DNA from: Streptomyces sp. V3I8
GTDB lineage: Bacteria; Actinomycetota; Actinomycetes; Streptomycetales; Streptomycetaceae
Assembly: GCF_030817535.1 (NCBI RefSeq)
Contig: NZ_JAUSZL010000002.1
Coordinates: forward strand, 5,890,001 to 5,954,000
DNA: 64,000 nt
Direction of reading: 5' to 3'
Shown: one piece after another, positions 1 to 64,000 of the stretch
How positions within the stretch are numbered: the stretch's first letter is position 1
Layout: each line of letters opens with the position of its first letter
Translations under genes and position numbers: made by a program
Notes under the pieces: generated by a model
What the model was told of the DNA's origin: nothing
The model's database searches: none
What the model saw: the letters and a program-made list of their open reading frames with translations, nothing else

Positions 1-17
1 ACAGCGGAGGGTGTCCG

Positions 18-635
18 TCAGATCCCGTCGCCTCTCGCCCGGCGATGCAGGAGCCAGGTACCGCCCGCGGCGGCGACGGCCAGGGCCGCCACTCCCGCCG
101 CGGTCTGCACGGGGTCGGGGCCGAGTGCGCCGCCGACCCCCGTCTTCACACTCCCCCGCGGATCGACCCGCGGATCGACCCGTGGGTCGGTCCGCGGATC
201 GCCCTGCGGATCGCCTTGCGGGTTCCCCTGCGGGTCGGCCCGCTGCGGACTGCTCTCCTGCGGCCTGCTCTCCTGGGTGGAGGTGAGCGTGACCACCAGG
301 TCCGCCGTCATCGGCGGGCCGCTCGAACAGCGCGCGACGATCTCGTACGTGCCCGGCTGCGCGGACGGCGGCACCTCGAAGTGGCCGACCGCGTCGCCCT
401 CGTGCGCGCTGGGGATCAGCGTGAACCTGCCCGCGCCGACGGCGCCGGCGTCCCCGGACACCGCGTCGCGCGCCCCGCACGCCGCCGTGTTCACCGTGAC
501 CTCGGCGCCGGGCACGACGGTGGCCGGGTACAGCTCGACGGACCCCGCGCCGGCCGCCCCGTACGCGGACGCCGCGCAGAGGCCCGCCGTGGCGACGGCG
601 AGCGCGGTACCGGTCAGCAGACGGGCTGTGCGCAT
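18..635 (-). CDS. Secreted, membrane-anchored protein with Pro/Asp repeat stalk
   Basis: A 205-residue protein when started at the ATG at 635, which has an AGGAG box a few bases upstream; the reading frame continues upstream without an SD, so the longer form is unlikely. Residues 1-28 form a signal peptide ending near an Ala-rich cleavage site. An Ig-like beta domain with two Cys (an ACG and an ARCSS context) follows. Next comes a low-complexity stalk of PQGDP, then TDPR/VDPR units encoded by 12-base direct repeats. The C-terminus is one hydrophobic segment followed by HRRARGDG, so it probably sits in the membrane with the Ig-like part outside. There is no sortase motif. Function unknown; a surface or cell-wall protein is inferred. 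Confidence 0.75.
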   Translation of the reverse strand: MRTARLLTGTALAVATAGLCAASAYGAAGAGSVELYPATVVPGAEVTVNTAACGARDAVSGDAGAVGAGRFTLIPSAHEGDAVGHFEVPPSAQPGTYEIVARCSSGPPMTADLVVTLTSTQESRPQESSPQRADPQGNPQGDPQGDPRTDPRVDPRVDPRGSVKTGVGGALGPDPVQTAAGVAALAVAAAGGTWLLHRRARGDGI

Positions 636-914
636 CGTGCTTGCTCCTGTCGAGGGGGCGGACCCGCGACCCTCGTGCGCCGCTGCGTCGGTCACGCCCT
701 TGCCCTACCGAGGTAAGTGGCAGTCGGGGGCACCCGCCTCCTGATGTCACGTCGGAAGTGCGGTGAACGGGTGTCGTCCGGCCGTCCCGCGCGCATCGGC
801 CGGTGACGTTTCGCCAGGTCACCGCCGTGTCCGGGGTGTAAGGGCAGAAAGAACCAGGAGGCGGCGGGCGGCACGTGTGAACGGGTGACCGGGGCCTGCG
901 CGACTCAGGTTCGG

Positions 915-944
915 GCTTGACCTCAAGTTTGGTCGAGGTGTGAG
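915..944 (+). promoter_or_regulatory. SoxR/MerR-type operator-promoter
   Basis: The sequence contains TTGACC (917-922), then an imperfect dyad CCTCAAG..GTCGAGG with a 19-base spacer before a GAGGCT -10-like hexamer (942-947). A long 19-20 base spacer overlapped by a dyad is the hallmark of MerR-family activated promoters, and CCTCAAG half-sites match known SoxR boxes. The -10 ends six bases before the ATG of the FMN reductase, so the transcript would be leaderless. I recall that the S. coelicolor orthologue (SCO2478) is a SoxR target; not checked here. Confidence 0.75.
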
Positions 945-953
945 GCTCGCTCC

Positions 954-1565
954 ATGAACCCCACCACGGACGTTCCCGCCCCCTCCGCCGAACCCCTGAA
1001 GGTCGCCGTCATCCTCGGCAGCAACCGGGAGGGCCGCTTCGGTCCCGTCGTCGCCGACTGGCTGCTCGGCCGGTTCCGCGGCCGTGACGACCTCGTGGCC
1101 GAGGTGGTCGACACGGCCGACGCGCGGCTGCCGACGGCCCTGTCCTCCTCCCCGTCCCCGGAGGTGGCCGCCGAACTGGCGAAGGTCACCCCCAGGCTCG
1201 CCGGGGCGGACGCCTTCGTCGTCCTGACCCCCGAGTACAACCACTCGTTCCCCGCCTCGCTCAAGGCCCTCATCGACTGGCACCACGAGGAGTGGCACGC
1301 CAAGCCCGTCGGTTTCGTCTCGTACGGCGGGGTCTCGGGCGGCCTGCGTGCCGTCGAGCAGCTCCGCCAGGTCTTTGCCGAGCTGCACGCCGTCACCGTC
1401 CGCGACACGGTGTCCTTCCACCACGCGGGCGCGTCCTTCGACGACGCGGGCCGGCACCGGGACCCGGCGGCCCCGGACGCGGCGGCGAAGGCGATGCTGG
1501 ACCAGCTGGCGTGGTGGGCGTCGGCGCTGCGGGCCGCCAAGGCGGTGCGCCCGTACGGGAGCTGA
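954..1565 (+). CDS. NAD(P)H-dependent FMN reductase-family flavoprotein
   Basis: A 203-residue protein of the NADPH_FMN_red (flavodoxin-like) family. The N-terminal ILGSNREGRFG segment is the FMN-phosphate loop, and LTPEYNHSFPASLKALIDW is the conserved isoalloxazine-binding motif, followed by FVSYGGVSGG. Such enzymes reduce flavins or quinones with NAD(P)H. The upstream SoxR-type operator implies induction by redox-cycling compounds, for example endogenous pigments or antibiotics. The start ATG follows the -10 element almost directly and no SD is visible, fitting a leaderless mRNA. The gene converges on the next one with a 14-base gap. Confidence 0.9.
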   Translation: MNPTTDVPAPSAEPLKVAVILGSNREGRFGPVVADWLLGRFRGRDDLVAEVVDTADARLPTALSSSPSPEVAAELAKVTPRLAGADAFVVLTPEYNHSFPASLKALIDWHHEEWHAKPVGFVSYGGVSGGLRAVEQLRQVFAELHAVTVRDTVSFHHAGASFDDAGRHRDPAAPDAAAKAMLDQLAWWASALRAAKAVRPYGS

Positions 1566-1579
1566 GGCCGACGCCCGCT

Positions 1580-2494
1580 CTATTCGGTGTCGGCGAGGGC
1601 TTCCGCGACCGCCCGGTGCCCCACCGCCGCGAGGACGGGATTGGTGACCCGGTAGTGGTGCTCCGCCGTGAGCCCGAAGTACAGGGCCCAGCCGCGCCCG
1701 CGGGCCCAGGTCGCGTCGTCGGCCCCGGCGGCGTCCCGGAACAGGCGCCGTGTCCCGGGGGTGAGGACGGCCCAGGCGGCGAGCACGTCGGCCGCCGGGT
1801 CGCCGGTGCCGAGCCCGCCGAAGTCGATGACCGCGCTGAGCCGGCCCTGCCGGGCCAGCAGGTTGCCGGGCAGGAGGTCACCGTGCAGCCACACGGGGGC
1901 GCCGTCCCACCGGGGGACCCGCAGGGCGTCCTCCCAGGCGGCGGTCGCGCCGGCCGCGTCCGCGCGGCCGTCCGCGCCCAGGTCGCGGATGGCCGCGCGG
2001 ACGCGGTCGTCGTCGGTGAGCGGGCCGCCGCGCCAGGACGGCGGCCCGCCGACGGCGTCGACCGCGCGCAGCGCCGCCACGAACCGGCCCAACGACACGG
2101 CGGCGTCGGCGAGCCGGGTGCCGTCGGTGAACGGCGCGTCGTGGACGTTGTCGCCGTCCAGCCAGCGGAACACGCCCCACGGCAGCGGGTACCCCTCCCC
2201 GGGTGCTCCTTCGGCCAGCGGCTCGGGCACGGCCAGCGGGAGGTGGGGTGCGAGCCGGGGCAGCCACCGCTGCTCCTTCGCCACCTGCCCCGCTCCGCCG
2301 GGCAGCCGGGGCAGCCGTACGACCATGTCGTCGCCGAGCCGGTACATGGCGTTGTCGGTCCCGGCCGACACCACCCGCTTCACCGGCAGCCCGGCCCACG
2401 CGGGAAACTGCCCCGCGACGAGCCGCTCCACCAGTGCCGCGTCGATGTCGAGCTCGTCGGGGTGCATCTTCGGGGCGGGGGAGGGCGGCGGCAT
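1580..2494 (-). CDS. Aminoglycoside phosphotransferase-family kinase
   Basis: A 304-residue APH-fold protein. N-terminal TDNAMYRL and MVVRLPR carry the ATP lysine-equivalent region; the catalytic loop is WLHGDLLPGNLL with D and N, and the metal motif is IDFGGLGTGDPAAD. This family phosphorylates aminoglycosides, macrolides or small metabolites; the subclass with RLPR and WLDGDN is usually annotated as aminoglycoside phosphotransferase, but the substrate is not known. I start at the ATG at 2494, preceded by GGAG; an ATG at 2467 is an alternative. The open frame extending to 2698 runs through a repeated intergenic sequence and is unlikely to be coding. Confidence 0.85.
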   Translation of the reverse strand: MPPPSPAPKMHPDELDIDAALVERLVAGQFPAWAGLPVKRVVSAGTDNAMYRLGDDMVVRLPRLPGGAGQVAKEQRWLPRLAPHLPLAVPEPLAEGAPGEGYPLPWGVFRWLDGDNVHDAPFTDGTRLADAAVSLGRFVAALRAVDAVGGPPSWRGGPLTDDDRVRAAIRDLGADGRADAAGATAAWEDALRVPRWDGAPVWLHGDLLPGNLLARQGRLSAVIDFGGLGTGDPAADVLAAWAVLTPGTRRLFRDAAGADDATWARGRGWALYFGLTAEHHYRVTNPVLAAVGHRAVAEALADTE

Positions 2495-2547
2495 GGGGCT
2501 CCGTGGGCCGGGACGTCGACTGCGGGCGCGGGCGCGTCGTGGCCGGC

Positions 2548-2674
2548 CGCGCGGTTCCCCGCGCCCCTGAAAGACAAGGGCTGCCGGAGCGTAACGGGAC
2601 GGACGGCCGAGCCACCACGGCTTTTCCGCGCAGGCAGCTGCCGGGGCCCCGTACGGGGCGCGGGGAACCGCGCG
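2548..2674. repeat. Perfect 20-bp inverted repeat with 87-nt spacer
   Basis: The left arm 2548-2567 (CGCGCGGTTCCCCGCGCCCC) and the right arm 2655-2674 are exact reverse complements. They lie in the spacer between the divergent-looking end of the reductase gene and the start of the phosphotransferase. The core GGTTCCCCGCGCC resembles a short motif that I recall as very common in Streptomyces intergenic DNA. Confidence 0.8.
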
Positions 2675-2699
2675 CTCGGCCCGCGGCGGCCCGGCCACC

Positions 2700-4865
2700 T
2701 CAGCCCGTCGCCCTCTCCGCCGCCGTCGGCACCCGTTCCAGCCGCACCGCGCACGCCTTGAACTCCGGCATGCGGGACGTCGGGTCGAGGGCCGGGTTGG
2801 TCAGGGTGTTGGCGCGGCCCTCGCCCGGCCAGTGGAACGGCATGAACACCGTGTCGGGCCGGATCGCGGTGGTGATCCGCGCGGGCGCCACCGCCCGCCC
2901 GCGCCGGGACACGATCGCCAGGGGCTCCCCCTCCACGGCCCCCAGCCGCTCGGCCAGCCGGGGATGCAGTTCCACGAAGGGGCCGGGCGCGGCGGCGTTC
3001 AGCTCGTCGACGCGGCGGGTCTGGGCGCCGGACTGGTACTGGGAGACCACCCGGCCCGTGGTCAGCAGCACCGGGTACGCCTCGTCGGGCTCCTCCGCCA
3101 GCGGCCGGTGGTGCACGGCCACGAAACGGGCGCGCCCGTCGGCGGTGGCGAACCGGTCGAGGAACAGGCGGGGCGTTCCGGGGTGGACCGCAGGCACTTC
3201 GCCCCCCTCGCCCCCTTCACCGGCGGAACCGGCGGAACCCGCGGAGCCCTCCGCCGGGCAGGGCCAGAACACCCCCTGCTCCTCCGCCAGGCGCCGGTAC
3301 GTGATGCCCGAGTAGTCGGCGGGGCCGCCCGCGCTGGCCCGGCGCAGTTCCTCGAAGACCTCCTCCGGGTCCGTGGGGAAGCCCTTCTCCACGCCCAGCC
3401 GGTCGGCCAGTTCGTGCATCACGTGCAGATCGCTGCGGATGCCGTCCGGCGGCGTGATCGCCTGCCGGCGCAGCAGGACCCGGCCCTCCAGGTTGGTCGT
3501 CGTGCCCGTCTCCTCGGCCCACTGGGTGACGGGCAGCACGACGTCCGCGAGCTCCGCCGTCTCGGAGAGCACCACGTCGGCGACGGCCAGGAAGTCGAGC
3601 GAGCGCAGCCGTTCCTCGATGTGGGCGGCCCGGGGCGCGGACACCACCGGGTTCGACGCCATCAGCAGCAGCGCGTGGATGTCGGTGCCCATCGCGTCGA
3701 GCAGCTCGTACGCGCTGCGGCCGGGACCCGGCAGCGAGTCCGGGTCGACGCCCCACACCTCGGCCACGTGCCGCCGCGCCGCCGGGTCGTCGAGCTTGCG
3801 GTAGCCGGGCAGCTGGTCGGCCTTCTGGCCGTGTTCGCGCCCGCCCTGCCCGTTGCCCTGCCCGGTGAGGCAGCCGTACCCGGAGAAGGGCCGCCCCGGC
3901 CGCCCGGTCGCCAGGCACAGGTTGATCCACGCGCCGACCGTGTCCGTCCCCTTGGAGTGCTGCTCGGGTCCGCGCGCGGTGAGCACCATCGCGGATTCCG
4001 GCTCGCAGAACATCCGCACCGTCTCGCGGAGTTCGGGAACGGACACCCCCGTGATCCGTTCCACGTACTCCGGCCAGTGCGCCATCGCCGCGGCCCGCGC
4101 CTCCTCCCAGCCGCTCGTGCGCTCCCGGATGTACGCCTCGTCCGTACGCCCCTCCGCCACCACGAGGTGCAACAGCCCCAGCGCCAGGGCGAGGTCCGTA
4201 CCCGGGCGGGGTGCCAGGTGCAGGTCGGCCTGTTCGGCGGTGCGGGTGCGGCGCGGGTCGACGACGATCAGTCTGCCGCCGTTCTCCCGCAGTTCCGTGA
4301 GGTAGCGCAGAGCGGGCGGCATGGTCTCGGCGAGGTTCGAGCCGACCAGGACGACGCACCCCGCCTTCGGGATGTCCTCCAGCGGGAAGGGCAGTCCCCG
4401 GTCCAGGCCGAAGGCCTTGAGACCGCCGGCCGCCGCGGACGACATGCAGAAGCGTCCGTTGTAGTCGATCTGCGAGGTGCCGAGCACGACCCGGGCGAAC
4501 TTGCCGAGCGTGTACGCCTTCTCGTTGGTCAGCCCGCCCCCGCCGAAGACCCCGCACGCGTCCGGACCGTGCTCCGTACGCGTACGGGACAGCCCCTCGG
4601 CGATCCGGTCGAGCGCCTCGTCCCAGCCGGCCGGCCGCAGCACGCCGTCCGTCCGGACCAGCGGGGTGGTCAGCCGCACCCGGGACGACAGCAGCGCGGG
4701 CGCGGTCCTGCCCTTGCCGCACAGGGCGCCGCGGTTCACCGGGAAGTCGGCGCGCTCCGTCACCTCGACCACGGTGCCGCCCACGCCGTCCGGCACGGGC
4801 GTCAGGTTCATGCCGCACTGCAGCGCGCAGTACGGGCAGTGGGTGGGCGTCACGGAGGTCTGCAT
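2700..4865 (-). CDS. nasA: Molybdopterin oxidoreductase, assimilatory nitrate reductase type
   Basis: About 721 residues. The N-terminus has a 4Fe-4S motif CPYCALQC..ALCGKG, followed by the molybdopterin oxidoreductase domain and a C-terminal molydopterin dinucleotide-binding domain (VLLTTGRVVSQYQSGAQTRR). NGRFCMSS carries the probable Mo-ligating Cys typical of NarB/NasA enzymes. The reaction would be nitrate to nitrite in the cytoplasm. No nitrite reductase lies next to it, but a sirohydrochlorin chelatase-like gene, needed for siroheme of nitrite/sulfite reductases, is 1.1 kb away. A Gly/Ser/Glu-rich insert occurs near residue 540. I chose the ATG at 4865 (MQTSVTP); an ATG at 4886 is in frame. 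A formate dehydrogenase-like role is the alternative. Confidence 0.82.
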   Translation of the reverse strand: MQTSVTPTHCPYCALQCGMNLTPVPDGVGGTVVEVTERADFPVNRGALCGKGRTAPALLSSRVRLTTPLVRTDGVLRPAGWDEALDRIAEGLSRTRTEHGPDACGVFGGGGLTNEKAYTLGKFARVVLGTSQIDYNGRFCMSSAAAGGLKAFGLDRGLPFPLEDIPKAGCVVLVGSNLAETMPPALRYLTELRENGGRLIVVDPRRTRTAEQADLHLAPRPGTDLALALGLLHLVVAEGRTDEAYIRERTSGWEEARAAAMAHWPEYVERITGVSVPELRETVRMFCEPESAMVLTARGPEQHSKGTDTVGAWINLCLATGRPGRPFSGYGCLTGQGNGQGGREHGQKADQLPGYRKLDDPAARRHVAEVWGVDPDSLPGPGRSAYELLDAMGTDIHALLLMASNPVVSAPRAAHIEERLRSLDFLAVADVVLSETAELADVVLPVTQWAEETGTTTNLEGRVLLRRQAITPPDGIRSDLHVMHELADRLGVEKGFPTDPEEVFEELRRASAGGPADYSGITYRRLAEEQGVFWPCPAEGSAGSAGSAGEGGEGGEVPAVHPGTPRLFLDRFATADGRARFVAVHHRPLAEEPDEAYPVLLTTGRVVSQYQSGAQTRRVDELNAAAPGPFVELHPRLAERLGAVEGEPLAIVSRRGRAVAPARITTAIRPDTVFMPFHWPGEGRANTLTNPALDPTSRMPEFKACAVRLERVPTAAERATG

Positions 4866-5027
4866 ACGGCCCAGCGTGCGTCGCACGTGTTACGCGGCGG
4901 CGCGCACCCCGTTACGCGGCAGGCACGGAGACCTCCCCGCACGGACCGGCCGGCCGTGAGGGCGTCCCGCCCGCGGGTCCGCTCCCCGCTCCCCGCCGCC
5001 CGCCGCCCACCGTCCGCTTTCCGCCGG

Positions 5028-5777
5028 CTACCGTGCGGCGGCCGCCGCCAGCGCCCGTTCCACGCCCGGCTCCTCGGGGCCCAGGAACATCGGATCCGGC
5101 TCGAACACCACGTCCAGGAGCGCCTTCCCGGCCGCGACCACCTCGCGCGCACCGCCGTAGTACCAGGTCACGTCGTGCACGTCGTCCACGCCGACCCCGT
5201 ACGACTCGACGCCCGCCTCCTGGCAGAGGGCGACCGCGCGCCGGATGTGGAAGCCCTGGCTGATCAGTACGGCCTCGTCCACGCCGAAGATCTTCTTGGC
5301 GCGTACGCAGGAGTCCCAGGTGTCGAAGCCGGCGTAGTCGCTGACGATGCGCCCGTCCGGCACCCCGCGCTCCGTGAGGTAGGTGCGCATCGCGTCCGGC
5401 TCGTCGTAGTCCTCGCGGCTGTTGTCGCCGGTGACCAGCACCACCTTGACACGGCCGGACCGGTACAGCCCGGCCGCCGCGTCCAGCCGGTGCGCGAGGT
5501 ACGGCGAGGGCTCGCCCTGCCACAGGCCCGCCCCGAAGACGACCGCGACCTCGGTGCGCGGCACGTCCGCCGTCGTCCTCAGCCGGTCGCCCGCGGCCGT
5601 GTACATCCAGGTCGCCGGGAGCAGCCCGAGCACGCACCCGGCCATCACGGCCTGCACGGCGCGCCGCCGTCCGGTCCGGGTACGCGGCAGCCGCAGCAAC
5701 CCGGACACCCTCATCGACCGCAGCGCCTGCGGCAGCTTCGGCGCCTGCGGCGGCTTCGGCAGTCTCGGACGACGCAT
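5028..5777 (-). CDS. SanA/YdcF-family (DUF218) membrane-anchored protein
   Basis: A 249-residue protein. Residues 1-40 are basic and Pro-rich, then a single hydrophobic segment (AVMAGCVLGLLPATWMYTAAG) acts as signal anchor. The DUF218 domain follows with AVVFGAGLW, PSPYLAHRLDAAAGLY, VLVTGDNS, DTWDSCVRAKKIFG and ISQGFHIRRA, all classic SanA motifs. The E. coli homologue affects envelope barrier function (vancomycin exclusion); ElyC relatives act in lipid-carrier metabolism. A GGAGGGA box precedes the ATG at 5777. Exported topology and an envelope role are inferred from the family. Confidence 0.85.
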   Translation of the reverse strand: MRRPRLPKPPQAPKLPQALRSMRVSGLLRLPRTRTGRRRAVQAVMAGCVLGLLPATWMYTAAGDRLRTTADVPRTEVAVVFGAGLWQGEPSPYLAHRLDAAAGLYRSGRVKVVLVTGDNSREDYDEPDAMRTYLTERGVPDGRIVSDYAGFDTWDSCVRAKKIFGVDEAVLISQGFHIRRAVALCQEAGVESYGVGVDDVHDVTWYYGGAREVVAAGKALLDVVFEPDPMFLGPEEPGVERALAAAAAR

Positions 5778-5963
5778 GGACGGTCCCTCCCCGGGTGGCC
5801 TCCCCCCGGGAGACGCCGCCCACGGTGATCCGGTTCACTCCGCACAGGTCACGCGCCCCGCCCACGGCGCCTCACACCTGCGCGCACCCCGCCGTGAAGC
5901 CCCGGAAAAGCTCCGTCACTGCGGCGCAACGGCGAGGCAACCTCGTACCGGCACCCTTGAGGC

Positions 5964-6740
5964 ATGACGGCGCACCGCACGAACCGCATCAGCAACCGGC
6001 TCCCCGCCCCGCCCGCGCTCGTCCTGGTGGGGCACGGCAGCCGCGACCCGCGGGCCCTGAGCACCATCAGGACCCTCATGGAGCGGATCCGCGAGCTGCG
6101 CCCCGGCCTGCCCGTGCACCTCGGGCACATCGAGCTGAACGCGCCCCTGCTGCCCGACACGCTCGCCGCCCTCGGCACCGGTGACGCGGTCCTCGTACCG
6201 CTGCTGCTGAGCCGCGGTCACCACGTCAAGCAGGACATCCCCGAGGCCGCGGCCGCCTCGCCGGCGCGCACCCGGATCGCCGCGCCGCTCGGCCCGCACC
6301 CGCTGCTCGTCGAGACGCTGCACGCGCGGCTCGTGGAGGCCGGGTGGCGCACGCCGGGCGACGCCGAGCGCCGGACGAGCGGCGTCGTGCTCGCCGCGGC
6401 CGGCTCGCGCGACCCCGACGCGGCCGTCGACACCCGCCGTACCGCCGGGCTGCTCGCGGACCGCCTCGGCGTCCCGGTCGTGCCCGCGTACGCCTCCGCC
6501 GCCGCCCCCACGGTCCCGCAGGCCGTACGGGACCTGGCCGCCCGGGGCCGCCACCGCGTTGCCGTGGCCTCCTACTTCACGGCCCCGGGCCGCTTCTCGA
6601 CCGAGTGCGCGGCAGCCGCTCCCCGGCTCGCCGCCGCCCCCCTGGGGGCCCACCCGGCGATGGCCCGCCTCGTCCTGCACCGCTACGAGCAGGCGCTCGC
6701 GGCCCCGGCGAGCACGCTGCGGGCACTGGCCCCGGCGTAA
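5964..6740 (+). CDS. Sirohydrochlorin chelatase/CbiX-like protein
   Basis: A 258-residue protein with two tandem CbiX-type halves. VLVGHGSRDPRA (about residues 22-33) is the metal-binding His motif, GHIELNAPLL and LVPLLLSRGHHVKQDIP supply the second His pair, and a divergent repeat (VLAAAGSRDPDAAVDTRR) forms the second half. The family inserts Fe or Co into sirohydrochlorin in siroheme or cobalamin synthesis. The nearby nitrate reductase supports a siroheme role. A TTGAGG box precedes the ATG. Metal specificity cannot be read from sequence. Confidence 0.82.
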   Translation: MTAHRTNRISNRLPAPPALVLVGHGSRDPRALSTIRTLMERIRELRPGLPVHLGHIELNAPLLPDTLAALGTGDAVLVPLLLSRGHHVKQDIPEAAAASPARTRIAAPLGPHPLLVETLHARLVEAGWRTPGDAERRTSGVVLAAAGSRDPDAAVDTRRTAGLLADRLGVPVVPAYASAAAPTVPQAVRDLAARGRHRVAVASYFTAPGRFSTECAAAAPRLAAAPLGAHPAMARLVLHRYEQALAAPASTLRALAPA

Positions 6741-6818
6741 GCGCTCCGCTCGGACCGGGGCGTTCGGCCACGGCGCACCCGCGCCCCGATTGTCGGTGGC
6801 TCCGCTTACTGTCGAGAC

Positions 6819-8177
6819 ATGGAAGGCACCAGCACCGACACCACCCACCCCCCACTCGCGTACGAGCACCGGACCCCGCCCCCCTCCTACGACCCCACGG
6901 CGGTGGCCCGCTGGGCCACCGAACCGGACAAGCGCCCCGGCCGCACCGCCTTCCAGCGCGACCGCGCCCGCGTCCTGCACTCCTCCGCGCTGCGCCGTCT
7001 GGCGGGCAAGACCCAGGTCGTCACCCCCGGAGCCCGCAGTCAGGCCTGGGACGCCACCCCCCGCACCCGGCTGACCCACTCCCTGGAGTGCGCCCAGGTC
7101 GGCCGCGAGCTCGGCGCCGCCCTCGGGTGCGACCCCGACCTGGTCGAGGCCGCCTGTCTCTCCCACGACCTCGGCCACCCGCCCTTCGGGCACAACGGGG
7201 AACAGGCGCTGAACGAGTTCGCCGAGGACTGCGGCGGCTTCGAGGGCAACGCCCAGTCGCTCAGACTCCTCACCCGCATCGAGCCCAAGCGCTTCGTGCG
7301 CGGCGAGACCGTCCCGTCGGCGGCCGTCGTGGCCGGCGACGACCTCGTCAGCGTCGGCCTCAACCTCACCCGCGCCACCCTCGACGCCGCCACGAAGTAC
7401 CCCTGGCCGCGCGGCGCCCACCCCACCGACCCGCACTCCCCGAAGTTCGGGGTCTACGAGGACGACCGCCCCGTCTTCGACTGGATCCGCGCGGGCGCCC
7501 CCGGCACCCGTACGACCTTCGAGGCACAGGTCATGGACTGGGCCGACGACGTGGCGTACTCGGTGCACGACGTCGAGGACGGCCTGCACGCGGGCCACAT
7601 CGACCCCGGCTGCCTGCAGGCCGAGCCCGAGCGGCAGGAGGTCTTCCGGGTCGCCGTGGGGCGGTACGTGGCGGCGGACACCGACCCCGCCGAGCTGGCG
7701 GCGGCCCTGGACCGGCTCCTGGAACAGGAGTGGTGGCCGCACGGCTACGACGGCTCGGCGATCGCCCAGGCCAGGCTGAAGGACGCCACCAGTCAGCTCA
7801 TCGGCCGGTTCTGCCTCGCCGCGGAGGGCGCCACCCGGGCCGCGTACGGGACGGACCGGCTCACGCGCTACGGCGCCGAGCTGGTCGTACCGCGCGCGGC
7901 CCGCCTGGAGTGCGCAGTCCTCAAGGCCGTCGCCGACCGGTACGTCATGCAGCGCGCCGAGCAGGAGCTGCTCCGCGTCGACCAGCGGATCGTCGTCGCC
8001 GAGCTGGCCGAGGCACTCACCGAGCGGGCGCCGGAGGGCCTGGACCCGCAGTTCCGCGCCCTGTTCGACCGGTCGCCCGACGACCGCGCCCGCAAGCGGG
8101 TGATCGTCGACCAGATCGCGTCGCTCACGGACGCCGCCGCGCGCTCCCTGCACGCGAGACTCAGGGCGCGGGTGTGA
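6819..8177 (+). CDS. dgt: Deoxyguanosinetriphosphate triphosphohydrolase-like protein
   Basis: A 452-residue HD-domain dNTPase. RTRLTHSLE supplies the first His, [15 protein letters not shown] is the HD motif with the downstream HN pair, and [18 protein letters not shown] carries the last metal Asp. The enzyme hydrolyses dNTPs to deoxynucleosides and triphosphate. It lies upstream of dnaG with one flavoprotein gene between, an order conserved in many actinobacteria. The N-terminal [17 protein letters not shown] motif is the usual start of the family domain. Housekeeping nucleotide pool control is the likely role. Confidence 0.92.
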
Positions 8178-8298
8178 CGTCCGGAGGGGGACGTGACCCC
8201 AGGGAGCCCTGATGGCCTGATCGGCCCACCCCCTCTTCCCCCATCACGCTGCGTGCGGGACGCTCGCAGGTGGCGACACCGTTACGAGGAGGCATCAA

Positions 8299-9564
8299 GT
8301 GGTCGACGCAGATCAGACATTCGTCATCGTCGGAGGAGGCCTGGCCGGCGCCAAGGCGGCCGAGACCCTCCGGACGGAGGGCTTCACCGGGCGCGTGATA
8401 CTGATCTGCGACGAGCGGGACCACCCGTACGAGCGCCCGCCGCTGTCCAAGGGCTACCTGCTCGGCAAGGAGGAGCGCGACAGCGTCTTCGTCCACGAGC
8501 CCGCCTGGTACGCGAGCAACGACGTCGAGCTGCACCTCGGCCAGACCGTCGACGCCATCGACCGGACCGCGAAGACCGTCCGCTTCGGTGACGACGGCAC
8601 GCTCGTCCACTACGACAAGCTGCTGCTCGTGACCGGCGCCGAGCCGCGCCGCCTGGACATCCCCGGCACGGACCTCGTCGGGGTCCACCACCTGCGGCGC
8701 CTCGCCCACTCCGAGCGCCTCAAGCAGGTACTGGCCGCCCTCGGCCGGGACAACGGGCACCTGGTCATCGCCGGCGCCGGCTGGATCGGCCTGGAGATCG
8801 CCGCGGCCGCCCGCGAGTACGGGGCCGAGGTCACCGTCGTCGAGCCGGAGCCGACCCCGCTGCACGGCGTGCTCGGTCCCGAGCTGGGCGAGCTCTTCAC
8901 CGAGCTGCACCGCGAGCACGGCGTCCGCTTCCACTTCGGCGCCCGGCTCACCGAGATCACCGGCCAGGACGGCATGGTCCTGGCGGCCCGCACCGACGAC
9001 GGCGAGGAGCACCCCGCGCACGACGTCCTGGCCGCGATCGGCGCCGCCCCGCGCACCGGCCTCGCCGAGGCCGCGGGCCTGGAGCTCGCCGACCGCGCCC
9101 ACGGCGGCGGCATCGCGGTCGACGGGCAGCTGCGCACCTCCGACCCCGACATCCACGCCGCCGGTGACGTGGCCGCCTTCCACCACACCCTGTTCGGCAC
9201 CCGGCTGCGCGTCGAGCACTGGGCGAACGCGCTGAACGGCGGCCCGGCGGCGGCCCGCGCGATGCTGGGCCACGCAACGACGTACGACCGGGTGCCCTAT
9301 TTCTTCTCCGACCAGTACGACGTGGGGCTCGAGTACTCGGGCTGGGCGCCCCCGGGGACGTACGACCACGTGGTGATCCGGGGAGACGCGGGCAAGCGCG
9401 AGTTCATCGCCTTCTGGGTGAAGGAGGGACGTGTGCTGGCCGGGATGAACGTCAATGTGTGGGACGTCACAGAAACCGTCCAGCAGCTGATCAGGACAGG
9501 GGTGCGGGTGGACACCGAGGCGCTCGCGGACCCGCGCGTTCCGCTGGCCGACCTGGTCCCATGA
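8299..9564 (+). CDS. FAD-dependent NAD(P)H oxidoreductase (ferredoxin/rubredoxin reductase type)
   Basis: A 421-residue pyridine nucleotide-disulfide oxidoreductase-fold flavoprotein. FVIVGGGLAGAKAAE is the FAD Rossmann motif, YERPPLSKGYL is typical of ferredoxin reductases of oxygenase systems, VIAGAGWIGLEIA is the NAD(P) motif, and HAAGDVA is the second FAD motif. A Reductase_C domain ends the protein. GTG start at 8299 with a GAGGAGG box. It probably passes electrons from NAD(P)H to a ferredoxin; the partner ferredoxin is not in this window. Confidence 0.88.
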   Translation: MVDADQTFVIVGGGLAGAKAAETLRTEGFTGRVILICDERDHPYERPPLSKGYLLGKEERDSVFVHEPAWYASNDVELHLGQTVDAIDRTAKTVRFGDDGTLVHYDKLLLVTGAEPRRLDIPGTDLVGVHHLRRLAHSERLKQVLAALGRDNGHLVIAGAGWIGLEIAAAAREYGAEVTVVEPEPTPLHGVLGPELGELFTELHREHGVRFHFGARLTEITGQDGMVLAARTDDGEEHPAHDVLAAIGAAPRTGLAEAAGLELADRAHGGGIAVDGQLRTSDPDIHAAGDVAAFHHTLFGTRLRVEHWANALNGGPAAARAMLGHATTYDRVPYFFSDQYDVGLEYSGWAPPGTYDHVVIRGDAGKREFIAFWVKEGRVLAGMNVNVWDVTETVQQLIRTGVRVDTEALADPRVPLADLVP

Positions 9565-9610
9565 CCGACGGGGGGACTGCGCTGTCACACCGTCCCCGTA
9601 GACTCTGCGC

Positions 9611-11518
9611 GTGGCAGGCAGGATCAACGACGAGGACGTGAAGGCGGTTCGGGACGGGGTCCCGATCGACGCCGTGGTGTCCGAATACCTCCAGCTGCGC
9701 AACGCGGGCGGCGGGAACCTCAAGGGCCTGTGCCCCTTCCACGACGAGAAGTCGCCCTCCTTCCAGGTCAGCCCGAGCAAGGGGCTCTTCCACTGCTTCG
9801 GCTGCCAGGAGGGCGGCGACACCATCACGTTCGTGATGAAGGTCGACCACCTCACCTTCTCCGAGGCCGTCGAGCGCCTCGCCGGACAGGCGGGCATCAC
9901 CCTCCGTTACGAGGAGGGCGGCTACAACCCCTCCCACCAGCGCGGCGAGCGGATCCGGCTGGTCGAGGCCCACCAGGCCGCCGCCAGGTTCTACATCGAG
10001 CAGCTCGACACCAGCTCCGAGGCCGACACCGGCCGCAAGTTCCTCGCCGAGCGGGGCTTCGACCAGTCGGCCGCCACGCACTTCGGCGTCGGCTACAGCC
10101 CCCAGGGCTGGGACCACCTCGTGCGCCACCTGCGCGGCAAGGGCTTCACCGACAAGGAGCTGCAGCTCTCCGGGCTCGCCCAGGAGGGCCGCCGCGGCCC
10201 CATCGACCGCTTCCGCGGCCGCCTGATGTGGCCGATCCGCGACATCGGCGGCGAGGTCGTCGGCTTCGGCGCCCGCAAGCTCTACGAGTCGGACAACGGG
10301 CCCAAGTACCTCAACACGCCCGACACGCCGATCTACCGCAAGTCCCAGGTCCTCTACGGCATCGACCTCGCCAAGAAGGACATCGCCAAGAGCAGCCGCG
10401 CCGTCGTGGTCGAGGGCTACACCGACGTCATGGCCTGCCACCTCGCCGGCATCACCACCGCCATCGCGACCTGCGGCACGGCCTTCGGCAACGACCACAT
10501 CAAGATCCTGCGCAGACTCCTGATGGACAACGGCTCGGCGCGGGTGATCTTCACCTTCGACGGCGACGCGGCCGGCCAGAAGGCCGCCCTGCGCGCCTTC
10601 GAGGACGACCAGAAGTTCGCCGCCGAGACGTACATCGCGATCGCCCCGGACGGCATGGACCCCTGCGAGCTGCGCCTGGCCAAGGGCGACGCGGCCGTCG
10701 CCGACCTGGTCGAACCGCGCACCCCGCTCTTCGAGTTCGCCCTGCGCCAGATCGTCGCCCGCTACGACCTGGAGACCCCCGCCGGCCGCGCCGCCGCACT
10801 CGACGAGTCCGCGCCCGTCGTGGCCCGCATCAAGAACAGCGGCGCCCAGCACGAGGTCGCCGTCCAGCTCGCGGGCATGCTCGGCATCCTCGACACCCAG
10901 TTCGTCGTCAAGCGGGTCGCCCAGCTGGCCCGCTGGGCCCGCGACCGCGGCGGCAAGGGCCCCGCGCCGGTGAACGGCGGCCGCGCCCCGCAGCAGTACG
11001 AGAACAGCGGTCCGCGGCCCCCCTCCGGCCCGGCCCTGACCCTGCGCAACCCGGTCTTCGCCACCGAGCGCGAGCTCCTCAAACTGGCCCTCCAGCGTCC
11101 CGAGCTGGTCTCCCCGGCCTTCGACGCGTACGGGACGGACGAGTTCACCGCCCCGCCGTACGCGGCCGTCCGGGAGACGATCATGGAGGCGGGCGGCGCG
11201 GAGTACGGGGCGCAGGACCCGCAGGAGTACCTGGTCCGGGTGCGCGAGGCCGCTGCGGACGACACGATCCGCGCCATGGTCACGGAGCTGGCCGTCGAGG
11301 CGATCATGCGCAAGACCGTCGACGAGGCCTATGCGGGCGAGCAGTTGGTGACCGTCCGCAGGCGCGCCGTCGAGCGCCGGGTGCGCGACGTCCAGGGCGC
11401 CCTCGCGCGCGCCACCGCACAGGGCGACCCCGCCCGGCTGGCCGCCGTGCAGAACGAGCTGTGGGTGCTCCAGCAGTACGACCAGGCGCTGCGGGAGAAG
11501 GGCGCGGCCGCGCTCTGA
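9611..11518 (+). CDS. dnaG: DNA primase
   Basis: A 635-residue DnaG. The N-terminus is a CHC2 zinc ribbon (CPFHDEKSPSF..FHCFGCQ), then the primase core with the TOPRIM motif VVVEGYTDVMA and the acidic FTFDGDAAG, and a C-terminal DnaB-interaction domain ending at the stop. It makes RNA primers at the replication fork. GTG start at 9611. It begins 46 bases after the flavoprotein stop and is followed by a sigma factor gene, the classical dnaG-sigma arrangement. Confidence 0.96.
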   Translation: MAGRINDEDVKAVRDGVPIDAVVSEYLQLRNAGGGNLKGLCPFHDEKSPSFQVSPSKGLFHCFGCQEGGDTITFVMKVDHLTFSEAVERLAGQAGITLRYEEGGYNPSHQRGERIRLVEAHQAAARFYIEQLDTSSEADTGRKFLAERGFDQSAATHFGVGYSPQGWDHLVRHLRGKGFTDKELQLSGLAQEGRRGPIDRFRGRLMWPIRDIGGEVVGFGARKLYESDNGPKYLNTPDTPIYRKSQVLYGIDLAKKDIAKSSRAVVVEGYTDVMACHLAGITTAIATCGTAFGNDHIKILRRLLMDNGSARVIFTFDGDAAGQKAALRAFEDDQKFAAETYIAIAPDGMDPCELRLAKGDAAVADLVEPRTPLFEFALRQIVARYDLETPAGRAAALDESAPVVARIKNSGAQHEVAVQLAGMLGILDTQFVVKRVAQLARWARDRGGKGPAPVNGGRAPQQYENSGPRPPSGPALTLRNPVFATERELLKLALQRPELVSPAFDAYGTDEFTAPPYAAVRETIMEAGGAEYGAQDPQEYLVRVREAAADDTIRAMVTELAVEAIMRKTVDEAYAGEQLVTVRRRAVERRVRDVQGALARATAQGDPARLAAVQNELWVLQQYDQALREKGAAAL

Positions 11519-11895
11519 GCGCGCCGGCGGCACCGCGCCGCGTCCGGCCCGCCGGTCCGGGCCACCGGACGGGTTCCGCATCGGGAACCGGACGCGCGGG
11601 GAACGTGCCAGATCAGGGCACCGGCGAGCACGGCATCGTCCCGTGAGGGTAACCGCGTGGTCACGGACCGGACTCAAAAAGTCACCGCACGCCCCTCGTG
11701 GCGACGATGTGTCGTACTCCACACTGGGTTCCGGTGCCTGAGTCCTCGGAGCGCGGCCGACCCGAACGCGACGGGTCCGAAGTCCCCGCGGTTCCGCTCA
11801 ATGACTTCGGGATGGACAGCGGCGAGGCCGTCGACCCCATCCCTGACGTACCGCTGCCGCACGCCCCAGCAGCGACATTCCTGGAGGTCGCCCCC
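11519..11895 (+). promoter_or_regulatory. Upstream region of hrdA; no gene seen
   Basis: A 377-base spacer between dnaG and the chosen sigma factor start. An in-frame open frame begins at a GTG at 11698, but its codons lack an SD and are unlike family N-termini, while 11896 has a strong SD. The spacer contains two GGGAAC motifs (11582 and 11599 region) that may belong to promoters, but I cannot assign -10/-35 elements with confidence. No hairpin terminator after dnaG is evident. Confidence 0.5.
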
Positions 11896-13029
11896 GTGCA
11901 GACCCAGACCCTGACCGACAACGGCACGACCACGGACGCCGGCACCCTCGGCGCCGTACCACCGCAGAACCGCGCCGCGCTCCACCCCGAGACCGCGGCG
12001 TCCGGGACCGCCGAGGAGCCGGAGAGCGCGCCGGAGCCGCCCGTCGCGGTCCTGGTGGAGAGCGAGACGGAGACGCCGGAGCCGGTGGAACTGCCCCGTG
12101 GACGCGCGGACACCGGCGGGCCCTCGTCCGACCTGTTCCGCCAGTACCTGCGGGAGATCGGCCGGATCCCGCTCCTCACCGCGGTGGAGGAGGTGGAGCT
12201 CGCCCGCAGGGTGGAGGCGGGCCTCTTCGCCGAGGAGAAGCTCCGGCTCGCGTCGGACCTCGACAGCCAGCTCGCCCTCGACCTGGACAAGTTGGTCGTC
12301 ATGGGGCGGATGGCCAAGCGCCGTCTCATCGAGGCCAACCTGCGGCTCGTCGTCTCGGTCGCCAAGCGGTACGTGGGGCGCGGACTGACCATGCTCGACC
12401 TGGTCCAGGAGGGGAACCTCGGGCTGATCCGGGCCGTCGAGAAGTTCGACTACGCCCGCGGGTACAAGTTCTCGACGTACGCGACCTGGTGGATCCGCCA
12501 GGCCATGTCCCGCGCCCTCGCCGACCAGGCCCGCACGATCCGGGTGCCCGTCCACGTCGTCGAACTGATCAACCGGGTCGTCCGGGTGCAGCGGCGGATG
12601 CTCCAGGAGCGGGGGTACGAGCCGACGCCCGAGGAGGTCGCCGCGCACCTCGACCTGACCGGGGAGCGGGTCAGCGAGGTGCTGCGGCTGGCCCAGGAGC
12701 CGGTGTCCCTGCACGCGCCGGTGGGGGAGGAGGACGACGTCGCCCTCGGTGACCTCATCGAGGACGGGGACGCGACGAGTCCGGTGGAGTCGGCGGCGTT
12801 CATGCTGCTGCGGGAGCACCTGGAGGCGGTCCTGTCCACGCTCGGGGAGCGTGAACGCAAGGTGGTCCAGCTGCGCTACGGCCTGGCGGACGGGCGTCCC
12901 CGCACGCTGGAGGAGATCGGGCGGATCTTCGGCGTCACCCGCGAACGGATCCGCCAGATCGAGTCCAAGACCCTGAACAAACTCCGCGACCACGCGTTCG
13001 CGGACCAGCTGCGGGGCTACCTGGACTGA
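11896..13029 (+). CDS. hrdA: Group 2 (HrdA-type) RNA polymerase sigma factor
   Basis: A 377-residue sigma-70 family protein. An acidic, disordered N-terminus of about 80 residues is followed by region 1.2 ([18 protein letters not shown]), region 2 ([42 protein letters not shown]), region 3 and region 4 ([12 protein letters not shown] helix-turn-helix). It lacks the long region 1.1 and the insert of the principal factor, so it is a nonessential group 2 sigma. The GTG at 11896 is preceded by GGAGG at an ideal distance. Position next to dnaG matches the hrdA locus I recall in S. coelicolor. Confidence 0.85.
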
Positions 13030-13038
13030 GGGCCTTGC

Positions 13039-13075
13039 CCGCCCCCACGAGCGCGAAGCGCGATCGCGGGGGCGG
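13039..13075. terminator. Bidirectional stem-loop between convergent genes
   Basis: CCGCCCCC (13039-13046) pairs with GGGGGCGG (13068-13075), enclosing a smaller GCGC-GAA-GCGC hairpin. It lies between the hrdA stop and the stop of the ABC exporter gene on the other strand. No U-tract, as is common in Streptomyces. Confidence 0.6.
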
Positions 13076-13094
13076 AGGAATCCTGCCGGACCCC

Positions 13095-15023
13095 TCAGTC
13101 CATCTCCACCACCGCCTGGGCGAACTGGGCCTTGTACAGGCGCGCGTACGCCCCGCCCGCCGCGAGCAGCTCGGCATGCGCCCCCTGCTCCACGATCGCC
13201 CCGTCCTCCATCACCAGAATGGTGTCGGCATCGCGGATCGTCGACAGACGATGCGCGATGACGAACGACGTCCGCCCGTGCGCGAGCTTCGCCATCGCCT
13301 TCTGGATGAGCACCTCGGTCCGCGTGTCCACGGAACTCGTCGCCTCGTCGAGGACCAGGATCACCGGATCGGACAGGAACGCCCGCGCGATCGTGATGAG
13401 CTGCTTCTCGCCCGCGCTCACCCCGGACCCCTCGTCGTCGATGACGGTGTCGTACCCGTCGGGCAGCGTCCGCACGAACCGGTCGGCGTGGGCGGCCCGG
13501 GCCGCCTCCTCGATCTCCCCGCGGGTGACCTCGCCGGAGGCCCCGTACGCGATGTTCTCCGCGATGGTCCCGCCGAACAGCCAGGTGTCCTGGAGCACCA
13601 TGCCGATGGAGGCCCGCAGTTCGTCGCGGGACATCGTGGCGACGTCGACCCCGTCGAGCGTGATCCGCCCGCCCGTCGTCTCGTAGAACCGCATCAGCAG
13701 GTTCACCAGCGTCGTCTTGCCGGCGCCCGTCGGCCCCACGATCGCCACCGTGTGGCCCGGCTCCACCGCCAGCGACAGGTCCTCGATGAGCGGCTTCTCC
13801 GGGTCGTACCGGAAGGAGACCCCCTCCAGCGCCACCCGGCCCCGCAGTTCCGCCGGACGTGCCCCCGTGACGGGGTCCGCCTCCTGCTCCTGCGCGTCCA
13901 GCAGCTCGAAGACCCGCTCCGCCGACGCGACCCCGGACTGCACGAGGTTCGCCATGGAGGCGACCTGGGTGAGCGGCATGGAGAACTGCCGGGAGTACTG
14001 GATGAAGGCCTGCACGTCACCGATCGACAGCGAGCCGGAGGCGACCCGCAGACCGCCGACCACCGCCACCAGCACGTAGTTCAGGTTCGACACGAACATC
14101 ATCAGCGGCTGCATGACACCGCTGTTGAACTGCGCCCGGAACCCGGCCTCGTACAGCTTGTCGTTCTCCTCGGCGAACTGCGCCGCCGACTCGTCCTGCC
14201 GTCCGAAGACCTTCACCAGGTTGTGCCCGGTGTACATCTCCTCGATGTGCGCGTTGAGTTTGCCGGTGGTCCGCCACTGCTGCACGAAGTGCGGCTGCGA
14301 CCGCTTGCCCACCCGGGTCGCGACGACGAACGACAGGGGCACGGTGACCAGCGCGACGAGCGCGAGCAGCCACGACACGTAGAACATCATCACCAGCACA
14401 CCGACGATGGTCAGCAGCGAATTGACGAGCTGGCCCATCGACTGCTGGAGGGTCTGCCCGATGTTGTCGATGTCATTCGTGGCGCGGCTGAGCACCTCAC
14501 CGCGCTGCCGCTTGTCGAAGTACGAGAGCGGCAGCCGCGACAGCTTGGTCTGCACGTCCTCGCGCATCTTGTACATCGTCAGGTTGACGGCCCGGTTCAC
14601 CAGCCGCGTCGCCACCGCCATCAGCAGACCGGCCAGCAGGAACGCACCCAGGGCGAGCCCCAGCACCTCGCCGACCGCACCGAAGTCGATGCCCTCGCCG
14701 GGGGTGAAGTCCGTGCCCGAGAGCATGTCGGCCATCTTGCCGTCACCGCGCTCCCGCATCGCCGCGAGGACCTCGGCCTTCGACCGCCCGGCGGGCATCT
14801 CGCGTCCGACGACCCCGGCGAAGACGAGGTCGGTGGCCCGCCCCAGGATCTTCGGGCCCAGGACCGACAGGCCCACACTGCAGACCACCGCGGCGAGCAT
14901 CCCGTACAGCGTGGCCCGTTCCGGCCTGAACTGCGTCAGCAGCCGCTTGCCGGACCCCTTGAAATCCATCGAGTGATGGTCGGGTCCCGACCCGGCCATC
15001 ATCCGCCCCATGGGCCCGGCCAT
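13095..15023 (-). CDS. ABC exporter, fused permease-ATPase, second subunit
   Basis: A 642-residue ABC half-transporter: six-helix type 1 exporter membrane domain then an ATPase with Walker A GPTGAGKTT, signature SAGEKQ (VSAGEKQL in place of LSGGQ) and Walker B VILVLDEATS. A 75-residue insertion (LVFAGVVGREMPAGRS to DFGAVGEVLG) lies in the first extracytoplasmic loop. Its ATG overlaps the stop of the first subunit by one base (TGATG), so the two are translationally coupled and probably form a heterodimer. Substrate unknown; relatives export drugs, lipids or peptides. Confidence 0.9.
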   Translation of the reverse strand: MAGPMGRMMAGSGPDHHSMDFKGSGKRLLTQFRPERATLYGMLAAVVCSVGLSVLGPKILGRATDLVFAGVVGREMPAGRSKAEVLAAMRERGDGKMADMLSGTDFTPGEGIDFGAVGEVLGLALGAFLLAGLLMAVATRLVNRAVNLTMYKMREDVQTKLSRLPLSYFDKRQRGEVLSRATNDIDNIGQTLQQSMGQLVNSLLTIVGVLVMMFYVSWLLALVALVTVPLSFVVATRVGKRSQPHFVQQWRTTGKLNAHIEEMYTGHNLVKVFGRQDESAAQFAEENDKLYEAGFRAQFNSGVMQPLMMFVSNLNYVLVAVVGGLRVASGSLSIGDVQAFIQYSRQFSMPLTQVASMANLVQSGVASAERVFELLDAQEQEADPVTGARPAELRGRVALEGVSFRYDPEKPLIEDLSLAVEPGHTVAIVGPTGAGKTTLVNLLMRFYETTGGRITLDGVDVATMSRDELRASIGMVLQDTWLFGGTIAENIAYGASGEVTRGEIEEAARAAHADRFVRTLPDGYDTVIDDEGSGVSAGEKQLITIARAFLSDPVILVLDEATSSVDTRTEVLIQKAMAKLAHGRTSFVIAHRLSTIRDADTILVMEDGAIVEQGAHAELLAAGGAYARLYKAQFAQAVVEMD

Positions 15024-16756
15024 CAGGCTGCCTCCGCTTCCGTCAGCTGGGAGAGCACGATCTCCCGGTAGGTCTCGTTGTCCGCCATCAGCTCGTGGTG
15101 GCGGCCGGTCCCCACGACCCGGCCCTCGTCCAGCACCACGATCCGGTCGGCGTCGCGGATGGTGGAGACCCGCTGGGCGACGATCACGACGGTCGCCTCG
15201 GCGGTCTCCCGCGCGAGCGCCGTACGCAGCGCCGCGTCCGTCGCGTAGTCGAGCGCGGAGAACGAGTCGTCGAAGAGGTAGATCTCGGGCCGCTGCACGA
15301 GGGTGCGGGCGATGGCGAGCCGCTGCCGCTGACCGCCCGACACATTGGCGCCGCCCTGCGCGATCGGGGCGTCCAGACCGTTCTCCAGACCCTCCACGAA
15401 CCCCTTGGCCTGCGCCACCTCCAGCGCGTGCCACAGCTCCTCGTCCGTCGCGTCCGGATTGCCGTACCGCAGGTTGGAGGCCACCGTGCCGGCGAACAGG
15501 TACGGCTTCTGCGGTACGAGGCCCACCGTGCGCGCCAGCAGCCGCGGCTCGACCGTCCGTACGTCGACGCCGTCCACCAGCACCTCGCCGTCGGTGGCGT
15601 CGAACAGCCGGGGGACCAGCCCCAGGAGGGTCGACTTGCCGCTGCCGGTCGAACCGATCACGGCGGTCGTCTCGCCGGGCAGCGCCACCAGGTCGACGGC
15701 CTTCAGTACCGGCTCCTCGGCGCCCGGGTAGCGGAACCCGGCCCCGCGCAGCTCCAGATGACCGTGCCGCCGCAGCTCCAGGACGGGCGCCTTCGGCGGG
15801 ACCACGCTGCTGGAGGTGTCCAGGACCTCCTGGATGCGCTCGGCGCAGACCTCGGCGCGCGGCACCATCATGAACATGAAGGTGGCCATCATCACGGACA
15901 TCACGATCTGCATCAGATAGGCGAGGAACGCGGTCAGCGCGCCGATCTCCATCCCGCCGCTGTCGATCCGGTGGGCACCGAACCACACCACCGCGACCGA
16001 CGAGACGTTCACCACCGTCATGACGATCGGGAACATCAGCGCCAGCATCCGCCCGGTACCGAGGGACACCTCGGTGAGGTCGGCGTTCGCCTTGCGGAAG
16101 CGCTCCTCCTCGTACGCGTCGCGCACGAAGGCCCGGATGACACGGTTGCCGGTGATCTGCTCGCGCAGCACCCGGTTCACCGTGTCGAGGCGCACCTGCA
16201 TGGTCCGGAACAGCGGCCGCAGCCGGCGCACGATCAGACTGACCGCGATGCCGAGCACCGGCACGACGGCCAGCAGCACCCCGGACAGCGGCACGTCCAG
16301 GCCGAGGGCCAGCACGATGCCGCCCACGCACATGATGGGCGCCGACACCAGCAGCGTGAACGTCATCAGGGTGAGCATCTGCACCTGCTGCACGTCGTTC
16401 GTCGTGCGGGTGATCAGGGACGGCGCCCCGAAATGGCCCACCTCACGCGCGGAGAACGACTGCACGCGGTCGAAGATCGCGGCCCGGATGTCACGGCCGA
16501 CCGCCGCGGCCGTGCGGGCGCCGTGGTAGACGGCGCCGATGTTGCAGACGACCTGCGCCAGCGAGATGCCGATCATCAGGGCGCCGAAGGACAGGATGTA
16601 GCCCGTGTCGCCCTTGACGACACCGTTGTCGATGATGTCGGCGTTCAGGGTGGGCAGGAAGAGCGTGGCGCAGGTCTGCAGGAACTGCAGGAGGACGAGC
16701 AGGGCGATGGGTTTCTTGTAGGGCGTGAGATGGGTACGCAGGATTCTTATGAGCAC
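15023..16756 (-). CDS. ABC exporter, fused permease-ATPase, first subunit
   Basis: A 577-residue half-transporter. The membrane domain starts near residue 15 (KPIALLVLLQFLQTCATLFLP) and the ATPase has Walker A GSTGSGKST, signature VSGGQRQRL and a Walker B-type IYLFDDSFSALD, where the usual catalytic Glu is Asp-Ser. That degenerate site together with the normal site of the partner is typical of heterodimeric exporters with one weak ATP site. The start codon is GTG at 16756 with a GAGAG box. Confidence 0.9.
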   Translation of the reverse strand: MLIRILRTHLTPYKKPIALLVLLQFLQTCATLFLPTLNADIIDNGVVKGDTGYILSFGALMIGISLAQVVCNIGAVYHGARTAAAVGRDIRAAIFDRVQSFSAREVGHFGAPSLITRTTNDVQQVQMLTLMTFTLLVSAPIMCVGGIVLALGLDVPLSGVLLAVVPVLGIAVSLIVRRLRPLFRTMQVRLDTVNRVLREQITGNRVIRAFVRDAYEEERFRKANADLTEVSLGTGRMLALMFPIVMTVVNVSSVAVVWFGAHRIDSGGMEIGALTAFLAYLMQIVMSVMMATFMFMMVPRAEVCAERIQEVLDTSSSVVPPKAPVLELRRHGHLELRGAGFRYPGAEEPVLKAVDLVALPGETTAVIGSTGSGKSTLLGLVPRLFDATDGEVLVDGVDVRTVEPRLLARTVGLVPQKPYLFAGTVASNLRYGNPDATDEELWHALEVAQAKGFVEGLENGLDAPIAQGGANVSGGQRQRLAIARTLVQRPEIYLFDDSFSALDYATDAALRTALARETAEATVVIVAQRVSTIRDADRIVVLDEGRVVGTGRHHELMADNETYREIVLSQLTEAEAA

Positions 16757-16891
16757 GCTGGGTCTCTCGGAGTCGGCGGCGGAGCGGCTGGTTGCCCCTG
16801 GCCCCCATCGTCGGGCACTCCACCGGTGTTACCTCAACTGATTAACCCAAGAGAGGACCAAGAGCGGACAGGCCCGCGACCGAAGTCGTAG

Positions 16892-16967
16892 GCCGCGTGC
16901 TCCCGCGCAGGCCGCGTGCTCCCGCGCAGGCCGCGTGCTCCCGCGCAGGCCGCGTGCTCCCGCGTAC
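16892..16967. repeat. Four tandem 19-bp repeats
   Basis: The unit GCCGCGTGCTCCCGCGCAG begins at 16892, 16911, 16930 and 16949; the first three are identical and the fourth ends in GCGTAC. The array lies in the 239-base spacer between the ABC exporter start and the xylulokinase stop. The rest of that spacer shows no gene. Confidence 0.95.
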
Positions 16968-16995
16968 GGCTCGGGACCGAGGACCCGCGCGGGGC

Positions 16996-18450
16996 TCAGG
17001 ACCGGAAGGCGCCCGGGTGGGTCTGGTCCCGCACCGACACGTACTGCTGCCGCACGGCCTGGCCCACCGGCAGGTCCTCGCCCGGCTCCAGGACCTGCGC
17101 CGCCGCGCCCTGCCAGACGGGCGGCAGACCCGGCTGGACCGTGCCCTGCTGCACACCGAGCGCCCAGGCCGCCTGCCGGGCCGCGCCGATCGCCGCGTAG
17201 TCCGCGGGCTGCGGCACCACGATCTGCGTACCGAGCAGCGCGGGCGCGCACGCCTGCACCGCGCCCAGCTCCGCGGCCTGGCCCAGCAGGAAGATCCGCC
17301 GGACCTCCACGCCCCGTCCGCGCAGCACGTCCAGCGCGTCCGCCAGCCCGCACAGCATGCCCTCGAAGGCGGCCCGCGCCAGGTGCTCGGGCCGCATCGA
17401 CTCCCGCCGCAGCCCGGCCAGCGTCCCCGCCGTGTGCGGCAGGTTGGGCGTGCGCTCGCCCTCCAGGTACGGCAGCAGCACGAGCCCGTGCGAGCCGGGC
17501 GTGGACTTCATGGCCAGATCCGACAGGGCCTGGAGATCGGGTACGCCGAGGAGTTCGGCCGCGCCGCGCAGGGCCCGTACGGCGTTGAGCGTGGTGACGA
17601 CCGGCAGGTGCATGCCGGTCGCGTCCGCGAGCGAGGTGATCATCCCGGAGGAGTCGACCAGCGCCTCGTGGTGGACGGCCATCACGGAACCGGAGGCGCC
17701 GAGCGACACCACCGCGTCCCCGAGCCCGATGCCCAGACCGAAGGCCGCCGCCATCGTCTCGCCCGTGCCCGCCGAGATCAGCAGCCCCTCGGGCGTCGTC
17801 CCCGCGGCCTCCCACGGTCCGAGCACATCGGGCAGCAGCGCCTGGTGGCCGAGCGCCAGCTCCACCAGATCCGGCCGGTACGAGCCGGTCGCGGCCGACC
17901 AGTAACCGGTGCCCGAGGCGCCGCCGCGGTCGGTGGTGCGGCGGGCCGGCCGGCCGAGCAGCTGCCACACCAGCCAGTCGTGCGCCTGGAGCAGCGAGGC
18001 GGTGCGCAGGGCCGACTCGGGTTCGGTCCTCGCGAGCCAGCGGAGTTTCGTCACGGGCTGCGCGGCCTGCGGCACCGATCCCACGGCCTGCGCCCAGGCC
18101 TCCCGTCCGCCGAGCGCGTCGATGAGGTCGGCGGCGGCGACCTGGGCACGCTTGTCCCCGCCGACCATCGCCGGGCGGACCGTGTTGCCCTGGCTGTCGA
18201 CGGGGACGAGGCCGTTCTGCTGTGCGGACACGCCGATGGCCTGGACGCCCTCCAGGAGGCCGCCGCCCGCGGCCTCGCCCAGGGAGAGCAGCCAGGCCTG
18301 CGGGTCGACGTCGGACGGCCGGGTGCCCTCCGCCGGGCCGTCCGACGGATGCGGGGCATAGCCCTGCCGGAGTACGGCTCCGCTGTCCGCGTCGCAGACG
18401 ACGATGCGTGTGAAATCGGGCGAACTGTCCAGCCCGGCGACTATCCCCAT
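16996..18450 (-). CDS. xylB: FGGY-family carbohydrate kinase, xylulokinase-like
   Basis: A 484-residue FGGY kinase. N-terminal GLDSSPDFTRIVVCD is the phosphate-1 motif, GVSAQQNGLVPVD is typical of xylulokinases, and GTGETMAAAFG plus LGQAAELG form the ATP site. The substrate would be D-xylulose, giving xylulose 5-phosphate for the pentose phosphate pathway, but no xylose isomerase or transporter gene is adjacent, so specificity within the family is uncertain. The C-terminal tail is short. The start is the ATG at 18450. Confidence 0.85.
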   Translation of the reverse strand: MGIVAGLDSSPDFTRIVVCDADSGAVLRQGYAPHPSDGPAEGTRPSDVDPQAWLLSLGEAAGGGLLEGVQAIGVSAQQNGLVPVDSQGNTVRPAMVGGDKRAQVAAADLIDALGGREAWAQAVGSVPQAAQPVTKLRWLARTEPESALRTASLLQAHDWLVWQLLGRPARRTTDRGGASGTGYWSAATGSYRPDLVELALGHQALLPDVLGPWEAAGTTPEGLLISAGTGETMAAAFGLGIGLGDAVVSLGASGSVMAVHHEALVDSSGMITSLADATGMHLPVVTTLNAVRALRGAAELLGVPDLQALSDLAMKSTPGSHGLVLLPYLEGERTPNLPHTAGTLAGLRRESMRPEHLARAAFEGMLCGLADALDVLRGRGVEVRRIFLLGQAAELGAVQACAPALLGTQIVVPQPADYAAIGAARQAAWALGVQQGTVQPGLPPVWQGAAAQVLEPGEDLPVGQAVRQQYVSVRDQTHPGAFRS

Positions 18451-18600
18451 GGCGGAAATTCTGCCGTATCGCCGCGTCGGCTCGGGCCACGGGCGCCGCC
18501 GGGGTGCCCGTCGCTCCGCGCCCGCGGCGTCGTCCGGGCTGGTCGCGCTGTTCCTCGCGCCCCTCGGGAGGAGCGCCGAAACCGTGCCGGAGGAGTGCCG

Positions 18601-18909
18601 TCAGGGATTGGTGGTGCCCCAGTCGTCCTCGGTACGGGTGCCGTTCGTGTTGCGCTCACGCAGGGAGCGCACCCGGTCGGTGACCGAGTCGGGGACCCGG
18701 TCACCGACCTTCTCGCTGACCACGTCGTACGCCTTCCCGGCGAACAGGCGCCCCTGCTGGGCCGCGGACTCGGCGGTGTTGCGCACCGCCGGGTTCTGCG
18801 AGACCCGCTGGGCGGTCTTCCTCAACTGCTCGTAGCGCTCGCGCCCGGCACGTGTGCCCAGCACGTACCCGAAGGCGAGTCCGACGACGAACGTGAGCCG
18901 GTAGCGCAT
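18601..18909 (-). CDS. YtxH-like small membrane protein
   Basis: A 102-residue protein starting at the ATG at 18909, nine bases after AGGAAGG. Residues 1-16 form a hydrophobic glycine-containing segment (LTFVVGLAFGYVLGTRAG), followed by a charged amphipathic region (RERYEQLRK, AAQQGRLFAGKAYDVVSEKVG) and an acidic disordered tail. This layout is the YtxH family, general-stress proteins of unknown mechanism. It stands alone upstream of the xylulokinase. Confidence 0.75.
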   Translation of the reverse strand: MRYRLTFVVGLAFGYVLGTRAGRERYEQLRKTAQRVSQNPAVRNTAESAAQQGRLFAGKAYDVVSEKVGDRVPDSVTDRVRSLRERNTNGTRTEDDWGTTNP

Positions 18910-18985
18910 GGGGGCCACCCTTCCTCTTGTGAGTCCCTCTTGTGGTCGGTCCAGTGCGGCGGCGTCGTCGCAGGCGGGTTACCGA

Positions 18986-19017
18986 TTGGCGGAGCACCCC
19001 CCTGCTTGCGCTAATGT
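18986..19017 (+). promoter_or_regulatory. Candidate promoter of the tRNA-Asn pair
   Basis: TTGGCG at 18986-18991 is followed by GCTAAT/TAATGT at 19010-19017, giving an 18-20 base spacer, about 70 bases before the first tRNA. The AT-rich -10 stands out in this GC-rich context. Confidence 0.45.
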
Positions 19018-19085
19018 ATGTGTCGCAGCGAGCGCACGCCCTCTGGCGAATACCCAGGGAGATGCGTTCGATGCGGACGAGGCAA

Positions 19086-19158
19086 TCCCCTGTAGCTCAA
19101 TTGGCAGAGCAGCCGGCTGTTAACCGGCAGGTTACTGGTTCGAGTCCAGTCGGGGGAG
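19086..19158 (+). tRNA. tRNA-Asn(GTT), copy 1
   Basis: A 73-nt cloverleaf with acceptor TCCCCTG paired to CGGGGGA, D-arm GCTCAATTGGCAGAGC, anticodon stem GCCGG with loop CTGTTAA (anticodon GTT), and T-arm CTGGTTCGAGTCCAG. The discriminator base is G and no CCA is encoded. Confidence 0.97.
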
Positions 19159-19164
19159 CTTCGA

Positions 19165-19237
19165 TCTTCCGTAGCTCAATTGGCAGAGCAGCCGGCTGTT
19201 AACCGGCAGGTTACTGGTTCGAGTCCAGTCGGGAGAG
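19165..19237 (+). tRNA. tRNA-Asn(GTT), copy 2
   Basis: The body is identical to copy 1 through the D, anticodon and T arms, six bases downstream of it. The acceptor stem differs: TCTTCCG pairs with CGGGAGA, so several base changes are compensated. No CCA is encoded. Confidence 0.97.
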
Positions 19238-19249
19238 CAGGCCGGACGA

Positions 19250-19280
19250 GGACCCCGTGGAACCCATCGGGGTCCTTTTT
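19250..19280 (+). terminator. Rho-independent terminator of the tRNA-Asn operon
   Basis: GGACCCCG (19250-19257) pairs with CGGGGTCC (19268-19275) around a ten-base loop, followed by TTTTT. A U-tract of this kind is uncommon in Streptomyces. Confidence 0.9.
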
Positions 19281-19414
19281 CATGCCCCCGGGAACCGCTG
19301 CGTCCCAGGTGGGGTCCTTGAGGGCAGGCTAAGCCGACCATCCGGAGCAGGAGATCGTATGAGCGGCTATGCTGCGGCAGACGGCGCGCACACTTGTGCG
19401 CGACGCGCCGTAAT

Positions 19415-19488
19415 GGGGCGGTAGCTCAGCCGGTTAGAGCAGCGGACTCATAATCCGCCGGCCGTGGGTTCGAGTCCCACCCGCCCCA
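19415..19488 (+). tRNA. tRNA with CAT anticodon (Ile2 or elongator Met)
   Basis: A 74-nt cloverleaf: acceptor GGGGCGG/CCGCCCC, anticodon stem GCGGA with loop CTCATAA (anticodon CAT), T-arm GTGGGTTCGAGTCCCAC, discriminator A, no encoded CCA. It lacks the unpaired first position of an initiator tRNA. The GGACTCATAATCC arm resembles lysidine-modified tRNA-Ile2, but elongator tRNA-Met cannot be excluded. An 8-bp hairpin (CGCGCACA/TGTGCGCG, 19385-19402) lies just upstream. Confidence 0.93.
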
Positions 19489-19888
19489 CCTGCGCAGGCC
19501 CATGAGCCGCGGAAACGTTCCTTTCGAGTGCCGGGACGTCGGTTTCGCCCGAACGGACCGAAGGCGTTGCCCGTGGCTTCGGGGTCGGGCGACGTTCTGG
19601 GAGTTCCACCCCCTGACCTGCGGCGGAGCGGGTGACCGAGGTGGGGGAAACGGCTCCGGTGACGTGACCCCTGCCCGACGCGGTGTCCGGCAGCCGCGCC
19701 GGGGGCTTCTCCGCGCGCTTGCCCGCGCGTATCCGGGCCGGCACCCGGAGCGCCCGTACGCTCGGTCGCGGGTCCGTCGCACCCGGTTGCTCCTTCGCGC
19801 CGACGGGAGTCTCGGGCTGACAAGGTCGGCAAGCGCAGCGCGGACGTACTTCCAGGATCTCTACGACCCGGTGCCCTGCGCTGTGCGA
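19489..19888. other. Gene-free spacer after the tRNA cluster
   Basis: About 400 bases without a convincing gene. Open frames antisense to the tRNA and into this spacer have no SD and encode the familiar spurious antisense-tRNA peptides. No repeat of the tRNA 3-prime end, which would mark an integrated element, is seen. Confidence 0.6.
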
Positions 19889-19926
19889 AACGGCTCCGCC
19901 CCCACCTGGGTGGGGGCGGAGCCGTT
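19889..19926 (-). terminator. 17-bp perfect stem-loop downstream of the GlsB-like gene
   Basis: AACGGCTCCGCCCCCAC (19889-19905) is the exact complement of 19910-19926, closed by a CTGG tetraloop, 23 bases downstream of the stop of the membrane protein gene on the minus strand. Confidence 0.85.
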
Positions 19927-19949
19927 GTGTGAAGGTGCGGGGCGCGGGG

Positions 19950-20219
19950 TCAGGCGTGGCGCCGGTTGCCGGTGATGACCCGGTACAGGAGGAGCAGGAT
20001 GAGCGAGCCGACGATGGCGGCGATCCAGGTGGAGAGGTCGAAGAAGCCGTCGATGGAGTCGACGCCGAAGATGACCTTGCCGAGCCAGCCGCCGAGGAGA
20101 CCTCCCGCGATGCCGATGAGCATCGTGATGATGATGCCGCCCGGGTCCTTGCCCGGCATGAGTGCCTTGGCGATGATGCCCGCGAGCAGACCGATGAGTA
20201 TCCAGGCGATGATGCCCAT
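19950..20219 (-). CDS. GlsB/YeaQ/YmgE-family membrane protein
   Basis: An 89-residue transglycosylase-associated family protein with three hydrophobic segments: residues 1-17 (MGIIAWILIGLLAGIIAKA), about 27-50 with the characteristic Gly-rich GIAGGLLGGWLGK, and about 62-80 (TWIAAIVGSLILLLLYRVI). The tail is NRRHA. The ATG at 20219 has a GGAGA box eight bases upstream; the longer frame to 20315 lacks one. The family is stress-linked, mechanism unknown. The 441 bases upstream to 20660 contain no other gene. Confidence 0.88.
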   Translation of the reverse strand: MGIIAWILIGLLAGIIAKALMPGKDPGGIIITMLIGIAGGLLGGWLGKVIFGVDSIDGFFDLSTWIAAIVGSLILLLLYRVITGNRRHA

Positions 20220-20663
20220 GATGATGTCTCCTACCTGGTCGTATAAAGACTGCGTCAGAGCATCCGTATGTTCCGCTCCGGTGTTTTCAAACACGATGCA
20301 TCGGCTCCAGGGCACCTGGGGACGAAATTTTTGCCGTGGGCCGGGAGTGCCTGGAGGGGTGCATCGGGCCGCAGGCCGCGAGGAGAGGCGGCTGCGGCGG
20401 TTCCGGTGCGATCGCCACCGCCCGCGGGCTGCCGCAGTCCGTCCCCCGGATCACCTCGGGGCCCGGGGAGGCCGTGTCCGCAGGCGTCCGTTTCACGTTT
20501 TCGGACCGGTGTATCGCTGTTCGTGCATCGGCTGACGTGTAGTTCGGGTGAGGAAAGGGTGGAAGGGTGGGTGCCGGCGAAACGGCCTGCGCGCCGGGAG
20601 CCCTGATGTCCCCTCACCCGACCTGCCCCTCGGCAGGGCGGGTCCGCACCGACGGGGTGAGTG
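20220..20663. other. Gene-free divergent promoter spacer
   Basis: About 440 bases between the divergently transcribed GlsB-like and GAF-ANTAR genes. It is locally less GC-rich around 20230-20340, consistent with promoters, but I see no clear -10/-35 pair, operator or small gene. Confidence 0.5.
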
Positions 20664-21359
20664 ATGTCCCGCAGTGAGTTCGCCGCTCTTCTGGAGCACC
20701 TGCACCAGGCCGCCCGCACCGGGCGCGATCTGTCCGCCGCCCCGGCGGCCACCGTCGCCCGGCTGTTGGGTCTGGACGCCGTGACGGTGAGTCTGCTGCC
20801 GGCCCGCGGCGCGCCCGAGCTGCTGTGGACCGATCCCGCCGACCGGTTCGGTCACACCCTGGAGGATCTGCAGTACGCCGTCGGCGAGGGCCCCACCTGG
20901 CAGGCCGCCCGCACCGGGCGCGCCGTCACCGTGCCCGACCTCACCGCCGCCGCGGCCACCCGGCGCTGGCCCGCGTTCGCCCCGGCCGCGGTCCGCACCC
21001 GGGCCCGCGCCGTCATAGCCGTCCCGCTGTGCCGGGACGGCGTCGGCGTCGGTGCCCTGACCGGCTACCGCACCACTCCCGCCCCCTTCCCCGACGGCCA
21101 GCAGCGTGACTGCACCCTGTTCGCCCGGGCCGCCGTGGACCTGCTGCTGCAGACCCCGCCGGAGAGCTGGGGCGGCGACGGCGACGGCGTGGATCTCTAC
21201 CGCGCCGAGGTCCACCAGGCCGCCGGCATGCTCAGCGTGCATCTGTGCGTGAGCGTGGAGGAGGCTCTGCTGCGCCTGCGTGCGTACGCCTGGCGCTCCG
21301 ACCGCTCGCTCGGCGGCGTCGCCCACGACGTCGTCGCCGGCCGCCTGCGGCTCGACTGA
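20664..21359 (+). CDS. GAF-ANTAR domain protein
   Basis: A 231-residue protein: an N-terminal helix, a GAF-like sensor domain (about 25-155), and a C-terminal ANTAR domain (about 175-230; VHQAAGMLSVHLCVSVEEALLRLRAYA). ANTAR domains bind paired hexaloop hairpins in nascent RNA and work as antiterminators. GTG at 20661 and ATG at 20664 are adjacent; I use the ATG. It faces a second GAF-ANTAR gene in a convergent pair with a 38-base gap. The signal sensed is unknown. Confidence 0.85.
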   Translation: MSRSEFAALLEHLHQAARTGRDLSAAPAATVARLLGLDAVTVSLLPARGAPELLWTDPADRFGHTLEDLQYAVGEGPTWQAARTGRAVTVPDLTAAAATRRWPAFAPAAVRTRARAVIAVPLCRDGVGVGALTGYRTTPAPFPDGQQRDCTLFARAAVDLLLQTPPESWGGDGDGVDLYRAEVHQAAGMLSVHLCVSVEEALLRLRAYAWRSDRSLGGVAHDVVAGRLRLD

Positions 21360-21397
21360 CGGACCCGGCGGACCGGTCGCTGTCCGCCCTGGGCGTG

Positions 21398-22147
21398 CTA
21401 CTCGGTGCCCGCGGCGTTGTTCCGCGGCCGGGCGGGGGCCGGATCGGGCGTCAGCTGGTTGTCGATGACGTCCTGGGCGACCTTGCCGAGCAGGAGGCGG
21501 TGGTGGCGGGCGTGGTGGCGCAGGGAGTTGAAGGCCTGGCCGAGGGTGATGCCGTGGCGGGCGGCGAGGACGCCTTTCGCCTGTTCGATGACGATGCGGC
21601 TCTGCAGGGCGGTGTGCAGCTGCTCGTTGACGGTGTGCTGCCGGCTGATGGTGCGGGCCTGCATCAGGCCGATGGCCGCGGCGTCGGCGAATGCCCGGGC
21701 GAGGGCCAGGTCGTCGGCGCTCAGCGGCTGCCCTCCGGTCTGGAGGAGGAGCAGGCTGCCGATGCCGTCCCGGCGCAGGCGCATCGGCAGGGCGGTGGCG
21801 AGGGTGTAGCCGGCGGCCCGTAACCGCGGGGTGAACTGCGGCCACAGCATGTCCGCGTCGGTGGAACTCCGGGTGGTGACGGGGCGCGCGGTGAGGTGGG
21901 CGTCCATGGCCGGGCCCTGGCCGCAGGCGGCGTCCAGGACCGGCTGCAGGAGGGGGCCGGGACCGCAGGGCGCGGAGTTGTGCAGGCGAGGGCCGGGGTG
22001 GTCCAGGAAGACCGCGGCGTCGGCGACGTCGAGGAGTTCCTGGCAGCGCACCGTCATCCGGTGCAGGAAGTCGATGATGTCGAAGCCCTCGACGAGGGTG
22101 TCGGCCAGTTCGATGAAGGTGCGGGCGATGTGCTGCTGCCTGCTCAT
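21398..22147 (-). CDS. GAF-ANTAR domain protein with a TTA codon
   Basis: A 249-residue protein starting at the ATG at 22147, seven bases after AAGGA. A GAF domain (about 10-165; LVEGFDIIDFLHRMTVRC opens it) is followed by an ANTAR domain (about 175-230; QSRIVIEQAKGVLAARHGI and AFNSLRHHARHHR). The first ANTAR motif is close to consensus, more so than in the convergent neighbour. A TTA leucine codon at 21821-21823 makes translation dependent on the bldA tRNA in Streptomyces. The reading frame is open far upstream to 22990, but that part lacks the sequence character of a GAF protein. Confidence 0.88.
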   Translation of the reverse strand: MSRQQHIARTFIELADTLVEGFDIIDFLHRMTVRCQELLDVADAAVFLDHPGPRLHNSAPCGPGPLLQPVLDAACGQGPAMDAHLTARPVTTRSSTDADMLWPQFTPRLRAAGYTLATALPMRLRRDGIGSLLLLQTGGQPLSADDLALARAFADAAAIGLMQARTISRQHTVNEQLHTALQSRIVIEQAKGVLAARHGITLGQAFNSLRHHARHHRLLLGKVAQDVIDNQLTPDPAPARPRNNAAGTE

Positions 22148-23146
22148 GGTGGGTTCCTTGTCTTCCGCGCAGGGCGTGGCCGGTGCGGTCGACCGCGTCA
22201 GTCGGTGTCGTCCGGCGGTTTCCGGCGGACGACGGCATGGGCGGTGCCCGTCGGGGACGGGCCCGGGGTGCGGGTCCGAGGCGCGTGGCCGGGCCGGCGC
22301 TTCGCGCGGTGTGGCGCCGGGTCCTTCGCCCAGGACTGCGGTGATCCGGCGCGCTTCGGCCCGGTGCGGGCCCGCGGCCCCCGCGTGACCGGGGGTGCGC
22401 CGGTGGCCGGTCGTGGTCGCGAACCGTGCCGCGCCGACGGGTGCCGGGCGCACGGACACGGGCGTGATGCCGAGGCTCCGCACCCGGGCGCGGAGGAGCG
22501 TCCGCACCCGGCGCTCCTCCTCGTTCGCCGCCGCGTACGGGCCGTCCGGGAGTTCCCTGACCGAGGAACTCATGTCCTCCACCCACGCTTTCGTCGGTGC
22601 GTCCCGTGCGGCGCCCCGGCCGCCGACCGCATCCCACAGCGTAGCGGCAAAGGCACGCGGGGTGACGGCCCGTGGGTGGATGCGCCGGAATCGGTGCTCC
22701 GCTCTTCCCGTGACGAGAACGCGCGGAGCGGTCCGTACGAGGACATGCCCGGTTCGGGGTGCGGACACGGGGCGCCCGCGGTGGCACGCCGGTCGGTGCC
22801 CGGCCGCCGCCGCGCGGGCAACGGCGGCCGGGGCGCGAGGGACCGGGGCTCCCCCTGTGTCGGGCCCTCGCGAGGTGCCCTCCTGGCGGTACGAGACGGC
22901 GGGAGTCGCCTCGTCGGGCATGCCGGAGGGCGGAGGCCGGAGCTGCGTTGTCGGTGATGCGGCTCCGGCCGGCCTGGGAGGTTCAGCCATGGCTCGAGGG
23001 CCGGGAGCCTGCGGCGCGGGCAGCAGCCCGGCGTCACCTGATCCGAGGTTAGGGGGAAACCGCGGCGAGCGGAAGGCGGAGCCCGGTCACGGCGGCCCGG
23101 TCACGGCGGCCCGGCCGCGGCGGCCCGGCCGCGGCGGCCCGGTCCC
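22148..23146. other. About 1 kb with no convincing gene
   Basis: Open frames run through on both strands, as expected for GC-rich DNA, but none shows a family motif together with an SD. A minus-strand segment from an ATG at 22573 (MSSSVRELPDGPYAAANEEE) looks briefly protein-like and could be a remnant. Near the right end are four 14-bp tandem repeats. Confidence 0.5.
23083..23138. repeat. Four tandem 14-bp GC-rich repeats
   Basis: CCGGTCACGGCGGC occurs twice (23083, 23097), followed by two copies of the variant CCGGCCGCGGCGGC (23111, 23125). The array ends nine bases before the stop codon of the histidine kinase-like gene, so it lies in its 3-prime spacer. Confidence 0.9.
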
Positions 23147-24829
23147 TCAGAGGGGGAACTGCCATGTCGCCGTGGGTGCCTGTCCGTCGGCCCCGTTCTC
23201 GCCCTCGTCCCCGGTCCCGGCCCCGTCCTCGTCCCCGGCCCCGGTCCCGGCCCCGGCTTCGGTCCCGTCCGTGTCGCCGTTCGTGGACACCGTCAGGCGT
23301 ACCGCGGGGCGGCCGTCCGGGAGCGTCGCCGTCGCGTCCACCGTGACGGCGATACGGGTCGTGCCGGCGCGGCGGGACGCGGCGGCCAGGGCGCCGCGCA
23401 GGGCGGTGAGGAGGTGTCCCGCCACCGGGTCCGGGACACGGGCGTCGACGGGCCCGGTGAAGTGGACCGAAGGCTGGACGCCGAGGACCGCCCCCGCACC
23501 CGACGTCTCACGAAGCACCTTGCCCCGGAAGGTCGTCGGGGCGTCGGCGGGCGGCTGCTGCAGGGCGAAGATCGCCGTACGGACCTCCTGGACGGTGGAC
23601 CTCAGTTCCTCGACGGCCCGGCCGAGGGTCGCGTGGACGTCGGCGTCCCGCGCCTCCGCGGCCGTACGCCGCTGCGTGGACTCCAGCATCATGCCGGTGG
23701 CGAACAGCCGCTGGACGACCAGGTCGTGCAGGTCGCGCGCGATCCGGTCGCGGTCCTCGAAGACGGCCAGCCGCTCCCGGCGCTGCCGCGCGTCCGCCAG
23801 CACCAGCGCCAGCGCGGCCTGCGAGGCGAACTGCGTGGCCAGCAGCTTCTCCGCCGGGCTGTACTGCGGGTCGCCGCGCCGGCGGGGCAGGGCCAGGGTG
23901 CCGATGAGCCGGCCCTCGGCCTGCAGCGGCAGCATCATGCTGGGCCCGAACCGGTGCCGTACGGGGGTCGTCATGCGGGCGTCGGTCGCCGAGTCGTCCA
24001 GGAACACCGGCTCACCGCCCAGCAGTTGCTCCAGGACCGCGCTGCCCGGCGCGATCGTCGTACCGACCAGGCCCGCCGCGCCGGCCGGCGCCGACGCCGT
24101 GACGATCTCCATGCCCCCCTCGTCCGTGGGCTGCAGGATCACCCCGGCCGACGCGTCGGCCAGCACACGGGCGCGCTCGGCGACCGTCATCAGCGCGTCG
24201 GCCGCCGCCTCGCCGGTGAGCAGCGCCGTCGTCACGGCGGCCGCACCCTCGATCCAGCGCTCCCGCCGCCGCGCGGTCTCGTACAGGCGGGCGTTGCCGA
24301 TCGCGATGCCGGCCTGGGCGGCCAGCAGGCGCACCACCTGCTCGTCCTCGGCGGTGAAGGGGCCGCCGCGCTTCTCGGTGAGGTAGAGGTTGCCGTACAC
24401 CTCGTCCTCCACGAACAGCGGTACGCCGAGGAAGCCGCGCATCCGCGGGTGCCCGGGCGGTACGCCGCACGAACGCGGGTCGGCGGTCAGGTCGGTGAGC
24501 CTGAGCGGCGCCCGCTCATGGACGACGGCGCCGAGCACGCCCCGGCGTCCGCTGGGCGGCCGGCCGATCCGGGCCCGGTCGGCCTCCGGCAGGCCGGTCG
24601 TGCAGAACTCCGCCAGACCGCCGTCGTCACCCGGGGCGAGCACCCCGAGCGCCGCGTACCGGGCGCCGGTCAGCGCGGCCGCGTTCTCCACGATGCGCTG
24701 CAGCGTGCCGCGCAGTTCGAGGTCGCTCCCGACGCCCAGGACGGCTTCGAGGAGACGGGGGAGAGGGAGGGCGGCGGGCGGCGGGGAGGGCGTGGGGTCT
24801 TCGGGGGCCGGTTCCGTGGGCTGCGTCAT
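23147..24829 (-). CDS. DevS-like GAF-GAF sensor kinase homologue with degenerate ATPase domain
   Basis: A 560-residue protein: Pro-rich start, GAF 1 (about 35-185), GAF 2 (about 195-350), then a HisKA_3 dimerisation helix with phosphoacceptor H368 in DRIARDLHDLVVQRLF. The C-terminal region should be a HATPase domain, but the N-box position reads RGALAAASRRAG, lacking the conserved Glu and Asn, and the G1 box is replaced by STNGDTDG followed by a 35-residue Gly/Asp/Glu tract encoded by hexanucleotide-like repeats (about 23190-23270). Autophosphorylation is therefore unlikely by the normal route. No response regulator is adjacent. It follows mbl by 49 bases and may be cotranscribed. Confidence 0.82.
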   Translation of the reverse strand: MTQPTEPAPEDPTPSPPPAALPLPRLLEAVLGVGSDLELRGTLQRIVENAAALTGARYAALGVLAPGDDGGLAEFCTTGLPEADRARIGRPPSGRRGVLGAVVHERAPLRLTDLTADPRSCGVPPGHPRMRGFLGVPLFVEDEVYGNLYLTEKRGGPFTAEDEQVVRLLAAQAGIAIGNARLYETARRRERWIEGAAAVTTALLTGEAAADALMTVAERARVLADASAGVILQPTDEGGMEIVTASAPAGAAGLVGTTIAPGSAVLEQLLGGEPVFLDDSATDARMTTPVRHRFGPSMMLPLQAEGRLIGTLALPRRRGDPQYSPAEKLLATQFASQAALALVLADARQRRERLAVFEDRDRIARDLHDLVVQRLFATGMMLESTQRRTAAEARDADVHATLGRAVEELRSTVQEVRTAIFALQQPPADAPTTFRGKVLRETSGAGAVLGVQPSVHFTGPVDARVPDPVAGHLLTALRGALAAASRRAGTTRIAVTVDATATLPDGRPAVRLTVSTNGDTDGTEAGAGTGAGDEDGAGTGDEGENGADGQAPTATWQFPL

Positions 24830-24878
24830 CTGCGGCGGCGGGGTGGAGGCGCTGCGTCCGCGGTTGCCTGCGCGGCGC

Positions 24879-25916
24879 TCAGCCGGCCGCCGGACTGAGG
24901 ACCAGCGGTTCGATCCTGCCCTCCAGCATGGCGCCCAGACCGAGGACCGCGCACACGTCGGGCCGTTCGGCGATGTGCACCGGCATGCCCGTCGCCTGCC
25001 GCAGCATCTGGTCGAGGCCCGGCAGCAGGGCGCTGCCGCCGACCATCATGATCCCGCGGTCGGCGAGGTCGGCCACCAGGTCCGGCGGGCAGACCCGCAG
25101 CACCTTGCCGATGCCGTCGAGCACCGCCGTCAGCGGGGTCTGGATGGCGTCGCGCACGGCGGCCGTGTCGACCTGCACGGAGCGGGCCAGGCCGGTGGCC
25201 ACGTCCCTGCCGTGGATCTCCGTGGAGGCGGGGCCCTGCGAGGTGAGACCGTTCCCGGAGAGGGCCAGCTGCAGGGGGCGGACGGACTGCGAGGGCAGCA
25301 TCAGCTCGTGGTGGTGGCGCAGGTGCTGGACGATCGCGTGGTCGATGGCCTCGCCGCCCACGGGGATGCGCTCGGCCGTGACGATCGAGCCGAGCGACAG
25401 CACGGCGACCTGGGTCGCGGCGGCCCCGCACACCATGACCATGGTGGCCTCGGGGCGCTCCACGGGAAGCCCGCAGCCGACACCGGCGGCGATGAGCGTG
25501 TCGACCAGCTCGACGCGCCGCGCGCCGAGACCCACGAGCGTCTCTGTGGTCGCCCGCTGGGCCAGCGGGTCGGAGCCGTGCGGGGTGCAGGCGGCGGCCC
25601 GCAGCAGCGGCTTGCGGCGCAGGGTGCGGCGGACCTTGTCGCCGAGGAGCTGACGCAGCATGCGCTGGGCCATCTCGATGTCGACGACCGTGCCGCCGGA
25701 GACGGGGCGTACGACGCGGATGTAGTCGGGGGTGCGGCCCGTCATCTTCTCGGCGAACTCACCGACCGCGATCAGTGCGCCGGTCCTGGTGTTCACGGCG
25801 GCGACGCTGGGCTGGTCGACGATCAGCCCGGCCCCCTTCACGTAGACGCGGGTGCGTGCCGCGCCCAGGTCGACGGCGAAGTGGCAGCGGCGCAACTGCT
25901 CCAGACTGGCGGTCAT
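24879..25916 (-). CDS. mbl: MreB-like actin-family protein Mbl
   Basis: A 345-residue actin-fold protein. FAVDLGAARTRVYVKG is the phosphate-1 loop, VDIEMAQRMLRQL and MVMVCGAAATQVAVLSLG the phosphate-2 region, and IMMVGGSALLPGLDQML the adenosine motif. The ATG at 25916 has a GGGAGG box seven bases upstream, and the longer frame (to 26072) runs back into the palindrome. It diverges from core MreB. The S. coelicolor Mbl gene, as I recall (SCO2451), contributes to spore wall synthesis and has the same neighbour, a very large kinase-like gene. Confidence 0.85.
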   Translation of the reverse strand: MTASLEQLRRCHFAVDLGAARTRVYVKGAGLIVDQPSVAAVNTRTGALIAVGEFAEKMTGRTPDYIRVVRPVSGGTVVDIEMAQRMLRQLLGDKVRRTLRRKPLLRAAACTPHGSDPLAQRATTETLVGLGARRVELVDTLIAAGVGCGLPVERPEATMVMVCGAAATQVAVLSLGSIVTAERIPVGGEAIDHAIVQHLRHHHELMLPSQSVRPLQLALSGNGLTSQGPASTEIHGRDVATGLARSVQVDTAAVRDAIQTPLTAVLDGIGKVLRVCPPDLVADLADRGIMMVGGSALLPGLDQMLRQATGMPVHIAERPDVCAVLGLGAMLEGRIEPLVLSPAAG

Positions 25917-26027
25917 GGCGGATCCTCCCGAGAGCGCGGACCTGGGACTCCACCGGACGGCGGTCCTCCCTACGCATGGTGCGGGACCTGACGGGGCGTC
26001 GCCTTTCGGGGTGGGCCGGGCGGGGTG

Positions 26028-26083
26028 CCGCTGGACGGGTGGTCTTCCGTGCCGGCCGGCACGGAAGACCACCCGTCCAGCGG
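26028..26083 (-). terminator. Perfect 56-bp palindrome
   Basis: The two 28-base arms meet with no spacer at 26055/26056 (centre GTGCCGGCCGGCAC). It starts eight bases downstream of the stop codon of the 1672-residue gene, on the minus strand, and ends 112 bases before the mbl start, so it most likely terminates the upstream operon and separates it from mbl. A protein-binding or recombination role is possible. Confidence 0.85.
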
Positions 26084-26090
26084 GAGCGGC

Positions 26091-29000
26091 TCAGGTGTTG
26101 GGCAGGGCCTGGAGCAGCGGTGCCCAGGACGCCGTGGTCAGTTCGCAGCCCGCGCGGACCAGGCGCTGCCGGTGCGGCTCGGAGCGGGTGTAGCCGAGGA
26201 AGCGCAGCCCGAGGGCCTTCGCCGCGGTCAGCTCGGCGACCGACGAGCCGACCATGACGGCGTCCTTCGGTGTCGCCCCGAGGTGCTCCAGGGCGCGCAG
26301 GAGGCAGTCGGGGTCCGGCATCAGCCGGGTCAGGTCGTTCGCGCGGCCGTGCACACCGCCGGTGACCAGGCCGGTCAGCCTGCCGTGTGCCTGGAGGTAC
26401 TTCCAGACGGCGCTCGGCGCGTTGTCCGCGACGACGGCCGTGCGCCGCCCGAGCGAGTCGAGCGTCGTGATCAGGGCGTCCGAGAACGGCGTGGCCGCGG
26501 CGGCCGACACCGCCCGCTCCTCGATCCGGTTGAGCCGCCGCCGCAGATCGCCGCCCAGCGGATGGCCGGCGAAGGCCCGCAGCAGGTCGAGGGGGTTGAC
26601 GCGTCCCTCCAGCGGTGGCGCGGGCGCGCCCTCCGCGGCCGCCTGCGCGGTCAGCGGCTCGCCGCTCAGCGCGTCCTGCGGGTTCCGCAGCTCGGCGAGC
26701 AGCGCGGTGAGTTCCCGGGTGGCCTGCCGCTCGGCGTCACCCGTGTAGAGGCGGACGAGCGGCCCGTCGAAGCCGATCAGGACGCAGGGGGCCCGCACCA
26801 GGAAGGTGGCCGACCCGTCGGGGGGCGGGGCGGTCGTACGGCGTATCCGGGCCGTCTGACGGGACAGGAGGGCGGGCTGCAGATCATGCTGCGCGGTGGG
26901 CGCGTGGTCGGACAGTCGGACGGGTTGCGGTTCCGCCCCGGGCGTGAGGCGTACCGAGCACGCCACCGAGAGGCCCGGCACCGGCCAGCCGGGCGCCCCG
27001 TCGCGCAGCACGTCGTGCACCGCGTGCTGCGCCGCTCCCGCCCGCTGGAGCGGATGGCGGCGGGTGACGCGGCGCGCCTCCCGCAGCAGGTGGTCGAGGA
27101 GCCGCGCGGAGACCCCGGTCGTCCCGCCGCGTACGAACTCCACCGGGTCGTCGACGTGCCAGGACAGCTCGGCGGACGCGGTGAACGTCCCGCCGCGCGA
27201 GGCCGGCAGGGAGAGCTCGTGGGAGGCCCGGTGCGTGGTGAGGTCGACCTCGTGGTACGTGATGCGGGACCCCGAAGCGGGCGTATCGGCGAACGCCTCG
27301 GGGTCGAAGAGGGCCGGCGGCCCGTCGGAGGGCTGGACGACCACCGCGGTACGCCCGGGTTCGGGGAGGCGGATCGATCCGGCGCGGCGCGTGCTGAACG
27401 GGCCGCGCACCAGGTCGCGCGGCACGGACCCGGGCTCGGGGGCGGGCACCCGGTCCGGGATCTCCAGCCGGCGGTACCAGGCGAGGGGCGGCCCGTCGCC
27501 CGGCCCGGTGTGCAGGGGCCGGAAGCCGGCCGGGCCGGCCGGCAGGTCGCCGGCCGTCAGTTCCTCGTACAGGACCGGGGAGAGGACGACCGCGATGTCG
27601 GACCGTTCCAGGGCGGCCGGGAGGGGGACGCGGGGAGGGCGCGCGGTGTGCCAGAACGTCAGCCGGACCCTGGGCGGGTCCGGCGTCTCCAGGAGGATGT
27701 CGGGCAGATCGCGCAGCGTCGCGTTCAGCACGCCCAGGACGGACGTCCCCGGCGCCGTGAACACGAGGTAGCCGTCGTCGACGGCGTTCATGTCGTACTG
27801 GTCGGAGGTCAGGCCGCCCAGCGAGAGCAGCCAGGTGAGGGTGTGGGAGAGGGTGCTGTGGGCGCCGCGGTGGTCACCGGGGTCCGTGCACTCCATGGTG
27901 ATGGCGGGACGGTTGTCGTCCGGGACGGCGCGCAGCTCGCGGTAGAGCTGCAGCAGGGTGGGGTCCGGCTCGTTGAACCGCCGGTCCTGGAGCGCCTCGT
28001 AGGTCTCGTACGACTCGACGGCCTCGGCGGTACGGCCCTGGGCCTTGAGGGCGAGGATGTGCAGGCGCCGGAAGTCCTCGCGCTCGGGGTGCGAGCGGAG
28101 CAGCTCGCCGAGATCGGTGGCGGCCCGCTCGAACCGGCCGCTCTCCAGGTCGAGTTCGGCGCGGGTGGCGCAGAGGGTGAGGCGCAGGGCGCGCAGCCGG
28201 GTGCGGGTCGCCTGGGCGGCGGGGCCCGGAACGCCGTCGAGGGGGTCGCCGTACCAGAGGTCGAGCGCGCCCTGGACGGCCTCGCGGGCCGCTGCCGGGC
28301 TGCCGTCCTCGCGGTACGCCTCGGCCTTCGCGACGAGCTCCTTGCACTGCTCCAGGTCCACGGTGCGCAGGCCCGCGTGCAGGGCGTACCCGTACGCGGT
28401 GGTGGCGAGCAGCCCGGGGCCCAGGGTGCGGCGCAGGGCGGAGGCGTACGTGGCCAGGAGGCGTTCGGGGTGCCGCGGAGGGCGGTCGCCCCACAGCCCC
28501 TCGGTCAGCTCGTCGTACGTCACGGGCCGGCCGTTGCGCAGGAGGAGCAGGCAGAGCAGGGCCTGCTCCTCGGGCGAGTGGACGGGCGAGTGGACGGATG
28601 AGGGGACGGACGAGGGGACGGACGAGGGGACGGGGGAAGGAGCGGGTGAGGGGACGGGCCGTCGGGCGGACGGCCGGGGGAGGCCGCCCTGCCGGACGCG
28701 TACGGGGCCGAGCAGGCGGTAGTGGGGCCGGTCCGCCGCGACCGCCTCGGCCATCGCGCCGAAGGCGGGGCTCAGGCACAGGTCCTTGCCGCGGCGCCGG
28801 GTCCGCGGGTCCGGTGAGAGCAGGCAGGTGAGGGCGTCGGTGATGCGTTCCCGGTGCTCGGGCGCGATGCCGGGCAGGCTGTCGGAGGTCCCGCCTCCGG
28901 CCAGTTCCCGGAGCATGAGCCCGAGAGCGTGGAGGTCCTTGAGGTCCGCCGGCTCGTTCGGGCCCCGGTCCTGGTCCTGGTCCCGGTCCTGGTCCCGGTC

Positions 29001-31109
29001 CAGCGGGAAGCCGCTGATCCTGACGGTTCCGTCCGCGCCCAGGAGGAGGTGGCCGGGTGCGAGGTGCCCGTGCGACACGCCGCGCGTGTGCAGCGCCTCA
29101 AGACCTTGCGCGGCCTGGTGGACCAGAGGCGCCAGCAGGGCGAAGGGCAGCCGGAAACCGCCCTCGGCCGTGAGGTCGGCCAGGCTGACGCCCTCCACGA
29201 ACTCCGTGACCAGGTACGCCGTCCGCTCCTGCGTGCCGTAGTCGTGCACGGCGATCACGTTCGGGTGCCGCACGCCCGCGAGGGCCCGTGCGGCCTCCAG
29301 GAACCCCTGCCGCCGTTCCGGATCGACGCGGTACCGGTGCACCGCGACGGTCCGGCCGGTCCGGGTGTCCTCGGCCCGCATCAGGTGCCCGCCCCGGCCC
29401 AGGCGCCGTGACAGGCGGTACCTGCCGAGCACGAGTCCGGTGCCGGCGCGCTCCGGCGGGGTTCCGCCCAGCCGTCGTACGCTCTCCTCGCGCACCGCGG
29501 CGAACGGTTCGCCGTCGGCCGTGGCGTTCCCGGGCCCCGGCACCGAGACGCGGAACTCACCGGCGGCCACTCCGGCGCGTACGTCGATCAACGCTCCGAT
29601 CCTGGAAAGGAGTTCGGAGGTCCTGCCATATGCGGTGCGGGGCAGCGTGCGCAGCAGCAGCTCCCGTACGCCGGGCCGGAAGGCGTACGAGCCGGCCGCA
29701 CCCGGGACCGCGGTCAGCGCGCCGCTGAGGATCACCTCGGCCAGGTGCTGCGGCCGGGGGTTCTTCTCGATCGCCGCGTGGACGAGCCGCATCACCGGCA
29801 ACTCCGCCGGCCCCACCGCCAGATGACCGGCCAGCCGGAAGGCCTCGGGGGAGGCGAGCGAGCGGAACCGCAGCAGGAGCTCCTCGGGGGAGAGCCGCTC
29901 GACGTCGCCGCGGCCCCGCTCGTCGACCGGCGCGACCGGCGGGGCGGCGCCCAGCAGGCCCACCGCGCCCGGCAGCCGCCCGCCGCCCGCCACCAGCGAC
30001 GACCAGTTCGCCAGCCAGGCCGGCGAGGCCTCGAGCACCGGGAGCGGGAGCGGGACCGGCAGCATGCCGTGCGGCCTGCTGCCGGGCGCGCCGAGTGCGT
30101 CGAGCGCGTACGAGTCCACGGTGTACGCCGCGTTGGGCGCCGCGGGGCCCGGTGCGGCGATCCGGGCCGTGGTGGCCGGCAGGGCGGTGGTGCGCCACAG
30201 GCGTTCCGGCAGCGGCTGGACCAGGGCGACCGGCATGCTCGCCGACCAGCGGCGCAGGGTGGCGTACCAGCGGGTGCCCGCCGGGCCGTCCCGCCACTGC
30301 GGGCCCATGCAGTCGCTGATCAGGAGCGTGACCGTGCGGCCGTCGGCGAACGACTCCTGCGAGCCGGGACGGCGGACCGTGCCGTCGGTCTCCAGGCGGT
30401 GCAGTTCCACCGTGCGGAAGACGCCCGACTGGGCCAGGACCGCGTGCAGTTCGCGGACGAGCGGACGCCAGACGGGCATGGTCGGGCCGGTGTCGTGCAC
30501 GAGGTGGAGCGTCAGCCAGCGCTCCCTCTGCGGGCGCAGCACGGGCAGCCAGGACCGGGGGGCCGCGCCCAGGCGGGCGATGCGCTGTGCTGTCGCCGCC
30601 TCGTCCAGTTCCCGGCCGACGGGAGCGGGGACGCTCCGCTTCAGGGGGCGCAGGGCGCGCTGGAGCGCGAGGGGGTGGGGGAGCATCGGCGGGACCGGGG
30701 CCAGGAGGGAGGTGTAGGTGCCTGCGCCTTTGCCTGTACCTGTGCCTGTGTCTTTGCCGGTGGTGGGTTTCCGTCCGGCGGGGAGGCGGAGGGGGACGCG
30801 GGTGTCCGTCGGTGCGGGGGGCGGGTCGGCGGGGCCGGTCGGATCGACGGAGTCGCGGGTGCCGGGGGCGCGGAGGGTGCCGGGGCCGGGCTGTGGGCCG
30901 GCTACGGGCCGGTGGGGGCTCGTCGCCGGGTTCCCCGCGTCCTCGGGAACGGTGGGGTGGCCCGGGTCCGTACGGGGGGCGGGCGCCGGCAAGTGCCGGG
31001 ACAGCCAGAGGAGTTCGGCCAGTTCCACCGGGGTCGGGGGGCGGCCGTCGCCGGCCCGGACCAGCAGTTCGGCCAGGTGGGCGACGCCCGTGGAGGCGTC
31101 AGAACTCAT
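26091..31109 (-). CDS. Giant multidomain protein: vWA-like, pseudokinase, BTAD, cyclase-like, degenerate HAD
   Basis: A 1672-residue cytosolic protein, related to SAV_2336-type N-terminal proteins. Order by residue: N-terminal helical region 1-40; disordered Pro/Gly linker; vWA-like Rossmann region about 197-300 (LTLHLVHDTGPTM at the MIDAS position, VTLLISDCMG); helical region; Ser/Thr kinase fold about 561-780; winged helix plus BTAD of the AfsR/SARP type about 797-1065; a nucleotidyl-cyclase-like region about 1068-1215 (VDDGYLVFTAPG); a band-7-like region about 1280-1390; HAD fold about 1440-1672. The kinase lacks every catalytic residue (VAIK Lys is His, HRD is HGH, DFG is SGF) and the HAD motifs are GFDGPLV and MVGSSVAEL, without the usual Asp. 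It overlaps the MoxR gene by 11 bases. Probably the signalling or effector platform of a MoxR-VMAP system. Confidence 0.85.
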   Translation of the reverse strand: MSSDASTGVAHLAELLVRAGDGRPPTPVELAELLWLSRHLPAPAPRTDPGHPTVPEDAGNPATSPHRPVAGPQPGPGTLRAPGTRDSVDPTGPADPPPAPTDTRVPLRLPAGRKPTTGKDTGTGTGKGAGTYTSLLAPVPPMLPHPLALQRALRPLKRSVPAPVGRELDEAATAQRIARLGAAPRSWLPVLRPQRERWLTLHLVHDTGPTMPVWRPLVRELHAVLAQSGVFRTVELHRLETDGTVRRPGSQESFADGRTVTLLISDCMGPQWRDGPAGTRWYATLRRWSASMPVALVQPLPERLWRTTALPATTARIAAPGPAAPNAAYTVDSYALDALGAPGSRPHGMLPVPLPLPVLEASPAWLANWSSLVAGGGRLPGAVGLLGAAPPVAPVDERGRGDVERLSPEELLLRFRSLASPEAFRLAGHLAVGPAELPVMRLVHAAIEKNPRPQHLAEVILSGALTAVPGAAGSYAFRPGVRELLLRTLPRTAYGRTSELLSRIGALIDVRAGVAAGEFRVSVPGPGNATADGEPFAAVREESVRRLGGTPPERAGTGLVLGRYRLSRRLGRGGHLMRAEDTRTGRTVAVHRYRVDPERRQGFLEAARALAGVRHPNVIAVHDYGTQERTAYLVTEFVEGVSLADLTAEGGFRLPFALLAPLVHQAAQGLEALHTRGVSHGHLAPGHLLLGADGTVRISGFPLDRDQDRDQDQDRGPNEPADLKDLHALGLMLRELAGGGTSDSLPGIAPEHRERITDALTCLLSPDPRTRRRGKDLCLSPAFGAMAEAVAADRPHYRLLGPVRVRQGGLPRPSARRPVPSPAPSPVPSSVPSSVPSSVHSPVHSPEEQALLCLLLLRNGRPVTYDELTEGLWGDRPPRHPERLLATYASALRRTLGPGLLATTAYGYALHAGLRTVDLEQCKELVAKAEAYREDGSPAAAREAVQGALDLWYGDPLDGVPGPAAQATRTRLRALRLTLCATRAELDLESGRFERAATDLGELLRSHPEREDFRRLHILALKAQGRTAEAVESYETYEALQDRRFNEPDPTLLQLYRELRAVPDDNRPAITMECTDPGDHRGAHSTLSHTLTWLLSLGGLTSDQYDMNAVDDGYLVFTAPGTSVLGVLNATLRDLPDILLETPDPPRVRLTFWHTARPPRVPLPAALERSDIAVVLSPVLYEELTAGDLPAGPAGFRPLHTGPGDGPPLAWYRRLEIPDRVPAPEPGSVPRDLVRGPFSTRRAGSIRLPEPGRTAVVVQPSDGPPALFDPEAFADTPASGSRITYHEVDLTTHRASHELSLPASRGGTFTASAELSWHVDDPVEFVRGGTTGVSARLLDHLLREARRVTRRHPLQRAGAAQHAVHDVLRDGAPGWPVPGLSVACSVRLTPGAEPQPVRLSDHAPTAQHDLQPALLSRQTARIRRTTAPPPDGSATFLVRAPCVLIGFDGPLVRLYTGDAERQATRELTALLAELRNPQDALSGEPLTAQAAAEGAPAPPLEGRVNPLDLLRAFAGHPLGGDLRRRLNRIEERAVSAAAATPFSDALITTLDSLGRRTAVVADNAPSAVWKYLQAHGRLTGLVTGGVHGRANDLTRLMPDPDCLLRALEHLGATPKDAVMVGSSVAELTAAKALGLRFLGYTRSEPHRQRLVRAGCELTTASWAPLLQALPNT

Positions 31110-32211
31110 CCGGTTCCTCTCCCGTGCGGCTCAGGTACGGCATCAGCTGCTCGGCCAGTTCGTCGCGCGACGACGCGTCGATGCCCGCCACTCCCGTGAG
31201 GTAGATCGCGTTGAGCAACTGGTCCGTGGCGAGCTCGCCCCCGGTTCCGCGGTCGAGGAACCGGGCGATCAACTCGCGGGCGTACGCGTCCGGTTCGCCC
31301 AGGTGGGCACGGACGATGTGCTCCAGGTGGTCGGCGCGCGGCTGGTGCAGTTCGAGGCGGACGCAGCGCCGGAGGAAGGCGGGCGGGAACTCCCGTTCCC
31401 CGTTGCTGGTGAGGACCACGAAGGGGAAGGCCCGGCAGCGGACCCGGCCGCGCGCGACCTCGACCCGTTCGTCCGTGCCGTCGATCATGACCTCGGCGGC
31501 CGGGGTGTGCCGGGCCGAACGGACCAGCTCGGGGATCTCGTACTGGCCCTCCTCCAGGATGTTGAGCAGGTCGTTCGGCAGATCCAGGTCGCTCTTGTCG
31601 ATCTCGTCGATCAGCAGTGCGCGCGGGCGGCCGTACGGGAGGAGGGCCGTGCCGAGTGGGCCGAGCCGCAGGTGGTCCTGCAGCTCGCTGTCGGCGGCGA
31701 GTCCGCTGCCGGTCGGGAGACCGTGGCCGGTCGGGAGACCGTGGCCGGTCGGGAGACCGTGGCCGGGTGAGGGCTTGGGATCCGGCCGGGTCTCGCCGTC
31801 GGGGCGGACGTCGCGCGCGGCCGCGTACAGGCGGGACAGCGGGTCGTACTGGTACAGCCCGTCGTGCAGGGTGGTGCGGCTCGTGATGTTCCAGCGCAGG
31901 ACCGGGCCCAGCCGCAGCTCCCGCGCGACCGCGTACGCCAGGCTCGACTTGCCGCTGCCCGGCGGTCCCGTCACGAGGAGGGGCCGGCGCAGGTAGAGGG
32001 CTGCGTTGACGAGCTGCACGGCGCGGTCCGTGGCGCGGTAGGTGCGGGCGCGGTGCCGGCGGTCCGGGGACGTGGCCGAGGTGTCGTCGGCCTCGGCGGG
32101 CGTCGCCAGCTCCGGGCCGCCGTCGAAGTCGCGCCAGGGCGGTGGCGCGGGCAGCTCGGCGATGCCGTCGTGGGGCTCGCTCGAACCCGTGTAGACGGGC
32201 CACAGGGACAT
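31099..32211 (-). CDS. MoxR-type AAA+ ATPase
   Basis: A 370-residue AAA+ protein. Walker A is GPPGSGKS (82-89), Walker B ALLIDEIDKS (198-207), sensor 1 VVLTSNGEREFPPAFLRRC with the arginine finger. An insert of about 45 residues between alpha/beta elements contains three GHGLPT units from an 18-bp tandem repeat. MoxR ATPases act as chaperones that remodel partner proteins carrying vWA domains. The vWA-like partner here is the downstream giant protein, whose start overlaps this gene, and the upstream protease-VMAP gene ends 72 bases before its start. Confidence 0.93.
   Translation of the reverse strand: MSLWPVYTGSSEPHDGIAELPAPPPWRDFDGGPELATPAEADDTSATSPDRRHRARTYRATDRAVQLVNAALYLRRPLLVTGPPGSGKSSLAYAVARELRLGPVLRWNITSRTTLHDGLYQYDPLSRLYAAARDVRPDGETRPDPKPSPGHGLPTGHGLPTGHGLPTGSGLAADSELQDHLRLGPLGTALLPYGRPRALLIDEIDKSDLDLPNDLLNILEEGQYEIPELVRSARHTPAAEVMIDGTDERVEVARGRVRCRAFPFVVLTSNGEREFPPAFLRRCVRLELHQPRADHLEHIVRAHLGEPDAYARELIARFLDRGTGGELATDQLLNAIYLTGVAGIDASSRDELAEQLMPYLSRTGEEPDEF
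31711..31764. repeat. Three exact 18-bp tandem repeats inside the MoxR gene
   Basis: GGTCGGGAGACCGTGGCC is repeated at 31711, 31729 and 31747 without mismatch. It is in frame and encodes GHGLPT units of the variable insert in the ATPase. Confidence 0.97.
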
Positions 32212-32283
32212 GGTCTCTCCGAACGTGTTCCGGTGTGCGGTCCGGCGGCTTCGGTACGGCCCCGGTAGGGTCGGGGCGGTGGT

Positions 32284-34167
32284 TCAGCCGACCGGGTTGT
32301 GCAGGTAACCGACGGGGTCAGGCAGGCATTCGGGGTCCTCCCACAGCAGAGCCAGGTCGTACGCCCAGTGCGGTTCCGTGGCGTCCGAGGCGTACGCCGA
32401 CTCGCGCAACTCGTGTACGTGATAAGGAAGTTCGCGGGCCGACAGGCCCGCGAGGTGTTCGGTCAGCCGGTCCAGGAACGCCGAACCCCGGCAGTCCTGC
32501 GACGCCCCGCACCGGTGCTCGCCCCGGCAGCCGGTGCGCGGCCACAGCATCACCGGCACCGCCGCGTTCAGGCTCGCCTGGAACAGCCGCCGCACACCGT
32601 CCGCGCGCGGCGGCGTACCGAAGCCCACCATGTCGGCGTCGCGGCGCAGCCCGATGGTCAGTTTCACCTGGTCCTGGCCGACGGACCAGCAGTCGATGCG
32701 GTGCAGCCGCGGCGCGGGCCGCGCGTCCAGGTACTGCCACTTCTGGCGCAGCTTGTGCTGCAGGCCGCCGCTGCGCCGCCGTTCCAGGTCCATCACGACG
32801 AGCGGGGCGAAGGAGCCGAGCGGGCTGTCGTCGTCGGCGCTGCGCTTCCAGTGCGCCACGTCCGCGTTGAGCCAGCGCCTCGGCAGCACGAAGGCGAGCA
32901 GCTCCCGGGCTCCGGGTTCGAGCTCGTGGTACGCCTCGTCGATCCGCTCCAGCGCGTAGGGGCGTACGCGCTCGACGGGGAGGCGGCGGGAGCCCACCAC
33001 GCGCCGGTGCCCGTTGTTGTACGCGGAGACCTCGACGAGGAAGTGGTGGTCGCCGGACCCGCTCTGGGCGATCTCCACGAGGATGGGGGACCAGGCGGCG
33101 GCCCGGTCCTGTGGTGCCCCGTGCCGGACCGCGGCTGTGGTGGCGGCCGCGTTCGTGGCTGCGGTCGCGGTCGCGGTCGCGGACATGGAGGTGGAGGCGG
33201 CTGTGGTCGTGGCCGGTGCCATGGGCCAGGCGCGCAGGGCCGTGCGCATGGGGCGGTCGTCGACGAAGTCGGCGAGGCGCTGGGTGAAGCGGGTGGCGGC
33301 GGTGGGGTCCGGGACCTCGGAGAGGAGGTACCAGGCCGCGTCCCAGAGAGAGGTGAAGCCGTGCGGGAGCGGCGGGCCGAGAGGGCCCACCGCGTCGGAG
33401 TACAGCCGCTCCGGGCTGTACCCGGGGGTGGGCCGGTCGCGGAGGGTGCCCGGCCGCGCCCCGGGTGGCCGGGGGTCGCGTTGTCCCGGTTCTTCCGGCC
33501 GCTCCGGTTGTTCCAGCCGCTCCAGCAGGTGTCTGAGACGTTCCTTCTGGTGCTGGGTGTGGCCGGGGGTGGGGATCAGGTCCGCCAGGCGGGGCCAGTA
33601 GCGGGCCATCACCCGGGCGGGCAGCATGCGGCCGTTGCGGATCTCGGGGCTGCGGGCGGCGGCCGAGACCATGCCGACGACCTGCCCGGTGTCCGCGAGG
33701 GCCACCGCGGCGCCGCTGAAGCCCGGCACGAGCGGCTGGCCGTGCGCGGCCCACGCCTCCAGCTGGACCCACTCGCCCGCGATCAACTGGTCGGCCGTCG
33801 CCCGGTACTCGGCGAGCGTCCCCTCGTCGTACCGCTTCGGGAAGCCGTACGCGAGGAGCCTTCGCGGGGGGTCGCCGTAGGCGTCGCCGGGTGCCGCGAA
33901 CTCCGCGGGCTTCATCGGTACCGGCCGGTCCAGCTCCAGTACGGCCAGATCCCCGGGGTCGCTCTCGCGGCCGTCCCAGCCGCCGTGCGCGACCACCCGG
34001 GCGGGGACCTCCTCGTAGCCGCCGTGCGCGAAGGACACCGCGACCGTCTCGGTGTCACCGCGCGCGACGACGTGGGCGCAGGTCAGGACGTGCTGCTCGG
34101 TGACGAGGAAACCGGCGCCGGTGTCCCGTCCGCAGCTGATTCTCGCGTGCCAGGAAGCGCTGGTCAT
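32284..34167 (-). CDS. Trypsin-like serine protease fused to a VMAP-C-like domain
   Basis: A 627-residue protein. The N-terminal S1-type protease has triad H32 (LTCAHVV), D73 (GDLAVLEL) and S151 (VPGFSGAAV), with no signal peptide, so it would act in the cytoplasm. A charged Pro-rich linker, a helical segment (LPHGFTSLWDAAWYLL), and a Thr/Ala low-complexity stretch near residues 325-360 follow. The C-terminal 260 residues (EVSAYNNGHRRVVGSRRLP.., then WAYDLALLWEDPECLPD) resemble the VMAP-C domain of vWA-MoxR-associated proteins. The ATG overlaps the stop of the upstream small gene as ATGA. Likely the protease effector or regulator of a conflict system. Confidence 0.85.
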   Translation of the reverse strand: MTSASWHARISCGRDTGAGFLVTEQHVLTCAHVVARGDTETVAVSFAHGGYEEVPARVVAHGGWDGRESDPGDLAVLELDRPVPMKPAEFAAPGDAYGDPPRRLLAYGFPKRYDEGTLAEYRATADQLIAGEWVQLEAWAAHGQPLVPGFSGAAVALADTGQVVGMVSAAARSPEIRNGRMLPARVMARYWPRLADLIPTPGHTQHQKERLRHLLERLEQPERPEEPGQRDPRPPGARPGTLRDRPTPGYSPERLYSDAVGPLGPPLPHGFTSLWDAAWYLLSEVPDPTAATRFTQRLADFVDDRPMRTALRAWPMAPATTTAASTSMSATATATAATNAAATTAAVRHGAPQDRAAAWSPILVEIAQSGSGDHHFLVEVSAYNNGHRRVVGSRRLPVERVRPYALERIDEAYHELEPGARELLAFVLPRRWLNADVAHWKRSADDDSPLGSFAPLVVMDLERRRSGGLQHKLRQKWQYLDARPAPRLHRIDCWSVGQDQVKLTIGLRRDADMVGFGTPPRADGVRRLFQASLNAAVPVMLWPRTGCRGEHRCGASQDCRGSAFLDRLTEHLAGLSARELPYHVHELRESAYASDATEPHWAYDLALLWEDPECLPDPVGYLHNPVG

Positions 34168-34547
34168 GAGCGCGGGGCGCCTCCCGGCCGGGCGCCGGGC
34201 GACTGCTCCGGCGACCAGGACAGCTTGACCAGGAGATGGCCCTCGACCGCGCTCTTGGCGATCAGCGCCCCCGCCTCCGCGGTGAGTTTCACCCCGAACT
34301 CGATCTCCACGGAGTCGGGCCGCAGCGAGCCGTCGCGGAAGACCCGCAGCGCGGACTCGGCGGCCGCCCGTACTCCCTCCAGGGAACCCTCGAACGTGCG
34401 GGCCGCCGGGACCGTGCCGTCCGCGCGTGCCACCAGGCGGGAGCCCGACCCGTCCTCGGCCCCCTCGACGACGATCACCGCCCCGTCGTCGGTCTTGAAC
34501 TCCACCAGTCCGTCCATGCTGTCGGCGAAACCCCCGTAGTCCGTCAC
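34164..34547 (-). CDS. Trypsin-co-occurring domain (trypco1, CU044_2847-like) protein
   Basis: A 127-residue protein with no signal peptide. It is a compact alpha/beta domain: GLVEFKTDDGAVIVVEG and a central SLEGVRAAAESALRVFRD helix, then VEIEFGVKLTAEAGALIAKS, which is the conserved end of trypco1 proteins, followed by HLLVKLSW. The family occurs beside trypsin-like proteases in predicted conflict operons and may bind or restrain the protease. GTG start at 34547 after an AAGGTG box; its stop is fused ATGA to the protease gene. It is the first gene of the four-gene operon. Confidence 0.82.
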   Translation of the reverse strand: MTDYGGFADSMDGLVEFKTDDGAVIVVEGAEDGSGSRLVARADGTVPAARTFEGSLEGVRAAAESALRVFRDGSLRPDSVEIEFGVKLTAEAGALIAKSAVEGHLLVKLSWSPEQSPGARPGGAPRS

Positions 34548-34620
34548 CGATGAACACCTTCATTGTCACGGACGGTGCCTGACGCTGTCGCGGTTTCCCC
34601 GGGGCGCTCACCCTTTCACT

Positions 34621-34650
34621 GGCGCAAAACCGCCAGGGCGGCTTTGCGCC
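34621..34650. promoter_or_regulatory. Inverted repeat upstream of the conflict-type operon
   Basis: GGCGCAAAACCGCC (34621-34634) pairs with GGCGGCTTTGCGCC (34637-34650) with one mismatch and a two-base gap, 74 bases before the GTG of the first gene. AT-containing arms in a GC-rich spacer suggest an operator, but it could also be a terminator hairpin. Confidence 0.6.
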
Positions 34651-34812
34651 GGAGTTCACCGGAGTCCACCGGGGTCCGCCGTCGACGCGGGAGGAGGGCG
34701 GACGTTCCGGCGGGGCTCACCCGCCGGAAGGGGACCGACACAGTCCGGCTCGGCGGGCGGGTCCGCGTCGATATGGCCGAAAGCAACGCCCGGCGGCGGC
34801 ACGCCGAGTGTG

Positions 34813-34843
34813 CCGCAGCGACACGGACCACGTGTCGCTGCGG
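34813..34843 (-). terminator. Stem-loop after the carboxyltransferase gene
   Basis: CCGCAGCGACACG (34813-34825) is the perfect complement of 34831-34843, closed by a GACCA loop. It lies 37 bases downstream of the stop of the carboxyltransferase gene and isolates the malonate unit from the protease operon. The 332-base spacer 34548-34879 holds only this and the inverted repeat at 34621. Confidence 0.8.
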
Positions 34844-34879
34844 GCCCCGGCGCCGGGCGGTGGGTGTCCGGTGTCCCGG

Positions 34880-36451
34880 CTAGGAGGGGGACGAGGGCCG
34901 CACCGGCCGCACGATGCCGCGCACGACACCCAGTTCCACCAGGTCCTGCGGCCGGATGCGGAGTTGGTCGGCCGTGTTCCGCGTCTCCTCCGGGGGCCGT
35001 TTGAGGATGGCGGCCGCCAGTTCGGGCGCGATGACCGAGAAGTAACTGTCCGGGGTGGCCCACGTGTTGTCCGGAGCGGCCAGGGCCAGCGCGCCGCCCG
35101 AGCCGCCCTCCCCGATGAGCAGCGTGGTGACGGGCGTCCGCGCCGCCGCTACCGCTCCGAACAGGTCCGCGATCGCCGCGCCCGCGCCCTGCCGCTCCGC
35201 CTCCGCGTCGTTGGCGGCGCCCGGGGTGTCCACCAGGGTCAGGACGGGGATACGGAGCCGGTCCGCGAGCCGGACCAGCCGGGCGGCGGTGCGGTAGCCG
35301 GCGGGGCGCGTGGCGGTGCCGGTCTGGGCGGCGTAGGCGACGGTGCGGCCGTCCCGCGCCCGGGTGCCGACACCGCAGAGCATGCCCTCGTCGGTGCCGC
35401 CGCAGCGGTCACCGCTGATCGCCGCGCGGTGATCGAAGTAGGCGTCCAGGTAGGCCTGCGCGCGCGGCCGTCGTGGCGACCGTGCCTGCCGTACGGCCTC
35501 CCAGCCGGTGGCGGGCAACTCCGTGACCGGCGGTCCCGTATCCGGCGGTCCTGTGCCCGGCAGCCCCGTATCCGGCAGCCCCGTATCCGACAGTCCGGTA
35601 TCCGGCAGCTCCGTATCCGGCAGTCCGGTATCCGGCAGCTCCGTATCCGGCAGTCCCGTATCCGGCAGTCCCGTATCCGGCAGTCCGGTATCCGGTAGTC
35701 CGGTGTCGCCCAGGGCCGGGGGAGGCGGGGCGGGCTCGGTCGACGGGTCGCCGAGCAGGCGCAGCCAGCGCGCCAGGGTCCCCGGCAGTTCGCGCTCGGG
35801 CACCACCGCGTCGATCGCTCCCGCCGCCAGCTGCGATTCGGCCGTGTAGGCGGCCGGGTCCGCGTCGGACGGCCGGACCCGGGAGCCCGCGAAGCCCACC
35901 TGCGCACCCGGCAGCGCGAGGATCACGTCGGCACCCGCGCCGAGGGTGGCCCAGCCGCCGCCCGTCGTCGGGTCGCGCAGGACGGCGATCTGGGGGAGGC
36001 GGGCGGCCCGGGTGAGGGCCGACTGCCGTGCCACGCGCTGGAGTTGGACCAGTGCGCGCATGCCCTCCTGCATGCGGCTGCCACCCGTCGCGACGAGGGA
36101 GACGACCGGGAGCCGGTGTTCACGGGCGTACGTGTACGCGGCCTCCAACCGGTCGCCCGTGCGCTCGCCCAGCGAACCGCCGAGGAAGCCGAACTCGAAG
36201 GAGATCAGCACGGCGGTCGTACCGAACCCGGCCGTACCGAACGTGGCCGTACCGCAGACGACGGACTCCTCCTCGCCGGTGCGGTCGGCGGCTCGGGCGC
36301 GCGAGGCGTCGTACCCCTGCCAGGACAGGGGGCCGTCCGGCGCGTACGTGCCCTGGGGGACGGGCAGTTCGGTGAATCCGGTGCTGACGAGACCGATCGC
36401 CTCGCGGGCGGTGAACCGCCGGGAGTCCTCGGCGCGAGAGTCCTCAGCCAT
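34880..36451 (-). CDS. Fused acyl-CoA carboxylase carboxyltransferase (beta-alpha) with LPDTG linker
   Basis: A 523-residue crotonase-fold protein of two halves. The first half resembles AccD without its zinc finger (residues about 1-235; SLVATGGSRMQEGMRAL and RDPTTGGGWATLGAGADVILA), the second AccA (about 335-523; QAYLDAYFD, TLVDTPGAANDAEAE, IGEGGSGGALAL). They are joined by 13 tandem LPDTG-type pentapeptides (LPDTG, LPDTE, LPGTG). It would transfer a carboxyl group to an acyl-CoA, or act on malonate-derived thioesters. ATG at 36451 overlaps the matB stop by eight bases; a GTG at 36463 is in frame. Co-location with matB and a MatC carrier suggests malonyl-unit metabolism. No biotin subunit is nearby. 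Confidence 0.83.
   Translation of the reverse strand: MAEDSRAEDSRRFTAREAIGLVSTGFTELPVPQGTYAPDGPLSWQGYDASRARAADRTGEEESVVCGTATFGTAGFGTTAVLISFEFGFLGGSLGERTGDRLEAAYTYAREHRLPVVSLVATGGSRMQEGMRALVQLQRVARQSALTRAARLPQIAVLRDPTTGGGWATLGAGADVILALPGAQVGFAGSRVRPSDADPAAYTAESQLAAGAIDAVVPERELPGTLARWLRLLGDPSTEPAPPPPALGDTGLPDTGLPDTGLPDTGLPDTELPDTGLPDTELPDTGLSDTGLPDTGLPGTGPPDTGPPVTELPATGWEAVRQARSPRRPRAQAYLDAYFDHRAAISGDRCGGTDEGMLCGVGTRARDGRTVAYAAQTGTATRPAGYRTAARLVRLADRLRIPVLTLVDTPGAANDAEAERQGAGAAIADLFGAVAAARTPVTTLLIGEGGSGGALALAAPDNTWATPDSYFSVIAPELAAAILKRPPEETRNTADQLRIRPQDLVELGVVRGIVRPVRPSSPS
35512..35712. repeat. 15-bp tandem repeat array encoding LPDTG units
   Basis: About 13 copies of a unit close to CAGTCCCGTATCCGG lie head to tail inside the carboxyltransferase gene, in frame. 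Variation is mostly at the third codon position and in the final residue (G or E). Confidence 0.95.
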
Positions 36452-38009
36452 GGGGCAGCGCACGCTTCATGATCTTGCCCATGTCGTTGCGGGGCAGGGC
36501 GTCGAGGTAGTGGACGACCCGGGGCCGCTTGTGGGGCGCGAGACGGCCGGCCACGTGGTCCGCCAACTCCGCGAGCCCAGGCGGGGACTTGGCGTCGGCG
36601 GGCACGATCCACGCCACGATCCGCTCGCCGAGGTCGGTGTCCGGCTCACCCGTGACCGCGGCCTCCCGCACGGCCGGATGTTCCAGGAGGGCGTTCTCGA
36701 TCTCGCCCGCCCCGATCTTGTAGCCGCCGCTCTTGATCAGGTCGGTGGCCTTGCGGCCGACGATCCGTACGTACCCGTCGGGGTCGCGCACCGCCATGTC
36801 ACCGGTGCGGAACCAGCCGTCCCCGGTGAAGGCCGCCGCCGTCGCGTCGGGCCGGTTCAGGTACTCGGTGAAGAGGTTCGGGCCCCGGACCTGGATCTCG
36901 CCGACGGTCTCCCCGTCGTACGCCGTCAGGACCGTCGTGCCGTCCTCCTCGGTCAGCCGCAGTTCGACGCCCGGCAGCGGTACGCCGACCGTGCCCGCGC
37001 GGGGCTCGCCGTCCGCGCGGACGCTGGTGTTCATCAGCGTCTCCGTCATCCCGTACCGCTCGACGACCCGGCGCCCCGTCGCCTCCGCGATCCGCTCGTG
37101 GTCGTGCACGGGCAGGGCCGCCGAACCCGACACGAGGAGCCGCGCCCGCGCCAGCGCCGCGGCGAGCGCCGGGTCGCCGGGCAGGGCCTCCGCGATCCGG
37201 TGGTACATCGTCGGGACCCCGAACAGCATCGTCGCGCCGCCGCTCAGCTCCCGGGTCACGCCCGCCGTGTCGAAGCGCCCGAGGTGCGTCACGGATCCGC
37301 CGCGGCGCAGCGGGCCGAGGATGCCCAGGATCAGTCCGTGCACGTGGAAGAGGGGCAGGCCGTGCACGAGGACGTCGTCGCCGGTCCACCGCCAGGCGTC
37401 CGCGAGGGCGTCCAGGGTGGTGGCGACGGCCCGGCGGGGGATGACGGCGCCCTTCGGGGGGCCGGTGGTGCCGGAGGTGTAGACGACGAGGGCCGGCAGT
37501 TCGGACACCTCGGACGGCTCGGACACCTCGGACGGTACGGACAGCTCCGCGGAGGGGTCGGACGCGCCCGGGGCGAGGGGCGCCGCCGGTTCCGTGGCAC
37601 GTACGTCGACGTCGACCCGCGTCAAGGATGCCAGGACGTCGGGAAGCCGGTCCCCGGGTGCCGCGAGCACCAGTGCCGGCGCGCTGTCCGCCACGATGTG
37701 CCCCAGTTCGCCGCCGCCCGACTTCGGGTTGAGCGGAACGGCGGGGACGCCCGCCAGCAGCGCGGCGACCACGGCGACGGCGGTCTCCAGGGTGGGCGTG
37801 GCCCAGACGGCGACCCGACCCCCTTCCCCGGCCCGGCCCGTATCCCTCGTCCGGCCCGTCTCCGCGATCCGGGCGGCCAGGGGGGCGGCGGTCGCCGCGA
37901 GTTCGCCGTAGGTCAGGGAGCGGTCGCCGAAGCGCAGGGCCGGCCGGTGCGCGGCGGTGCCGTCCGGGTCCGCCAGTGCCGCGGTCAGGGCCGGGAAGAG
38001 AGAGGACAC
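36444..38009 (-). CDS. matB: Malonyl-CoA synthetase (ANL superfamily)
   Basis: A 521-residue acyl-adenylate-forming enzyme. VVYTSGTTGPPKGAVIPRR is the P-loop (A3), RYGMTETLMNTS the A5 motif, GWFRTGDMAVRDPDGYVRIVGR the A7/A8 hinge, and RNDMGKIMKR supplies the catalytic A10 Lys. It makes malonyl- or methylmalonyl-CoA from the free diacid, ATP and CoA, in the cytoplasm. GTG start at 38009 with AAGGAG nine bases upstream. Its neighbour upstream is a MatC-type carrier. The S. coelicolor orthologue, as I recall, is the characterised MatB (SCO2444). Confidence 0.92.
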   Translation of the reverse strand: MSSLFPALTAALADPDGTAAHRPALRFGDRSLTYGELAATAAPLAARIAETGRTRDTGRAGEGGRVAVWATPTLETAVAVVAALLAGVPAVPLNPKSGGGELGHIVADSAPALVLAAPGDRLPDVLASLTRVDVDVRATEPAAPLAPGASDPSAELSVPSEVSEPSEVSELPALVVYTSGTTGPPKGAVIPRRAVATTLDALADAWRWTGDDVLVHGLPLFHVHGLILGILGPLRRGGSVTHLGRFDTAGVTRELSGGATMLFGVPTMYHRIAEALPGDPALAAALARARLLVSGSAALPVHDHERIAEATGRRVVERYGMTETLMNTSVRADGEPRAGTVGVPLPGVELRLTEEDGTTVLTAYDGETVGEIQVRGPNLFTEYLNRPDATAAAFTGDGWFRTGDMAVRDPDGYVRIVGRKATDLIKSGGYKIGAGEIENALLEHPAVREAAVTGEPDTDLGERIVAWIVPADAKSPPGLAELADHVAGRLAPHKRPRVVHYLDALPRNDMGKIMKRALPHG

Positions 38010-38093
38010 GCGTGCGTACTCCTTGGTCGTCGGTCGTGCTCGTCGGGCGCGGTCGTCCGCACCGGCGCCTGCTGCGGGCGGCCGGTGCCGGTG

Positions 38094-39470
38094 TCACCCC
38101 CAGTCGGGTACCACCAGCACGAGCCACACCACGGCGGGCACCACGGCCACCACGACCCCTCCGTACATCATCAGCTGCCGGAAGAAACGCTCGCGGTCGA
38201 CATCGGGTGCCGCGGCGAGGACCAGGGCCCCGTTGGTCGAGAACGGGCTCACGTCCACCACGGTCGCCGACACCGCGAGCGCCGCCACCATGCCGACCGT
38301 CCCGATCTCGCCCTGCGCGAGGAACGGCACCGCGAGCGGGATCAGCGCTCCCATGATGCCGACGGAGGAGGCGAAGGCGGAGACCAGCGCGCCGATGTAG
38401 CAGAGCAGTACGGCGGAGAGCAGCGGGACGCCGAGGTCGCTGACGCCCTCGCCGGCCCAGTCGATCGTGCCCATCTCGTCGAGGACACCGACGTACGTGA
38501 GCACACCGCAGATCAGCAGGACCGTCGGCCAGGCGATCTGGCCGACGGCGATGCGGCTGTCCTGCGGCCAGCAGGTGCTGAGCAGGACGGCGAGGGTGAT
38601 CGAGGTGAGCCCGGCGTCCAGGTCGAAGGCGAGCACGGCGACGACGAGGGCCACGAGGGCGGCGAGGGTGGCGATGCGGGCGGGGTCGAGCCGGAAGGCG
38701 TCGTCGGCCTCGCCGCCCTCGTCTGTCCTGTTTGCCTCGCCGCCCTCGTCCTCCGGAGCGTCCGGGGCGCCCGTCGTGCCGGTGACACCCGTAGAGCCGG
38801 TGGTCCTCGTGGTCTTCACGGCTTCCGTGGTCTTCGTGGTCGCGGTCTTGACGCGTTCCTCGGCGCGGCTCAGTTTCAGGCCGCCGAACAGCACGAAGAC
38901 GACGCAGGCGATCACGAGGTTGACGACGAGCGAGGCGAGGAAGAGGGCGATCTCGTTGCCGGGAAGGCCCTCGCGCTCGACGATGCCGTTGACGATCGAC
39001 CCGTAGATGCTGATGGGGGAGAAGCCGCCGGCCTGGGCGCCGTGGACCACCATCGCGCCCATGAGCAGCGGGCTGATGGAGTACCGCGCGGCGAAACTCA
39101 GGGCGATCGGCGCCACGATGGCGACGGCCGCCGGACTGACCGCGCCGATCGCGGTGAGCGCGCCGGTCAGCACGAACATCACCCATGGGATGAGCACGAC
39201 CCGGCCGCGCACGAGCCGGATCGAGGCGTGCACCAGCCAGTCGGTCGTGCCGTTGGCGCGGGCGATCGCGAACAGGTACGTCACGCCGACGAGCACCACG
39301 AAGAGGTCGCCGGGGAAACCGGCGAAGATCTTGTCGGTGTCGAGGTCCGCCACGAGTTCGCCGACTCCGAAGGCGGCGGCGAAGGCGAGGGCGCCCATGT
39401 TGACGGAGCGGGTGGTGGCGATCACGAACACCACGACGAGCACGAGGATCGATATCAGTTCGGCGGACAT
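38094..39470 (-). CDS. matC: MatC-type dicarboxylate (malonate) transporter
   Basis: A 458-residue membrane protein with about twelve hydrophobic segments. The N-terminal half starts with ELISILVLVVVFVIATTRSVN and contains AGFPGDLFVVLVGVTYLF, matching the dicarboxylate carrier MatC N-terminal domain of the ion-transporter superfamily. A Thr/Glu-rich cytoplasmic loop (about 215-260) splits the two repeats. It would import malonate or related diacids for MatB, 84 bases downstream. The promoter lies in the operator-rich spacer shared with the divergent GntR gene. Confidence 0.85.
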   Translation of the reverse strand: MSAELISILVLVVVFVIATTRSVNMGALAFAAAFGVGELVADLDTDKIFAGFPGDLFVVLVGVTYLFAIARANGTTDWLVHASIRLVRGRVVLIPWVMFVLTGALTAIGAVSPAAVAIVAPIALSFAARYSISPLLMGAMVVHGAQAGGFSPISIYGSIVNGIVEREGLPGNEIALFLASLVVNLVIACVVFVLFGGLKLSRAEERVKTATTKTTEAVKTTRTTGSTGVTGTTGAPDAPEDEGGEANRTDEGGEADDAFRLDPARIATLAALVALVVAVLAFDLDAGLTSITLAVLLSTCWPQDSRIAVGQIAWPTVLLICGVLTYVGVLDEMGTIDWAGEGVSDLGVPLLSAVLLCYIGALVSAFASSVGIMGALIPLAVPFLAQGEIGTVGMVAALAVSATVVDVSPFSTNGALVLAAAPDVDRERFFRQLMMYGGVVVAVVPAVVWLVLVVPDWG

Positions 39471-39525
39471 ACGGGCTCCCGTCTTTGGGTCCCAGGACGG
39501 CTCGGCCGGTCAAGTAGCTGACTGG

Positions 39526-39617
39526 TTGAGTGGCTGAGTGGCTGAGTGGCTGAACCACATTGGGCGGGCGCTGTGGAGAGCGTCAAGAGAGATGACGTAA
39601 ATTGGCTCAGCCACTCG
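39526..39617. promoter_or_regulatory. Operator array between matC and the GntR-type regulator gene
   Basis: GAGTGGCT is repeated three times head to tail at 39527-39551 (unit TGAGTGGC), and its reverse complement GGCTCAGCCACTCG occurs at 39604-39617 just before the regulator start. FadR-type GntR proteins bind short inverted repeats, so these are likely autoregulatory and matC operator sites. Confidence 0.75.
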
Positions 39618-39651
39618 TCCACAGACCGAGAGGTACAGGGGGAAGACCGAC

Positions 39652-40419
39652 ATGACCGACCCACTGCGGCCCATGGGGTCCAAACCGCGCCTGTACGAAC
39701 AGGTCCTCGACCGGCTGCGCAGTTACGCGGCCGAGGGCGGCCTGGGGGCCGGTGACCGGCTCCCGACCGAGCGCGACCTGGCGGCCAGACTCGGTGTCAG
39801 CCGTGCCTCCGTGAAGCAGGCCATAGTGGTCCTGGAGGTGCAGGGTCTCGTCGAGGTCCGCCATGGCGGCGGCACCTATCTCCTGCGGGACACCCTCGAC
39901 GCCGAGCCGGTGGAGCAACTCGTCGACCGGCGGCGCCGGTTGCCCGACGTACTCGATGCCCGCGAGGCCCTGGAGACCAAACTCGCGGAGCTGGCCGCCG
40001 AGCGCCGCACCGACGAGGACGTGGCCGCCATGGACTCCGCCCTCGCGCACATGCGGGCGGAGATCACGGCGGGCGGGCACGGGGTGGAGGGGGACCGGCT
40101 CTTCCACGCGGCGGTCACGGCCGCGGGGCACAGCGCGATCCTCGCCGAGTTCATGCGCTCCCTCACCGACCGGATCACCGAGAGCCGCCACGAGTCGCTG
40201 CGCCAGCCGGGCCGGCCCGTCCGTTCCCTCACCCAGCACCGGACGATCTTCGACGCGATCGTGGCCCAGCAGCCGGGCCGGGCCGCCGCCGCGATGCGCC
40301 GCCACGTCCAGACGGTGGCGAGGGTACGGCTGCTGGACTGGGACCCCGAGGACCCCGAGGACCCTGGGGCGCCCGGGGCGCCCGGGGCGCCCGGGGAGAA
40401 GGAGCCGCAGGGCTCCTGA
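39652..40419 (+). CDS. FadR-subfamily GntR regulator of the mat genes
   Basis: A 255-residue protein. A winged helix (about 13-75; RLPTERDLAARLGVSRASVKQAI, then VEVRHGGGTYL) precedes an FCD effector domain (about 100-235) with conserved metal/ligand His residues in FHAAVTAAGHS and QHRTIFDAI. It is transcribed divergently from matC and probably senses malonate or malonyl-CoA and represses the operon. The C-terminus has three GAP repeats. Start ATG at 39652; a GAGGTACAGGGGGAAG stretch lies upstream. Confidence 0.88.
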   Translation: MTDPLRPMGSKPRLYEQVLDRLRSYAAEGGLGAGDRLPTERDLAARLGVSRASVKQAIVVLEVQGLVEVRHGGGTYLLRDTLDAEPVEQLVDRRRRLPDVLDAREALETKLAELAAERRTDEDVAAMDSALAHMRAEITAGGHGVEGDRLFHAAVTAAGHSAILAEFMRSLTDRITESRHESLRQPGRPVRSLTQHRTIFDAIVAQQPGRAAAAMRRHVQTVARVRLLDWDPEDPEDPGAPGAPGAPGEKEPQGS

Positions 40420-40459
40420 GGGCCACGGGGCGCCGAGGGCCGGGACGGGCACGTTGATC

Positions 40460-40511
40460 GGTCCGGTTCGGCCCGGTCTGGTTCGGCCCGGTCCGGTTCG
40501 GTCCGGACCGG
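40460..40511. repeat. Short direct and inverted GGTTCGGCCC repeats
   Basis: GGTCCGGTTCGGCCC is followed by GGTCTGGTTCGGCCC and GGTCCGGTTCGGTCCGGACCGG, a 15-bp near-tandem in the spacer between convergent genes. The last copy runs into a palindrome. Confidence 0.75.
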
Positions 40512-40540
40512 GTCGGCGGCTCCCTTCGGCCGGGGCGGCC

Positions 40541-41047
40541 TCACGCCTGCGCGGAGCCGGCCGGCCGTGCCTCGTACCGGTGGCGCATGGCGTCACTCGC
40601 CGCGGGGCCCGCGGTGAAGACGTAGGCATCGCTGTCGTCGAGCCGCCGGCCCGTCCTCGCGTCGACGACGACGGGCTCGACCTCCTCCCCGCTATGCGCG
40701 TCGACGAGGATCATGCTGCGTTCGGCGGGCGCGAGGCGGGAGTTGCCCCACGCGGCCAGGGCGACGACCACCGGCCGGAGGGAGCGCCCGAGTCCGGTGA
40801 GGACGTACTCGTGGCGTACGGGGTTGGTCCGGTAGGGCCGGCGCTCCAGCAGTCCGTCGGCGACGAGGGTCTTCAGCCGGGTGGTGAGCATGCTGGAGGA
40901 GATGCCCAGACTCTCCTGGAACTGGTCGAAGCGCGTGTAGCCGTCGAAAGCGTCGTGGAGGATCAGCAGCGTCCACCACTCACCGACGTGTTCCACCGTC
41001 GTGGACAGGGGGCACTCCCGGTCCTCCAGCCTGATCCGACTCGCCAT
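40541..41047 (-). CDS. HxlR-family transcriptional regulator
   Basis: A 168-residue protein. The winged helix ([56 protein letters not shown]) is the HxlR family signature, followed by a 55-residue tail of unknown fold. HxlR proteins are small dimeric repressors or activators responding to reactive aldehydes or oxidants. One Cys (EDRECPL) near the N-terminus sits at the position of the sensing Cys in several members. I start at the ATG at 41047, nine bases after GAGGGG; ATG 41056 has no SD. The AT-rich palindrome adjoining it is its likely operator. Confidence 0.88.
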
Positions 41048-41060
41048 GGTGGCCATCCCC

Positions 41061-41111
41061 TCAGTTACTGCTAAAGTCGAAGTTACTAGCTTCTATTTTA
41101 GCAGTAACTGA
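41061..41111. promoter_or_regulatory. Large AT-rich palindromic operator for the HxlR protein
   Basis: TCAGTTACTGCTAAA (41061-41075) is the exact reverse complement of 41097-41111. A second smaller dyad, GAAG..CTTC, sits in the centre around GTTACTAG. This lies between the divergent regulator and SDR genes, and is much poorer in GC than its surroundings. Confidence 0.85.
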
Positions 41112-41157
41112 GAGGGGGCGGTGCCTTCTGTGCCCGCGCCCGGGAATGGAGCGCATC

Positions 41158-41943
41158 ATGGCCGTGTCCATCAGCGAATCCCTCGAAGGCCGACGTGCTC
41201 TGATCACCGGCGGCACCAAGGGAACCGGCGCCGCCGTCGCACGACGTCTCGCCGAGGCCGGCGCGACCGTACTGGTCGCCGCCCGCAGCCGCCCCGACGA
41301 CGTCGAGGAAAAGGCGTTCATCGCCGCCGACCTGTCCGGCGCCCAGGGCGCCGCTCATGTGGCCGCCGAGGTGGACGCCCGTACGGGAGGCGTCGACATC
41401 CTGGTCCACTCCCTTGGCGGCTCCGAGGCGCCGGCCGGAGGGTTCGCGGCGCTCGGCGAGGACGACTGGACCAGGGAGCTGAACACGAACCTGCTGGCCG
41501 CCGTCCGCCTGGACCGCGCCCTCCTGCCGCACATGATCGCCACGGGCAAGGGCGCGATCGTGCATGTCACCTCGATCCAGCGCCGTATGCCGCTGTGGAA
41601 CGCGACCCTGGCCTACGCGGCCGCCAAGGCCGCCCTGAACACCTACAGCAAGGGCCTGGCCAACGAAGTCGCCCCGCACGGCGTCCGCGTCAACACCGTC
41701 TCGCCCGGTTTCGTGCAGACCTCGGCCGCCGACGGCCTCGTCGCCCGGATCGCCCACGACGCGGACATCACCCGGGAGGCGGCGCTGGGCCGGCTCATGG
41801 ACTCCCTGGGCGGCATCCCGCTGGGCCGTCCCGACCGGCCCGAGGAAGTGGCCGAACTCGTCGCCTTTCTCGTCTCCGACCGCGCCTCGGCCATCGTCGG
41901 CGCCGAGCACGTCATCGACGGCGGCACCACCCCCACCGTCTGA
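41158..41943 (+). CDS. Short-chain dehydrogenase/reductase
   Basis: A 261-residue SDR. Cofactor motif [13 protein letters not shown] (TGxxxGxG), then LVHSLGGS, an active-site Ser (HVTSIQRRM) and YAAAK (YxxxK), and [20 protein letters not shown] before the C-terminal substrate loop. It oxidises or reduces an unknown alcohol or carbonyl compound. ATG at 41158 is preceded by GGAG; ATG 41146 is an alternative. It is divergent from hxlR and followed 25 bases later by a SnoaL-like gene, so both are probably controlled by the HxlR protein. Confidence 0.9.
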
Positions 41944-41968
41944 ACCCGTCACCACCCCAAGGAGCGTC

Positions 41969-42328
41969 ATGCACGACAACCGGCCCCGCACCAGCGCCTC
42001 GGACACCCTGCCCGAGGTGATCACCCGCTACCTGACGGCGCACCGCGCCCACGACACCGCCACCGCGCTCACCGCGTTCACCCGTGAGGCCACAGTGGTC
42101 GACGACGGCAACACCTACGAGGGCACCGGGGCGATCGGGGAGTGGCTCGACCGGTCCACCACCGAATTCACCTACACCGTCCGTCTCACCGCCGCCCGGC
42201 GGACCGACGCGACCCACTACGTCGCCACCCACCACCTGGAGGGCGATTTCCCCGGCGGGACCGTCGATCTGCAGTACCGCTTCACACTCCGCGACGGCCT
42301 CGTCGAACGCCTCGTCATCGAACCCTGA
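41969..42328 (+). CDS. SnoaL/NTF2-like small protein
   Basis: A 119-residue cone-fold protein (VITRYLTAHRAHDTATALTAFTREATVVDDG, then GAIGEWLDRSTTEF). The family includes cyclases, isomerases and ligand-binding proteins; no catalytic residue can be assigned here. ATG at 41969 with AAGGAG. It is the second gene of the SDR operon. Its TGA stop is in the same frame as the peptidase E coding sequence that follows 150 bases later. Confidence 0.82.
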   Translation: MHDNRPRTSASDTLPEVITRYLTAHRAHDTATALTAFTREATVVDDGNTYEGTGAIGEWLDRSTTEFTYTVRLTAARRTDATHYVATHHLEGDFPGGTVDLQYRFTLRDGLVERLVIEP

Positions 42329-42350
42329 GGGCACGGCTTAGGCTCGCTCA

Positions 42351-42386
42351 CCACCACCGCAGCCACCACCGCAGCCACCACCGCAG
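42351..42386. repeat. Three exact 12-bp CCACCACCGCAG repeats
   Basis: Units start at 42351, 42363 and 42375. They lie just upstream of the peptidase E gene, within the region where its start codon is expected. Confidence 0.95.
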
Positions 42387-42478
42387 CCGCAGCCACTGCC
42401 ACGTCCGCCGCGCCCACCAGGCCGCCCACCGTCCTGGCCACGTCCGGCGGGCACCGGGCCGGTGGCGGCCGGACCAGG

Positions 42479-43150
42479 GTGGAGTTCGACGCCCTCGTGC
42501 ACCACGCGGTCGACCTGTCGGGCGTGCACGGGCGCCGGCCCCGCGTGATGTACGTCGGCACGGCGATCGGGGACGCCGAACACTTCACGGCCCGCATGAG
42601 CGAGGCCGCGCGCGTGGCGGGCTTCGACCTGACCCCCCTCCAGCTCTTCCCCATGCCGAACCTGGACGACATCGAGGGCGCGGTCCTGGAGCAGGACGTG
42701 GTCTGGGTCATGGGCGGCTCGGTGGCGAACCTCCTCGCGGTCTGGCGGGTGCACGGCCTCGACGGCGTCCTGCGCAGGGCCTGGCGTTCCGGTGTCGTCC
42801 TCAGCGGCGTCAGCGCGGGCTCGATCTGCTGGTTCCAGGGCGGCACCACGGACTCCTTCGGTCCTGAACTCCGCCCCGTGACGAACGCGTTGGGCTTCCT
42901 CCCGTACGGCAACGGCGTCCACTACGACACGGATCCGGGCCGCCGCCCCCTGGTCCACGAACTCGTCGCGAACGGCATCCTGCCCACCACCCACTGCACC
43001 GACGACGGAGTGGGCCTGGTCTACCGCGGCACGGAACTGGTGGAGGCGGTCACGGAGATCGCGGGCAAGGGGGCGTACGTCGTGACGCGGGAGGGCGACA
43101 CGGCCGTGGAGGAACGCCTGGAGCCGCGGCGCCTGCCGGCGATCCCGTAA
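42479..43150 (+). CDS. pepE: Peptidase E (S51, alpha-aspartyl dipeptidase) with missing or unusual start
   Basis: The reading frame with homology begins before the first usable codon. Upstream of the GTG at 42479 the frame reads TVLATSGGHRAGG, which is the conserved first strand and loop of peptidase E, but no in-frame ATG, GTG or TTG exists between the preceding TGA (42326) and 42479. The catalytic Ser lies in GVSAGSICW and the His/Asp region in THCTDDGVG, and GNGVHYDTD is conserved. From 42479 the protein is 223 residues and lacks the first strand. An ACG at 42401 sits where a start would be expected. It may initiate at ACG or CTG, be inactive, or reflect a sequence change. The enzyme hydrolyses Asp-X dipeptides. 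Confidence 0.7.
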   Translation: MEFDALVHHAVDLSGVHGRRPRVMYVGTAIGDAEHFTARMSEAARVAGFDLTPLQLFPMPNLDDIEGAVLEQDVVWVMGGSVANLLAVWRVHGLDGVLRRAWRSGVVLSGVSAGSICWFQGGTTDSFGPELRPVTNALGFLPYGNGVHYDTDPGRRPLVHELVANGILPTTHCTDDGVGLVYRGTELVEAVTEIAGKGAYVVTREGDTAVEERLEPRRLPAIP

Positions 43151-43213
43151 CCGGACCGGACCGGACCGGACCGGGCTGGACCGGATTGGACCGGACCGGA
43201 TTGGACCGGCCCG
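43151..43213. repeat. CCGGA-type minisatellite between convergent genes
   Basis: Tandem 5-bp CCGGA units, then GGATTGGACC variants, fill nearly the whole 72-base spacer between the peptidase E stop and the phosphatase stop. A similar GGTTCGG/TCCGG-rich tract occurs in the convergent spacer at 40460. Confidence 0.9.
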
Positions 43214-43222
43214 AGCGGAACG

Positions 43223-44023
43223 CTAGTTCGGGCGGCGCACCATGGACATCAGCAGCCCGTGGGTCTCGTCGTCGGCGGCGGCCACGAGTCCGCGGGCCCC
43301 TCTGCCGATCGGGGTACCGTCGATCCCGGTGACGACGCAGCCGGCGGCCCGGCACACAGCGATGCCGGCCGCGAAATGCACGTTCCCGGAAAGGTCGCCG
43401 CCATCGGTGACGTACGCGGCGCGCCTGCCGGCGGCGACCCAGGCCAACGCCAGCGTCGTAGAGACGACGCGCGGTCGGAAACGTTCGGCGAACCGGGGAT
43501 GGGCCAGCAGGTCCACGGCCCGGAATCCGGGCGCGCCCGGAAACGGCGGATCCAGGTTGACGTCCACCAGGCGGGTGGCGGGCGTGGGCGTCAGCGGCGC
43601 GTCCTCGGACCCGTCACGCCGCACCCAGGCGGCCTCCCCGTCCGTGAAGAACACCTCGCCGCTGAACGGGTCGGCCACCGCCGCCGCCCCGTCGCGCAGC
43701 GCCACGTTGACGGCCACCAGCATGTTCCCGACGGCATAGTTCAACGTGCCGCACAGAGGATCCACCAGCCACTGGCGCGCGGCGTCGCGGGCACCCCGCC
43801 GCCCGCCTTCCTCCCCGAGCACCGCGTCGTCGGGCCGTGCGGCACGGATGAGGGCGAGAATCGCCTCCTCGGCCTCCACGTCGGCGGCGGTGGCGAAGTC
43901 CCCCGCGCCCTTGTCGATGCGGTCGAGCCGCCGGCCGTACATGGCGCGGACCACTTCCGCGCCGGCCAACGCCCCGGCTGTCGCGACTGCGGCATCGTCG
44001 GAACCCGCACAGAAGTCGATCAC
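43223..44023 (-). CDS. Inositol monophosphatase-family protein with altered metal site
   Basis: A 266-residue protein starting at the GTG at 44023. The fold is IMPase/FBPase-like: KGAGDFATAADVEAEEAIL holds the first acidic residues, GEEGG the Glu, and WLVDPLCGTLNY is the WxVDPxDGT motif with Cys replacing the second Asp. The C-terminal WDxAAG motif appears as VHFAAG, without Trp-Asp. The canonical three-metal mechanism therefore cannot be intact, and the true substrate or activity is uncertain. I recall actinobacterial relatives with the same LCGT motif, so this looks like a subfamily rather than a decayed gene. Confidence 0.78.
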   Translation of the reverse strand: MIDFCAGSDDAAVATAGALAGAEVVRAMYGRRLDRIDKGAGDFATAADVEAEEAILALIRAARPDDAVLGEEGGRRGARDAARQWLVDPLCGTLNYAVGNMLVAVNVALRDGAAAVADPFSGEVFFTDGEAAWVRRDGSEDAPLTPTPATRLVDVNLDPPFPGAPGFRAVDLLAHPRFAERFRPRVVSTTLALAWVAAGRRAAYVTDGGDLSGNVHFAAGIAVCRAAGCVVTGIDGTPIGRGARGLVAAADDETHGLLMSMVRRPN

Positions 44024-44162
44024 GCCGTGCAGCCTATCCGGGCTGTCCACCGCGGCTCGGTGCCGACCGGATCCCCAGCCCGACGGAAGCCGGCGACGGC
44101 TGCTCGACCAGCCCGGATTCGTCCGCACCGCGCCTTGGGTTCCCCGCCTCTTGCGCTTCTCG

Positions 44163-45254
44163 CTACCGGGAACCGGCCCGCACCACGTCCGCCACCACGC
44201 AGCTCACGTTGTCCGGGGCGCCGGCGGTGTGCGCCGCCGTGATCAGGGTCCGGGCGGCCTCGGCCGGGTCGGGGGTCGTGGTCAGAGTCTCCTCGAGCGT
44301 GGTTTCGGGGACCACGCCGGACAGGCCGTCCGAGCACAGGAGGTAGCGGTCGCCGGCCAGCGCGTCGTGCAGGCGCAGGTCGGGGGCCGGGGCGGAGGCG
44401 TCGCCCGTCAGGGCCTTCGCCAGCAGGGTGCGCTGGGGGTGGGCGGTGGCCTCCTCCGGGGTCAGGCGGCCCTCGTCGAGCAGGGACTGGACCAGCGTGT
44501 GGTCGTGGGTGATCCGGAAGAGGCCGCCGTCGCGCAGGAGGTAGGCGCGGGAGTCGCCGATGTGGACCAGGGCGAGCCGGGAGCCGGTCCACACCATCGC
44601 CGTGAGGGTGGTGCCGGTCCGCGGGTCCGTCGGGCCCGCCACCTCCCGGACCGCCTGCGCCGCCCCCTGGACCGCGTCCTCCAGCAGGTTGAGGACGCTC
44701 CCGGCCGGCAGCGGTTCGTCGTCGAGGTGCTTCAGGGCCTCGACGGCCGCCCCGCTCGCGGGCGCGCCCCCGGAACCGAAGCCGTCCGCGACGGCCAGCA
44801 CGCGGGTGCCGGCGTGCACCGTGTCCTGGTTGGCGGGGCGGACGAGGCCGGTGTCGGAGAGGGCGGCGTAGCGCAGTTCCAGTGTCGTCATGGTGGTCTC
44901 CCTGGGAGAGGAAGGGCCCGCACGGGGGCCCGTCAGGTGGTCGACGAGGAAGGACGCCAGGTCGCGGCGGGCCGTCATGTCCGCCTCGGCCCGTGCCCAG
45001 AACGCGCGGACCTCCCGCGCGGCCTCCGCCGGTCCGAGTGCGACGACCTCGCGGATCCCGGCCAGCGGCATCCCGAGCCGGCGCAGCCACGCCACCAGGC
45101 GTGCCTGCTCCACCTGTTCGGGCGCGTAGTGGCGGTAGCCCGTCCGCGGGTCCACCCGCGCGGGGCGCAGCAACTCCAGCTCGTCGTACAGCCGCAGTGC
45201 CTTCGGCGACAGCCGGCTCGCCCTCGAGAAGGCCCCGATCGTCATCGTCGTCAT
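44163..45254 (-). CDS. MerR-type DNA-binding domain fused to a PP2C phosphatase
   Basis: A 363-residue protein. MerR helix-turn-helix and wing (about 1-72; TIGAFSRASRLSPKALRLYDE..RTGYRHYAPEQV) and a short coiled linker (to about 115) precede a PP2C domain (about 122-360). The phosphatase has all metal acidic residues: RPANQD, LAVADGFGSGG, VHIGDSRAYLL, LLCSDGL, APDNVSCVV. It could act as a transcription regulator controlled by, or localising, a Ser/Thr phosphatase. Within the gene an ATG at 44891 is preceded by GGGAG six bases upstream, so a free phosphatase form may be made. Substrate kinases are unknown; the pseudokinase at 26 kb is one candidate only by proximity. Confidence 0.85.
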   Translation of the reverse strand: MTTMTIGAFSRASRLSPKALRLYDELELLRPARVDPRTGYRHYAPEQVEQARLVAWLRRLGMPLAGIREVVALGPAEAAREVRAFWARAEADMTARRDLASFLVDHLTGPRAGPSSPRETTMTTLELRYAALSDTGLVRPANQDTVHAGTRVLAVADGFGSGGAPASGAAVEALKHLDDEPLPAGSVLNLLEDAVQGAAQAVREVAGPTDPRTGTTLTAMVWTGSRLALVHIGDSRAYLLRDGGLFRITHDHTLVQSLLDEGRLTPEEATAHPQRTLLAKALTGDASAPAPDLRLHDALAGDRYLLCSDGLSGVVPETTLEETLTTTPDPAEAARTLITAAHTAGAPDNVSCVVADVVRAGSR

Positions 45255-45400
45255 GGCGTTCCTTCCGTCCTGCCACCGATGCTGTGGCCTCCCCGAAGGG
45301 GAAGGTCAAGCGGCCCGGACCGGTTCTCGGACCGGTTGTTACTGTGCGACCGGGACCACCGGAGCCGACACACCGCCGACAGACCCAAGAGGAGCCCGCC

Positions 45401-46285
45401 GTGGCACGCAGCATCCCGCGCATCGCACTGGTCACCTGCCAGGAGGTGCTCGCCAGCGGATACGACCGCGACCTGCCCGTCCTCGCGGACGCGGTGCGCC
45501 GGGCCGGGGCGGACGTCACCGTCGTGCGCTGGGACGAACCCGACGTCGGGTGGGGCGGCTTCGACCTCGTTCTCATCCGCTCCACCTGGGACTACACCTG
45601 GCGGGCCGCCGAGTTCCTGGCCTGGGCCGATCGGTGCGGGGCCGCGACGACGCTGGCCAACCCGCCGGAGGTGGTGCGCTGGAACGCCGACAAGCGGTAC
45701 CTGCGCGACCTGGCCGCCGCCGGGGTGCCCGTCGTCGACACCCGCTACCTCGCCCCGGGCGACCCCGCCGACCTGCCCGGCGACCGCGAGTACGTCGTCA
45801 AGCCGACCTCGGGGGCCGGCGCCCGGTACGCGGCCCGCTACGCACCCGAAGAACACGACACCGCGATACGGCACCTGGAGCGCATGCACGCCGAAGGGCT
45901 CACCGCGATCGTGCAGCCGTACGTACGCAGCATCGACACGGCCGGTGAACGCGCCCTGCAGTTCCTCGGCGGGCGTTTCCTGCACGCCATCCGCAAGGGC
46001 GCCGTCCTGGAACCCGGCACCGCGTTCGACGAGAAGAAGGTCCCGCACCCCAACCTGCGGCCCTGGGAGCCGACCCCCGCCGAACTCGCCGTCGCCGAGC
46101 GGGCGCTGGCCGCCGTTCCCGGGGCGCCCGAGCTGCTCTACGCCCGCGTGGACCTGGTGGACGGCGACGACGGGGCGCCCCGCGTCATGGAGCTGGAACT
46201 CGTCGAGCCGAATCTCTTCCTCTTCCTGCACGAGGAGTCGGTGCCCGTCGTCGCCGAGGCGATCGTCAAGGCCGCCGTCGGGTGA
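45401..46285 (+). CDS. ATP-grasp family ligase
   Basis: A 294-residue protein. The N-terminal domain (RIALVTCQEVLASGYDRDLPVL, RSTWDYTWRAAEFLAW) precedes an ATP-grasp fold with YVVKPTSGAGARYAARY (ATP lysine), VQPYVRSID, and the Mg-binding YARVDLVDGDDGAPRVMELELVEPNLFL. The R-S-T-W-D motif is typical of a family sometimes called RimK/glutathione synthetase-like. It would ligate a carboxylate to an amine or thiol; the substrates are unknown. GTG at 45401 follows GAGGAG. It is transcribed divergently from the MerR-PP2C gene and converges on the next with a four-base gap. Confidence 0.85.
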   Translation: MARSIPRIALVTCQEVLASGYDRDLPVLADAVRRAGADVTVVRWDEPDVGWGGFDLVLIRSTWDYTWRAAEFLAWADRCGAATTLANPPEVVRWNADKRYLRDLAAAGVPVVDTRYLAPGDPADLPGDREYVVKPTSGAGARYAARYAPEEHDTAIRHLERMHAEGLTAIVQPYVRSIDTAGERALQFLGGRFLHAIRKGAVLEPGTAFDEKKVPHPNLRPWEPTPAELAVAERALAAVPGAPELLYARVDLVDGDDGAPRVMELELVEPNLFLFLHEESVPVVAEAIVKAAVG

Positions 46286-46289
46286 CCGG

Positions 46290-46913
46290 TCACCAGCTCG
46301 GCCCGCGGACCGTCACCCGCTGCAGCAGCCCCCACGTGAACTCCGCCACGCACTCCCGCCGGACGCCGTCGGAGGCGTCCGGGCCGGCCGGCGCCGTGAA
46401 GGCGAGGCCCCACCGGGTCGGCGCCGAGCCCTCCAGCGGCCGGGCCGGTGCGAAGGCGCGGGCGGCCTCGTCGACCGTGCAGGACCAGGGCGTCAGGTCG
46501 TCCGGCGTGCGCAGGGCCGGGGCGGGGGCTCCCGGGGCGCGGACCAGCCACTCGTTCCACGCCACGCCGCCCGGGGCCACCAGCACCTCGAAGCGCAGGT
46601 CCGGCCAGAGGGGGACCGGCCACAGGTGTGCCTCGCAGGACAGGTCGCCGATCCGGCGCGGCGTCACCGACTCCGGCTCGCCCAGGATCGAGCGGTAGCG
46701 CGCGACGGCGCCCCGGCTGCGGGGCGCGTGCCGCATCGCCTGCCAGCGCCGGTTGGCCTCGCGCATCAGCGCGGCCGAGGCACCCAGCGCGTGCCGGGCG
46801 TCCTCCACGAGGTCCGCGTTGTGGTCGGCCATCCGGCGCAGCAGGACCAGCTGGAAGTCGAGCGGGGTGAACGGGGCGGCGCTAGCCGGTTCGGCGGGAG
46901 GCATGCCCCCCAT
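46290..46913 (-). CDS. Uncharacterised protein
   Basis: A 207-residue protein that I do not recognise. An N-terminal helix (FQLVLLRRMADHNADLVEDARHALG) is followed by mostly beta sequence rich in Trp (LWPVPLWPDLRFEVLVAPGGVAWNEWLV). There is no signal peptide or membrane segment. The start ATG at 46913 lies inside the FkbM gene end, a 32-base overlap; an ATG at 46904 is an alternative. It is the last gene of the leftward cluster, so it may contribute to the glycan or lipid made there, but nothing in the sequence shows how. Confidence 0.6.
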   Translation of the reverse strand: MGGMPPAEPASAAPFTPLDFQLVLLRRMADHNADLVEDARHALGASAALMREANRRWQAMRHAPRSRGAVARYRSILGEPESVTPRRIGDLSCEAHLWPVPLWPDLRFEVLVAPGGVAWNEWLVRAPGAPAPALRTPDDLTPWSCTVDEAARAFAPARPLEGSAPTRWGLAFTAPAGPDASDGVRRECVAEFTWGLLQRVTVRGPSW

Positions 46914-47739
46914 CGTCCCGTACGGGCTCCACCTGCCGTGCGCGCCGCACGTCTCCCGCGTGCCGCCCGCCCGGGCGGCGGCCGTCGGGGAGGAAGAGCA
47001 CCGAGTTCACGTACCGGACGTACCCCGGGCCGCGGAAGGACAGCACCCTGCGCAGCAGGCCCTGCGCGACCACGTGCGAGGTGCGCGCCTGGTGGGCCTC
47101 CAGGTCGAACGAGGACAGCGGCAGCCAGGTGGCGCCGGGCAGCACCCAGCCCGCGTACCCCCGCTCGGCGAGGTGGGACACCACCGGGCCGACGGGCTGG
47201 ATGCGGGCCTCCAGCTCGATGAACAGGGCCGGGCGGTCCCGGGCCAGCAGGGTCTTCGCCCCGCGCAGCACGGCGAGTTCGCCGCCGTCGACGTCGATCT
47301 TGATGAAGCCCACGTCGTGCAGGTCCAGGCTGTCCAGGGTGAGGCAGCGGACGTTCAGGGCGCGGGCGTGGATGTCCCGCCGGACGAGGGACGAGACGCC
47401 CCGGTCGCCCTGGTCGCCGGGCGGCAGCCAGAGGCGGGCCGTGCCGGGCCGGTCGCTCGCCGCCGCGTGGACGACCCGGACGTTGCCGGGGGTCGCGGCG
47501 GCGAGCAGCCGGGCCAGGTGCGGGACCGGCTCGACCGTCACCACACGGCGCGCCCGGCCCGACAGACGGCGGGTCCAGGGGCCGTACCAGCCGCCCACGT
47601 CGACCGCGGTGCCGCAGCCGGGCGGGCACAGGTCGCCGAGCCGGGCCAGCTCGGGCTCGAAGCGCGGATAGACGGACCGGGCGGCGGCGGCGACCAGCCG
47701 CACCGGCACGAACGGGGCCAGCCGGGCTGCCAGGGTCAT
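46882..47739 (-). CDS. FkbM-family methyltransferase
   Basis: A 285-residue SAM-dependent methyltransferase. AVDVGGWYGPWTRRL is the SAM motif I, VVTVEPVPHLARLL motif II, VGFIKIDVDGGELAVLRGA the characteristic FkbM motif, and PALFIELEA motif IV. FkbM enzymes O-methylate sugars or polyketide hydroxyls; a sugar of the envelope glycan is the likely substrate here. The start ATG overlaps the Trm112-like stop as ATGA. The C-terminal 35 residues are Arg/Gly-rich and overlap the downstream gene. Confidence 0.85.
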   Translation of the reverse strand: MTLAARLAPFVPVRLVAAAARSVYPRFEPELARLGDLCPPGCGTAVDVGGWYGPWTRRLSGRARRVVTVEPVPHLARLLAAATPGNVRVVHAAASDRPGTARLWLPPGDQGDRGVSSLVRRDIHARALNVRCLTLDSLDLHDVGFIKIDVDGGELAVLRGAKTLLARDRPALFIELEARIQPVGPVVSHLAERGYAGWVLPGATWLPLSSFDLEAHQARTSHVVAQGLLRRVLSFRGPGYVRYVNSVLFLPDGRRPGGRHAGDVRRARQVEPVRDDGGHASRRTG

Positions 47740-48038
47740 GAGGTCATCGCCCCGGGTTCCTGGGGCCCGGGGCGCGAACCGCTGAGGTCGCCGCCTGCGG
47801 TGATGCGCAGCAGCAGTTCCTCGTGCTCCTCGTCCGTCACCTGTTCGCCGGAGGAGGGCAGGAGCTGCGGGATGCCGTCCACGATCGGGTAGCGGCGGCG
47901 CAGCCGCGGGTTGTAGAGGGCGCCCTCCGTGCCGTCCGGGCCCCCGCCCTCACCCCCCGTCCCCTTCTCGAGGAGGTGCAGCGGTCCCTTGTCCAGCGGG
48001 CACGCCAGTATCTTCAGCAGCGGGTCGTCGGGATTCAT
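47736..48038 (-). CDS. Trm112/YcaR-like small zinc-ribbon relative
   Basis: A 100-residue protein beginning PDDPLLKILACPLDKGPL, then YNPRLRRRYPIVDGIPQLLP, which is the Trm112-like fold; only the first Cys (ACP) of the usual four is present, so zinc binding is doubtful. Such proteins partner methyltransferases, and it sits between an EamA transporter gene and an FkbM methyltransferase gene. The N-terminal part overlaps the 3-prime end of the transporter gene by 89 bases in another frame. Confidence 0.8.
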   Translation of the reverse strand: MNPDDPLLKILACPLDKGPLHLLEKGTGGEGGGPDGTEGALYNPRLRRRYPIVDGIPQLLPSSGEQVTDEEHEELLLRITAGGDLSGSRPGPQEPGAMTS

Positions 48039-48957
48039 GGATCGGTAACTCCCTTTCGGAGGACGGAGGGGGTGGCTTCGGCGGCGCGTCGTGCTTGGGC
48101 ATCGCGAGGAGCACGCAGACCGCCAGCGCCGTACCGCCGATCCGCAGCGCCAGCCGCAGCGGATCGGCGGGCAGCGCCTCGCCGAACGAGAGCGTCCCGA
48201 GCACCGCGGTGAACAGGCAGGTCACCGTCGTGCAGACCGGCACGATCAGCGAGGCCCGGCAGCGCTGCAGCGCCGCCTGCGACATGACCAGGCCGAACAC
48301 CCCGGTGAACAGCAGGAGGTACGGGTACGGGGAGCGCAGCAGACCGAGCAGCGCGCCGCCGAACCCGCCCGTGGTGAGGTGGCTCGACACGCCCTTGATG
48401 GCCAGTGAGCTGACGCCGTACAGCAGGCCCACCGCCACGCCGTACTCGACGCCCGTCGTCGGCATGCGGTGCCGGTGGCGGGCCCGGCGCTCGGCGGACC
48501 CGTACAGCCAGACGCCGAGCGTGAGCGACGGTACGCACACCAGCAGGATCAGCGGGGCCGGGGCGCTGCGGCTGACCGTGTCGGAGCCCTCCTTCAGGGA
48601 CAGCACCACCATGAGGAGCGCGAGCAGGATCGCCCCGAGCGCGTACCGTTCGCGGCCCGAGGTCTCCTCGCCGAGCAGCACCGAGGAGAGCAGGACGAGG
48701 ATGACGAGCCCGGAGACGAAGATGCCCTGCGCGGCGGCGATCGGCAGGGTGCGGTAGACGACGAGCTGCGCGCCGAAACCCGACGCCAGGGCGAGGGACC
48801 CGCCGATCCACAGCCAACTGCCGAGGACCAGCCGCAGCAGGCGGGCCGGCCGGCGCACGCTCACCTCGGGCAGTGCCGCGAGCGCCCTCTTCTCCAGCAC
48901 GAATCCGGCGCTGTAGAGCAGGTTCGCCACCAGGGCCGCGACCACTCCCCACCACAT
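47950..48957 (-). CDS. EamA/DMT-type membrane transporter
   Basis: A 335-residue protein with ten hydrophobic segments, starting MWWGVVAALVANLLYSAGFVLEKRALA. The first half ends near residue 125 and the second begins after a basic loop (SAERRARHRHRMP). This is the drug/metabolite transporter fold; related proteins flip or export lipid-linked sugars or small metabolites. The C-terminal 35 residues are charged and overlap the Trm112 gene. Three bases separate it from the upstream methyltransferase gene. Confidence 0.82.
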   Translation of the reverse strand: MWWGVVAALVANLLYSAGFVLEKRALAALPEVSVRRPARLLRLVLGSWLWIGGSLALASGFGAQLVVYRTLPIAAAQGIFVSGLVILVLLSSVLLGEETSGRERYALGAILLALLMVVLSLKEGSDTVSRSAPAPLILLVCVPSLTLGVWLYGSAERRARHRHRMPTTGVEYGVAVGLLYGVSSLAIKGVSSHLTTGGFGGALLGLLRSPYPYLLLFTGVFGLVMSQAALQRCRASLIVPVCTTVTCLFTAVLGTLSFGEALPADPLRLALRIGGTALAVCVLLAMPKHDAPPKPPPPSSERELPIHESRRPAAEDTGVPAGQGTAAPPREGDGG

Positions 48958-48960
48958 GGT

Positions 48961-49701
48961 CTACGTCCTGCGCGCGTGCAGCAGGAGGATCGAGGCCATC
49001 GACGGGACCCGGCACGCCAGCCGGTCCAGCGGGCGCAGCGGGCGCGGCACGCCGTGGAAGGGCGCGCCGCGCAGCGCCACGACCTCGAAGCCCGACGCGG
49101 CCACGAACTCCCGCAGCGCGCGGGCCGTGCAGAGCCGCAGGTGGCCCACCACCTGCGAGCCGGGGCGCCCGTGGACGGCGCGCAGGCTCACCTCGGAGAA
49201 GACGGGCTGGACACCGGCGAGGAGCAGCGCGCGGTTGTACCAGGCCGCCAGGTTCGGGGTGGAGAGCATGAGATGACCTCCCGGGCGCAGGATCCGGTGG
49301 ATCTCGTCGAGCGCCGCGTCCGGGTCGACGAGGTGCTCGACGACCTCGCTGAACAGGACGGCGTCGGCGCAGGCGGCCCCGAACGGCAGCCCGCCGTCGG
49401 TGAGTTCGCCCCGTACCGCGTACGGGATCCGGGCGCGGGCGCGGCCGAGGGCGTCCTGGGACCAGTCGACGCCGACGATGCGGTGGCCGGCGAGGACGGG
49501 CGCCGCCGTCGCCGCGGCGGTGCCGTCGCCGCAGCCGATGTCGAGGACCGTGCGCACGCCGGCGGTGGCCGGGCCCAGCGCGGCGGCGAGCATCCGGGCC
49601 TGGCGCAGGCTGCGGGGCGTGCCGGAGGCGACCGGGACGGCGGGGTCCTCGTAGAAGTCCCGCAGCCCGTGCGGGGTCCCGCGGGGCGGCGCCGTGGTCA
49701 T
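48961..49701 (-). CDS. Class I SAM-dependent methyltransferase
   Basis: A 246-residue protein. TVLDIGCGDGTAAATA is SAM motif I, IVGVDWSQDALGRARAR motif II, LFSEVVEHLVDPDAALDEIHRILRPGGHLMLSTPN motifs III-IV. The C-terminal part (LRLCTARALREFVAASGFEVVALRG) is common in sugar and lipid-linked methyltransferases. It lies in the leftward cluster, after the acyltransferase gene (28-base gap). Confidence 0.87.
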   Translation of the reverse strand: MTTAPPRGTPHGLRDFYEDPAVPVASGTPRSLRQARMLAAALGPATAGVRTVLDIGCGDGTAAATAAPVLAGHRIVGVDWSQDALGRARARIPYAVRGELTDGGLPFGAACADAVLFSEVVEHLVDPDAALDEIHRILRPGGHLMLSTPNLAAWYNRALLLAGVQPVFSEVSLRAVHGRPGSQVVGHLRLCTARALREFVAASGFEVVALRGAPFHGVPRPLRPLDRLACRVPSMASILLLHARRT

Positions 49702-49729
49702 GGGGCACTCCCCGGGCGGGGTTTCGTGG

Positions 49730-51076
49730 TCATGGGGCGCTCCCTGTGCCGTGCTGCGTCGCGTGCAGGTAGTGCTCGAAGAGGTCCCGCAGGTGGCTGC
49801 CGTCGCCGTGGCCCAGCAGGGCGCGGGACCAGCGGAACGCCACGTGCAGGCGGCCCGCCGTGGAGGCCGTCGTCACCGTCAGCCCGCGCGGCATGCGGGC
49901 CGGCGCCGAGAACCACACCGCGTGCGCGCGCCCCGCGCCCTCGCCGAAGTCGAGGGCGTACGGAACACGGCCGATGTTGCTCAGCAGGGTGGTCGACGTC
50001 CAGGGTCCGGCGGCCTTGCGCAGGCCCCGGGTGAACGCGGCCCGCCACGCCACGGGGACCACCGGCGCCGTCAGCAGGGAGGCGCCGTGGCCCAGTTGGG
50101 GCCGGGGCTGTGCCTTGAGGGCGCGGGTGCGGTCCGCCGTGCGGCGCAGCAGGGCGGCCATGTCGGAGGCGTCCAGCTCCTCGGGGGCGAAGGGGACCTC
50201 GACGAGGCGGGTGCCGTTGCCGATCGGCATGTCCGTGCCGCGCGGGCGGTCGTCCACCGGCATGGTGATGCGCAGCGGGCGCGGACGGGCGCCGTGCTCG
50301 CGGTTCCAGTGCGTGATCATCAGCGCGGTCGCGGCCATCAGCTGGTCGTTCACGGTGTACGGGGCGCCCCTGGGCCGGTGCGGGACGCCCAGCTCGGCGA
50401 CGAGCATGCCGTTGCCGTGGTGGCCCGGGGGCTCCGGCGTCCCGTGCGCCACCCGGGCCGGCGGCGCCCAGGTGGAGGGGGTGTCGGGGGCGCGCGGGGC
50501 CTCGGCCGTGGTGCGGGTCGGGGGCGCGGCCGGGGAGTTGTCCCGGCCGCCGTACAGCTGCGCGGCGGTCGCCAGGACCCGCAGACAGGCCGGGCCGTCG
50601 AGGGCGGTGTGGTTGATGGTGAGGAAGAGGACCGTGCTGCCGGGACGGTCGGCGCCGGCGGTCCGCGGTACGCGGACGACCTCCAGGCGGACCGGCGGCG
50701 AGGCCGAGAGCGGCGGGGCGTCGCGCAGGGCCCTGTCCCGGGCGTGCTTGAGCGCGTCCCGGTCCGGCGCCGGGAACAGGACGGCCTCCACGTCGGCCCC
50801 GGGGGTGAGCTCCCACTCGTACCGGCGCCCGTACCAGGGGCGGGCCGCCTCGCGCATCAGGATGCGGGGGTGGCTGCGCAGGGCCCCGGCGAACGCCGTG
50901 CGCAGCCGGTCCGGGTCGAGGTGGCCCGGGAGGTGGACCTCGATGTGGACGGTCTCCGGTTCCTCCTCCTGGAGGCAGTGCCGGGCGACCTCGTCCACCA
51001 CGGGGAACGGGATGCGGGCGGGCGGGCCCACGGGTCCGTCCGTGCCGTCGCGTGCGGGGTGGTGCAGCGCGGTCAT
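49730..51076 (-). CDS. Condensation-domain-type acyltransferase
   Basis: A 448-residue protein of the chloramphenicol acetyltransferase-like superfamily (condensation domain, PapA or WS/DGAT type). The catalytic motif is INHTALDGPACL (HxxxD), with DFGEG and SNIGR in the C-terminal half. No adenylation or carrier domain is present, so it acts in trans on a CoA or carrier-bound acyl group. Acylation of the glycan or glycolipid made by the AftD-like enzyme is inferred. The ATG at 51076 could be coupled by ATGA to the end of the AftD-like gene in an alternative frame. Confidence 0.83.
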   Translation of the reverse strand: MTALHHPARDGTDGPVGPPARIPFPVVDEVARHCLQEEEPETVHIEVHLPGHLDPDRLRTAFAGALRSHPRILMREAARPWYGRRYEWELTPGADVEAVLFPAPDRDALKHARDRALRDAPPLSASPPVRLEVVRVPRTAGADRPGSTVLFLTINHTALDGPACLRVLATAAQLYGGRDNSPAAPPTRTTAEAPRAPDTPSTWAPPARVAHGTPEPPGHHGNGMLVAELGVPHRPRGAPYTVNDQLMAATALMITHWNREHGARPRPLRITMPVDDRPRGTDMPIGNGTRLVEVPFAPEELDASDMAALLRRTADRTRALKAQPRPQLGHGASLLTAPVVPVAWRAAFTRGLRKAAGPWTSTTLLSNIGRVPYALDFGEGAGRAHAVWFSAPARMPRGLTVTTASTAGRLHVAFRWSRALLGHGDGSHLRDLFEHYLHATQHGTGSAP

Positions 51077-51097
51077 GTCGGTCCGTCCTCCTCGTTC

Positions 51098-54000
51098 TCA
51101 CGGCGGTCCTCGTGGCCCCCGGGCCGCGCGGCTCCCGCCTCCCCGGACCCGCGCTCGCGGAACGGCGTCCGCACGGTGGGCGGGTCGGGCTCCGGCCCCC
51201 GCCCCCCGGGCCCCCGGGCCGACACGGTCGGCCCGGCCCCACCCGGCACGAAGGGGGGCGGCGGCGCGCCCGGTGCTCCGGGAGCCCCGGATGCCTCGGG
51301 CGGGCCGGACGTTCCGGGTGTGCCATGCGTCCCGGACGTGCCGGGTGTCGCAGGCCCCGGGTACTCCCCCCGGGCCCGTTGCGGCAGGGGCGCCGTCGGG
51401 GCCTCGGAGGCCGGTGGCGGCGGGCTGCCGTACGGGCCGCCGGAACCCGGTGGCGGGGCGTCGGCGCCACCGGGCGGTGTACGCCGTCCCGCCGACCGTC
51501 ACCAGGCCCGCGAACAGCCCGACCAGCGCCAGCAGCTGGGCCGTGCGGCCGAACGCGCCGGCGCCCTCGGCGACCGGCTCCCCGGCGCCCGTCGCGGCGG
51601 CGATCCCCGCCCCCGCGAGCGCGAGGAACGCGAGGGGTACGAGCAGGGTGTGCCGCCGCCGGGCCAGCAGTGCCAGCAGCGGTACCAGCAGCGCGAGGAA
51701 CCCGGCGATCACGATCCCCACCAGGGTGAGCGCGACCGTGCCCAGGACCGGCCCGGGCGGGGGCGGTGCGGGCGACGGCCCGTCCGGGTTGGGCGAGCGG
51801 CGCCGCAGGAGCACGAGCCCGGCGAGCACCAGGACCGCGAGCCCGCCGCCGATCAGCCCGGCCTCGTACACCGTGGACGGTCCGTACGAGAGCTTGACCG
51901 TGCCGCCCTCGCCCGCCGGGATCCGCCAGCCCTGCTGCCAGCCGTCGAGCCGTACCGGGTCGAGCTCGCGGCCGTTCAGCGTGGCCTTCCAGCCGTCGTT
52001 GAAGTTCTCGTACGTCGTCAGGTAGGAGGCCGCGCCCGAACCCACGGTCACCTCGCGGCGGTCACCGAGCCAGTCCCGTATGCCCAGTTCACGCTCCAGG
52101 GCGGTGGGTGTGGTGAGCGCGCCGCGGGTCAGTGTCACGTCGGCGACGGCCAGCGGTCCCGCGTCACCCGCCTCGACCCGGTGGTTGCCCGTGCCGAGCG
52201 ACAACTCGTCCCCGGTCCTGCCTTCCTGGCAGAGCGTCAGCTGCACGGGCCGCCGCTCCACGAGGTCCCCCACCGTGCCCTCGGCACTCGTCTCGTACAG
52301 CTCGTCGTCGACGGCCAGTGTCGGCCCCTTCCCGCAGGGCAGCTCGAAGGGGCGGGAGGCGACGGCCACCGGGGTGCGGTACCGGTCGGTCAGGGCCGGA
52401 ACGTACGCCTCGGTCAGGCCGACCGGCAGTTGCAGGTCCTCGTCGGCGAGCGGATTGTGGACGGTCAGCGGAGCCGTCTCGGTGACGGTGATCTCGAGCC
52501 GGTCCGTGGTGATCGGCTCGAAGCGGACGAGGCCGTTCTCGTCGACACCCGCGACGGCCGCGCCGTCCGGGGAGCTGATGTTCACCTCGGTGGGCCGGGT
52601 GGACAGTCCGCCGGCCGGGGCGAGGACGACCTCGCCCACGGCCTGCTTGTCCGGCCAGCTCAGCCGGACGGTCGGGTCGTCACCGGCGATCCACGCGGTG
52701 GTCAGGTCGCCGTCGGTGAGGTTGCGCGGTGACAGGCCGGTGCCGAGACGGGCGGTCGAGCCGGCGCTCGCGGTGACGCGGTCGCGCTGCTCGGGCGCCA
52801 CGTCGTACAGCAGCGTGTCGAGCGCGTCGCCCGGTACGGGGATCGCGCTCGCCGCCACCGTGTACGTGCCGGCCGACCGCGAGGTCCAGCGGCGGTGCAG
52901 TCCGGTCTCCGTGCCCGTCGGGGAGAAGCTGCCCGGGTCGGTGGCCCGGTGCAGGGAGATCGTCTCGGCGGCCGCGTCGGCGCCCTCGGCGTCCCTCGGG
53001 AGCCGCAGCAGCCGGGTCACCTGGACGTCCGGGACGCCGATCTCGGAGAAGCCCGCGCCGGACAGCCCGGCGTGCCGGGCGGTCGAGTCGACGACGGTGA
53101 CCTTCAGCCAACTCGTCGGGCCCTCGGGTGCCTTGATGCGCTGCCGTGACCCGTCGGCCCGCAGTGTGCTGGTCCGCGAGCCGCGTTCGGTCTGCACGCG
53201 CACCCGGGTCGGAGCCGAGCGCACGCTCTGCTGCGGCAGCGGGGTGACCCGGATCGATGACGGGATCTCGGTCTTCTCCGTGAAGCCGATGCGCAGCCAC
53301 TGCCCGTCGGCCGAGCCCACCGCGCCCTCGGCCCACGCCGTGTCGGGGTTGCCGTCGAAGGCGTTCACCGGGTCGTACTGCGGAAGGTGGTACAGCCAGT
53401 TGCCGCTCGACGACGCGGTCACCGAGCGCGCCCCGCGCAGCTCGGCCACCGTCTGGTGCCGTATCCCGTCCGTCGGCAGGATCTGGTGCGGCTCCTCCCC
53501 GGCGTCCTGGTAGCTGCCGGAGTGGTTGCGTTCGCCACGGGTGTACGTGTACGAGGTGTTGCTGTCGACCAGGCCGAACCGGGTGTCGGCGCGCCGCAGC
53601 CCGTCCCCCACCACCTGCAGGCCGGGGGTGCCGAGGCCGGGATGGCTGTCGCCGGTCAGCACGGTCGCCCGGGCCCGCAGCGCGGGGTCGGCGGCCAGCG
53701 GCAGCAGCGCCTCGGGTCCGCCGGACACGACGGCCGTGTCGGCGACGGACTTCAGCCCGGCCTGGCCGGGCCGCGGCACGTCGGCGGCGGGCTCGTAGAT
53801 CTCGACGGCCCGCTGGCGCGGGTAGAGCCCCTCCACCTGGACGGGGGTGTTCTCCGCGATGCGCCCGTCCGTCATCAGCGGGCCGAATCCGGTCGTGCGC
53901 CGGTAGCCCGACTCCTCCAGGGTCCGCTTGACGGTCACGGTCGGCAGGTGGCCGAGCTGGTCGGGGTCGAGGTCGTTGCGCACGACGACGTAGTGGACAC

Positions 54001-55598
54001 CGGCCCGGCCCAGGTAGTCGCCGAGGCCCGGGACCGCGCCGCCCGTCAGCAGGGCCTGCTGGACCGCGTCCATCGCGCGCCGGTTGCCGGGGGTGCCGAA
54101 CGGCACGTAGTCCCGCTGGGCCCAGCGGGAGCCGGCGAGCACGTCGAGGGGCTGGTCGATGGGGTCGCCCCAGGTGTAGAGGCCGTGCGCGGTGGCGGGC
54201 ACGACGAGGGCGCGGGAGTCCGGCGAGTACTTCTCCAGCCAGCCCGCCGTGGTCTTCCAGTACTTCGGCAGCTCCTGGAACGAACCCGGCTGCAGGATCG
54301 ACCCGTTGAGGTAGGGCCAGGCCAGTCCGGGAAGGACGAGGACCGCCGCGACCAGGGGCGCGTACCGGCGGCCGCGTACCGGACGGGCGCCCCGGGTCCG
54401 GGCGGCGACCTCGGCCAGGTGCGCCAGCCCGAGGGACAGCGCGAGGGCGGGCCCGGTCTGGAACTTGTAGATGTTGCGGAAGGGGACGAGCCAGCCGTCC
54501 AGCCAGCCCTGGACCACCCCGTGGAAGGGCGCGCCGAACGAACCGCCGTACCCGGCCAGGGTGATGAGCGCGGCGGTCAGCACGGTCAGCACCAGCCAGC
54601 GCCGCTCGGGCACGTCCCGCCGGGCCAGTCCGGCGAGGCCGAGGCCGGCGGCCAGCGCCGAGGAGACGACGGCGACCACCGAGGCCGTCACGGTCCAGCC
54701 GGCCGGCAGCCAGGCCTCGTTGAAGTGCAGGTAGGCGACCCAGTTGCCGGCGCCGCGCAGGGACTCCGTCGCTGACATGGTGTCCGTGGTGGTGCGCGCG
54801 CTCTCCACGTACGGGAGGAAGTTCTCGCCGTAGACGCCGAGCAGCAGCAGCGGTACGACCCACCAGGCCGTCGCCAGGAGTACGCCCGGCACCCACCAGG
54901 CGATGAGTCCGCGCTGCCGTGGACCGCGCGGGCGGGACAGCAGGTACAGGCCGACCGGCAGCAGGGAGGCCAGGGTCGAGGCCGCGTTGACCCCGCCCAT
55001 GAAGGGGATGACCAGCGCCGAGCGCAGGGCGGCGACCCGGGCGCTGTACCGGTCGTCGGTCAGCGGGAGCAGCACCCACGGCAGGAAGGCGCCCGGGAGC
55101 GCGGCGGCCGAGGTCGAGCCGACGACGATCGTGAACACCGGCCACAGCGCGTAGACCACCGCGCCGAGCAGCCGGGACGCGGAACCGCCGACGCCCAGCC
55201 GCTCCGCGAGCCGCAGCGCGCCCCAGAAGGCGACCGACACGACGATCGACATCCACAGCCGCTCGGACAGCCACACCGGCAGGCTGACCAGGTCCGTCAG
55301 CCAGTAGTACGGCAGCATCGGGAAGGCGTAGCCGACGTACTGGTCCGCGATGCCGCCGAAACCGCCCTGGTCGTGCCAGAGCTGGCCGAGGTCGGACAGG
55401 AACCGCCCGGGGTCGAGTGCGACCCCGAGCTTCGTGTCGAAGGTCTGCCGGCCCGGGTCCACGGCCAGGGAACAGCACGAGGACCACGGCCCAGAACCCC
55501 AGCAGCCACCGCTTCGACCGGGGCCCCCGCTCGGGGCCGGGGTCCGGGGCGAGGGGGCGGGTCGCCGCCGGGGGAGGGGCCTGGACCGTGCTGGTCAT
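51098..55598 (-). CDS. AftD-like alpha-arabinofuranosyltransferase (GT-C), apparent 5-prime frameshift
   Basis: A 1500-residue-class polytopic membrane enzyme of the DUF3367/AftD family. The continuous frame is 51098-55462; it starts abruptly at DPGRQTFDTKLGVALDPGRF, without the first membrane helix. The true start is the ATG at 55598 (MTSTVQAPPPAA), ATGA-coupled to the upstream gene; its frame encodes KRWLLGFWAVVLVLF, then runs out of frame at GGG 55468-55470. Removing one C on the coding strand restores continuity into LAVDPGRQ. Segments: about 12 membrane helices in the first 430 residues, an extracytoplasmic domain with discoidin-like modules (VNAFDGNPDTAWAEG), C-terminal helices and a Gly/Pro tail. 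A second frame question exists at the 3-prime end. Transfers arabinofuranose to a cell-wall glycan in relatives. Confidence 0.8.
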
Positions 55599-56422
55599 GG
55601 ACACCGCCGGAGGATGAGGAGGAGGTTCCAGGTGGCGAACTCGCGCAGTCCCGGCGCCCGGGCGACGGCCTGGGCGAGGAACGGCCAGTAGCGGGAGCGC
55701 GCCGAGACGACCAGGACGTCGTCCCGGGCGCGCACCTGCCGCAGGGTGGTTCCGATGTGCACGGCGAAGAGGTTCTCGCCGAGGGTGTGCTTGGCGGGCC
55801 GGCCCGTACGGCGCCGGTAGCGGGCGCGGGCCCGCTCGGCACCGAGATAGTGCCAGGGCGCCCATTCGTGACCGCCCCACGGGGACAGCCAGTTGGTGAA
55901 CGACACGTAGATCAGTCCGCCGGGCCGGGTGACGCGGACCAGCTCGCTGAGGAAGGTCTGCGGGTCGGCGACGTGCTCCAGCACGTTGGAGGAGAAGCAG
56001 ACGTCGGCCACCCCGTCCGCGAGCGGCAGCAGGTATCCGTCGGCGACGACGGACCCCTGCGGCGGCTCGGGACCCAGCTCACGCACGTCGGGCTCGAAGA
56101 GGTGGCCGTGCGCGCCGCGCCGGCGGAACTCCGCGGTGAAATAGCCGCCCCCGCCGCCCACGTCCACGACGGTCCGGCCCCGCACCGGGCCGTCGTACGC
56201 CTCGACCTGGTCGGCGGCGTCGCGGGCGAGCAGCGAGTAGCAGGCCCCGGGGTCGTCCTGCTCGTGGCGGAAGGCGCGCAGGAGCGCGAGGGAGCGGCGC
56301 AGCGAGGGGTCCCGCAGACCGGTGCCGGGCCCGGGGGCCGCGCCCCGGAGCCGAAGGCGCTGCCGCCGGGGCGTCCCCTGCCGGGGGAGCTGCCGCCGTG
56401 CGGACCTCCGCCGCAGGATCAT
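55595..56422 (-). CDS. Class I SAM-dependent methyltransferase
   Basis: A 275-residue protein starting at the ATG at 56422, which overlaps the glycosyltransferase stop as ATGA. TVVDVGGGGGYFTAEFRRRG is motif I, FEPDVRELG motif II, CFSSNVLEHVADPQTFLSELVRVTRPGG motifs III-IV, followed by a region typical of lipopolysaccharide-type sugar methyltransferases (YVSFTNWLSPWGGHEWAPWHY). The N-terminal 35 residues are very basic. Its own stop overlaps the AftD-like start as ATGA. The open frame beyond 56422 is antiparallel shadow. Confidence 0.85.
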   Translation of the reverse strand: MILRRRSARRQLPRQGTPRRQRLRLRGAAPGPGTGLRDPSLRRSLALLRAFRHEQDDPGACYSLLARDAADQVEAYDGPVRGRTVVDVGGGGGYFTAEFRRRGAHGHLFEPDVRELGPEPPQGSVVADGYLLPLADGVADVCFSSNVLEHVADPQTFLSELVRVTRPGGLIYVSFTNWLSPWGGHEWAPWHYLGAERARARYRRRTGRPAKHTLGENLFAVHIGTTLRQVRARDDVLVVSARSRYWPFLAQAVARAPGLREFATWNLLLILRRCP

Positions 56423-57570
56423 GGTGTCCAGCCCTTCACCGCCTCGGCGGCCACCGCTCCGAACTGGCGTACCGTGCGGCTCCAGCGGTACTGGGCGGCG
56501 CGGTCGCCGGCCGCCCGGCCCAGCAGGGTGCGGCGGTGGGCGGACAGCGCGAGGGCGCACCAGGCCGCGGCGAACGAGGACTCGCCGCGGGCCAGCAGGC
56601 CCGTCTCGCCGTCCACGATCGAGTCGCGCAGGCCGGGTACGTCGAAGGCGATGGCCGGCGTCCCGCGGGCCGCGGCCTCCGTCACCACCAGGCCCCATCC
56701 CTCCACGGCGGAGGGGTGCAGCAGCAGCCAGGCGGCACAGAGCAGACGGTGCTTCTCGGCCTCGCCGACGTGTCCGGTGAACTCGACGCCGGGGCCCGCG
56801 AGATGCTGGAGGCGGGCGCGCTCGGGGCCGTCGCCGACGATCACCAGCCGGCCGCCGGTGACCGGGCGGACCCGTTCCCACAGGCGCAGCAGCAGGTCGA
56901 TCCGCTTGTACTCGACGAGCCGTCCCATGGCCAGGAACATCGGCTCCGGTGAGCGCGGGGCGGGCGGGCCGGGCTCCTCCACGCCGTTGTGCACGATCCG
57001 GATGCGCTCGCGCTCGACCCCGAGCGCGTGCAGGGCCTGCGCCGTCGACGGGGAGACGGCGACCAGCAGGCCGTGGCGCTGCGCGCCCGCCAGGGCCCAG
57101 TGCTCGAGTCTTCGTCCGAGCCGGGCGGCGGGTGCCAGCGGTCCGCCGAACCGCATCCGCCACAGGTCGGTGTGCACGTGGTTGACGAGACGCAGGGTCG
57201 GTCCCCGGTGCCACAGCGGTGCCAGGTACGGCATGCCGTTGCAGACCTCGACGAGCAGGTCGCAGTCGCCGACCCGGCGCTGGAACGTCGATCTGGCGCG
57301 CAGGTAGTGGCCGAGGTCGCCGCCGGCCGACACGACGCGGTAGTCGCGGTAGGACGCGGGGCCGCCGCACAGCAGGGTGACCTGGTGGCCCAGGTGGGTC
57401 AGCCCCTCGGCGAGTCTGTCGACGAGGAGTTCACTGCCGCCCGCGGCTTCGTTGCCGAAGTCACGACGGGCGAGGAAGACGATGCGGCGCGGCTGTGGGG
57501 GAAGCGCCGGGTGTCGCTGCGCTGAGCTGGGGAAGGCGGCGCGCAACGACGAAGGCACGTGCTGGGGCAT
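56419..57570 (-). CDS. Family 4 glycosyltransferase
   Basis: A 383-residue GT-B enzyme. The N-terminal domain starts RRIVFLARRDFGNEAAGGSELLVDRLAEGL; the donor domain has FLAMGRLVEYKRIDLLLRLW and VIVGDGPERARLQ, and the GT4 E-x7-E motif occurs as SAVEGWGLVVTEAAARG. It would transfer a nucleotide- or lipid-linked sugar at the cytoplasmic face. It is the first gene of the leftward glycan cluster, followed by coupled methyltransferase and AftD-like genes. Confidence 0.88.
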   Translation of the reverse strand: MPQHVPSSLRAAFPSSAQRHPALPPQPRRIVFLARRDFGNEAAGGSELLVDRLAEGLTHLGHQVTLLCGGPASYRDYRVVSAGGDLGHYLRARSTFQRRVGDCDLLVEVCNGMPYLAPLWHRGPTLRLVNHVHTDLWRMRFGGPLAPAARLGRRLEHWALAGAQRHGLLVAVSPSTAQALHALGVERERIRIVHNGVEEPGPPAPRSPEPMFLAMGRLVEYKRIDLLLRLWERVRPVTGGRLVIVGDGPERARLQHLAGPGVEFTGHVGEAEKHRLLCAAWLLLHPSAVEGWGLVVTEAAARGTPAIAFDVPGLRDSIVDGETGLLARGESSFAAAWCALALSAHRRTLLGRAAGDRAAQYRWSRTVRQFGAVAAEAVKGWTP

Positions 57571-57855
57571 GGGTGCTCCAACTCGTCTCGGGGTGCGGAA
57601 CCAGCGTGGGGGTGGGGGGTTGTCGGTACGGCTCGGGGCGTTCGACGGGTGATGAGCTCGACGAGCTCGGTGTGTGTGACGTGTGTGACGTGTGCGGTGT
57701 GTTCGGGCCGGTCGTTCTGTTCGGCGGAGGTCGGTGGTGGGGCCGTTCTGCCGGGACTTTCGGGACTTCGGTGGGGTGGACAGTTTTCGCCCGCTGGTTC
57801 GACGCGGCTACTCACCGAAGTGACAATTTCGGGGCTTTGTGCAACTGACGTGCCA

Positions 57856-58833
57856 TCACATCGTGAGCGGCTGCTGGGAGCTCTCGGGCGTGTCGGGACG
57901 CGGACGCCCACGTGCCACCAGAACGGCACCCACGGCAGCCAGGACGAATCCGGCGATTCCGGCACCCATCGGTACCGTGCGCCCCACCGTGCGCAGCAGG
58001 CCGCTGTCGGTGTCGGCGAGGTCCACCTGCTCCTTCTGGGTCTTGGGGGTGAACGCGATCCGCTTGCTGTCGAGCAGGACGACGGCGTCCTTCTTCCCGC
58101 CGGGTGCCCGGAGCGTCTTGCGGGGGCCGATCGCCGCGTAGACGATCCGGCCCGTGCGCTGGTCGGCGACCAGCTCGATGCCGTGGTTGGAGTACCACTC
58201 CTCGGCGAGCACCTGGCCGGCGTCCTCCACGCCCACGATCGCGCCCGGTACGAGCCGGGTGCCGGTCTTGGTCGGGGGCACGGTGCCGGTGAACCGGAGG
58301 CCCTCGTACCCCTGGATCCGCTTCTTGCCCCGGTAGGCCAGCGTGACGGTCGAGCCGAGCGTGTTGTCCCACCAGATGTACGGGCGTTCCTGCACGTCGA
58401 AGGGGAACTTGAGGTACGCCTCGCCCTCGAAGTAGGGCGTCTCCTCGCAGCAGTGGACGGGCTTGTTCGTCTTCCGGTCGGTCACCCAGCGCTCCAGGGT
58501 CCACTGGAGCGCGTCGTGCGGGTCGGCCGCGGGCAGCGACCCGGCGGTGTCGACGGACGTGGACACGTCCCACACCGCCCGGCCGCTCCTCTCGCTGTCG
58601 GCCACGTCGCCGCGGACCTGCCGGGTGATGGTGATCCGTTTGCCGCGGACGGTCTCGACCTCGTCGGTGTCGAAATAACTGCCCGTGCCGGTGAACACGG
58701 TCGTCGAGTCGATGTCGGTGGGCGTGCGCTGGGCGCGTGGTTCGACGTACCACGCGAACAGCGGGGCCAGTACGAGCAGGAAGACGCCCAAGCCCAGTAC
58801 GACCAGGGAGAAGGGTGTGGCGGTACGGCGCAT
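57856..58833 (-). CDS. DUF3068 (PorA-family) membrane protein
   Basis: A 325-residue protein with one N-terminal helix (FSLVVLGLGVFLLVLAPLFAWYV), a large extracytoplasmic beta region containing a Cys pair (PVHCCEET) and a C-terminal helix (GAGIAGFVLAAVGAVLV). The family is DUF3068, found in mycolata and Streptomyces and named after PorA annotations; the molecular function is unknown. The 285-base spacer to the glycosyltransferase gene contains short GTGTGTGAC repeats (57669-57690) and probably the cluster promoter. Confidence 0.82.
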   Translation of the reverse strand: MRRTATPFSLVVLGLGVFLLVLAPLFAWYVEPRAQRTPTDIDSTTVFTGTGSYFDTDEVETVRGKRITITRQVRGDVADSERSGRAVWDVSTSVDTAGSLPAADPHDALQWTLERWVTDRKTNKPVHCCEETPYFEGEAYLKFPFDVQERPYIWWDNTLGSTVTLAYRGKKRIQGYEGLRFTGTVPPTKTGTRLVPGAIVGVEDAGQVLAEEWYSNHGIELVADQRTGRIVYAAIGPRKTLRAPGGKKDAVVLLDSKRIAFTPKTQKEQVDLADTDSGLLRTVGRTVPMGAGIAGFVLAAVGAVLVARGRPRPDTPESSQQPLTM

Positions 58834-58933
58834 CCGGGCACTCCAAGGGCTCGTGGTGACACGGCGCGGACAGGGGCCGGCACGGTGGGGGAGGGTGCAG
58901 GTGCGGTATGGGCCGGGAACCGTAGGCGCACCC

Positions 58934-58948
58934 TTGACGAAGTGTCAA
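58934..58948. promoter_or_regulatory. TTGAC-GAAGT-GTCAA palindrome
   Basis: TTGAC (58934-58938) and GTCAA (58944-58948) form a perfect dyad around GAAGT, 101 bases upstream of the DUF3068 start and 105 bases upstream of the small gene. It overlaps a TTGAC -35-like sequence. Regulator unknown. Confidence 0.5.
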
Positions 58949-59053
58949 TGCGTTGCCGACACTGGGGACTTGCCGGACGGGACCGGTCGCGTCGGGAATG
59001 TTCCCGGCGGAGCGCCAGGGTGGGAGTGACCTCGACAGAGAGGCTGACCCGCG

Positions 59054-59206
59054 ATGCCCAGACCGCTCGCCGTCCTGCTGACCGTGGTGGCCGCCGCCGT
59101 GCTCGCCGTGGGCACCGCCCTCGGTGTCGTGGCGCTGCTCGACGCGACCCCCGACCAGCCGAACACGCCGCTCATCACCTACGAGACGGCCGGCCGGGAG
59201 CGCTGA
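59054..59206 (+). CDS. Small single-span membrane peptide (50 aa)
   Basis: A 50-residue peptide: basic start (MPRPLAVL), one hydrophobic helix rich in Val/Ala/Leu (residues 5-29), then a short polar tail ATPDQPNTPLITYETAG. Start ATG at 59054 has GAGAGG eight to ten bases upstream; the stop is two bases before the next start. The regulator gene that follows suggests cotranscription. Function unknown. Confidence 0.7.
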   Translation: MPRPLAVLLTVVAAAVLAVGTALGVVALLDATPDQPNTPLITYETAGRER

Positions 59207-59208
59207 CC

Positions 59209-60451
59209 ATGGTTCTTCGACAGGGAGCCGTCACCGTGCGCTCGGCCTGGCACGACGTACCGCTGCCGCAGGTGCGGCGGTTCGCCGCGCTCGCGATGGC
59301 CGAGGCACCCGTCCTCGCACAGGAGATCCTCCAGGAGATACGGCACGAGTACCCGCACCTGCCCGTGGTGCTCGACGACTCCGGCGAGCCGATGGCCCTG
59401 GTCGGGATCAGGCGGGCCATCGAGGTGTTCGTCCAGCACCTGGAGACCGCCGAGGGCCGGCCGCGGGTGCCACCCCGAGGTCTTCCAGGAATTCGGCCGC
59501 GGTGAGGGACTGGGCGGCCGCAGCCTCGACGCGCTCCAGGCGATCTACCGGCTCGGCGTCCGGCTCGCCTGGCGCCGGTTCGCCGAGATCGGGCAGCGCG
59601 TGGAGATACCGCCGCCCGCGATGTACGAGCTGGTCGACGCCGGTTACGAGTACCTGGACGGGCTCGTCGACCAGTCCGTACGGGGGTACGCCGAGGCCGC
59701 CGCCCGGCAGGCGGGGGAGCGGTTGCGGCTGCAGCGCGGGCTGATGGAGCTGCTGCTCGCCGAGCACCACCGGGACGATCCGGCCGGGGCGCTCGCGGAG
59801 CGGGCCGCGCGGATCGGGTGGCCGCTGCCCGGCAAGGTCGCGGTCGGCGTGCTGCTGCGGCCGGCCCGGGAGGCCGTCGCGCCCGCCGTGGGTCAGGGCG
59901 TCCTGCTGGACATGGAGTACGAGCAGCCCCGCATGGTCGTGCCCGAGCCCGGCGCCGCCGGGCGCCCCGAACTGCTGCACCGGGCGCTGGCCGGCTGGGC
60001 GGGCGCGATCGGCCCGCCCGTGCCGCTGGCCGACGCGGCGAAGTCGCTGCGCTGGGCGGAGGCGGCGGTACGGCTGATGGAGCGGGGACTGCTGCCGGCG
60101 GGGGAGGTGCTGTACTGCACCGAGCACACCGAGGCGCTGGTCCTCCTGCAGCCCGAGGAGCTGATCGACGACCTGGCCCTGCGGTGTCTGGAGCCGCTCG
60201 CCCACTGCGGCCCCACGCACGGGCGGCGGCTCGCCGAGACGATGCTGGCCTGGCTGGAGACGCGGGGCGGGGCCCCCGAGGTGGCGGCGCGGCTGGGGGT
60301 CCATCCGCAGACCGTGCGGTACCGCCTCCGGCAGATCCGCGAGCTGTGGGGGGACGAGGTGGACGATCCGGACCGGCGCTTCGAACTGGAGCTGGTGCTT
60401 CGCGCCCAGCGGTTACGGGGTGAGCTGGGTGACCCCCGGGCCCGGCGCTGA
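59209..60451 (+). pseudogene. PucR-type regulator gene broken by an apparent +1 frameshift
   Basis: The first frame (59209-59505) encodes an N-terminal helical domain and stops at TGA after RVPPRGLPGIRPR. Shifting by one base at CC 59470-59471 restores a continuous protein of about 413 residues: HPEVFQEFGRGEGLGGRSLDALQ follows naturally, then the long helical region and the C-terminal PucR helix-turn-helix (ARLGVHPQTVRYRLRQIRELWG). One extra C is the simplest explanation. A TTA leucine codon at 60413-60415, 12 codons from the end, would make it bldA-dependent. Either the gene is inactive here, or the base is an assembly error. It lies after the 50-residue membrane peptide gene. Confidence 0.75.
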
Positions 60452-60573
60452 GAACACCTTTCCCACCCGCCTGCCCACCCGCCCGCCTGTTCGCGGCGGG
60501 TCCACCGGCGGGTCCGCCGGCGGGGCCCCCCGGCGCGCGCCCATTGCCCGGTCCTTGCCCATGTGAGTAGCCT

Positions 60574-60612
60574 GTGTTCGCTATGCCGATCGGCTGTTGA
60601 AATTTCGAACAC
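60574..60612 (+). promoter_or_regulatory. Candidate IclR operator upstream of its own gene
   Basis: GTGTTCG (60574-60580) and CGAACAC (60606-60612) form an inverted pair; the right half is within TTGAAATTTCGAACAC. The same TGAAAT(C/T)TCGAAC core recurs before the ABC transporter gene at 62449. Confidence 0.65.
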
Positions 60613-60629
60613 AAGGGAGGGGGCCAGTT

Positions 60630-61403
60630 GTGGGACGCCTCGTACCTGCCGTAACCAGGGCTCTCGACATACTCGAGCTCTTCCTCGACGGGGACGGCAC
60701 ACTCTCCGCCCCCGACATCGTGCGCCGGCTCCAGCTGCCGCGTACCACCGTGCACGAGCTGGTGACGACCCTCGCGGCCCGCTCGTACATCACGCCCGTA
60801 CCGGGCCAGCCGGGACGTTACCGGCTCGGCGTGCGGCCGTACCAGCTCGGCAGCCGCTACGCCGAGCAGCTGGACCTGGCCGCCGAGGGCCAGCAGGTCG
60901 CCCGGTCCGTCGCGGAGACCTGCGACGAGACCGTGCACGTGGCGATCCTCGAGGGCACGGACGTCATCTACATCGCCAAGGTCGACTCCACGCACGCCGT
61001 GCGCATGGTGTCCGCCGCCGGCCGCCGCCTCCCCGCGCACTGCACCTCCGTGGGCAAGATGCTGCTCGCCTCGCTGTCCGGGCCCGAGCTGACCTCGCGG
61101 ATCCCCGACGACGCCGACCTGATCCGGATGACGCCGAACAGCATCACCGACCCGGCCGCCCTGCGCGAGGCCCTGGACGGGATCCGCTCCCGCGGCGTCG
61201 CGGTGGAGAGCCGTGAGTCGAACCCCGACGTCAGCTGTGTCGCCGCGCCGGTGCGCGACCGCACGGGCCAGGTCGTGGCCGCGCTCTCCATCTCCGTGCC
61301 GATGATCCGCTGGAGCGAGGACCGCCGGGCCGAGCTGGAGCAGCTCGCCGCCAAGGGCGCGGCCGAGCTGTCGGAGCGGCTCGGACACCGGAGCGTGGGA
61401 TGA
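60630..61403 (+). CDS. IclR-family regulator
   Basis: A 257-residue protein with GTG start at 60630 after GGGAGGGGG. An N-terminal winged helix (ALDILELFLDGDGTLSAPDIVRRLQLPRTTVHELV) precedes the effector-binding domain (AETCDETVHVAILEGTDVIYIAKVDSTHAVRMVS, LPAHCTSVGKMLLA, ISVPMIRW). It overlaps the SMP-30-like gene as ATGA, and the operator-like motif at its own promoter recurs before the ABC importer. It probably senses a sugar-acid or lactone and controls both genes. Confidence 0.9.
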   Translation: MGRLVPAVTRALDILELFLDGDGTLSAPDIVRRLQLPRTTVHELVTTLAARSYITPVPGQPGRYRLGVRPYQLGSRYAEQLDLAAEGQQVARSVAETCDETVHVAILEGTDVIYIAKVDSTHAVRMVSAAGRRLPAHCTSVGKMLLASLSGPELTSRIPDDADLIRMTPNSITDPAALREALDGIRSRGVAVESRESNPDVSCVAAPVRDRTGQVVAALSISVPMIRWSEDRRAELEQLAAKGAAELSERLGHRSVG

Positions 61404-62302
61404 CACGCGCGCACGCGTACGAAGTGGCCGTCCGGGCGCAGGCCGCGCTCGGCGAGGGTCCCACCTGGGACGCCGAGAGCGGGCGGCTGATCTGGATCGA
61501 CATCCTCGGCTCCCGGGTCTTCACCTACGACCCGGTCTCCGGCCGGCGCACCGTGCTGGCCACCGAGCAGCACGTGGGTGCCGCCAAACCGCGGGCGGGC
61601 GGCGGCCTGGTGGTCAACCTCCGCGACGGGGTGGGCCTCTACGGCCCGGATCCCGCCGGCGGCGCGGGCGCGGACGCCTCCACCGGTCCCGCGGGTCCCG
61701 CCGGTTTCCGGTGGCTGCACCACGAGGTGGTCCCCGGCCGCCGGGCCAACGACGCGGCGGTCGCGCCCGACGGCGCCCTGTGGGCCGGGACGATGCGCTA
61801 CGACGAGGCACCGGGCGGCGGCTCCCTCTCCCGGATCGCCCCGGACGGGACGGTCACCACCGTCCTCGACGACGTGACGGTGAGCAACGGCACGGGCTGG
61901 AGCCCCGACGGCCGCCTCATGTACTACATCGACACACCGACGCGACGGATCGACGTCTTCGACTTCGACGGGCGACAGGCCACCGACAGAAGGCAGTTGG
62001 TCGCCGTCGACGAGGGCGACGGTTTCCCCGACGGGCTCACCGTCGACGCCGAGGGCTGCGTCTGGGTCGCCTTCTGGGACGGCGGAGCGGTCCGCCGCTA
62101 CACCCCCTCCGGTGTCCTGGACCACGTCGTGGAGCTGCCCGTACCGCGCGTCACGGCCTGCGCGTTCGGCGGCGCCGGCCTGACCGACCTGTACATCACG
62201 ACGGCCCGTACGGGCCTGGAGGCACCGCACCCGCTCGCCGGATCGCTGCTCGTCGTCCCCGGCGCGGGCAAGGGCCTGCCCCTGCCCGCGTTCGCGGGCT
62301 GA
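61400..62302 (+). CDS. SMP-30/gluconolactonase-family lactonase
   Basis: A 300-residue six-bladed propeller protein. GEGPTWDAESGRLIWIDI is the first blade with the metal Glu, RANDAAVAPDGALWAGTM holds the conserved Asn, and SNGTGWSPDGRLMYYIDT and DGFPDGLTVDAEGCVWVAFW carry further ligands. It hydrolyses sugar lactones to sugar acids in catabolic pathways. ATGA-coupled to the IclR gene and followed by the ABC sugar importer, so the locus imports a sugar or its acid and oxidises it. Confidence 0.88.
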   Translation: MTRAHAYEVAVRAQAALGEGPTWDAESGRLIWIDILGSRVFTYDPVSGRRTVLATEQHVGAAKPRAGGGLVVNLRDGVGLYGPDPAGGAGADASTGPAGPAGFRWLHHEVVPGRRANDAAVAPDGALWAGTMRYDEAPGGGSLSRIAPDGTVTTVLDDVTVSNGTGWSPDGRLMYYIDTPTRRIDVFDFDGRQATDRRQLVAVDEGDGFPDGLTVDAEGCVWVAFWDGGAVRRYTPSGVLDHVVELPVPRVTACAFGGAGLTDLYITTARTGLEAPHPLAGSLLVVPGAGKGLPLPAFAG

Positions 62303-62345
62303 CAGCCGGGCCGGCCTGTTGCCGGCCTTCGCACCGCACCGCACA

Positions 62346-62386
62346 CAGCGGCCCCCGTCCGGATCCGGACGGGGGCCGCTGTTTTT
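62346..62386 (+). terminator. Rho-independent terminator after the SMP-30-like gene
   Basis: A 16-bp perfect stem (62346-62361 with 62366-62381), a GATC loop and then TTTTT. It separates the iclR-lactonase pair from the ABC importer operon. Confidence 0.93.
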
Positions 62387-62424
62387 GCGCAAACCATTGA
62401 CGAGTAAGCGCTTCCTATCTACGG

Positions 62425-62480
62425 TCCGTTCGAAGTTACGAGCACTCATCGAAATCTCGAACAGAGATATCTCGAACGAA
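62425..62480 (+). promoter_or_regulatory. Clustered TCGAAC half-sites before the ABC importer
   Basis: GTTCGA at 62428, TCGAAATCTCGAAC at 62449-62462 and TCGAAC at 62472-62477 lie within 55 bases. The longest matches the motif at 60597 upstream of the IclR gene, so the same regulator is likely. Confidence 0.7.
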
Positions 62481-62491
62481 TGGGGCAGGGC

Positions 62492-63850
62492 ATGGGACGA
62501 CCTGGCCTGGATCGCAGGCAACTCCTGGCGGGACTGAGCGGGTTGACGGTCGCCGGAAGCCTCGGATTCGCCGCACTGGGCACCGGGGCGGACGCACTCG
62601 CCTCCGGCGCGGACACCCGCGTGCGCTACTGGAACCTCTTCAGCGGCGGCGACGGGTACAACATGATCGCGATGCTGGACGCCTTCCGGAAGGCGAACCC
62701 GGACATCGACGTCAAGGACTCCACCCTCCAGTGGGGCAGCCCCTTCTACACCAAACTGGCCATGGCGGCGGCGGGCAACCGCGCACCCGACCTCGGCGTC
62801 ATGCACCTGGGCCGCGTCACCGGCTTCTCGCCCGGCCGCCTCCTGGACCCCTGGGACGTCGACCTGCTCGCCGAATACGGCGTGCGGGAGAGGGACTTCA
62901 ACCCCGAGCTGTGGAAGCGCGCCGTCGTCGACGGCAAGCTCTACGCCCTCCCGCTCGACATCCACGTCCAGCTCTGCTTCTACCGCAAGGACGTGCTGAA
63001 GAAGGCGGGCCTGCTCGGCGACGACGGCCACCTCGTGCCGGTCACCTCCGTCGACGAGTGGTTCGACGTGCTCAAGGAGGCCAAGGCGGCCACCGGAAAG
63101 GGCCTGCAGACCATCGGCATGTGGTCCAGCGACCAGAACTTCCAGTGGTGGTTCTTCGTCGCCTTCTACACCCAGCTCGGCGGCACCTGGTTCGACGACG
63201 CGAACACCGAGGTCACCTTCGACACCGACAAGGCCGTGCAGGTTCTGGAGTTCCTGCGCCGCCACGTCACCGACGGGTACACCGACCCCGCCTTCGCGGG
63301 CGGCGCGGGCGCCGAACAGTTCGTCAACGGCGGCCCGTTCGTCTGGGAGGGCAACTGGTCGGTGCCCGTCTTCGACGGCGCGCAGATCGAGTACGGCGCC
63401 ACCCCGCTGCCGCCCGTCTTCGGCAGGCGGGCCACCCACGCCGAGTCGCACTCCTTCGTGCTGCCCCACCAGTCCGGCCGCGGCGGGGCCGCCGACGAGG
63501 GCGCGCACCAGCTCGCCGCCTACATCGTCCGGCACGCCGCACTGTGGGCGGCCGGCGGCCACATCCCCGCCTACACGCCCACCCTCTCCACGGCCGCGTA
63601 CAAGAAGCTGGAACCGCAGAGCGAGTACGTCTCGGCGATGGACCACCAGGCCACCGAGCCCAAGGTGTGGTTCGCCGGGTCCACCGGCATCCTCGCCCAG
63701 CGCGTCGGCCCCATCGTCGTCTCCTCCACGGTGGGGTCCGCCAAGCCGGACGCCGCCGCCCGCGGCATGAAGAGCACGCTCACCGAGCTGCTCGCCTCGA
63801 AGAACCCCATGGACGGCAGGACCGCCGCGCAGGGAGGTGCGGCCGCATGA
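62492..63850 (+). CDS. ABC sugar importer, substrate-binding lipoprotein-like protein
   Basis: A 452-residue family 1 extracellular solute-binding protein. The N-terminal LDRRQLLAGLSGLTVAGSLGFAALG carries a twin-arginine signal peptide, so the protein is exported folded. The mature part has VRYWNLFSGGDGYNMIAMLDAFRKANPDIDV and GNWSVPVFDGAQI motifs typical of sugar-binding proteins. ATG at 62492 is preceded by GGGG; ATG 62480 is in frame and equally close to the operator. The stop overlaps the permease start as ATGA. Confidence 0.85.
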   Translation: MGRPGLDRRQLLAGLSGLTVAGSLGFAALGTGADALASGADTRVRYWNLFSGGDGYNMIAMLDAFRKANPDIDVKDSTLQWGSPFYTKLAMAAAGNRAPDLGVMHLGRVTGFSPGRLLDPWDVDLLAEYGVRERDFNPELWKRAVVDGKLYALPLDIHVQLCFYRKDVLKKAGLLGDDGHLVPVTSVDEWFDVLKEAKAATGKGLQTIGMWSSDQNFQWWFFVAFYTQLGGTWFDDANTEVTFDTDKAVQVLEFLRRHVTDGYTDPAFAGGAGAEQFVNGGPFVWEGNWSVPVFDGAQIEYGATPLPPVFGRRATHAESHSFVLPHQSGRGGAADEGAHQLAAYIVRHAALWAAGGHIPAYTPTLSTAAYKKLEPQSEYVSAMDHQATEPKVWFAGSTGILAQRVGPIVVSSTVGSAKPDAAARGMKSTLTELLASKNPMDGRTAAQGGAAA

Positions 63851-64000
63851 CGACAGCCGGCGCACAGACCGTCATCGCCCCGCCGCGCGCCAAGGCCGCC
63901 GCGGCCGGCGCCACCGTCCGCCGCAAGCAGGGCTTCCAGCACGGCGCCTGGTTCGTCGCCCCGTTCCTCGCGCTGTTCGCGCTGTTCGTGATCTGGCCGC
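63847..64000 (+). CDS. ABC sugar importer permease, partial (runs off the window)
   Basis: The first 51 residues of a MalF/UgpA-type permease: a Pro/Ala-rich start, then basic RRKQGFQHG and the first membrane helix AWFVAPFLALFALFVIWP at the window edge. The start overlaps the binding protein stop as ATGA. The rest of the operon is outside. Confidence 0.85.
   Translation, partial: MTTAGAQTVIAPPRAKAAAAGATVRRKQGFQHGAWFVAPFLALFALFVIWP

Follow-up and report, generated by a model that had tools for sequence, protein, structure and literature searches.

A four-gene cassette in the genome of Streptomyces sp. V3I8 is, judged by its gene order, its Trypco1 neighbour and the motifs of its MoxR ATPase, a VMAP ternary system as set out in passages of PMC7159879, and sequence comparison indicates that it comes and goes among close relatives at one fixed chromosomal site. 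To the published account of such systems, the present analysis adds the fixed site beside mbl and its occupancy, the distribution of live and dead residues, the turnover of the tail of the vWA component and a possible matching of cassette parts.

The cassette and its relation to known systems

All positions refer to the window, the whole stretch of 64,000 nucleotides that was analysed (Table 1). A preliminary description, made from the letters alone, had listed four leftward genes for trypco1, trypsin-VMAP, MoxR and a vWA component, and all of them are present with the coordinates, order, overlaps and gap that it gave, the MoxR and trypsin-VMAP genes being separated by 72 bases. Domain searches back its assignments of Trypco1, trypsin protease, VMAP-C and MoxR with Pfam/NCBIfam E-values far below chance (147.5 bits for VMAP-C PF20028 against a cut-off of 27), as well as those of a pseudokinase and a BTAD domain in the vWA chain. 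The start of trypco1 is probably ATG 34517 rather than GTG 34547, since in L033, a close relative, the frame is not kept ahead of this ATG. In a profile search, the window genome (9.3 Mb) gave one VMAP-C match and one SAV_2336 match.

Table 1. Cassette features and flanking genes in the window
Feature	Position	Strand	Evidence and remarks
Flanking mbl/mreB-like gene	24879..26072	(-)	MreB_Mbl E 1.5e-107; site boundary, ORF as listed
vWA component (platform), 1672 aa	26091..31109	(-)	ORF
Pseudo-HAD domain, aa 1433-1672, nucleophile Asp -> Gly	26094..26813	(-)	HAD E 3.3e-9
Putative cyclase-like + Band-7-like region, aa 1076-1432	26814..27884	(-)	Labels inferred
SARP-like wHTH (aa 845-898) + BTAD (aa 917-1060)	27930..28577	(-)	PF00486 E 7.8e-7; PF03704 E 8.9e-29
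Pseudokinase, ~aa 558-790	28740..29438	(-)	PF07714/PF00069, kinase E 8.4e-15
SAV_2336 N-terminal region, aa 28-513, vWA-like fold with D206 + D266	29571..31028	(-)	NF041121 SAV_2336_NTERM E 1.2e-122
MoxR / vWA-component gene overlap, 11 bases	31099..31109	(-)	Open reading frames
MoxR AAA+ ATPase, 370 aa, N-terminal WPVYTG + PPWRDF	31099..32211	(-)	AAA_5 E 1.6e-8
Trypsin-VMAP gene, 627 aa	32284..34167	(-)	ORF + Pfam
VMAP-C domain, aa 375-612	32332..33045	(-)	PF20028 E 7.1e-43
Trypsin-like protease domain, aa 1-195, H32/D73/S151	33583..34167	(-)	Trypsin_2 E 5.2e-14
ATGA stop/start overlap, trypco1 / trypsin-VMAP	34164..34167	(-)	Open reading frames
trypco1 gene	34164..34517	(-)	PF19493 Trypco1 E 1.4e-23; ATG 34517 preferred, listed ORF from GTG 34547
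Flanking accA-like carboxyltransferase gene	34880..36463	(-)	ACCA E 3.1e-49; other site boundary

Comparisons were based on 42 orthologs, namely the window, the 32 loci with a full cassette within the 80 loci of best Mbl identity, and 9 further loci, the ORF starts being those of the longest open frames, uncurated. The gene order with MoxR and protease, whose conservation the preliminary description had left to be checked, is kept among the orthologs at the mbl site. The 4-base overlap between trypco1 and trypsin-VMAP occurs in all 37 orthologs with both ORFs extracted, and the 11-base overlap between MoxR and vWA genes in 37 of 42, but in none of 10 paralogous cassettes from other loci of the genus. 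A trypco1 ORF was extracted in 37 of the 42 orthologs, L058 and L061 have a tblastn match as well, and no tblastn match was obtained in L019, L026 and L098.

The VMAP systems, listed in 716 organisms by Kaur, Burroughs, Iyer and Aravind (2020; PMC7159879), share with the cassette, as far as the relevant passages of that paper go, the strict order VMAP-MoxR-vWA, a Trypco1 (or Trypco2, Trypco1 here) beside trypsin-type VMAP proteins, fast-evolving vWA and VMAP components, and a vWA tail in which kinase and HAD are catalytically dead. The MoxR motifs WxhapG and PsWRxa given there read WPVYTG and PPWRDF here. The class is also marked by a vWA domain with two metal aspartates, for which D206 and D266 of the vWA-like fold are candidates here. 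In contrast, the N-terminal extension of the vWA component, printed as [D/E]xxx[D/E]xxxa, is here ExxExxW, one residue shorter per step; the printed spacing occurs in none of the 42 orthologs and E[LI]AE[LV][LV]W in 41, L062 being without its N-terminus in the extracted ORF. The VMAP-M middle region is represented here only by a VMAP-M0 score of 20.9 bits in the trypsin-VMAP protein, under the cut-off of 25.9. In these passages the same paper also describes kinases that are dead in most cases, a HAD that is probably inactive, and the coupling of kinase with wHTH and of cyclase with Band 7 and HAD. The platform had first been called unusual, a label that does not hold: its domain pairings are those already reported there, and its full layout recurs in 16 of the 42 orthologs, so that a novel architecture was rejected.

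More recently, the DGR-diversified MoxR/VMAP loci reported in 2024 (PNAS, PMC10907252) were described, in the parts of that paper drawn on here, with trypsin-VMAP, MoxR, a vWA chain and Trypco1 neighbours, as in this cassette, whereas in those loci the sensors have C-type lectin domains that vary, together with a retroelement; Pfam/NCBIfam scans of the four cassette proteins gave no C-type lectin-type sensor domain. AVAST type 1 systems likewise contain a protease with a trypsin-like domain, Avs1b, but the match here is weak (23.6 bits against a cut-off of 1500), and membership in that type was rejected. PADLOC models gave single-domain matches only, the strongest being that of the kinase to MADS 6 and PD-T4-6. 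Searches of the literature found no experimental test of any VMAP system, the available passages of PMC10910872 and PMC10907252 included, and no paper mentioning SAV_2336 or SCO2447 to SCO2451.

In the case of the tail, a C-terminal HAD fold has to be added to the domains first listed, and the cyclase-like label was confirmed by no tool among Pfam and PDB sequence searches. The stretch named cyclase/Band-7 matched no such Pfam family at E <=0.1 in the 26 members scanned, and its cyclase-like region matched nothing among PDB sequences at E <=10; the whole tail retrieved from them HAD proteins and two chance-level rows, and nothing else. The predicted structure of this region has mostly high pLDDT, loops excepted, and its modelled elements run helix, beta hairpin, helix, strand, strand, helix, an order that in our judgement would suit a putative class III cyclase minus its first strand, which falls outside the modelled stretch. 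A Foldseek search with the vWA region gave no match at E <0.001.

A fixed site with scattered occupancy

The cassette is flanked by matC-matB-accA on one side and by mbl and histidine kinase genes on the other. Occupancy was scored in the 80 loci of best Mbl identity, which are not a random draw, taking as absence the lack of any tblastn match to window segments at 1e-4 (L085 and L094, where no AccA match was seen, were scored via MatB). The cassette is present in 44 loci, absent in 28, a remnant in 2 and undecidable in 6. The occupied sites comprise 32 full cassettes and 12 with parts at a contig edge (8 partial, L092, and the tails in L031, L070 and L105, which carry cassette matches though classed as cut off). 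One occupied locus is L089 from S. violaceoruber NRRL S-981, a strain closely related to S. coelicolor A3(2). Thus, 30 of the 74 decidable loci keep mbl with the cassette absent or reduced to a remnant. On a tree of mbl DNA with 89 rows (the 80 loci, the window and 8 further loci), in which the window lies closest to S. aurantiacus, S. tauricus and S. beigongshangae, presence and absence require 22 changes (starred branches force at least 16 of them), whereas shuffled labels need 24.8 on average, so that occupancy is almost as scattered as by chance; gain and loss are indistinguishable on this tree.

Nine empty sites compared with occupied relatives keep both flanks at 86-97% identity, the cassette being gone from the interval that runs from the accA end to just ahead of mbl. 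Between the aligned flanks lie 23 to ~325 bases, with the exception of L067, where ~3.9 kb hold another gene. At six cassette-free sites (L032:5987-9616, L052:6120-9944, L067:6239-9856, L074:6190-9831, L084:6228-9848 and L091:6195-9836) a gene on the opposite strand encodes an apparently secreted product of 1205-1274 aa, by eye a putative subtilisin-like protease. One of the remnants, L033:9176-9979 from S. beigongshangae, close kin of the window, has an open trypco1 and shortened protease and vWA genes: trypco1, approximately the first 70 protease codons and a piece of the vWA gene end are retained. As read from its alignment, this is a direct loss, and the truncation looks like one internal deletion. 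In the other remnant, L057, a trypco1 match alone remains.

Proteins of the SAV_2336 type were found in 170 of 199 Streptomyces genomes (166 over cut-off) and in 45 of 60 genomes of a sample of the order, which makes this component common; the control genome of Caulobacter vibrioides gave a match below cut-off. Nine of 20 genus loci, a selection among the score-sorted matches listed that favours long open frames, have the same cassette beside accA, 8 of these with mbl within the stretch. Eleven SAV_2336 loci (L011, L012, L013, L015, L017, L018, L021, L023, L024, L025 and L027) show no mbl within the sequence retrieved; 10 of them yielded a MoxR ORF, in no case with the 11-base overlap. Plasmid-borne relatives amounted to 13 of 72,556 records, none with 80% query coverage, 12 of them matching the trypsin part.

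Mbl acts in spore wall synthesis in S. coelicolor, and the fixed position of the cassette beside mbl would also suit a developmental or cell-wall role tied to that gene instead of conflict. Co-divergence, measured as agreement between the pairwise distance matrices of segments, partly tracks the other flank, AccA (0.20-0.62, with the maximum for vWA-N), but agreement with Mbl is nearly nil (<=0.26, though Mbl itself varies little). Given in addition the loci that keep mbl without an intact cassette and the number of occupancy changes on the mbl tree, we consider such a role very unlikely. In PMC7159879, Mbl and MreB have no occurrence in the main text, and the passages on VMAP systems were found to make no mention of the mbl site, site occupancy or protease-pseudokinase matching.

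Active-looking enzymes, a partly dead tail and possibly matched parts

Among the parts that could be checked, only the protease and the ATPase retain their catalytic residues, and both look active. All 42 orthologs keep protease H32, D73, S151 and G149, MoxR W4, G9, W26 and R27 of the N-terminal motifs, its Walker A K88/S89, Walker B D202/E203, N270, R281 and R282, and vWA D206, G208, T210 and D266. The canonical MIDAS motif carries serines, whereas the vWA motif here is a D-x-G-x-T without them. No readable pseudokinase row has any of the three catalytic residues checked: the catalytic K is missing in all 34, the HRD Asp in all 35, among which L100 is a stray fragment, and the DFG Asp in all 34. 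Gly takes the place of the HAD nucleophile in each of 40 readable rows, of which 39 are credible, L087 being misframed there. The vWA gene of L087 (L087:5446-9324) is apparently frameshifted near its end, with 1292 aa and the HAD match in another frame.

The genome also encodes seemingly intact relatives of the dead tail domains. The nearest HAD (L122:1486-2754) is 39% identical with both Asp kept, and by eye adjoins GntR-like genes; the nearest kinase is 42% identical and has the HRD and DFG motifs; and the nearest SARP-like relative, also 42% identical, lies within a 995-aa open frame. This last relative, together with the wHTH and BTAD matches and with AfsR as the best curated relative of that stretch (162.8 bits, far below the cut-off of 1430), could point to a transcription factor kept on the complex until the protease frees it to control genes such as those of antibiotic production. 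However, a BTAD segment of at least 170 aa occurs in only 20 of the 42 orthologs, L089 has a kinase with no BTAD match, and in those 20 orthologs the recognition-helix stretch is, by eye, poorly conserved, so that we would be surprised if such a release were the function of the cassette.

The tail is the fastest-diverging part of the cassette, and its modules vary between close relatives. Median pairwise identity is 0.91 for Mbl and 0.84 for AccA, falls in the cassette from MoxR (0.77) and trypco1 (0.75) through vWA-N (0.69) and trypsin (0.62) to VMAP-C (0.54), and is 0.37-0.51 in the tail segments; VMAP-M, with statistics from 20 of 42 rows, is among the more divergent segments (0.45), short rows having been excluded by the segment thresholds. 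Median dN/dS, from the 91 pairs whose mbl dS is <0.35 (some segments have fewer pairs), follows Mbl 0.13, AccA 0.19, trypco1 0.22, MoxR 0.25, vWA-N 0.25, VMAP-C 0.37, VMAP-M 0.37 and trypsin 0.41, and reaches in the tail 0.52 for HAD, 0.56 for cyclase/Band7, 0.62 for kinase and 0.63 for BTAD, the HAD and cyclase/Band7 values being somewhat inflated because the seemingly frameshifted tail of L087 was kept in. Every segment median is below 1, and thus no positive selection is shown.

Among the pairs listed, L062 and L083 differ by an mbl dS of 0.23 and a cassette dS of 0.42-0.80 (trypco1 0.21), and L098 and L026 by 0.15 in mbl and 0.68 in cyclase/Band7. L106 lacks a pseudokinase stretch kept by L088 and L099, the remainder differing little. 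Such differences look more like replacement than drift. Sorted by the lengths of their segments, 16 of the 42 orthologs combine kinase, BTAD, cyclase/Band7 and HAD and 26 have other mixtures, and both tails without kinase and tails without HAD persist.

Two pairs of parts, VMAP-C with vWA-N and protease with pseudokinase, may match beyond physical linkage. The agreement of VMAP-C with vWA-N (0.90, the best; partial 0.74 given MoxR and trypsin) exceeds that with its DNA neighbour MoxR (0.78). For the pseudokinase, the highest value is that with the trypsin domain (0.80; 0.63 as a partial value once MoxR and vWA-N are accounted for), which lies in a separate gene with VMAP-C, MoxR and vWA-N in between; the adjacent BTAD (0.78, n=20) and MoxR (0.64) follow. 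With trypsin and one core part controlled, the values of the pseudokinase fall to nearly zero for MoxR (0.03) and vWA-N (0.05), 0.21 being left for vWA-N with all core parts controlled; given MoxR and vWA-N, they are 0.38 for cyclase/Band7 and 0.31 for HAD. These last two co-vary as one block (0.87), with agreements to Mbl of 0.01 and 0.05. The protease-pseudokinase link is 0.62 minus the L014/L016/L020 clade and 0.65 outside type 1; inside a single type it drops to 0.35 (type 1, n=18) or 0.05 (type 4, n=8). Because the rows are related, permutation counts cannot be taken as real probabilities, and the few independent events and the 8 kinase-less orthologs make the protease-pseudokinase matching only a lead.

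Models for the cassette and their bearing on Streptomyces

The preliminary interpretation as a conflict system is upheld in the membership of a VMAP ternary class and not in the novelty of the platform. The favoured reading, which we hold at about even confidence, sees an accessory conflict system of the VMAP ternary class, belonging to a lineage specific to this locus, with the dead-enzyme tail as recognition surface and the protease as the acting part. The core of VMAP-C, MoxR and vWA-N would form an ATP-driven switch that keeps the trypsin domain off, whereas the tail, made in part of dead copies of host regulatory proteins, would be the surface that meets the invader as bait or decoy. Engagement of the tail would let MoxR remodel the complex; in versions that have a pseudokinase, this domain would dock or gate the protease. 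The released protease might then cut the platform's own tail or a protein of either host or invader, and cleavage would contain the infection or kill the cell. Finally, Trypco1 may be an adaptor or an inhibitor of the protease. This bait-tail switch is favoured because a tail that diverges fast, is modular and, wherever this could be checked, dead would be well suited to recognition; family membership, the live/dead contrast, tail divergence, scattered occupancy, matching and the intact-looking relatives in the genome were counted for the conflict reading. On the other hand, the absences could also mean mere dispensability, 8 of the 42 orthologs keep the protease triad without a pseudokinase, and the cassette follows its AccA flank to a degree. 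Moreover, the published models, as given in the passages available, are split on whether the tail is effector or sensor.

The same features can be read in the opposite direction. In the Kaur model, VMAP would sense the invader through its variable middle region, MoxR would remodel the complex, and the VMAP protease would free the tail, whose dead modules diffuse as decoys or dominant negatives. A role of the tail as effector is stated in the relevant passages of PMC7159879. The protease residues kept while the tail is dead and variable, and the place of VMAP-M among the more divergent segments, agree with such a release. However, versions without kinase and without HAD persist, and we know of no tail cleavage site or released fragment, which counts against this model; we regard it as possible but doubtful. 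PMC10907252, in its passages on these loci, proposes the vWA chain as sensor and the N-terminus of VMAP as effector, and the present data give no decisive preference among the bait-tail, Kaur and PMC10907252 models.

A more specific version of the bait-tail switch, which we find unlikely as a whole, would make the platform a multi-bait receptor of dead or degenerate copies of host signalling proteins (pseudokinase, AfsR-like, cyclase-like and HAD), with the pseudokinase as cognate gate of the VMAP protease, freed when an invader attacks the mimic; protease and pseudokinase types would then be inherited as a matched pair despite the VMAP-C, MoxR and vWA-N that lie between them.

In any case, nearly related strains that differ in the occupancy of the one site are matched natural knock-outs, to which one relative with an internal deletion and close relatives differing by one module add further natural variants. 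Ordinary soil Streptomyces thus allow direct tests of the conflict hypothesis and of whether the vWA tail is effector or sensor.
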